Shown here: positions 1 through 24,277 of the stretch, piece by piece
How positions within the stretch are numbered: the stretch's first letter is position 1
How the letters are laid out: every line of letters begins with the position of its first letter
Virus record (IMG/VR): IMGVR_UViG_3300028920_000262
Span: 1-24,277 of that record
DNA from: a virus
Reading direction: 5' to 3' (one strand)
DNA length: 24,277 nt
Translations under genes and position numbers: made by a program
Notes under the pieces: model-generated
What the model saw: the letters and a program-made list of their open reading frames with translations, nothing else
Told to the model about the DNA's origin: nothing
Database searches by the model: none

Positions 1-118
1 CCCACTGCCAGTATGGAACGGTTCCTACTGGTGCGAGATCTTCGAGAAGGTTAGCCACCTCTCTAGCATTTGAGTTAGGCCCACCGAATACTTTTATTTG
101 CGTGAGTGCTGGTTCCAT
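1..118 (-). CDS. Hypothetical protein, N-terminal part (runs off the window)
   Basis: A minus-strand reading frame opens at an ATG at 118-116 and stays open to base 1, giving 39 residues beginning MEPALTQIKVFGGPNSNARE. The start overlaps the stop of the upstream gene by one base (TAATG), and an AGGAG lies about 10 bases upstream, inside the end of that gene. These features indicate translational coupling. I do not recognise the product, and too little is visible to assign a fold. Confidence 0.6.
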   Translation of the reverse strand, partial: MEPALTQIKVFGGPNSNAREVANLLEDLAPVGTVPYWQW

Positions 119-381
119 TAGACTGTGGCTCCTATCTGTGGTGATATGCGTGATTTGAGAAGTGGCGTCTGTCCGCTCTTCTTCTTGTTCTTGATCCGTT
201 CGAGCTCCCTTCGTAAGAGCTCGCCTTTAGTCACTTTCTCGACCAGGATTGGCATTATCGCCTGTGGCGGTTTCTCTCCGAGCAGCGCGACTGCCCTTTC
301 GTACTGTTCGGCCCAAGCTTTCGGGCCGATAGGTGTTGGCTTTCCATCTTGCAAGCCGTACCACTGAACGATGTAGAACAT
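118..381 (-). CDS. Hypothetical protein, 87 aa
   Basis: A short leftward gene with an excellent ribosome binding site: AAAGGAG followed by AAAGAGA and the ATG. The protein starts MFYIVQWYGLQDGKPTPIG and has a basic, probably helical C-terminal half with the run RIKNKKK near residues 62-68. No known domain or catalytic motif is evident. It is followed without a gap by another coupled leftward ORF, so the two likely share a transcript. Its leftward orientation, opposite to the packaging genes, and its small size fit the early region of a phage, where such proteins are often host-takeover or accessory factors; that role is inference only. The overlapping plus-strand frame lacks a ribosome binding site and is taken as a shadow. 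Confidence 0.7.
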   Translation of the reverse strand: MFYIVQWYGLQDGKPTPIGPKAWAEQYERAVALLGEKPPQAIMPILVEKVTKGELLRRELERIKNKKKSGQTPLLKSRISPQIGATV

Positions 382-424
382 TCTCTTTCTCCTTTCTATG
401 TAGTTTGTGTTGATACTGAGTGTT

Positions 425-603
425 CTACTTCAGCGCGCTATAGTGCTTGGATATACTTCAGTGTGCCTACTCCAGCGCGCTTCGCTTGCCTGTCTGTGAG
501 ATGTTGGCCGCGGTAGGTCTCTTCACCATGCGATGCCTACTCTAGTTTCAGCTGCGACTTGTTAGCTGTAGGACGGCCTTATCTTTGGACCTACTCTAGC
601 GAC
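425..603. repeat. Degenerate direct repeats, core CCTACTCNAGC
   Basis: Five related units are visible on the plus strand: CTACTTCAGCGCGCT at 425-439, ATACTTCAGTGTGC at 453-466, CCTACTCCAGCGCGCT at 466-481, CCTACTCTAG at 536-545 and CCTACTCTAGCGACC at 590-604. Spacing is irregular. The AGCGCGCT cores at 432-439 and 474-481 are self-complementary and could pair. The units lie in the upstream region of the leftward gene that starts at 381. A further CCTACTCC occurs at 2186-2193 in the other intergenic region. Confidence 0.4.
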
Positions 604-671
604 CTGCGGTCGTCTATCTAATGCTTTGTGAGTTGGCTTCTCCTTCTTCCACGTCCTGAGATCGCCGCTGG

Positions 672-930
672 ATTTGTAGCCCCTAGCCCCTAGCTCCACC
701 CATGCCCAAATCCTTTTTCGTGTGACACAGTTGAACACTTTGAGCGAGCCGATTTCTCTGAAACGGTTTCTCTGATCGCTCTCAAAGATCTCTCTTCAGA
801 AATATTTTTCTACTGAGAGAGTCCTTCTAAAAAATTTTTTACTTAGAACAGACTCACTGAACGCTCTCAACTTTGTAACACGGAATCAGATTTGGGCCCC
901 CCATAGAGCTAGCAGCTAGGGGCTACAAAT
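672..930. repeat. Large imperfect inverted repeat (arms 672-733 and 867-930)
   Basis: The left arm starts ATTTGTAGCCCCTAGC, and the reverse complement of the right arm starts with the same 16 bases. Both then share CTAGCTC, GCCCAAATC, CGTGT and AGTTGA in the same order, separated by short mismatched stretches of similar length. The arms are about 62-64 bases long and enclose about 133 bases. The inner segment has its own imperfect hairpins (CTTTGAGCGA with TCGCTCTCAAAG, and CTCTCTTCAG with CTGAGAGAG) and an A6T6 tract. The arms could form a cruciform or a long RNA hairpin, or be two opposed copies of a regulatory site. Confidence 0.75.
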
Positions 931-1004
931 AAAAATGGTGTTACACAGTTCAAAACGCTAGCTTGTGCTGAGAAGTGAAAAGCGCTCACAGAGCGCAAAA
1001 GAGA

Positions 1005-1039
1005 AAGGGGACCGAGCAAGTCTGTAACTCGGTCCCCTT
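1005..1039 (-). terminator. Intrinsic terminator of the leftward 66-aa gene
   Basis: AAGGGGACCGAG at 1005-1016 pairs perfectly over 12 bases with CTCGGTCCCCTT at 1028-1039 around an 11-base loop. Read leftward, the stem is followed by a T-rich stretch (TTTCTCTTTTGCG). It sits immediately after the stop codon of the leftward gene at 1045-1245. Confidence 0.85.
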
Positions 1040-1044
1040 AGGCG

Positions 1045-1245
1045 CTACAGGATAGAATCAATCGTGAAGCCGTGCGTCGGGACGCTTGCAACAATCTGGC
1101 TTGCGATACACTCACCGCTTTCGATGTCCCAGAAACGCTGCACGATCTCGAGACACGTTCCATCTCCCTCACCGCTCGTGCCGACATGATAGTCAACATG
1201 CACAGCTCCGTCGAGACTCATCTCGTAGGTTTTGTCTTCAGGCAT
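1045..1245 (-). CDS. Hypothetical acidic protein, 66 aa
   Basis: A small leftward gene with an AGAAGGAG ribosome binding site eight bases before its ATG and a strong intrinsic terminator directly after its stop. The protein begins MPEDKTYEMSLDGAVHVDYH and is acidic, with alternating hydrophobic and polar residues suggesting a small beta or alpha/beta domain. It has two cysteines (about residues 31 and 46) and no recognisable family motif. A perfect 6-bp hairpin (CTGTAG-TAAG-CTACAG, 1284-1299) lies in its upstream region between it and the preceding terminator. The gene therefore probably has its own promoter, although I could not pick out a clear one. Function unknown. Confidence 0.75.
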   Translation of the reverse strand: MPEDKTYEMSLDGAVHVDYHVGTSGEGDGTCLEIVQRFWDIESGECIASQIVASVPTHGFTIDSIL

Positions 1246-1325
1246 GATAGGTACTCCTTCTGAGATTGGAATTATGGCTTGGCCTGTAGTAAGCTACAGA
1301 CTCTAAGCTCCATGATAAACGAAAA

Positions 1326-1356
1326 GGGACCGGAGCCATTTTCTAGCTCCGGTCCC
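1326..1356 (-). terminator. Intrinsic terminator of the leftward 145-aa gene
   Basis: GGGACCGGAGC at 1326-1336 pairs perfectly with GCTCCGGTCCC at 1346-1356 around a 9-base loop. Read leftward it is followed by TTTTCGTTTATC. Its GGGACCG-GAG core resembles that of the terminator at 1005-1039, so the two are probably related copies. Confidence 0.85.
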
Positions 1357-1369
1357 AAGGTTGGAACGC

Positions 1370-1807
1370 TTAAGCTTCCATCATCGCTTTCATCATCTCG
1401 AGCGCTCGGGCTTGCTGCTCGGGCGACAGCTTCGAGAAATCCTTGATAGCCTTTTCCGGTGTCGGGACGGCCGTTGAGCGGGACAGCTTTTTGAACGTTG
1501 CGAGATCGATCGTGACGATCTCGCCGTCGTTCAAATCCTCGCGTTCGATACGTTCGCGCAACGTGGGAGCAAACGCGATAATGACACCTTCAAGCATCGC
1601 GGTGTAAGCATCGACCGAAAACTGCTTTTTGGCTTGCTCGAGAAGCCCCAACTGGTCTTGGACAACGATATTGACCTTGCGGGAATAATTGTCCTTCAAC
1701 GCCTTTTGATCCTCGGGGCTCGCGCTTTTGAACAGCTCCCGATCGTCCGCATTCCATCTAGCTTTCTCAAGCGTAACGCGACGGTTTTCGAAACGGATTG
1801 TAGCCAT
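1370..1807 (-). CDS. Hypothetical helical protein, 145 aa
   Basis: The frame is open further upstream to an ATG at 1978, but the ATG at 1807 is the better start. It has GGGAGA a few bases upstream, and the extra 57 residues would be read across two strong hairpins and a likely -10 box. The protein starts MATIRFENRRVTLEKARW. It is charged and mostly helical, with a central hydrophobic segment (about residues 67-82) too polar at its ends to be a clear membrane helix, and a Met-rich helical C-terminus. No known domain is recognised. It is the rightmost leftward gene, facing the divergent control region, and is closed by its own terminator. That position fits an early-expressed phage protein, possibly a nucleic-acid or host-factor binding protein; function unknown. 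Confidence 0.75.
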   Translation of the reverse strand: MATIRFENRRVTLEKARWNADDRELFKSASPEDQKALKDNYSRKVNIVVQDQLGLLEQAKKQFSVDAYTAMLEGVIIAFAPTLRERIEREDLNDGEIVTIDLATFKKLSRSTAVPTPEKAIKDFSKLSPEQQARALEMMKAMMEA

Positions 1808-1832
1808 GGTTTTTCTCCCATGATATGGTATA

Positions 1833-1930
1833 GCAAGCCATAAGGGCTTGCCTTTGCGCCGTTGTGGTCCTGATGTCAAAGAGCAACCGGAGCGGTAAAG
1901 CTGCACGGGCTTCCCGTGCTCCGGATTATA
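1833..1930 (-). promoter_or_regulatory. Putative promoter -10 box and structured leader of the 145-aa leftward gene
   Basis: Read leftward, TATAAT occurs at 1930-1925 without a good -35 hexamer at standard spacing. The predicted leader then holds GCACGGG/CCCGTGC (1903-1909 with 1913-1919, loop of 3), an overlapping outer pairing CCGGAGC/GCTCCGG (1887-1893 with 1918-1924), and a perfect GCAAGCC/GGCTTGC hairpin (1833-1839 with 1845-1851) just before the ribosome binding site. The hairpins are clear; their use as a promoter leader is inferred. Confidence 0.35.
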
Positions 1931-1989
1931 TGCGATTCTTGCCAATCCCCTCGCATGATGCGGGCCAACTAATGCCAATACGTAAACCG

Positions 1990-2140
1990 TTGATTTTATT
2001 GGATTTACATCAATCGAGTTTTCACGATCGTCAAATATTTGACGTTACCTTTCAAACGTATCGTTTGCACAATACTGATTTCATTGGATTTACCTGCGTC
2101 AAAAAACCGTCGCTCCATTTGTCAAAACATTGACGCTTAC
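1990..2140. repeat. Tandemly duplicated regulatory-like module with palindromes
   Basis: TTGATTTTATTGGATTTAC (1990-2008) recurs as CTGATTTCATTGGATTTAC (2075-2093), 17 of 19 matching and 85 bases apart. Each copy is followed 21-27 bases later by a GTCAAA-type site: the perfect 16-bp palindrome CGTCAAATATTTGACG (2029-2044), and the imperfect GTCAAAACATTGACG (2121-2135). Between them lies another dyad, CAAACG-TAT-CGTTTG (2053-2067). The arrangement looks like paired protein-binding sites, such as repressor operators or replication iterons. Confidence 0.55.
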
Positions 2141-2306
2141 ATTCCTGCGGTTTAGCGACAACAAACCAGTTGGTAAGACAACGAACCTACTCCATCTCAA
2201 ACAAACTAAGTTGTCACGCCTCCAGCCTGCACCCGAGCTAGTCCTAACAGCCCACGTTCCCGTCTTGCCACTTCTAGCTGCGTTCGTTCCTGCGACCTAA
2301 CAAGTT

Positions 2307-2324
2307 GGGTGGGTGGGCTCGGGG
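2307..2324 (+). other. G-quadruplex motif
   Basis: GGGTGGGTGGGCTCGGGG on the plus strand has four G runs separated by loops of 1, 1 and 3 bases. This pattern is known to form very stable parallel quadruplexes in vitro. It is about 190 bases upstream of the rightward promoter, in a non-coding context. Confidence 0.6.
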
Positions 2325-2416
2325 AACGGAGATTCCATGCATTCCCCCCAAGACTTTATAGAAAATACGCCTATCTAAACCAATGGATTAACTTTCAACT
2401 TCGGGACGATAAGTGT

Positions 2417-2441
2417 GGAACATTTTATTACACAGTTGCGG
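2417..2441 (+). promoter_or_regulatory. Conserved phage intergenic motif, copy before the TerS operon
   Basis: CATTTTATTACACAGTTG (2421-2438) matches 16 of 18 positions with the copy before the portal gene (7990-8007). The flanking bases (AAC before, GG after) are shared too, giving 21 of 25 matches. GTGGAA (2415-2420) and TTACAC (2428-2433) form a one-mismatch dyad. The site lies about 75 bases upstream of the -35 box. Confidence 0.55.
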
Positions 2442-2494
2442 GCGAGATCTTAAAAAATTTTTTCTACCAACAAAATACATTGTCTGTAGATGGG

Positions 2495-2543
2495 AAAATA
2501 TTATAAATTATAGCTTGACTTTCCAGACTGATTCTAGTATAAT
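2495..2543 (+). promoter_or_regulatory. Strong sigma70-type promoter for the packaging operon
   Basis: TTGACT (2515-2520) and TATAAT (2538-2543) are separated by exactly 17 bases and preceded by an A/T-only run resembling an UP element (2495-2511). Transcription would start near 2550, just before the GTG of the TerS-like gene at 2572. It reads into the rightward genes and indicates use of host housekeeping RNA polymerase. Confidence 0.85.
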
Positions 2544-2571
2544 CGCGTAAACAATGGGAGAGTAAAAGATC

Positions 2572-3126
2572 GTGGCCACAACTTGGACAATTCAGCAATG
2601 CCGTCAGCAGCATAAGGAGATCAATCGGCTGGCTACTGCAGGCTATAAAGATAAAGAGATTGCTGATATGTTGCACATAGCGCCTGCGACTGTCCGGAAT
2701 ACTCTTGCGAGTCCTGTGACAGCGGAGCATAGACGAGAGCTGGAAGCTATGCGGGATGCAGCGACAGTGGATATAGCCAAAGATATTAAGTTGATGGCTC
2801 CTGCGGCGCTTGAGATCCTGAATAATATGATCCACTCGGAAGATACACAGAATGCTGTTAAGGCCAAAGTGTGTCTCTCGATATTGGATCGGGCTGGCTA
2901 CGGACCTGTGCAGAAGATGGAAACGCTGAATGCAAATGTCCACATAACGGCACATGATCTGAATGAGATAAAAGCGCGTGCGAGGACAATGGGAATCTTG
3001 CAAAAAGAGGAGAAGAGTGATGAAAGAACGATTGCTGGAACTGTTCACAAAGAAGACGACGATCGCGAGCCTGGGATTGATAGCAGTGGGCCTACTGATG
3101 TTGTTCGGGGTGAAACTTCCGGATAA
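2572..3126 (+). CDS. Terminase small subunit-like HTH protein
   Basis: This is the first gene after the strong promoter, using a GTG start with GGGAG 11 bases upstream; an ATG 18 bases earlier is followed at once by a stop. The N-terminal 50 residues contain a helix-turn-helix (AGYKDKEIADMLHIAPATV, about residues 23-41) of the kind used by small terminase subunits to bind the packaging site. A helical middle follows, ending in ILDRAGYGP (about residues 103-111), a motif I associate with phage TerS-like proteins. The C-terminus is hydrophilic and overlaps the next gene by 107 bases. Its role would be to recognise phage DNA and deliver it to TerL. The 184-aa length fits TerS. A transcriptional regulator with a similar HTH is the main alternative. 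Confidence 0.7.
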   Translation: MATTWTIQQCRQQHKEINRLATAGYKDKEIADMLHIAPATVRNTLASPVTAEHRRELEAMRDAATVDIAKDIKLMAPAALEILNNMIHSEDTQNAVKAKVCLSILDRAGYGPVQKMETLNANVHITAHDLNEIKARARTMGILQKEEKSDERTIAGTVHKEDDDREPGIDSSGPTDVVRGETSG

Positions 3127-3259
3127 CGTGGCTGAGGGTGGGGTTACTGCTGGAATTGGTCTCGTGACTTTGTTTATACGTCTCGCGCTGCTGAAGATGA
3201 CACAAGTTGTAAAAGAACAGCCCACCGAACTGGAGACCAACCGTGAAGACTCTCGCTAG
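3020..3259 (+). CDS. Small two-helix membrane protein, holin-like
   Basis: Starts at the ATG at 3020, which has GAGGAG nine bases upstream; the longer frame from a GTG at 2978 lacks this and has a very basic unlikely N-terminus. The 79-aa product begins MKERLLELFTKKTTIASLGL. It has two hydrophobic segments (about residues 12-30 and 37-54) with a short loop between them and a charged C-terminal tail. Phage holins of this size often have this architecture, and the following genes look like lysis accessory proteins. No endolysin is seen nearby, so the lysis role is inference. The first 107 bases lie inside the end of the TerS-like gene in another frame. Confidence 0.6.
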   Translation: MKERLLELFTKKTTIASLGLIAVGLLMLFGVKLPDNVAEGGVTAGIGLVTLFIRLALLKMTQVVKEQPTELETNREDSR

Positions 3260-3590
3260 ACGCTCTCTCCGCTCGACTCTTCTCCTCATTGGATTCCTGC
3301 CAACTCTCCTGATGGTGGGCTGTTCTACTTTCTCCATGCAAGGTCTGGATAGTACGGGGAAGGTTACTTGGTTAGTTGAAGAGAGTGGCGCACCGTTGCT
3401 TAGTAGAACTGCTGACTTCAGCATTACGACTACGAGAACTGATCCAGTGACGGGAGTAGTTGAGACTACTACGATTGGCCGGAACACGGATGAGAATGCG
3501 AGTGGTCAGGTTGAGATGATGAAGGGCATGATGCAGATTATGCAGATGCTCCTTAGTACGAAGATTGCACCAGCTACAGGAGTTAAGTAA
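3243..3590 (+). CDS. Putative lipoprotein (possible outer-membrane spanin)
   Basis: GTG start with GGAG seven bases upstream, overlapping the preceding gene by 17 bases. The 115-aa protein has a lipoprotein signal peptide: basic MKTLARRSLR, a hydrophobic stretch to residue 26 and a lipobox ending in Cys27 (LLMVGC). The mature part is short, rich in Thr and Ser (VTGVVETTTIGRNTD around residues 69-83), with a Met-rich amphipathic helix near the C-terminus. A small lipoprotein next to a membrane coiled-coil protein and a holin-like gene resembles the Rz1/o-spanin role of joining inner and outer membranes for lysis. It is longer than typical Rz1, and the order is the reverse of the usual Rz-Rz1, so an exclusion or other envelope lipoprotein is also possible. 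Confidence 0.6.
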   Translation: MKTLARRSLRSTLLLIGFLPTLLMVGCSTFSMQGLDSTGKVTWLVEESGAPLLSRTADFSITTTRTDPVTGVVETTTIGRNTDENASGQVEMMKGMMQIMQMLLSTKIAPATGVK

Positions 3591-3878
3591 ATGTCTTTGC
3601 CTGAATGGTGGAAACTGGCAGCTCTGGGAATCTTTATAGCAGGTGTTATCTTCCAGGCTGGCTCGTTTTGGATGGGGACTAAGGCGGCGGATAAGTATCA
3701 GGCTGCAGCTTTGAAGCAACTGACAGAAGCCCAGCAGCGAGCTTCTTCACAGCTGAAGACGGCCATAGATTCGCTGAATATGACCGTGGCGAATTTGCAG
3801 GGATGGCTCAACGATATGAATGACCGCCTGAAAAAACTCGAGATTTGTCATAATAAGCGCCATCCGGAGGATATGTGA
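3591..3878 (+). CDS. Membrane-anchored coiled-coil protein (possible i-spanin, Rz-like)
   Basis: Begins directly after the stop of the lipoprotein gene, with AGGAG eight bases before its ATG. The 95-aa product has one N-terminal membrane helix (LAALGIFIAGVIFQAGSFW, about residues 9-27). A long amphipathic, Gln/Leu-rich helix follows to about residue 86, predicted as coiled coil, and the C-terminus is basic (CHNKRHPEDM). An N-terminal anchor plus periplasmic coiled coil is the architecture of Rz-type inner-membrane spanins, and the lipoprotein upstream would be the partner. The function is inferred from architecture and neighbourhood, not from sequence identity. Confidence 0.55.
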   Translation: MSLPEWWKLAALGIFIAGVIFQAGSFWMGTKAADKYQAAALKQLTEAQQRASSQLKTAIDSLNMTVANLQGWLNDMNDRLKKLEICHNKRHPEDM

Positions 3879-4576
3879 TGGGAGCAGGGTCGCTAAATCT
3901 GTATATCGATCAAGGTAGTACGTTTAACTTGCAGCTGTCGATGTTCAACTATCTGCATGAACCTGTAGATATGTGGAGCACAGAAGACGAACTTCCGCTG
4001 TGGATCGTGCGAGCGTATATCAGGCAGCGTTATAGTAGCGACGAAGTTGCTGTTCGGCTGACAGTTGGAAATGGTAACATTGAGTTCCAGCCTAATGAAG
4101 ATACTGGGATCTTTACCATAACACTTGGCTCAGATGACACGGACCTTCTTGACTTTCGCTCGGGTGTGTGGGATCTGGAAATGGTTCCCGTCGTTCCTGC
4201 GTTGTGTGATGAGATTGAAGTTCCTGGGGACATAGCCTCGATAATGTACGATACGACGGCGAAGACGTTGACTGCCGTTGCGAAAGATGTTGAGGGAGTT
4301 CCTACGTATCCTGAGGGGCTGTTTGAGAACTGGAGCGCTAACGATATCATCTTGCTGAATGATGCGGCACCGACACCAGATGTAATTGAGTACCACGATT
4401 TGTCTTCAGTTACTGAAGACGACAATGCGCGTAAAGTTCTCACGATGAAGAAGGCTCCTAGCACAAGTGGCTCAACACAGAGTGCGAAACTTACACAACT
4501 CTACCTCGACGAGACGGCGGTTATCCGTCTGGCTGAGGGTATCGTGATTGTATCTCCTGCGGCAACGAAAGACTAA
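3878..4576 (+). CDS. Phage virion-type beta protein, 232 aa
   Basis: The ATG at 3878 is preferred over the GTG one codon earlier because GGAGG (3866-3870) is seven bases from it; it overlaps the previous stop. The protein starts MGAGSLNLYIDQGSTFNLQL. It also has IRQRY, a DTGIFTITLGSDDT strand-turn and DFRSGVWDLEM before residue 105, then ends VIRLAEGIVIVSPAATKD. This set of features is shared by a widespread group of small phage structural proteins found near packaging and tail genes. Here an acidic insert of about 85-90 residues separates the two conserved halves, which is longer than I would expect for the group. Likely a virion or tail-associated protein; exact role unknown. Confidence 0.55.
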   Translation: MGAGSLNLYIDQGSTFNLQLSMFNYLHEPVDMWSTEDELPLWIVRAYIRQRYSSDEVAVRLTVGNGNIEFQPNEDTGIFTITLGSDDTDLLDFRSGVWDLEMVPVVPALCDEIEVPGDIASIMYDTTAKTLTAVAKDVEGVPTYPEGLFENWSANDIILLNDAAPTPDVIEYHDLSSVTEDDNARKVLTMKKAPSTSGSTQSAKLTQLYLDETAVIRLAEGIVIVSPAATKD

Positions 4577-4578
4577 CG

Positions 4579-6480
4579 ATGGCTGAGTTCGGACAGAACA
4601 GATACAAGATTTCAACTGCTCAGGCGTATGATGGGGATAATATCTCTATTGCTGCCCAGGTGGTTGACCCCGTGATGGTCCCAGTTGAGCGTAGGTACAT
4701 TCTGCTGGGAACGGATCCGGATAATCCTACGCCTGAGGTTAGTGGGCAGGAGATATCTCAGCAGCTGGAGTTGCTCGATGGGCAGCTGAAGGCTGGTAAG
4801 CACGTTGATCCAGGTGATGCAAACGAAGTTTATACCAGCGACTACACTGATGCAGTGAACAAGAAGCTGCAGCGAGCCATTCAGTTCACGGGTGCAGATA
4901 TCGGCGGCGAAGGTAACGTCTACAAGAGCATGTTCGTAGATTTGGGAGATAATCCTAAACTGAAAGGTCTTAACGACTTTACGTTTTGTTGCTGGATGCT
5001 TACTGAAACCGATCTTCTTTCTACCTACGTACACGATCCCACTGACGACGAGGACGAGAACCAGTTCACGCTGTTCGGTGGTGTAGGTATGTGGTTCTGG
5101 TTCCACAAGAACACATTAGGGCAGAAGATGATGTTCGCCGCTATGCGGGACGACTATGACCACATAAGTGGTTGGTACTACCGGATGGACGATGTGGGCA
5201 TTGACGTGGATGATGGAGACTGGCACCACATAGCGTTTATTTTTCTACGTTCTTCTGGAACTATGCGCTTCTACCATAATGGCTCAGGTGTGGATATGTC
5301 TCCACAGTCTGGCGTTGGTTGGGATTTAGTGGCTGACCAGGTTAGCCCTACGTTCACGGGCGAGGGACACGTTTGTATTGGCGGCTTCGATCTTGCGAGC
5401 CTTGGCAACGCGAACCACTTTGATATGAGCTGGCATTATATGGGCTGGCTAGACGACGTACGTTTTGGACATGTGGCGTGGTCAGACACGGAGATCGAAG
5501 CCGTCTATAACAGCGGGGATGGGACTGAGTTTGAGGCTGATCCTAACAAAGCCGACGTTGCAGACTGTCAACTGCTGCAAGCTACTTTCGCAGATCCTGA
5601 CGGCGACAAAGTCATCGACAATCCGTATACAGAAAATTACGGAGGAACGGGTCAGCTTAAGGGCACCAAGACAGACACGGAGCTGCACAACTATGACACT
5701 GTCTATGGACCTGGTGGAGTAGGCGTTGAGATTGCTGACTGTTGTTACTTTAAGCCTGGCTGGAATACTCGCATTTACTACGAGAACATTCCTGCACAGG
5801 TTCCTGAGCTAGAGGGCGAGCCTCTGGAGTTTGCGTTATCTTTGTGGATGCGACCAGAAGACGAGACTTTCTATGCTAACACGCGGCTACTGATGTGTAA
5901 GCAAGCCAAGGGTTCTGGGTATAAAGACTGGAGATTGGCTGTAACTGGCGGAAGCTCTAATGACTACTTGGTAAATATAGACTTTAAGTTGTGGGGTGGA
6001 GGAGCTGACAGGTACGTACAGGTGAAGTCTGCTAATCGCTGCTTCCACGAGTTCGATCAGGGTGAAGAAGTAACAACGATAAAGACTCCTATCTGGCGCC
6101 ACATCGTGATAAACGTTCTTGCAGGGCAAAGTAAGAACCCCGCGGATATGATTAAGATCTACGTGGATGGCATACAGGATCGCCAGGTGTGGAGCAAATA
6201 CCACCGATTCAAAGATCCTGAAGATCGCGGAGACCTGGTAGTTGTCGGCGGGAATGTTGGAAACACGAACGGAATGAAAGGCTATATGGCCGACGTTCGG
6301 ATGTTCAACAGAACCCTTTCGTATAATGAGATTCAGTACTTGTACGGAGACGGAACTGGAACCTTCTCTTTGAGTGGTTCTGAGTGGGACGTGCGATACA
6401 AGACGCTGGGATATTGGAAGATGAACGACAATCGGGCAACGTCCCGAGTTCGGAACAACCACTATGCGCCAAGATCCTGA
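4579..6480 (+). CDS. Large protein with two LamG/concanavalin-like lectin domains
   Basis: 633 aa, starting two bases after the previous stop; the ribosome binding site is weak, so translation is probably coupled. After an N-terminal region of about 100 residues that may attach to the virion, two jelly-roll domains of the LamG type follow. The first (about 115-310) has DDGDWHHIAFIF, MRFYHNG, GWLDDVRFG and YNSGDGTE; the second (about 385-620) has WRHIVINVLAG, KIYVDGIQD, GYMADVRMFNRTLS and LYGDGTG. Such domains usually bind carbohydrates with calcium, and in phages they are found on tail fibres and receptor-binding proteins. No signal peptide is present, unlike the LamG protein at 11430. Likely a tail or head fibre that contacts the host surface. 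Confidence 0.7.
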   Translation: MAEFGQNRYKISTAQAYDGDNISIAAQVVDPVMVPVERRYILLGTDPDNPTPEVSGQEISQQLELLDGQLKAGKHVDPGDANEVYTSDYTDAVNKKLQRAIQFTGADIGGEGNVYKSMFVDLGDNPKLKGLNDFTFCCWMLTETDLLSTYVHDPTDDEDENQFTLFGGVGMWFWFHKNTLGQKMMFAAMRDDYDHISGWYYRMDDVGIDVDDGDWHHIAFIFLRSSGTMRFYHNGSGVDMSPQSGVGWDLVADQVSPTFTGEGHVCIGGFDLASLGNANHFDMSWHYMGWLDDVRFGHVAWSDTEIEAVYNSGDGTEFEADPNKADVADCQLLQATFADPDGDKVIDNPYTENYGGTGQLKGTKTDTELHNYDTVYGPGGVGVEIADCCYFKPGWNTRIYYENIPAQVPELEGEPLEFALSLWMRPEDETFYANTRLLMCKQAKGSGYKDWRLAVTGGSSNDYLVNIDFKLWGGGADRYVQVKSANRCFHEFDQGEEVTTIKTPIWRHIVINVLAGQSKNPADMIKIYVDGIQDRQVWSKYHRFKDPEDRGDLVVVGGNVGNTNGMKGYMADVRMFNRTLSYNEIQYLYGDGTGTFSLSGSEWDVRYKTLGYWKMNDNRATSRVRNNHYAPRS

Positions 6481-7972
6481 AACACTCGAGCTGCTGGCTA
6501 AGTGCTATAGCTCTACTGCGGACTTCGCACGGATAGTGTTTCCGGGCCGTTTTAAGTATCCTTTCAGTGACGAGATTCACACGCACATCTTCAAGCTTAC
6601 GGACAATAGAAAGATCCAACTCAAGGCGATTGCTGCTCCTCGTGGAGCTGGAAAGACTTCGATCGTAGGACTCGCAATCCCAGCACGGAAGATTCTATTT
6701 CGGGAAGTTGACTTCTTGGTGTACGTAAGCTCCACAAATACACATGCTGTGCAGCAGACTGAAAACCTAAAGTACGAACTTTCCACGAATCAAACCATCA
6801 AGAAACTCTTCGGTACGACGAAGACAGATAACTGGGCCAAAGACCAGTGGGTAGTTAGGGTGGGTGGAGATGGCGATTCGCACGAGGTAAATGTTCTCCC
6901 CCGCGGTGCTGGCCAGCAGATTCGTGGAAATAACTGGCGAGGCAACAGACCTAATCTCATTATCGTGGATGACCTGGAAGATCCAGAAGAAGTCGTAAAC
7001 GAGGACATTCGGAAGAAACAGAAAACCTGGTTCTTTGCGGATCTCGTAAACGCTGTCAACATGACAGATACAGATTGGGAAATCATAGTCATCGGGACGG
7101 TCCTTCATGAGGCATCTCTCTTAGAGCACCTTCTAAATAACAAGAACTGGGCCAGCACGAGACTCGAGATCTGTGATGATGCGTACTGTTCTAAGTGGCC
7201 CTCGAGATTTACAGATGACCATATTAAGAAAATCGTCTCAGGATATAGAGAAACTGGAGACCTTGACATCTTTGCGCGAGAGTATCGCAATCAGCCTATT
7301 TCGTTTGAAGATGCCACGTTCTCACCAAAACTCTTCAAGTCGTATCGAGAAGGACCGGACTTCAAAGATCGTAATCTCATAAACATCGTTATAGTTGATC
7401 CTGCGAAGTCTGTAAAAATGCACTCAGATGATAGTGCGATTGTAGGAGTTGGTATTGACACACGGGGTCAAGTGATCTACGTTCGGCGCGTTATTGCTGG
7501 CAAGATGTACCCTGAGGAGCTGTATCGAAACATCTTCTCTATGGCAGCTGAACTCAAAGCTCAGACCGTAGCGATTGAGGTAACTTCTTTGCACGAGTTC
7601 ATAACAGCTCCTCTGAAGAACGAGATGATCCGTACAGGCCACATCTTCAATCTGGTCGAGCTGAACGCTCGCAAGTCTAAAGAAGATCGCATTAAGATGC
7701 TCGCTCCCTTGTATCGTCGAGGGATGATATACCACGAAGAAGCTCAGTGCGCGCAGCTAGAATCTCAGCTGATAAGCTTCCCTCGTTCAACTTCTTGGGA
7801 CGTGATGGACGCTCTTGCGTATGTTATCCAAGTCATTGACAAGGGAGATCTATTCTTCCAAGCTGACAACCTTGCGATGGAAGAACTAGCCGAGCAAGAA
7901 GACGACGAGTTTCGGGAGCTTGAGGAATCTTACGACTTTGAAGAGGAACTGGTAGGCTGGCGGTTAACTTAA
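6464..7972 (+). CDS. Terminase large subunit (DNA-packaging ATPase and nuclease)
   Basis: 502 aa, overlapping the preceding gene by 17 bases with a weak ribosome binding site. The N-terminal ATPase has a Walker A-type loop, APRGAGKTS (58-66), and a Walker B, LIIVDDLED (165-173), preceded by RGAGQQIRGNNWRG, a typical TerL segment. The C-terminal RNase H-like nuclease keeps three acidic residues at expected positions: D312 in IVIVDPAKS, E372 in VAIEVT and D449 in DVMDALAY. The protein drives DNA into the procapsid and cuts it at headful or specific sites. Length and motif order fit intact TerL. The TerS-like gene lies about 3.3 kb upstream, separated from it by lysis-like and virion genes. Confidence 0.95.
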   Translation: MRQDPETLELLAKCYSSTADFARIVFPGRFKYPFSDEIHTHIFKLTDNRKIQLKAIAAPRGAGKTSIVGLAIPARKILFREVDFLVYVSSTNTHAVQQTENLKYELSTNQTIKKLFGTTKTDNWAKDQWVVRVGGDGDSHEVNVLPRGAGQQIRGNNWRGNRPNLIIVDDLEDPEEVVNEDIRKKQKTWFFADLVNAVNMTDTDWEIIVIGTVLHEASLLEHLLNNKNWASTRLEICDDAYCSKWPSRFTDDHIKKIVSGYRETGDLDIFAREYRNQPISFEDATFSPKLFKSYREGPDFKDRNLINIVIVDPAKSVKMHSDDSAIVGVGIDTRGQVIYVRRVIAGKMYPEELYRNIFSMAAELKAQTVAIEVTSLHEFITAPLKNEMIRTGHIFNLVELNARKSKEDRIKMLAPLYRRGMIYHEEAQCAQLESQLISFPRSTSWDVMDALAYVIQVIDKGDLFFQADNLAMEELAEQEDDEFRELEESYDFEEELVGWRLT

Positions 7973-7985
7973 CGCTGGTATCTTA

Positions 7986-8010
7986 GTAACATTTTGTTAC
8001 AGAGTTGTGG
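7986..8010 (+). promoter_or_regulatory. Conserved phage intergenic motif, copy before the portal gene
   Basis: GTAACATTTTGTTAC (7986-8000) is a perfect 6-bp dyad with a 3-base centre, followed by AGAGTTGTGG. It fills most of the 46-base gap between TerL and portal and closely matches the copy at 2417-2441. It could be a protein-binding site controlling late transcription. It is not GC-rich and has no T-run, so it is not a standard terminator. Confidence 0.55.
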
Positions 8011-8018
8011 AGTATTAG

Positions 8019-9956
8019 ATGCCAATTACGATTACAGGTTCATCTGGTCTGGGCGGAGCTGGGAGAGATCTTGGGTCGCTGCAGGATAAGGATTATGGCT
8101 ATGTGTATCCGGGTGATCTGGATCTGCGGCCGAGTTCTGATCTGCACAAGAAGCTCGTTAGTGAGATCATGAAGAGAGCTCAGGCTGCCAGGAGCGTGGT
8201 TTCGGATAAGTATGATAGTTGGCAGAAGATCGATGATATGATGAACGCTTATATTCCGCTGGACGAGTTGGAGCAGAAAGAGAAAGATGCGGATGAGCGG
8301 ACACCTATTCAGATATGCGTTCCCGTGGCGTATGCTGCGCGAGAGACGCTCTTAACGTACATGAGCGCAGCTTTTATGAACGGGCCGATCTTTAATTATG
8401 CCCCGGTGGGACCGGAGGATACGTCTAAAGCCGTGAAGCTGACGGCGCTGATTGAGCATCAGGTGACGCAAGGAAAAGCTGCGCTGGAGTTGTTTACGCA
8501 TTGGAAAGATGACTTAACATATGGTCTTGGCGTGGCTCATCCGGCGTGGGAAGTTAGGAAGGCTAAGAGGACGATTCGGCGGACAGAAGAGGGAATTGAC
8601 CCAGTTACGATGCTGCCGACGAGTACTAAGTGGAAAGAGAAAGTGGAGCGGGTTATCTTTGAGGGGAACGTGCTTCATGCGATAGATCCGTATATGTACT
8701 TACCTGACCCGAACGTGCCGGCGGACAAGGTCCAAAGAGGGGAGTTTGTTGGCTGGCTGCGGCGGGATAACAGGATGAATTTGCTGGCGGATGAACAGAC
8801 CGATAAGCAGATGTTCAATGCGAAATACTTGAAACATTTCGATGGGCGGTCTGTGCTGTTTAATGAAGGTGGTTCGCAGAGAAGTGACTTGACTAGGAGT
8901 GGGGATAACTACGATAGCTATACGCATCCTGTTGACTGTGTGTATATGTATCTGAAGATTATCCCGAAAGAGTGGAAGCTGAGTGAGAAGAACGTGCCAG
9001 AGAAGTGGCTGTTTGTTGTGGCAGGGGATACGTTGCTGCTGAAAGCTGCTCCGCTGAACATGGACCATGATATGTTCCCGGTTGGAGTGTGTTCTTCGAA
9101 CTATGATGGCCGGTCAGTTATTCCGTTGAGTAGGATGGAGACGATCTATGGAATGCAAGAACTGCTCAATTGGATGTATAATAGCCACATCACGAACGTC
9201 AGGAAATCCATTAACGATATGCTTGTGTATGATCCGCAGGCTATTTCCACGAAAGATATTACGAACAGGAAGCCCGGTAAACTGATTAGGACTAGAAAGC
9301 CTTTCTGGGGGCGTGGGGTTAAAGATGCTATTATGCAGCTGAATGTGAGTGACGTTACACAAGCTCACGTGTCAGATGCTATTATGATGGCAGATAGTAT
9401 TAACCAGTATAGTGGTGCGACTGATCCGCTGAGAGGAATGTTCAGGAAGACGAGTGAGCGGGTTAGTGCGACGGAAGTGAGCCAAGCTCAGAAGAGTTCG
9501 ATGAGCCGGCTTGAGACAATCGCACGGATAGTGTATATGCAAAGTCATCATGATCTTGCTTATATGTTTGCGAGCCAGACGCAGCAGTTGATGGAACGAG
9601 ACACGAGTCTGAGGGTTCTTGGAGACTTGGCGGAACAGCTTGGGATGGAAACAGATAAGCCTGTTCCGGTTTCGATGGAAGATATCTCGCTGGACTATGA
9701 TGTTGTTCCGCATGATGGAACTATTCCTGGGAACGAGGACCCACAGATCTGGGCACAAGTGTTGCAGACAGTTAGTTCGAGCGAGCAACTGACAGGAGAG
9801 CTGGACGTTGTTAGACTTTTCAGGCACTTGGCAAGACAGATGGGCGCCAAGAACATAAACGATTTTATCAAACGGCGCCCAGTTCAGGCTAATGTGATGC
9901 AGCCAGAGCAGATTGAGCAAGGAGTGCAAGATGGCAACCTCGTTCCCCTCCAGTGA
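8019..9956 (+). CDS. Portal protein (head-tail connector)
   Basis: 645 aa with GGAG six bases before the ATG. It follows TerL and precedes the scaffold, which is the usual place for the portal. The middle of the protein contains WMYNSHITNVRKSINDMLVYDPQ. The C-terminal half contains TDPLRGMFRKTSERVSATEVSQ split over about residues 466-487, a signature of podovirus-type portals where a helix enters the channel, followed by a long helical segment. Twelve copies would form the ring at one capsid vertex through which DNA is packed and ejected. The N-terminal region contains the Trp- and Met-rich helical segment KYDSWQKIDDMMNAYIPLDE, common near the start of these proteins. The length is within the 500-800 residue range of podovirus portals. 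The end overlaps the next gene by 26 bases. Confidence 0.85.
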   Translation: MPITITGSSGLGGAGRDLGSLQDKDYGYVYPGDLDLRPSSDLHKKLVSEIMKRAQAARSVVSDKYDSWQKIDDMMNAYIPLDELEQKEKDADERTPIQICVPVAYAARETLLTYMSAAFMNGPIFNYAPVGPEDTSKAVKLTALIEHQVTQGKAALELFTHWKDDLTYGLGVAHPAWEVRKAKRTIRRTEEGIDPVTMLPTSTKWKEKVERVIFEGNVLHAIDPYMYLPDPNVPADKVQRGEFVGWLRRDNRMNLLADEQTDKQMFNAKYLKHFDGRSVLFNEGGSQRSDLTRSGDNYDSYTHPVDCVYMYLKIIPKEWKLSEKNVPEKWLFVVAGDTLLLKAAPLNMDHDMFPVGVCSSNYDGRSVIPLSRMETIYGMQELLNWMYNSHITNVRKSINDMLVYDPQAISTKDITNRKPGKLIRTRKPFWGRGVKDAIMQLNVSDVTQAHVSDAIMMADSINQYSGATDPLRGMFRKTSERVSATEVSQAQKSSMSRLETIARIVYMQSHHDLAYMFASQTQQLMERDTSLRVLGDLAEQLGMETDKPVPVSMEDISLDYDVVPHDGTIPGNEDPQIWAQVLQTVSSSEQLTGELDVVRLFRHLARQMGAKNINDFIKRRPVQANVMQPEQIEQGVQDGNLVPLQ

Positions 9957-10209
9957 AGAGGCTGAGTTTAAAGGCTCGCTGCAGAACTACTTTGAACTTG
10001 TGCAGAATCCAGCCTACAAAGATATAATGGAGTCTTTGCAGGCTAGACAGACTGCATTGCAAAAGCATTACAGACGTTATGCCGCCGTTGGCGATATGCA
10101 AAATAGTGCGTTACTTGCGGGGAGAGAAGAGGAAATTGAGTTTATTTTAAACTTCGCTGATACAGCGATAGAGAGTCTAGAACAGAAGGAGGACGAAGAG
10201 AATGGCTAG
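9931..10209 (+). CDS. Small helical protein between portal and scaffold, 92 aa
   Basis: The ATG at 9931 has AAGGAG six bases upstream and is preferred to a TTG at 9913. It overlaps the portal gene by 26 bases. The product begins MATSFPSSEEAEFKGSLQNY and is predicted all helical, acidic at both ends, with a coiled-coil-like stretch (LQARQTALQKHYRRY). No known family is recognised. Small helical proteins at this place in podovirus genomes often assist head assembly or scaffold function, but that role is guessed from position only. Confidence 0.7.
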   Translation: MATSFPSSEEAEFKGSLQNYFELVQNPAYKDIMESLQARQTALQKHYRRYAAVGDMQNSALLAGREEEIEFILNFADTAIESLEQKEDEENG

Positions 10210-11050
10210 TGAAGAAGTGACGCCGGTGGAAGAAGAAGTTGTGGAACAAGAAGAGGTGGTAGAGGAGCAGCCTGAGATTGTAGAAGAGGCTGATCCTGAG
10301 TTGGAGATGTTTGCTGATGAGGAGCCGCCTGTTGAAGAAGTGCCTGAGGTGGCGGAAGAGACTCCAGAGGTGGCGGAAGAGCCTGTAGTTGAAGAGGTTG
10401 AGCCTACACAGGAAGAGATGCTGGCGGCTCAAGTTGAAGCTCTTCAGGCGGAATTGCAGAGCTTGGCCGCCTTTCAGCACTCACAGCAATCGACGGAAGT
10501 ACCAGCGAACGTGCAGATGGTGCAGCCGGAAGCTCCGCAGCAGGAAACTCCGACAGTTGAGGCGAATGTTCCCCAGCAACCTGCTCCACAGCCACAAGCT
10601 GCTGCAGAAGTTTTGCCGCTGGTTCAGGCTGAAGAGTATGATCGACTCTTCGCAGAACCAGAAGTGATGAACACAGTGCTGAATCGCACTATGCACGTTG
10701 CGGCGAATCAAGTTCTCCAGCATATTCCTGCGATTGTGCAGAATATTGCTCGGGAGCAGCTAGTTTTGCAGAGTTCTATCGAGGAATTCTACAAACAGAA
10801 CGAGGATTTGCGGCCAGTTTCCAACTATGTTGGTGTTGTGGCGAACGATGTAGTGGCCAAGCACGCTGATTGGAACCTGGCGCAGGTGTTGGATGAGAGC
10901 GCGAAGGTGGTTCGAGCTAAGATGCGGCTGAATAAGAAGCTGGAGAGTGATGCTCCGGCTGTTGCTAAGACTCCGACGGCCCGCGCGACTCCTAAGAAGA
11001 TGAGTGAGGACGAGAAAGCATTCAAAGAGATGCTTGCACTCGATATGTAA
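10202..11050 (+). CDS. Capsid scaffolding protein
   Basis: 282 aa, with GGAGG before the ATG and an 8-base overlap with the previous gene. The N-terminal 80 residues are almost entirely acidic, with repeated VEE, VAEE and PEV units. A Gln/Pro/Ala-rich middle (about 85-145) follows, then a helical C-terminal region of about 130 residues ending in a basic patch (RATPKKMSEDEKAFKEMLAL). Acidic disordered N-terminus, helical core and basic C-terminus is the classic composition of phage scaffolds, which guide capsid assembly and then leave. Position after the portal supports this. The unusual point is that the capsid gene does not follow directly but lies about 6 kb downstream. Confidence 0.8.
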   Translation: MASEEVTPVEEEVVEQEEVVEEQPEIVEEADPELEMFADEEPPVEEVPEVAEETPEVAEEPVVEEVEPTQEEMLAAQVEALQAELQSLAAFQHSQQSTEVPANVQMVQPEAPQQETPTVEANVPQQPAPQPQAAAEVLPLVQAEEYDRLFAEPEVMNTVLNRTMHVAANQVLQHIPAIVQNIAREQLVLQSSIEEFYKQNEDLRPVSNYVGVVANDVVAKHADWNLAQVLDESAKVVRAKMRLNKKLESDAPAVAKTPTARATPKKMSEDEKAFKEMLALDM

Positions 11051-11070
11051 CAAACTAAGGAGAAACGAAG

Positions 11071-11418
11071 ATGGGAAATGTTCTTGCTGAAATGGGAATG
11101 GCGGGTCAGCCCGCTGAAAACGTTAATCGAATTACTGCGACGGGTTCGATTAACGTGTACGACCAGGTGAATATCGTTGACACGTCGAGTGGTGCGGTGG
11201 CTGTGACGCTGCCAAGTGTGGCTGAGGCGAAGGGTCGTCTGTATAGCTTCATTAAGATTGGTGGCGGAACGAACGCGCTGACGCTGCTTACGCTGTCTGA
11301 CGACGCTCCGACTATCACGGCGGTTGAAGCTCTGAGCATGGAAGATGACAACGACGGATGTGTTCTGTACAGCGATGGTATTAGCTGGTGGATCATGGCG
11401 TCGCAGCAAGCGGACTAA
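11071..11418 (+). CDS. Small beta-rich structural protein, 115 aa
   Basis: AAGGAG lies nine bases before the ATG. The protein has a short N-terminal leader (MGNVLAEMGMAGQPAENVN), then a compact beta domain with VAVTLPSVAEAKGRLYSFIK, NALTLLTLSDD and a final GCVLYSDGISWWIMA. Domains of this pattern, with a LPS-containing strand and a final dG-x-W strand, occur in phage capsid decoration and fibre-tip proteins. The C-terminus of the protein at 15946 has a related layout (SATVQFDDGTSM, HWVELA). A head decoration or fibre component is likely. A perfect 12-bp inverted repeat lies inside its coding sequence (11120-11156). No signal peptide. Confidence 0.65.
   Translation: MGNVLAEMGMAGQPAENVNRITATGSINVYDQVNIVDTSSGAVAVTLPSVAEAKGRLYSFIKIGGGTNALTLLTLSDDAPTITAVEALSMEDDNDGCVLYSDGISWWIMASQQAD
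11120..11156 (+). other. Perfect 12-bp inverted repeat inside a coding region
   Basis: ACGTTAATCGAA (11120-11131) and TTCGATTAACGT (11145-11156) are perfect reverse complements with a 13-base loop. They fall at codons 17-29 of the small beta protein, so the mRNA could form a hairpin shortly after the start. Confidence 0.6.
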
Positions 11419-11429
11419 GGATCAGTCTT

Positions 11430-13010
11430 ATGCGGACTCTGTTTTTAGTGGCTCTCGTGTTACTAGCGGGAGCCACTGCTACAGCTTGGACAGGAAGCTC
11501 TGTTTGCGATGAGACTGAAGCTCATTGGAAACTGAATGATAGTGCGTATGGTGTTAACGTAGATGATTCGTCAGGCGTTAACGACGGCTTGCTGCGTGTT
11601 CGTGCTCAGACCAAAGATGTTGCCACGAGCGGTATTGTGGGAACTGGTGGCTTTGCGCTGGCTAGGCAGTGGGTGGATTGTGGAGAAGCTGTTGCTCTAA
11701 ACAATATGTTTGTGAGTGAGCTTTACACGAAGTGGGTGTTCAGTTGCTGGATTCGGACGAAGAGACCTAGCGAGACTATTCTTGCTCAATGGGGAGACTC
11801 GACCGATGATCAGTGTTTTAGGCTCTATATCAATTCCAGTGGTTACGTACAGTTCGAGCAGCGTGATGAGGACGGAGTTTTATATTCTACTGTGGGCCAC
11901 ACTTCAGTTCTTGGCGGAAGTAACTATCATATTGCTGTAGCTATTGAGCCGCCAGATGCGATAGTGTATCTTAACACGCTGAACGATTGTTTGACGACTG
12001 GAACCAGCTCGACGGATTGGGAACAGACGCTTTATCACTTGAGGATTGGAAAAGCGGATGGGTCGTACTATACTGAGGGAGACTTTGTTGGATTGCTGGA
12101 TGACCTTCGTGTGATAAATTGCACGGATTTCTCTACGACAGAGATTGCTCAGGTGGTTGCAGATCTGTATAATAGCGGAGACGGGACGGAAGAGTGCAGC
12201 ACTACTTCTACTGCGGATTTGACTTATGCTGACTACGCGACAACGGCTACGTATGCAACGACTGCTGGAAGCGCGACGACTGCAACGAGTGCGACAAGCG
12301 CAGATACAGCAACGACGGCAAGTGTTGCGCTTGTTGCTCTTACGGCTTCGACCGTTACTAATGCTGCTACCGCGGATTATGCGACAGCTGCTGGGAGCGC
12401 TGGGACGGCTACTACGGCAACTGTGGCACTTGACGCCCAGACGTTGAATGGTGAGAGTGGTAGCGCTTTCGCGGATGCTTCGCATACTCATGCTGCGACA
12501 GATGTGATAAGTGGCACGTTTAGTGATAGTAGAATTCCGACAACTGTGACGAGAGACACTGAGTGGAACTCTGTTGCAAAGATTGAGACAAATACTGGTG
12601 AGGATATTATCACTAGTGATGAGATAGGAGCTTACGATGACTTCACCACGTCTTCCATTACAGGAACAGGTAGTGGGCTTTCTGTTGGAAACCTTGTATA
12701 TCTCGATAGTACGAGTACTTGGACTCTGGCGGATGCTGACACGACTCCTGCGATGGCTGTCGTCACGGACAATTCGACGATAAGAGTGCAGACGGATAAT
12801 ATTTGCTACGTGTGTGTTGACTTGAGTGGTGCTACTATAGGTGATGTGTTGTTCTTGTCCCACTATGCTGGCTACGCGACAAGTGATCTGATGGATGAGC
12901 CAGGGATGTATCAAGTGATTGGTACGAGTCTTGAGACCAGAAGTGGCTCTGGACTTGTTCGGTGTTTGATTTCGATAGATAGAAGCCCAATATGGAGGAA
13001 TGAAGAATGA
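11430..13010 (+). CDS. Secreted LamG/tail-fibre-like protein with signal peptide
   Basis: The start is set at the ATG at 11430, after TAAGGA, because the protein then opens with a clean Sec signal peptide: MRTLFLVALVLLAGATATA, with cleavage before W20. The 526-aa product has a LamG-like jelly roll (about 25-255) with AHWKLNDS, FSCWIR, LLDDLRV and YNSGDGTE, the last shared with the large LamG protein at 4579. A low-complexity Ala/Thr stretch (about 260-337) follows, then the tail-fibre motif LNGESGSAFADASHTHAAT and SGTFSDSRIP, and a beta-rich C-terminal domain. Fibre-type organisation with an export signal is unusual and suggests a protein acting in the envelope or outside the cell. It heads a block of six such genes. 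Confidence 0.7.
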   Translation: MRTLFLVALVLLAGATATAWTGSSVCDETEAHWKLNDSAYGVNVDDSSGVNDGLLRVRAQTKDVATSGIVGTGGFALARQWVDCGEAVALNNMFVSELYTKWVFSCWIRTKRPSETILAQWGDSTDDQCFRLYINSSGYVQFEQRDEDGVLYSTVGHTSVLGGSNYHIAVAIEPPDAIVYLNTLNDCLTTGTSSTDWEQTLYHLRIGKADGSYYTEGDFVGLLDDLRVINCTDFSTTEIAQVVADLYNSGDGTEECSTTSTADLTYADYATTATYATTAGSATTATSATSADTATTASVALVALTASTVTNAATADYATAAGSAGTATTATVALDAQTLNGESGSAFADASHTHAATDVISGTFSDSRIPTTVTRDTEWNSVAKIETNTGEDIITSDEIGAYDDFTTSSITGTGSGLSVGNLVYLDSTSTWTLADADTTPAMAVVTDNSTIRVQTDNICYVCVDLSGATIGDVLFLSHYAGYATSDLMDEPGMYQVIGTSLETRSGSGLVRCLISIDRSPIWRNEE

Positions 13011-13795
13011 GGAACATTATTGTAGTTGCGTTGCTGCTGGTGGTTTCGTACGGATTTGCACAGCCTGTAGCTATCCAGAAAGTGACGGCTAAGAATGTCG
13101 CTACGGTGTGGAATGAGGTTAAGACTTCTCGGACGCTGAAGCAGATTTCAGTTGCAGCGTATGACGCGACGGCTGAAGAGTGCGCTGGTCTGAAGTTTGA
13201 TGATCTTGTAACGACTGAAGCTATTGATGCCTGGAGCGATGCGAACGTGGCGTTGATAGGGAACAAGATATACGGCTCGGCTGAAACGTATGACCCGCGA
13301 GCTATTTGGAGTCTGCAGCGTATAGGTGCTATTACTACTCCACACATCAAAGCTTATGCTGCAGCGCAGTATGCGTATGGCCTGGCGTTGGATGAGAATG
13401 TTGTGGGAATCGGGCAGGCTTTTAGTCAGGCTGCAGAGTTTGCTAAGGGTGAGGCTTGCGAGAACCGGACGCTTATGAACTTGGCGCTATACAAGGCTAG
13501 AGCGTATATCGTGGCGAACCAAGTAAACAAGGGTCTTCTTGTGTACGCCAGAGAAGTAACTCCTATGTGGACCACACGTGATCGGCTGCTGTGGGGCGCG
13601 TGGGAGGACAACCACTTTCCGGTGGACACATTGCCTGACGGCGTACGTGCTAATGTTCGTAAGTTGCTGTTGAGGATGGCAAACGCAGCTGTCACGTTCT
13701 CGGGACAGACAAGTGATGCCGGAAAGGCTGCTAGGGCTAGAGCTCGCGCACAGGTGTATCTGGACAAAGCTGCGATTTATGGAGAAGGCTTGTGA
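13007..13795 (+). CDS. Exported helical protein with signal peptide, 262 aa
   Basis: Overlaps the previous stop (ATGA), with GGAGG upstream. It opens MRNIIVVALLLVVSYGFAQP, a Sec signal peptide with likely cleavage after GFA at residue 18. The mature part is helical and Ala-rich (AYAAAQYAYGLAL, SQAAEFAKGEAC, NLALYKARAYIVANQV), in a pattern like short alpha-solenoid or TPR-type repeats. No family is recognised. Next to it is a similar helical exported protein, so the two may interact or derive from a duplication. Confidence 0.65.
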   Translation: MRNIIVVALLLVVSYGFAQPVAIQKVTAKNVATVWNEVKTSRTLKQISVAAYDATAEECAGLKFDDLVTTEAIDAWSDANVALIGNKIYGSAETYDPRAIWSLQRIGAITTPHIKAYAAAQYAYGLALDENVVGIGQAFSQAAEFAKGEACENRTLMNLALYKARAYIVANQVNKGLLVYAREVTPMWTTRDRLLWGAWEDNHFPVDTLPDGVRANVRKLLLRMANAAVTFSGQTSDAGKAARARARAQVYLDKAAIYGEGL

Positions 13796-14328
13796 GAACG
13801 CTACTGTTTGTGCTGATAGCTAGCTGTGGCTTCTGTGCTACAACGGATACTATTACGACGCCGGTTGTAGGCTTGAAGTCTATTGGTCGCACGGATGCTG
13901 CTAAGTCTTTCAAGAAACTGAAAAAGGGCTCTCCGGATAGTTGGAGAATGAGCGAAGCTCCGGCGGATGCTAACAGGTTCTACAGTTATCTTGTTCGTAC
14001 TTATGGGCTGAATTCTGCAGCAACCCAAGAGATGCTCAGGACTATGAAGATAACGAATAAGCCTGAGTATGAATATGAGATGCTTCGTACTGCGGCTATA
14101 AACAAAGATCTTCCACGAGCTAGAGCTTGGCACGCGAGAGTGTTAGATCGACCGGAAGACTCCAGCGAACCAGTTCATGCTTACGCAGATGTTTTCCTGA
14201 TGACTACGCTGTGGGAGACTAATCATCTTACTGAAGCGCGTGAGATGGCTGAACGTATGATGAATAATGCGAAGTATGAGAAATGGAGAAAGACGTGTTA
14301 TCACGTACTCAAGCGCTCGCCGCGCTAA
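13792..14328 (+). CDS. Exported helical repeat-like protein, 178 aa, possible lipoprotein
   Basis: GTG start overlapping the previous stop (GTGA), with GGAG seven bases upstream. The N-terminus MRTLLFVLIASCGFCATTD is a short signal peptide. IASC at residues 9-12 is a lipobox pattern, but the hydrophobic part before it is short, so ordinary cleavage after GFCA is equally possible. The mature protein has a basic segment (SFKKLKKGS), then helix pairs such as YEYEMLRTAAINKDLPRARA and DVFLMTTLWETNHLTEAREM that resemble TPR motifs. It ends basic (YHVLKRSPR). The function is unknown; TPR-like proteins usually bind other proteins, and the neighbouring fibre-like proteins would be natural partners. 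Confidence 0.65.
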   Translation: MRTLLFVLIASCGFCATTDTITTPVVGLKSIGRTDAAKSFKKLKKGSPDSWRMSEAPADANRFYSYLVRTYGLNSAATQEMLRTMKITNKPEYEYEMLRTAAINKDLPRARAWHARVLDRPEDSSEPVHAYADVFLMTTLWETNHLTEAREMAERMMNNAKYEKWRKTCYHVLKRSPR

Positions 14329-15881
14329 TAGTTCTGGTTCCAGCTCTTGGTTTCGGTTGGGCTACACCTACGCCAGTTCCTACTCCGACTGAGTCCGTCT
14401 CTGTTCCCCTGATGACAGTGCAGCAGAATGCGAGCGGGGACTATGTTGGAAAGCGTAAGGAATGGCCGAATACTGAGATTGCTGGTAACGAACTTACAAC
14501 TAGTATGACAGTGTCGTTTGTGGGTTCTAGTATTCCTACGATCAATGGGGATGAGATTTCGACTGGATCTGGTGCAAGTGGAGATGTGGTCGGGCCTGCG
14601 TCGGCCGTGGATAATGAAATCCTAATATCCGACGGAACGACCGGCAAGCTGCTAAAAAAATCCAACGTCACAATCGACCCGAGCACGAAAAACATTACTG
14701 CTTCAAACTATGAAATTTTAGGAAATCCAAACACTGGAATGTATGGACCCGGAGGATACATCATTCATCTCAAATCACAGGGCTGGGTATTTTTAGAGTC
14801 CAAACGCGACCACACGTCTCTAAATTATGGAGGCTTCCCCGGGTACCAGTTTTATGTTTTGGCCGACGACGAAAGCACAAAACTGTTTCTTGTGGACGAT
14901 GCCACGGAAGGCTGTGAGACATACGGCTCGCTTACAGTAGGATCGATCACAGCCGCAACCGCTGGCTATATTCTCGACGTTGTCGGCAATGCGCTTTTTC
15001 AGAATGATGTTGTCGTCAATGGACGAATCACAGCAAACGATCTGTTCACGCTTCCGCTGCAGACGCCTACTCCGTCGCCCACCCCGGAAGTCGGTACATT
15101 CTGGTTTGACGGAAGCGATCTTCACATTTTGAAAGCGGGTGGGTGGTCTATTGTTGACCCTAGTGTTACCCCAAATCCGACATGGGCTACGGAAACAGCT
15201 TCGCCAACGTCCACGCCCTACGTCCTCCTCGACAACGGCACGAAGCGAGCTGATAGCGCGTTTGGCGGCAGCGGTGGCGGTCTAGCCTTTCCGTCTCCTG
15301 CGCCAACTCCAAACGGCGCAGTTTTGACGTATGACAGCGGTGCAATCGGATACTCGTCTAACGTGTTCATCAGCGCGGCTGGGTATCTCAATTCGCTGGC
15401 ATTCCAAGGAACATATGTACATAACCCAAGCAATACCTCATCACAATTTACACTCGGGCGAGATATTATTCTGACAAATAGCGGCGTTGGTGTCTGGAAA
15501 GCATTCACCAGCGTTTTCTGCGTAAATTTCAACAATGCCGATTACGATTTTGCCGTTGATGGTGATACGGTTGAGAGCGTTTTTTACGTGGATGCCAGCG
15601 AGGATCAGGCGGAGGCTACAAAACTTGTCGTCGGCACCGGAACGGCTATTACTGCTGGAAATGTGTTCGAGTCTGTCGGCAATAGCCACATGGACGGAGA
15701 TGTTGTCGTCAGCGGAGAAATGACAGTTACCACCGCAACGCTCAATCAGATGGTTTTTACTCCGACCACTCCGACGCCTGATCCTGTTGACGGGCTTGTT
15801 TACTACAACGGCTCGGCCCTGCGAGGGTATCAAACCGGAGCGGGTTGGGGAACATACGACTTTACGCCAGACACGCCATAA
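14295..15881 (+). CDS. Secreted fibre-like protein with TPTP linkers and signal peptide
   Basis: The GTG at 14295, with GGAG six bases upstream, is preferred over the in-frame ATG at 14283, which has only a weak site. The 528-aa protein then starts MLSRTQALAALIVLVPALGF, a signal peptide with cleavage near GWA at residue 23. Pro/Thr linkers (TPTPVPTPT, QTPTPSPTPE, TPTTPTPDP) separate beta-rich modules. Two modules resemble each other: FYVLADDESTKLFLVDD through DVVVNGRITA, and FAVDGDTVESVFYVDA through DVVVSGEMTV. Two short blocks, GTFWFDGSDLHILKAGGW and GLVYYNGSALRGYQTGAGW, are typical of phage fibre proteins. From about 14600 on, codon choice looks different from the neighbours, hinting at a recent exchange. 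Confidence 0.65.
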   Translation: MLSRTQALAALIVLVPALGFGWATPTPVPTPTESVSVPLMTVQQNASGDYVGKRKEWPNTEIAGNELTTSMTVSFVGSSIPTINGDEISTGSGASGDVVGPASAVDNEILISDGTTGKLLKKSNVTIDPSTKNITASNYEILGNPNTGMYGPGGYIIHLKSQGWVFLESKRDHTSLNYGGFPGYQFYVLADDESTKLFLVDDATEGCETYGSLTVGSITAATAGYILDVVGNALFQNDVVVNGRITANDLFTLPLQTPTPSPTPEVGTFWFDGSDLHILKAGGWSIVDPSVTPNPTWATETASPTSTPYVLLDNGTKRADSAFGGSGGGLAFPSPAPTPNGAVLTYDSGAIGYSSNVFISAAGYLNSLAFQGTYVHNPSNTSSQFTLGRDIILTNSGVGVWKAFTSVFCVNFNNADYDFAVDGDTVESVFYVDASEDQAEATKLVVGTGTAITAGNVFESVGNSHMDGDVVVSGEMTVTTATLNQMVFTPTTPTPDPVDGLVYYNGSALRGYQTGAGWGTYDFTPDTP

Positions 15882-15896
15882 GGAGGAAAATAAATA

Positions 15897-15913
15897 GTAA
15901 CACAACGTGTAAG
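15897..15913. promoter_or_regulatory. Weak dyad related to the GTAACA motif
   Basis: GTAACAC-AAC-GTGTAAG is an imperfect dyad in the 64-base gap before the gene at 15946. On the opposite strand it contains GTGTTAC, similar to the TGTTAC half of the other sites. It is the least convincing member of the family. Confidence 0.3.
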
Positions 15914-15945
15914 TATAAAACAAACTACGAAAGGAAAGTACAAAG

Positions 15946-16686
15946 ATGCAAAGATTGCGAATGTTCTTACTGGGTGGGTTCTTTCTGTGTATAGCCTTTA
16001 TTGCTATGGCTAGTTTTCAGGGAGATCTGCTCAACGCGGGAATCGAAAGCGATGGTATTAATGTTACGATTCCCAACGGAAACCTCACGTTAACGACTGG
16101 TAACTTGGTTCTGTCTGCGGGAGACCAGACGCTTACGGGAGACACGACACAGGTAGGAGATCTTACTCTAACGGGTGATGTTACTACGACTGGTGACGTC
16201 ACGATGAACAGTGGTGATCTTACTCTGTCAGACGGCGATGTGGCTGTCACAGGTAACACGGCTCTAACTGGTACTCTAGGGGTTACTGGAGCTGTGGCTA
16301 CAACTGGTGCTGTTACGTTGAACAGTGGTAACTTGTACCTCTCAAGTGGAGCACTTAGCGTTACAGGTAACATGAACTGGACAGGCCGGACTAAGATCAC
16401 TCCGACTACGGTTAGTGTGACAAGTCCAACTGTAACGTTCTCGTGTGTTGCTGGTAGTATCTTTGTTATTACTACGGATGAGAGCCAGACAGGCTTCTAT
16501 CCTACGAACGGGACGGTTGGTCAGATCTGCACGTTCATCGGAACGAGTGATTCTGCGACAGTTCAGTTCGACGATGGCACGAGTATGGCCCTCAGTGGTA
16601 ATGCTACTCTCGGCGTTGGCGACACTCTCACAGTTTTCTGCGACTCAGCTGAGCACTGGGTTGAGCTCGCTGAGGGAGCTAACTAA
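15946..16686 (+). CDS. Secreted repetitive beta fibre-like protein, 246 aa
   Basis: AAAGGAAAG precedes the ATG. The N-terminus MQRLRMFLLGGFFLCIAFIA is a Sec signal peptide with likely cleavage after AMA at residue 22. Residues 45-145 are a run of short repeats of the type G-(D/N)-L-T-L-(T/S)-x-G-D-V (LTLTTGNLVLS, DLTLTGDVTTTGDVTM, DLTLSDGDVAVTG). This suggests a beta-solenoid or fibre shaft like those in phage fibres. The last 100 residues form a compact beta domain (TKITPTTVSVTSPTVTFSC to HWVELAEGAN) that resembles the small beta protein at 11071. An exported fibre-like protein; role unknown. Confidence 0.65.
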   Translation: MQRLRMFLLGGFFLCIAFIAMASFQGDLLNAGIESDGINVTIPNGNLTLTTGNLVLSAGDQTLTGDTTQVGDLTLTGDVTTTGDVTMNSGDLTLSDGDVAVTGNTALTGTLGVTGAVATTGAVTLNSGNLYLSSGALSVTGNMNWTGRTKITPTTVSVTSPTVTFSCVAGSIFVITTDESQTGFYPTNGTVGQICTFIGTSDSATVQFDDGTSMALSGNATLGVGDTLTVFCDSAEHWVELAEGAN

Positions 16687-17090
16687 TGAAACGCTTTACG
16701 CCGTTCGTATGCAGCCTGCTTCTTGTTAGTTCCGCGTGGGCAGTAGATACTCGTTTGCATGGAGACTATCGGGAGTACGCTACAACGGGTACAGCAACTA
16801 CAATGAGTGAGACTTTCGATCCTCCAAACCACGTCAAGCTTTTGGAGATTCGTGTAGGTCTCTTTGGAACTGCCAGCGACACTGTTACTTGTATGCTGGA
16901 CTCTCATCTTGGTGTTAACTATGATACGCAAGTTACCGCCTTCACTGCGTCTGCGGACGGAACCACAACGACGGGTCTCAAGCAGCTTGACCCACCTGTT
17001 ATTCTGAACAAAGATGATGCTCTTGTACTGACTTCGGGAGACTTTAGCACAACCTATACACTACAGATCTTGTATGAGATCTTAAACTAA
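16686..17090 (+). CDS. Exported small beta protein with signal peptide, 134 aa
   Basis: The start overlaps the previous stop by one base (TAATG), with GGGAG upstream. The N-terminus MKRFTPFVCSLLLVSSAWA is a Sec signal peptide with cleavage expected before V20. The mature 115 residues are beta-rich (VKLLEIRVGLFGTASDTVTC, PPVILNKDDALVLTSGD, TYTLQILYEIL), perhaps a small jelly roll or Ig-like fold. No family is recognised. It is the last of six signal-peptide genes and sits just before the capsid gene, in a slot where decoration or head-fibre proteins are often found. The export signal is what sets it apart. Confidence 0.65.
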   Translation: MKRFTPFVCSLLLVSSAWAVDTRLHGDYREYATTGTATTMSETFDPPNHVKLLEIRVGLFGTASDTVTCMLDSHLGVNYDTQVTAFTASADGTTTTGLKQLDPPVILNKDDALVLTSGDFSTTYTLQILYEILN

Positions 17091-17102
17091 GGAGATTAGA
17101 AA

Positions 17103-18401
17103 ATGGCGACTTTTCTTGGAATGCGTGGCACGGGTGACTGGACGACTGTAGCAGACAATCGCCCGATGAATTGGCGGAACAACATCTTCCGCCTGTATCC
17201 TAATGGCTCTATGCCTCTTACTGGTATCACTAGTATGATGCGCACGGAGTCGACTGATGATCCGCAGTTTCACTGGTGGGAAGATGTTCTCCCGACTCAG
17301 GCTGGCGCGATCACGGGTCTTTACACTGACTCGATCATGTCTGCGGCTTATGCGAGTGGCGGTGTCGCGGGTACGGTTCTGTACGTGAAGTGTGCTGAGG
17401 CTACGGCTCTTCAGATCCGGGCCGGTCACGTGGTCGTTCTTCGCGATTCGGACGACTACAACGTCGACGTTATGGCCAAGGTCTTGGATAGCGTGGCTGA
17501 TGGCGCTAACTCGAAGATCAGTGTTAAGCTTCTCGAGGCTGATGACAATGCTACGGGTACTTCTCACGATCTGTCCGACGCGGACCGTATCCTGGTTGCT
17601 GGTTCCGTGAATGCTGAAGGCGCGACGCGTCCTACGGCTATCTCGCGGGAAGCGACCAAGATCTACAACTACACGCAGATCTTCCGTACTCCGGTCGAGA
17701 TCACGGGTACGCAGATGTCTACTCGTATTCGTCCCGAGGGCGATGCGTGGAAACTTCAGAAACGCGACGCGCTGGAACTTCACGGCATGGAGATGGAGAA
17801 AGCCTTCATCTGGGGTATCCCAACTGAAAACACTGGCACGAATGGTAAGCAGGAGCGCACCACGGGTGGCCTTCTGCACTTCACGAAAACCTACGCCAGC
17901 GACAACGTTGCGGACTACACGCTTGAGACCGATTCTGCCTACGCCTCGAAGACGTGGAAGACGGCTGGCAAAGATTGGCTCAACACGTACCTTGAGCAGA
18001 TCTTCCGCTATGGCGACATGGAAAAGCTGGCTCTCTGCGGCTCCGGCGCTGTTCTTGGCCTCAACATCTTGGCCGAAACCTATGGCGATATTCAGCTCAA
18101 ACCTGCTGAGACTGCCTATGGTCTGAAGGTCATGAAGTGGCTTACTCCCTTCGGCGAGATCAACCTGAAAATCCATCCGTTGTTCTCCTACGAAGCTACC
18201 AACCGTAACTCCATGCTGATCGTTGAACCGAAACGTATCAAGATGCGTCCTCTGAAGGGCCGTGATACGAAGTACATCAAAGACAGCGATGGCAAAACGG
18301 ACGGTCTCAGCGAAGAGTGGCTCACTGAGATCGGTTTCGAGTACAACCTGCCTGAAACTGGTGGCTACTTGAATGGCGTTGGCCTCGACAACTCGCAGTA
18401 A
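17103..18401 (+). CDS. Major capsid protein (SU10/DUF5309-like, HK97 fold)
   Basis: 432 aa, with AAGGAG nine bases before the ATG. The protein contains KIYNYTQIFRTPVEITGTQ (about 187-205) followed by a helical stretch, LQKRDALELHGMEMEKAFIW. That arrangement resembles the SU10-type capsid family (DUF5309), where the long spine helix follows an NYTQIF-like segment. RTTGGLLHF and the ending EEWLTEIGFEYNLPETGGYL are consistent with a complete HK97-fold subunit. It forms the capsid shell around the packaged genome. Codon use is richer in C-ending codons (ATC, TTC, AAC, GTC) than in the genes around it, as expected for the most highly translated gene. The unusual point is its distance from the scaffold gene. 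Confidence 0.8.
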   Translation: MATFLGMRGTGDWTTVADNRPMNWRNNIFRLYPNGSMPLTGITSMMRTESTDDPQFHWWEDVLPTQAGAITGLYTDSIMSAAYASGGVAGTVLYVKCAEATALQIRAGHVVVLRDSDDYNVDVMAKVLDSVADGANSKISVKLLEADDNATGTSHDLSDADRILVAGSVNAEGATRPTAISREATKIYNYTQIFRTPVEITGTQMSTRIRPEGDAWKLQKRDALELHGMEMEKAFIWGIPTENTGTNGKQERTTGGLLHFTKTYASDNVADYTLETDSAYASKTWKTAGKDWLNTYLEQIFRYGDMEKLALCGSGAVLGLNILAETYGDIQLKPAETAYGLKVMKWLTPFGEINLKIHPLFSYEATNRNSMLIVEPKRIKMRPLKGRDTKYIKDSDGKTDGLSEEWLTEIGFEYNLPETGGYLNGVGLDNSQ

Positions 18402-18410
18402 TTTAACTGC

Positions 18411-18436
18411 GTAACAAATTGTTACTCAGTTTATTT
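18411..18436 (+). promoter_or_regulatory. Conserved phage intergenic motif, copy after the capsid gene
   Basis: GTAACAAATTGTTAC (18411-18425) is a perfect 6-bp dyad with a 3-base centre, followed by TCAGTTTATTT. It lies between the capsid stop and the ribosome binding site of the adaptor gene. It shares the dyad and the CAGTT end with the copy before the portal. Confidence 0.5.
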
Positions 18437-18456
18437 AGGTAAGGAGATAAGGACAG

Positions 18457-19185
18457 ATGACTCTGCAACACGTTCGCGATGACTTTATACGGATTACCGG
18501 CCGTTATGACCTGGGCACAATCAACGGAGCTGATAATGGTGCTAATAGGTTCGTAAACGCGGGACAACGATTCCTTGACACGCGGCGTCCGGTGGAGTCA
18601 TCTGTCCGAATCTTTCAACAAGATCTGGATAGTGGAGAGTATACACTGACTGTGCAGGATTTGAGGTCAGTATTGAAAGTGTTTCTGCATAACGCGGATG
18701 GTAGGAGTGAGTTGGAGCCCGTTAACTATCGGTATGTTATTAAGAACTATGGGACTGAGCCGTATAGTGATATTACTGGTGGGACGCCACTGTATTACTG
18801 TTCGCGGATACCAAATTTCTTGAGTCCGGAGTTGGAGTATATTAACTCTGGAAATCAAGATGAGCAGTTTACGTACAACCAGGAGATGTATCTTGCCGCG
18901 ACGGATGTTGGTAAGGCGAAGATACTGATTTTGCCGCCTGCGGATGAGACGTTTACGGTAGAAGTTCATGGCATTTTCTTCACGGCTGATCTGGTAAATG
19001 ATGAGGATGTTAGTTACTGGACAGAAGTGAACGGAATGCTCTTGTCTCAGGCTGCTGCGTATGTTTGCGAGATGTTTTATCGAAATACTGAGGGGATGAA
19101 AGATCACTTGAATGCGATGGCTCCGTTCCTAGAGGGGCTGGATCATGATGTCGTAGCTGAGGAGCTTGAGCAATATGGCGACTAA
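18457..19185 (+). CDS. Head-tail adaptor protein (tail tubular A / gp11-like)
   Basis: 242 aa, with AAGGAG upstream. The start MTLQHVRDDFIRITGRYDLG followed by NRFVNAGQRFLDTRRP is the familiar pattern of podovirus adaptor proteins, where an N-terminal helix bundle carries an N-x-G-Q-x-x-L-D segment. A beta-rich middle and a helical C-terminus (LSQAAAYVCEMFYRN, about 201-215) complete it. The ring formed by this protein joins the portal to the tail nozzle. Its place directly after the capsid gene and before the nozzle-like gene matches T7-like and SU10-like genomes. Confidence 0.7.
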   Translation: MTLQHVRDDFIRITGRYDLGTINGADNGANRFVNAGQRFLDTRRPVESSVRIFQQDLDSGEYTLTVQDLRSVLKVFLHNADGRSELEPVNYRYVIKNYGTEPYSDITGGTPLYYCSRIPNFLSPELEYINSGNQDEQFTYNQEMYLAATDVGKAKILILPPADETFTVEVHGIFFTADLVNDEDVSYWTEVNGMLLSQAAAYVCEMFYRNTEGMKDHLNAMAPFLEGLDHDVVAEELEQYGD

Positions 19186-19621
19186 ATGGGCACAGAAGAG
19201 AACGAAGGGTAGGATTTTTAATAAGCCGAAAACCTGGAAGTCGGGAAAGAATCTCGAGCCGGTTTACGATACTACTCCCCAGAGTGTTGTGTTTAAGAAG
19301 GTGGAGAATGGGGAGAAGCTGCATCTGTGGTTGGTTCCTCAGAGTGGGATAGTTAAGGATTTCAGTGTGTTCGTGGATGTGTGCAATTCGCTGCCTGCAA
19401 GTTTTACGTTGCATATGGTGAGACGTGGGGAGGATGAGAAGGACACAGAGCGAACGTTTACTATTCCGATTGAAGAGGATAAGTACCTGGCGCTGACAGA
19501 GGAGTTTGAAGTGCTGAAGGGTGACATGGTTTATGGTACTATAACTGCTGCTCCGGCGCTTGAAGTGGTGATAGAAGGTGTTCTTATCTCTTTCGTGTTC
19601 GTAGGAGCTAGCCGGCAATGA
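19175..19621 (+). CDS. Small beta-rich protein between adaptor and nozzle, 148 aa
   Basis: The ATG at 19175 has GAGGAG ten bases upstream; a TTG at 19166 is too close to that site to be used. It overlaps the adaptor gene by 11 bases. The protein has a very basic N-terminus (KWAQKRTKGRIFNKPKTWKS), then a beta domain (LHLWLVPQSGIVKDFSVFVD, LEVVIEGVLISFVFV). No family is recognised. Location in the connector cluster suggests a tail or connector component; the basic tail could touch DNA or an acidic partner. Confidence 0.65.
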   Translation: MATKWAQKRTKGRIFNKPKTWKSGKNLEPVYDTTPQSVVFKKVENGEKLHLWLVPQSGIVKDFSVFVDVCNSLPASFTLHMVRRGEDEKDTERTFTIPIEEDKYLALTEEFEVLKGDMVYGTITAAPALEVVIEGVLISFVFVGASRQ

Positions 19622-21027
19622 GAACGTTTCAGCTGGAAATACGAGAAGAACTGACCAAGGGACTTCGGCCGGATAGTAGGATTCGTGGGAAGGCTATGAT
19701 GCTGTCGGATGGAAGTAACTTTGTTCCACATGAGGTGGGAGTAGTTCGGCCGGATGAGTTGACCGCGGTTAGTGGTTATAGTGGAACTTGGCCGCTGCCT
19801 GCGATCTTTGAAGGATCAAGAAATCAGTTCATAGTGGAAGCTGATGCGTTGTATGTGGATGGGGTTGAGCAAACTGTTTATGACTTGAGTGCGGGAACGA
19901 CTACGACGTTTACTTTTGTGGATAAGCCGCACTTTGTCGATATGGGAGATGCGTGGTTCTTTACAGATGGAACTACGATGCTGCTAAAGCCGAACTATGA
20001 TCCTACGTACTTTGACGTGGACTATTATGGTAAAGTTTTCAAGACAACGGCTTCTAATGTTCCTATGACTGGGACGTACCATAAGGGTAGAGTTCTGACT
20101 GGCGGGATGGTGGGGAGTTACTTTCCGTGGACAGTTACTAAAGACTGTGTTGTGTGGAGTAGCATTGGGGGCGGAGACGTGTTCTGGCCTTTTATAAGTG
20201 TTGTGGATTCTAGTAGCGATTTGTATAAAGAACACTTTGACAGGAATGAGTGGGGCTGGGCGCACGTTCCGTTTGCAGGAGAAGTGCTGGCAGTTAAGAC
20301 GCTGGGAAATGATGTGGCTGTTTACGGGACGGAGGGAGTTGGGCTGCTGAGACAACAGGCGCAACCTATGCCAACGTTCGGTGTTCATTCGTACGGAAGT
20401 GTTGGGCTGCTGGGTAGGAACGCGGTGGCTGGAGACAGCGGTTCGCACGTGTTTCTGGATAAGAATTCAAATCTCTGGAGTTTCCGTCTGATCGAGGGTT
20501 TTCCTCAGCTGCAGAAGATGGGCTACCAGGAGTATATGGAGAATCTTGGTAATGACCCAGTCTTCTCATTCTGTAGTGGTTATGGATACTTTTACCTTTG
20601 CGGCGCTGATGGAGCCTATGTTTATTCTAGGAATGGACTCGGAGTCTCCAACGAACAACCTTCTGGTGTTGGGCTGTCGAACGGCACGCCAGCAGGTATT
20701 CTCTTTGGAACCCAAAGTTCTTCGGTCTCTGTCACGGTCGGCCCGTTTGATATGGGATTCGGAGCAGACAAGAGATTGGACCACGTGTACGTAGATTATA
20801 GTGGTCTGTCGAATGTGACAGTTACGGCACTTAGCAGGATTGGAGATAACGTCTGGAGCCAGATGGATGCTAAAAGTGTTAATCCTGTAGGGGTGGCGTA
20901 TATTGGGTTAGCTGGGAAAGAGTTCAAGCTAGTTGTGAGTGGTACTGATAGTGGAGATGGGAGAGTCTCGGGTATTGCGGTACAATATCAAGTACCCGAT
21001 AAGAGAGCTATTCGGAGTAACTACTAA
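19618..21027 (+). CDS. Tail nozzle-like protein (tail tubular B / gp12-like)
   Basis: 469 aa; the ATG overlaps the previous stop (ATGA), and AGGAG lies upstream. It begins MRTFQLEIREELTKGLRPDS and is almost entirely beta, with repeated strand motifs (DKPHFVDMGDAWFFTDGTTM, GEVLAVKTLGNDVAVYGTEG, GSHVFLDKNSNLWSFRLIEG, CSGYGYFYLCGADGAYVYS) of a beta-propeller type. It ends VQYQVPDKRAIRSNY. A propeller-rich protein directly after the adaptor is the expected nozzle of a short tail. It is shorter than T7 gp12 (about 790 aa) but close to nozzles of other podoviruses. The assignment rests mainly on architecture and order. Confidence 0.6.
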   Translation: MRTFQLEIREELTKGLRPDSRIRGKAMMLSDGSNFVPHEVGVVRPDELTAVSGYSGTWPLPAIFEGSRNQFIVEADALYVDGVEQTVYDLSAGTTTTFTFVDKPHFVDMGDAWFFTDGTTMLLKPNYDPTYFDVDYYGKVFKTTASNVPMTGTYHKGRVLTGGMVGSYFPWTVTKDCVVWSSIGGGDVFWPFISVVDSSSDLYKEHFDRNEWGWAHVPFAGEVLAVKTLGNDVAVYGTEGVGLLRQQAQPMPTFGVHSYGSVGLLGRNAVAGDSGSHVFLDKNSNLWSFRLIEGFPQLQKMGYQEYMENLGNDPVFSFCSGYGYFYLCGADGAYVYSRNGLGVSNEQPSGVGLSNGTPAGILFGTQSSSVSVTVGPFDMGFGADKRLDHVYVDYSGLSNVTVTALSRIGDNVWSQMDAKSVNPVGVAYIGLAGKEFKLVVSGTDSGDGRVSGIAVQYQVPDKRAIRSNY

Positions 21028-21482
21028 TGTTCATAAGATTGCACACAGATCAGGTACAGAGATTCTGGAATCTGCTGGTGACAATGGTAGAGAACAGTGT
21101 TCCTCCGATTGCTGAAGGTGGGATGAATAGAGCTAACAAGGTTTGCGCTGAAGTGTATAAGGGAAACGCTGATGTATGGATTTCAGCGGAGAGGAAAGAC
21201 GGAGAGGTTGTTACGCATGCAATGGTTCTTACAACGATTACATGGGATAGACTTAGTGGAGTTAAGAACTTGCTGGTCTATGGTGTGTATTCGTGGGGAG
21301 ACCCAAGTGGATTTTTGAATGCTAAGTGGAAAGAAGCTGTTGAGACGCTCTGGAAATACGGTAAGAAACACGGGTGTAATAGGATCGTTGCGTATACGAA
21401 TGATCTGAAAGTGCTGGAGCGGGCTAAGGCGTTCGGTGGCAAAGAGATTTGCAGGCTTATTTCTTTTGAGATAGGAGAATAG
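21027..21482 (+). CDS. GNAT-fold-like protein in the tail/ejection cluster, 151 aa
   Basis: The start overlaps the nozzle stop by one base (TAATG), with GGAG nine bases upstream. The protein reads like a degenerate acetyltransferase (GNAT) fold: a helical N-terminus, a central beta sheet (DVWISAERKDGEVVTHAMVL, NLLVYGVYSW), then a helix and strand KWKEAVETLWKYGKKHGCNR-IVAYTN (about 101-127) and a final KAFGGKEICRLISFEI. T7-like phages have a GNAT-related protein, gp13, at the corresponding place, needed for virion maturation. I see no clear acetyl-CoA loop (R/Q-x-x-G-x-G/A), so it is probably not an active enzyme. Moderate confidence in the fold, low in the role. Confidence 0.45.
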   Translation: MFIRLHTDQVQRFWNLLVTMVENSVPPIAEGGMNRANKVCAEVYKGNADVWISAERKDGEVVTHAMVLTTITWDRLSGVKNLLVYGVYSWGDPSGFLNAKWKEAVETLWKYGKKHGCNRIVAYTNDLKVLERAKAFGGKEICRLISFEIGE

Positions 21483-21484
21483 CT

Positions 21485-22459
21485 ATGGGCTTAGGTGGTG
21501 GTGGAAGCGCTGGTGGTGGCCAGGGCGTTCCTGTTCCTGTTGAAGAGACACAGGAGGTTGTTTATCAGGAAGATGTTACTACATACTTGCAGCATTGGTT
21601 GAATGATGTTGGTTGGAGTGACGATACTGATACTAACCATATCAAAGATGCTATTGAGAACAATCCTTTTGAGGGAGCCGTTCCGTATGATCCTGAAGAG
21701 GATATTGATGAGATGGTCGGTCGGTACTATGAGTACGATAGCCAAGTCAGTGCGATGGACCCTGTTAAGATCTGGAAGCAATTCTATGATCTTGCTCTGG
21801 AAAAGGCACGAGTTCTAGAGGATGGGGCGGACGTTGATACGCTTAGTTCTATTTATGAGGATAGGGCCACTGAGCGATATGCTAGATCTATTGCAGCCTT
21901 TAATGCTGGGATGGCGGATATTAACGCCGTGCAGACCAGTACGTTCGTATTAGGGCAAGCATTTTTACAGGGGCAGCTTCAGCAGGACTTGGATAAGTTT
22001 GACGCTTCTATTACACTGGATAGGTTGCGTACTAAGCTGGCTGTTATCTCAGAGTCTATGCAGCAGCTTATGAAGATGTTCGGTGTTAAGAAAGAGCTTG
22101 AGTCGAACAGTGTCAAGATGCTAGGTGACCTGAATAGGCTGAAGATGCTCGCTGGGACAGATTACTTTGCGAAAGATTTGGACTTGGATGTACGTGAGAC
22201 GCTGTGGCCACTTACGTTGTATCAGTATGGGGCTAATGTTATGAGTGCTCCAGTTGGTGCCGCAGTTACTTCGCAGAAGGCTTATGATTGGGACTTGCGG
22301 CCTAGTGGCTTGATGGGAGCAGGTAGTACGGGGGGAGGTGCGATGGGTACTATCAGTGGTGTACTTGGTGGAATGGGTGCAATGGCTACAGGTATTGGTG
22401 CACTCGGACAAGCTGGGCTGCTTGGTACTACGACTGGTGCCCAGGCTGCGGCCAGATAA
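21485..22459 (+). CDS. Internal virion / DNA-ejection-like protein, 324 aa
   Basis: AGGAG lies a few bases before the ATG. The N-terminus is Gly-rich (MGLGGGGSAGGGQGVPVPVE). The middle (about 50-235) is helical with long amphipathic stretches (RSIAAFNAGMADINAVQTS, LQQDLDKFDASITLDRLRTK). The C-terminus is a Gly/Ala/Met-rich hydrophobic tail (ISGVLGGMGAMATGIGALGQ). A helical body with a glycine-rich membrane-active tail, in a run of similar genes after the nozzle, fits proteins that leave the capsid and help DNA cross the cell envelope. No sequence family is recognised. Confidence 0.6.
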   Translation: MGLGGGGSAGGGQGVPVPVEETQEVVYQEDVTTYLQHWLNDVGWSDDTDTNHIKDAIENNPFEGAVPYDPEEDIDEMVGRYYEYDSQVSAMDPVKIWKQFYDLALEKARVLEDGADVDTLSSIYEDRATERYARSIAAFNAGMADINAVQTSTFVLGQAFLQGQLQQDLDKFDASITLDRLRTKLAVISESMQQLMKMFGVKKELESNSVKMLGDLNRLKMLAGTDYFAKDLDLDVRETLWPLTLYQYGANVMSAPVGAAVTSQKAYDWDLRPSGLMGAGSTGGGAMGTISGVLGGMGAMATGIGALGQAGLLGTTTGAQAAAR

Positions 22460-22469
22460 GGAGATAGAG

Positions 22470-23165
22470 ATGAGAGTATTTTTAGGCCTTGTGTTGTTTT
22501 TGTGCTGGTGGTTTTCTCCCGATATAAGTGGGGCGAGTTTAGCTTTTCTTCCACTGTTAGCTATTCCAGCGATAGGAGCACTGGCTAGTGGAATAGGTAC
22601 TGCTGGAGCTGGTATTGCGGGCTCTATAGGTACCGCAGGAGCAGTAGGAACTGGCTTGGCTGGAAGTGGCACCGCGCTCTCGGGTGCTATGGGATTACTC
22701 GGTTCTGGTGCAGCAGGAGCTGGGGGCTTAGGTGCAGCTGGTCTAGGTGCTGCTAGTGCTGGATTGACGGGAGCCGCTGGGGCAGCAGGAGCAGCTCTTC
22801 CTACAGTTCCATCTACGGGTGGTATGCTTGCTGGGGCACTTCCAAAAGGTGCAGCTGATTTAGCAGGTATGGCTATTCCTGGAAACGTGGGAGGTATCAT
22901 TGGTGGAGGTGGTACGTGGGGTGGTGGGCTACCAGCTACCTTTGGAAGTGGCTTCGGTGCTAATGCTGGTGGTATTATTCCTGGAGCTATGGAATGGCTA
23001 GGTGGCGTAGGAGGTGGTGGCGGACTGGGTGGTATGTTAGCGCACGGGGCTCAGGGATTTAATGCTCTCCCGGCTTCGCAGCAGGCTATGATCGGTGGTA
23101 TGGGTATGGCTACAATGGGTAAGATGGTTGGTGGTGCTCTTCAGAGAAACAGACAACAACAATAG
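22470..23165 (+). CDS. Glycine-zipper membrane protein with signal peptide, 231 aa
   Basis: The ATG at 22470 is used because AAGGAG lies directly upstream; the longer frame from 22338 lies inside the previous gene. It opens MRVFLGLVLFLCWWFSPDIS, a signal-peptide-like segment with possible cleavage after SGA at residue 22. About 200 residues dominated by Gly and Ala follow, with many G-x-x-x-G steps (GIGTAGAGIAGSIGTAGAVG, GLGAAGLGAASAGLTGAAGA), and a short basic end (RNRQQQ). Such glycine-zipper proteins insert into membranes and often make channels. Placed among ejection-type genes, it may form part of a DNA conduit. The signal peptide is odd for a packaged virion protein; the segment might instead be a plain membrane anchor. 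Confidence 0.6.
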   Translation: MRVFLGLVLFLCWWFSPDISGASLAFLPLLAIPAIGALASGIGTAGAGIAGSIGTAGAVGTGLAGSGTALSGAMGLLGSGAAGAGGLGAAGLGAASAGLTGAAGAAGAALPTVPSTGGMLAGALPKGAADLAGMAIPGNVGGIIGGGGTWGGGLPATFGSGFGANAGGIIPGAMEWLGGVGGGGGLGGMLAHGAQGFNALPASQQAMIGGMGMATMGKMVGGALQRNRQQQ

Positions 23166-23174
23166 GAGATAGAA

Positions 23175-23669
23175 ATGGCACTTTCAATGAACACAGGTAC
23201 TACAGGTCAGCCTGGTATGCAAGTACAGATTCCGCATGAAATGACTAAGGCGTTGTTGGAGTCTTATGTCCAGCAGCCACAGGGTCCTAAGTGGGCACAC
23301 AACGTGGGGCAGATTGGCGGAGTGCTCGGACAGTTGGGCGCTGCGTTGGCACCGGATCCCAATGGGTGGCAAGCTAGGCTTGGCTCGATGGTCGCACAGC
23401 AGGCTCAGACGCAAGCAGCGGATAAGAATCTGAAAGACCAGATTGGTAAGATGCTGGCTATTATGACCAAGAGTAAAGAAGGTCTTGTCGGTGGGCAGAC
23501 AGAACAGCCCAGCGCGCAAGCTCAGCAAACACAAGTGCCACAGGCGACTCAGATGCAGATGCCTACTACAGCTCAACCAGGCAGCGGCTACAGTCCTCCA
23601 GCTTCTGCTGCAGACTACTCAGGCCTTTCGCAACTTGAATCCAATATGCGTAACTACTCGAGGTTTTAA
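23175..23669 (+). CDS. Gln-rich internal virion-like protein, 164 aa
   Basis: AGGAG lies six bases from AATG; the upstream spacer (AGGAGATAGAA) is nearly the same as that of the previous gene. The N-terminal 100 residues are helical (EMTKALLESYVQQPQGPKW, GGVLGQLGAALAPDPNGWQA). The rest is Gln/Pro/Ala-rich and probably disordered (EQPSAQAQQTQVPQATQMQM). It ends with a short helix, LSQLESNMRNYSRF. No family is recognised; position suggests an internal or ejection component or an assembly helper. Confidence 0.6.
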   Translation: MALSMNTGTTGQPGMQVQIPHEMTKALLESYVQQPQGPKWAHNVGQIGGVLGQLGAALAPDPNGWQARLGSMVAQQAQTQAADKNLKDQIGKMLAIMTKSKEGLVGGQTEQPSAQAQQTQVPQATQMQMPTTAQPGSGYSPPASAADYSGLSQLESNMRNYSRF

Positions 23670-23671
23670 TC

Positions 23672-24277
23672 ATGGCTGAGAACGCTACACCGAAAATGCC
23701 GAGTATGAACTGGGGCCAGCTTCTGGAGAAGGGACGGGCGGAGCTTGAGAAAGAACTGCCGCAAGTTCAGCGTCTTCAGGTACAGCAGATTCCTGTGGCG
23801 TCAGCTCTTCAATCGCTACCTCCAGAGTTATTCATGCCGCCGAATAGGGGACTGGGAATACTGAACACTCCGCCTAGTGCTATACCTAATCCATACCAGC
23901 ATATGGCTGCAATGATGGCTATACAAGATGCGCCGTTGCAGAAGGTTATGGATGTGGGTAGGTATAACGAGAAGCTAGTAGGACTTCAGGATAGTCTGGC
24001 GAATAACCAACTTATCCGAACTGGCCGTATCAGGGAGTTAGCTGGACAGGCTGCGGATGATAAGGTGCTTGGACCGAATAAAGCTAGAGCCTTGCAAGCT
24101 GCGCAGAATGCTGGAATTACTACGAATGAGTGGCAAGCTGCCAAGGCAGGCACTGATCTACAGTCTCAGCTAGATTACAGAAACGCGCTGAAAGATGCTG
24201 CGCTGGCAGAAGCTAAATATAAGGCTGCCTATAATGATTACAAGTTAGCAGAGGCCAAGAGACTGGCCTCTAAGGAG
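23672..24277 (+). CDS. Internal virion-like protein, N-terminal 202 residues (runs off the window)
   Basis: An ATG at 23672, two bases after the previous stop, opens a frame with no stop to the last base. The part seen begins MAENATPKMPSMNWGQLLEK. It has a Pro-rich stretch (LFMPPNRGLGILNTPPSAIP), then a long helical, Ala/Lys/Gln-rich region (ALKDAALAEAKYKAAYNDYK) of coiled-coil character. The helical, Ala-rich composition after three ejection-type genes suggests a large internal virion protein, which in podoviruses is usually the last and longest of the group. No clear ribosome binding site; coupling to the previous gene is likely. Confidence 0.6.
   Translation, partial: MAENATPKMPSMNWGQLLEKGRAELEKELPQVQRLQVQQIPVASALQSLPPELFMPPNRGLGILNTPPSAIPNPYQHMAAMMAIQDAPLQKVMDVGRYNEKLVGLQDSLANNQLIRTGRIRELAGQAADDKVLGPNKARALQAAQNAGITTNEWQAAKAGTDLQSQLDYRNALKDAALAEAKYKAAYNDYKLAEAKRLASKE

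Follow-up and report, generated by a model that had tools for sequence, protein, structure and literature searches.

Known systems with a comparable layout

In the SV40-type control region, an internal origin lies between divergent early and late genes, and inverted initiator-binding repeats, an AT-tract and an early promoter are gathered in one compact region. In iteron origins, such as those of lambda and P4, tandem repeats lie next to an AT-rich unwinding region, and the replication genes belong to the adjoining early operon. RHH proteins such as ParR, Omega and MetJ bind arrays of tandem 7-11-bp sites and are encoded nearby; proteins of this type are known mainly for repression and partition, and less for initiation. 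Finally, hairpin formation by a palindrome near the genome end has been proposed for T7 as a step in the processing of terminal repeats.

The locus described here resembles several of these systems in part. Like the SV40-type region, it lies between early and late genes and has inverted repeats, an AT-tract and an early promoter, a likeness of layout and not of homology; unlike it, its arms are much longer and far more diverged, and they carry repeats of ~7-9 bp in part of the relatives. As in iteron origins, tandem repeats adjoin an AT-rich region and the replication genes lie in the neighboring early operon, but no Rep gene was recognized, the repeats form two mirrored sets, one per arm of the long inverted repeat, and the copy in the window has no clear repeat array. 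The short tandem sites and an RHH-like protein encoded nearby (protein A) recall the RHH arrays; the element differs from these in its mirror symmetry around an AT-rich core and in that no partition ATPase was identified beside it, and protein A is itself assigned to the RHH family only weakly, with a best Z of 3.9.

The inverted repeat is a cis-acting DNA element between a leftward early (replication) operon and a rightward late (terS, structural) operon. Its most likely function, to which we give about an even chance, is that of a replication origin combined with an early control region. Literature searches, of incomplete coverage, returned no description of such an element.

The inverted repeat in its genome

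The window is the whole 24,277-base virus record, a 24-kb fragment of an uncultured phage with an SU10-type capsid and portal. The proteins encoded to the right of position 2572 include terS and terL as well as a portal and a major capsid protein, both of SU10 type; on the left side, the small ORFs that are plausible genes point leftward. In the following list, ORFs and start codons are mechanical calls, and promoters and terminators are consensus matches.

118-381, minus strand: small leftward ORF of 87 aa, the first early-side gene in the fragment
672-748, no strand: left arm of the inverted repeat (outer part 672-696, inner part 704-748)
723-732, plus strand: TTACACAGTT-like site with 1 mismatch, in the left arm
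749-852, no strand: AT-rich center, resembling an unwinding element, with A6T6 at 829-840
853-930, no strand: right arm of the inverted repeat
869-878, minus strand: TTACACAGTT-like site with 1 mismatch, in the right arm and in opposite orientation
897-902, plus strand: C6 run at the inner/outer junction of the right arm
941-950, plus strand: exact TTACACAGTT, just outside the right arm
1005-1039, minus strand: likely leftward terminator (12-bp perfect stem, then a T-rich tail) that would shield the element
1326-1356, minus strand: predicted strong intrinsic terminator (13-bp stem) of the leftward gene 1370-1807
1370-1807, minus strand: leftward ORF of 145 aa, in the place of protein B of the relatives
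2428-2437, plus strand: exact TTACACAGTT, ~80 bp upstream of the late/terS promoter
2515-2543, plus strand: near-consensus sigma-70 promoter TTGACT-17-TATAAT of the late operon/terS
2572-3126, plus strand: terS (terminase small subunit), the first late gene and the anchor for the conserved position of the element

The imperfect inverted repeat spans 672-930, and its arms were delimited by an inverted-pair search and by a BLAST self-match. It consists of an outer pair of 25 nt (672-696/906-930; 92% complementary) and an inner pair of 45 nt (704-748/853-897; 73% complementary). A preliminary description of this DNA had reported arms of ~62 bases; the repeat is real, and its arms are slightly longer, at about 78 bp each. 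The first 16 bases match exactly, as had been noted, and the motif said to occur in opposite orientations in the arms is the TTACACAGTT-like site at 723-732 and 869-878. When the region was compared with its own genome by BLAST, the arms were recovered as reverse copies, 77% identical over 63-64 bp (E 1e-7). The ungapped repeat score of 21 was reached by none of 300 dinucleotide shuffles of 1-2571 (shuffle maximum 17), and the fold, for which a check of both strands had been suggested, gave RNA folding z values of -11.5 on the plus strand and -10.1 on the minus strand, with no shuffle equally good. The repeat is therefore far above chance; it is this score that counts, and the earlier remark that the arms differ by substitutions of equal length adds little weight. 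The region is also gene-free, as had been stated, in that the ORF list of the window contains no ORF of at least 60 aa over 672-930.

The central 80 bp of the repeat are 67.5% AT, against 50% in the flanks. The hairpins at 1326-1356 and 1005-1039, judged from their sequence, would halt leftward transcripts before the repeat; the second was found as an inverted pair, its 11-nt loop exceeding the limit of the terminator scan, which for this reason did not list it. With up to one mismatch, TTACACAGTT occurs 7 times in the window against 1.4 expected, and downstream of the exact copy at 2428-2437 lies A6T6 (2452-2463), which the repeat also contains.

Other features of the window lie outside the repeat. 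The leader that separates the repeat from the leftward ORF 118-381 carries, on the minus strand of 424-599, four CTRGAGTAGG-like copies (599-590, 545-536, 475-466, 433-424), and ahead of each lies a short sequence able to form a hairpin. A second repeat-rich zone, at 1980-2160 between the 1370-1807 gene and terS, contains a direct repeat of TGATTTYATTGGATTTAC (at 1991 and 2076, 85 bp apart) and several CGTCAAA/TTTGACG sites, including the palindrome 2029-2044. Large proteins, encoded at 4579-6480 between terS and terL and at 11388-13010 between the portal and capsid genes, have by eye a lectin/LamG-type look; the gene content between terS and terL varies greatly among relatives.

Conservation of position among related phages

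Relatives were collected with the capsid protein, which gave 55 loci (the nearer ones at about 45-58% identity), and with an alignment of terL, which gave 80 loci from viruses and 9 from genome collections; upstream regions and complete phage records were added to the comparison set. For the main count, terS was located by profile and near-identical loci were removed, giving 36 distinct loci with at least 2.6 kb upstream of terS; the members of one close trio (L162, L166, and L177) were still counted there as three loci. Among these 36 loci, which are not phylogenetically independent, a gapped inverted repeat exceeded the maximum of its own shuffles in 35 and was strong in 31. The repeats measure 100-550 bp and are centered 0.15-3.2 kb upstream of terS, in the gap between the leftward early genes and the rightward late genes. 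Upstream of terL, the best ungapped repeat scored at least 19 in 31 of 58 loci, a set in which many sequences stop before the repeat site, compared with 1 of 290 shuffles; the same kind of search downstream of terL gave 2 of 53.

Ten deposited genomes, complete or long, were searched over their whole length; in 7 of them the top repeat, alone or tied with another, falls in the early/late gap. These are Desulfofustis phage MD01, Vibrio VS-ABTNL-3, Microcystis Mel-JY34, PaP2, Tiera, Aeromonas P5, and ct2os315, although in PaP2, Aeromonas P5, and ct2os315 the repeat is short or a simple AT repeat and could be a different element. CRP-810 and EBPR podovirus 3 have no strong repeat in this gap, and the best repeat of Kuura lies elsewhere and is no stronger than in shuffles. 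Some relatives (L184, L185, L186, and L187) carry two or three long inverted repeats in the gap. This terminase type is also encoded by several 45-50 kb contigs deposited as parts of 'bacterial' or 'archaeal' MAGs (L184-L191; e.g., JAUUZE010000001.1 'Clostridia' and JAUVES010000001.1 'Nanohaloarchaea'), which seem to be phage genomes that were placed in cellular bins.

The repeats of different phages mostly cannot be aligned, small subgroups excepted. A comparable element is nonetheless present at the same locus in relatives, which indicates a maintained feature and not a chance palindrome. No close relatives of the window itself were found by terL, by the gene 1370-1807, or by terS patterns, and a blastn search of 400-2571 against phages gave no match. 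Two sequence patterns were set aside: TTTGTAGCCCCTAGC matched 25 viral contigs, none with a partner arm nearby, as expected by chance, and GTGTTACACAGTT..GCGAG had a single match, in an unrelated contig.

Two kinds of mobile or switching DNA were also considered and rejected. A transposon or MITE is not indicated, since no flanking duplication is seen at 671/931 and the relatives have mostly unrelated sequence at the same genomic position. An invertible DNA switch would occur in both orientations, which is not what the polarity of the central T tract shows (plus strand in 19 loci, minus strand in 1).

Anatomy of the element

The layout is kept even though the sequence is not: arm repeats, an AT-rich center, C/G runs, a promoter on the left and terminators on the right. 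From outside to inside, the order is short tandem repeats, a C or G run, and the AT-rich center. The tandem repeats are ~7-9 bp long and have opposite orientations in the two arms; examples are ATGTTAAAC, CGGTTAAAA, TTACAATGG, and GGTAAGAAT. Pooled over loci, the arms show a period of 9 bp (z of 10.4, 7.5, and 4.0 at lags 9, 18, and 27); taken singly, 11 of 37 loci have a z of at least 2 at lag 9 and the others peak at lag 7 or 8. C or G runs lie in many relatives at places comparable to that of the C6 run in the window, and in L109, L153, L085, and VS-ABTNL-3 the run is on the same strand in both arms.

The central 80 bp are 72.7% AT against 56.5% in the flanks, and richer than the flanks in 34 of 35 loci (p 4e-10). 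An AT-rich unwinding region, as looked for in a theta-type origin, is thus found in these 34 loci and in the window. In 23 of the 35, the most AT-rich 60-mer within 2 kb on either side lies inside the element. The center often contains a T tract of 8-17 nt with fixed polarity: among tracts of at least 8 near the middle, 22 are T on the plus strand and 1 is an A tract, compared with 10 tracts in 180 kb of flanks. Counted by locus, the 19 that carry the long T tract on the plus strand have it on the late-gene strand.

Transcription signals are also arranged in a consistent manner. Near-consensus sigma-70 promoters number 20 around the element, against 2.3 expected; in 14 loci the -35 box lies on the left edge of the repeat or close to it, and the promoter reads leftward, outwards, whereas in three (L091, L095, and L100) it reads into the repeat. 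Leftward terminators occur within 900 bp to the right of the element in 13 loci, against 0.2 expected. With an outward promoter on the left and leftward terminators on the right, the element would lie mostly outside transcription units, and we read it from these predicted signals as a mostly untranscribed DNA element.

Two further signals were sought. No perfect DnaA box was found, and the density of one-mismatch boxes is 1.76 times that of the flanks. In five complete genomes the GC-skew minimum falls within about 1.9 kb of the repeat, a value that is confounded with gene direction.

The window copy is a reduced example. It lacks the 9-bp period (best lag 7, z 2.4), has A6T6 instead of a T8 tract, and has no consensus promoter at its left edge. 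With periodicity, T8 tract, and promoter lacking there, and protein A absent from the short left flank, the origin assignment for this copy is drawn from position, symmetry, AT-rich center, and flanking terminators.

Neighboring proteins and a proposed mechanism

Two leftward proteins accompany the element in relatives. Protein A is encoded in 20 loci and in several is the first gene, 50-85 bp to the left of the repeat; it is absent from the left flank of the window, which is too short to show it. Protein B is encoded in 15 loci, usually to the right of the repeat, and no sequence match was detected between it and the 1370-1807 ORF of the window. In a confident structure prediction, the N-terminal domain of protein A consists of an extended segment followed by helices 17-29 and 37-54. 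Searched alone, this domain has as its best structural matches the RHH antitoxins AtaR2 (Z 3.9) and TacA2 (Z 3.4), below the confident level; a Foldseek search with the whole model and a comparison of the sequence profile with solved structures returned nothing useful. In one subgroup (L087, L091, and L095), the strand residues of protein A appear by eye to correlate with the repeat sequence, which is not a general pattern. Neither protein A nor the genes beside the element in complete genomes matched a known initiator family. In the complete relative MD01, polymerase, primase, and ligase are encoded in the early operon.

Position, arm symmetry, AT-rich center, frequent polar T-tract, arm repeats, early promoter, and terminators all emerge directly from the computations. 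Upon these, the following mechanism may be proposed. A DNA-binding protein, perhaps the RHH-like protein A, whose gene adjoins the element in several relatives, or else another initiator, would bind the oppositely oriented repeats of both arms. This binding would open the AT-rich center, where the phage polymerase and primase would begin copying, and early transcription would be controlled there as well. Between phages the element changes quickly and yet keeps its layout, which may mean that it is the bound sites that matter and not the exact sequence.

Alternative explanations

Of the functions listed in the preliminary description, an origin or opposed binding sites fit best, as putative assignments, and a long RNA hairpin fares badly. 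The strongest competitor, unlikely but to be taken seriously, is that the element is an operator array only, where a regulator such as protein A binds the mirrored repeats and so represses or activates the divergent early and late promoters, with no role in the initiation of replication. The near-consensus early promoter at the left edge in 14 loci would suit this, as would the predicted RHH-like N-terminal fold of protein A beside the element in several phages and the repetition of the TTACACAGTT site near the terS promoter of the window. However, a length of 100-550 bp with an AT-rich center and a polar T tract is more than a typical autoregulatory operator has, and in most phages there is a promoter on one side only.

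A site for packaging or concatemer processing, where a palindrome near the genome end would form a hairpin as terminal repeats are processed, is improbable. Proximity to terS speaks for it, as do the direct terminal repeats of 606 bp in Kuura (PMC9959647), whose record has its ends in this early/late gap, and the terminally redundant ends of Shea, a relative of PaP2 (PMC13348215). Yet Kuura, whose ends are mapped, has no repeat in that gap, the repeats of Tiera and PaP2 lie 0.9-1.2 kb from the record ends and not at them, and the element is on the early side of gene B, amid terminators and an early promoter.

More doubtful still is a structured RNA, that is, a long hairpin transcript acting as a regulatory, sponge, or decoy RNA. 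The predicted fold is very stable on both strands, and the promoters that read into the repeat in three relatives could produce such a transcript. A first count of mismatches had also suggested a strand bias, which mostly vanished with a composition control: G.T (G.U) pairs on the plus strand are at 0.97 of expectation, and A.C mismatches on the plus strand, equivalent to G.U on the minus strand, show a modest excess at 1.23 times expectation. The largest excess is that of C.C mismatches, which stems from C runs that both arms carry on the same strand; where this occurs, as in several phages, that part of the arms cannot pair. Moreover, pairs of related phages differ by only 0-3 double compensatory changes each, whereas single changes that break a pair are common, a pattern that suits DNA sites and goes against an RNA helix kept by selection. 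Flanked by terminators on the right and by a promoter that points away on the left, the element would mostly stay out of transcripts, and the window has no Rfam match at the gathering threshold.

The least probable reading is that the element serves as a partition (centromere) site, to which an RHH-type partition protein would bind in an episomal carrier state: centromeres are not usually laid out with strong symmetry about an AT-rich center, and a non-systematic look identified no ParA/ParM-type partner beside the element, despite the RHH-like protein A, the short tandem repeats and the reported persistence of the PaP2-like phage Shea as an episome (PMC13348215).

Significance for phage replication

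Beyond the window, and held tentatively, at a little under even confidence for the whole of it, the origin and early-control reading may extend to an unannotated element present throughout the lineage and defined by its layout and not by its sequence: a mirrored array of 100-550 bp built around an AT-rich core that carries a polar T-tract. Such an element would sit between the early and late genes in a gap shielded from transcription, and its two arms would change jointly and so rapidly that in distant relatives the sequence there could no longer be aligned.

For most phages, and for uncultured ones in particular, the origin of replication is not known. If the proposal is true, a signature of layout (a mirror-symmetric repeat, an AT-rich core, a polar T-tract, an outward early promoter and shielding terminators) would predict origins and early control regions where there is no sequence similarity to follow. 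It would apply to a large group of environmental podovirus-like phages, among whose deposited members are PaP2 and Vibrio phage VS-ABTNL-3.
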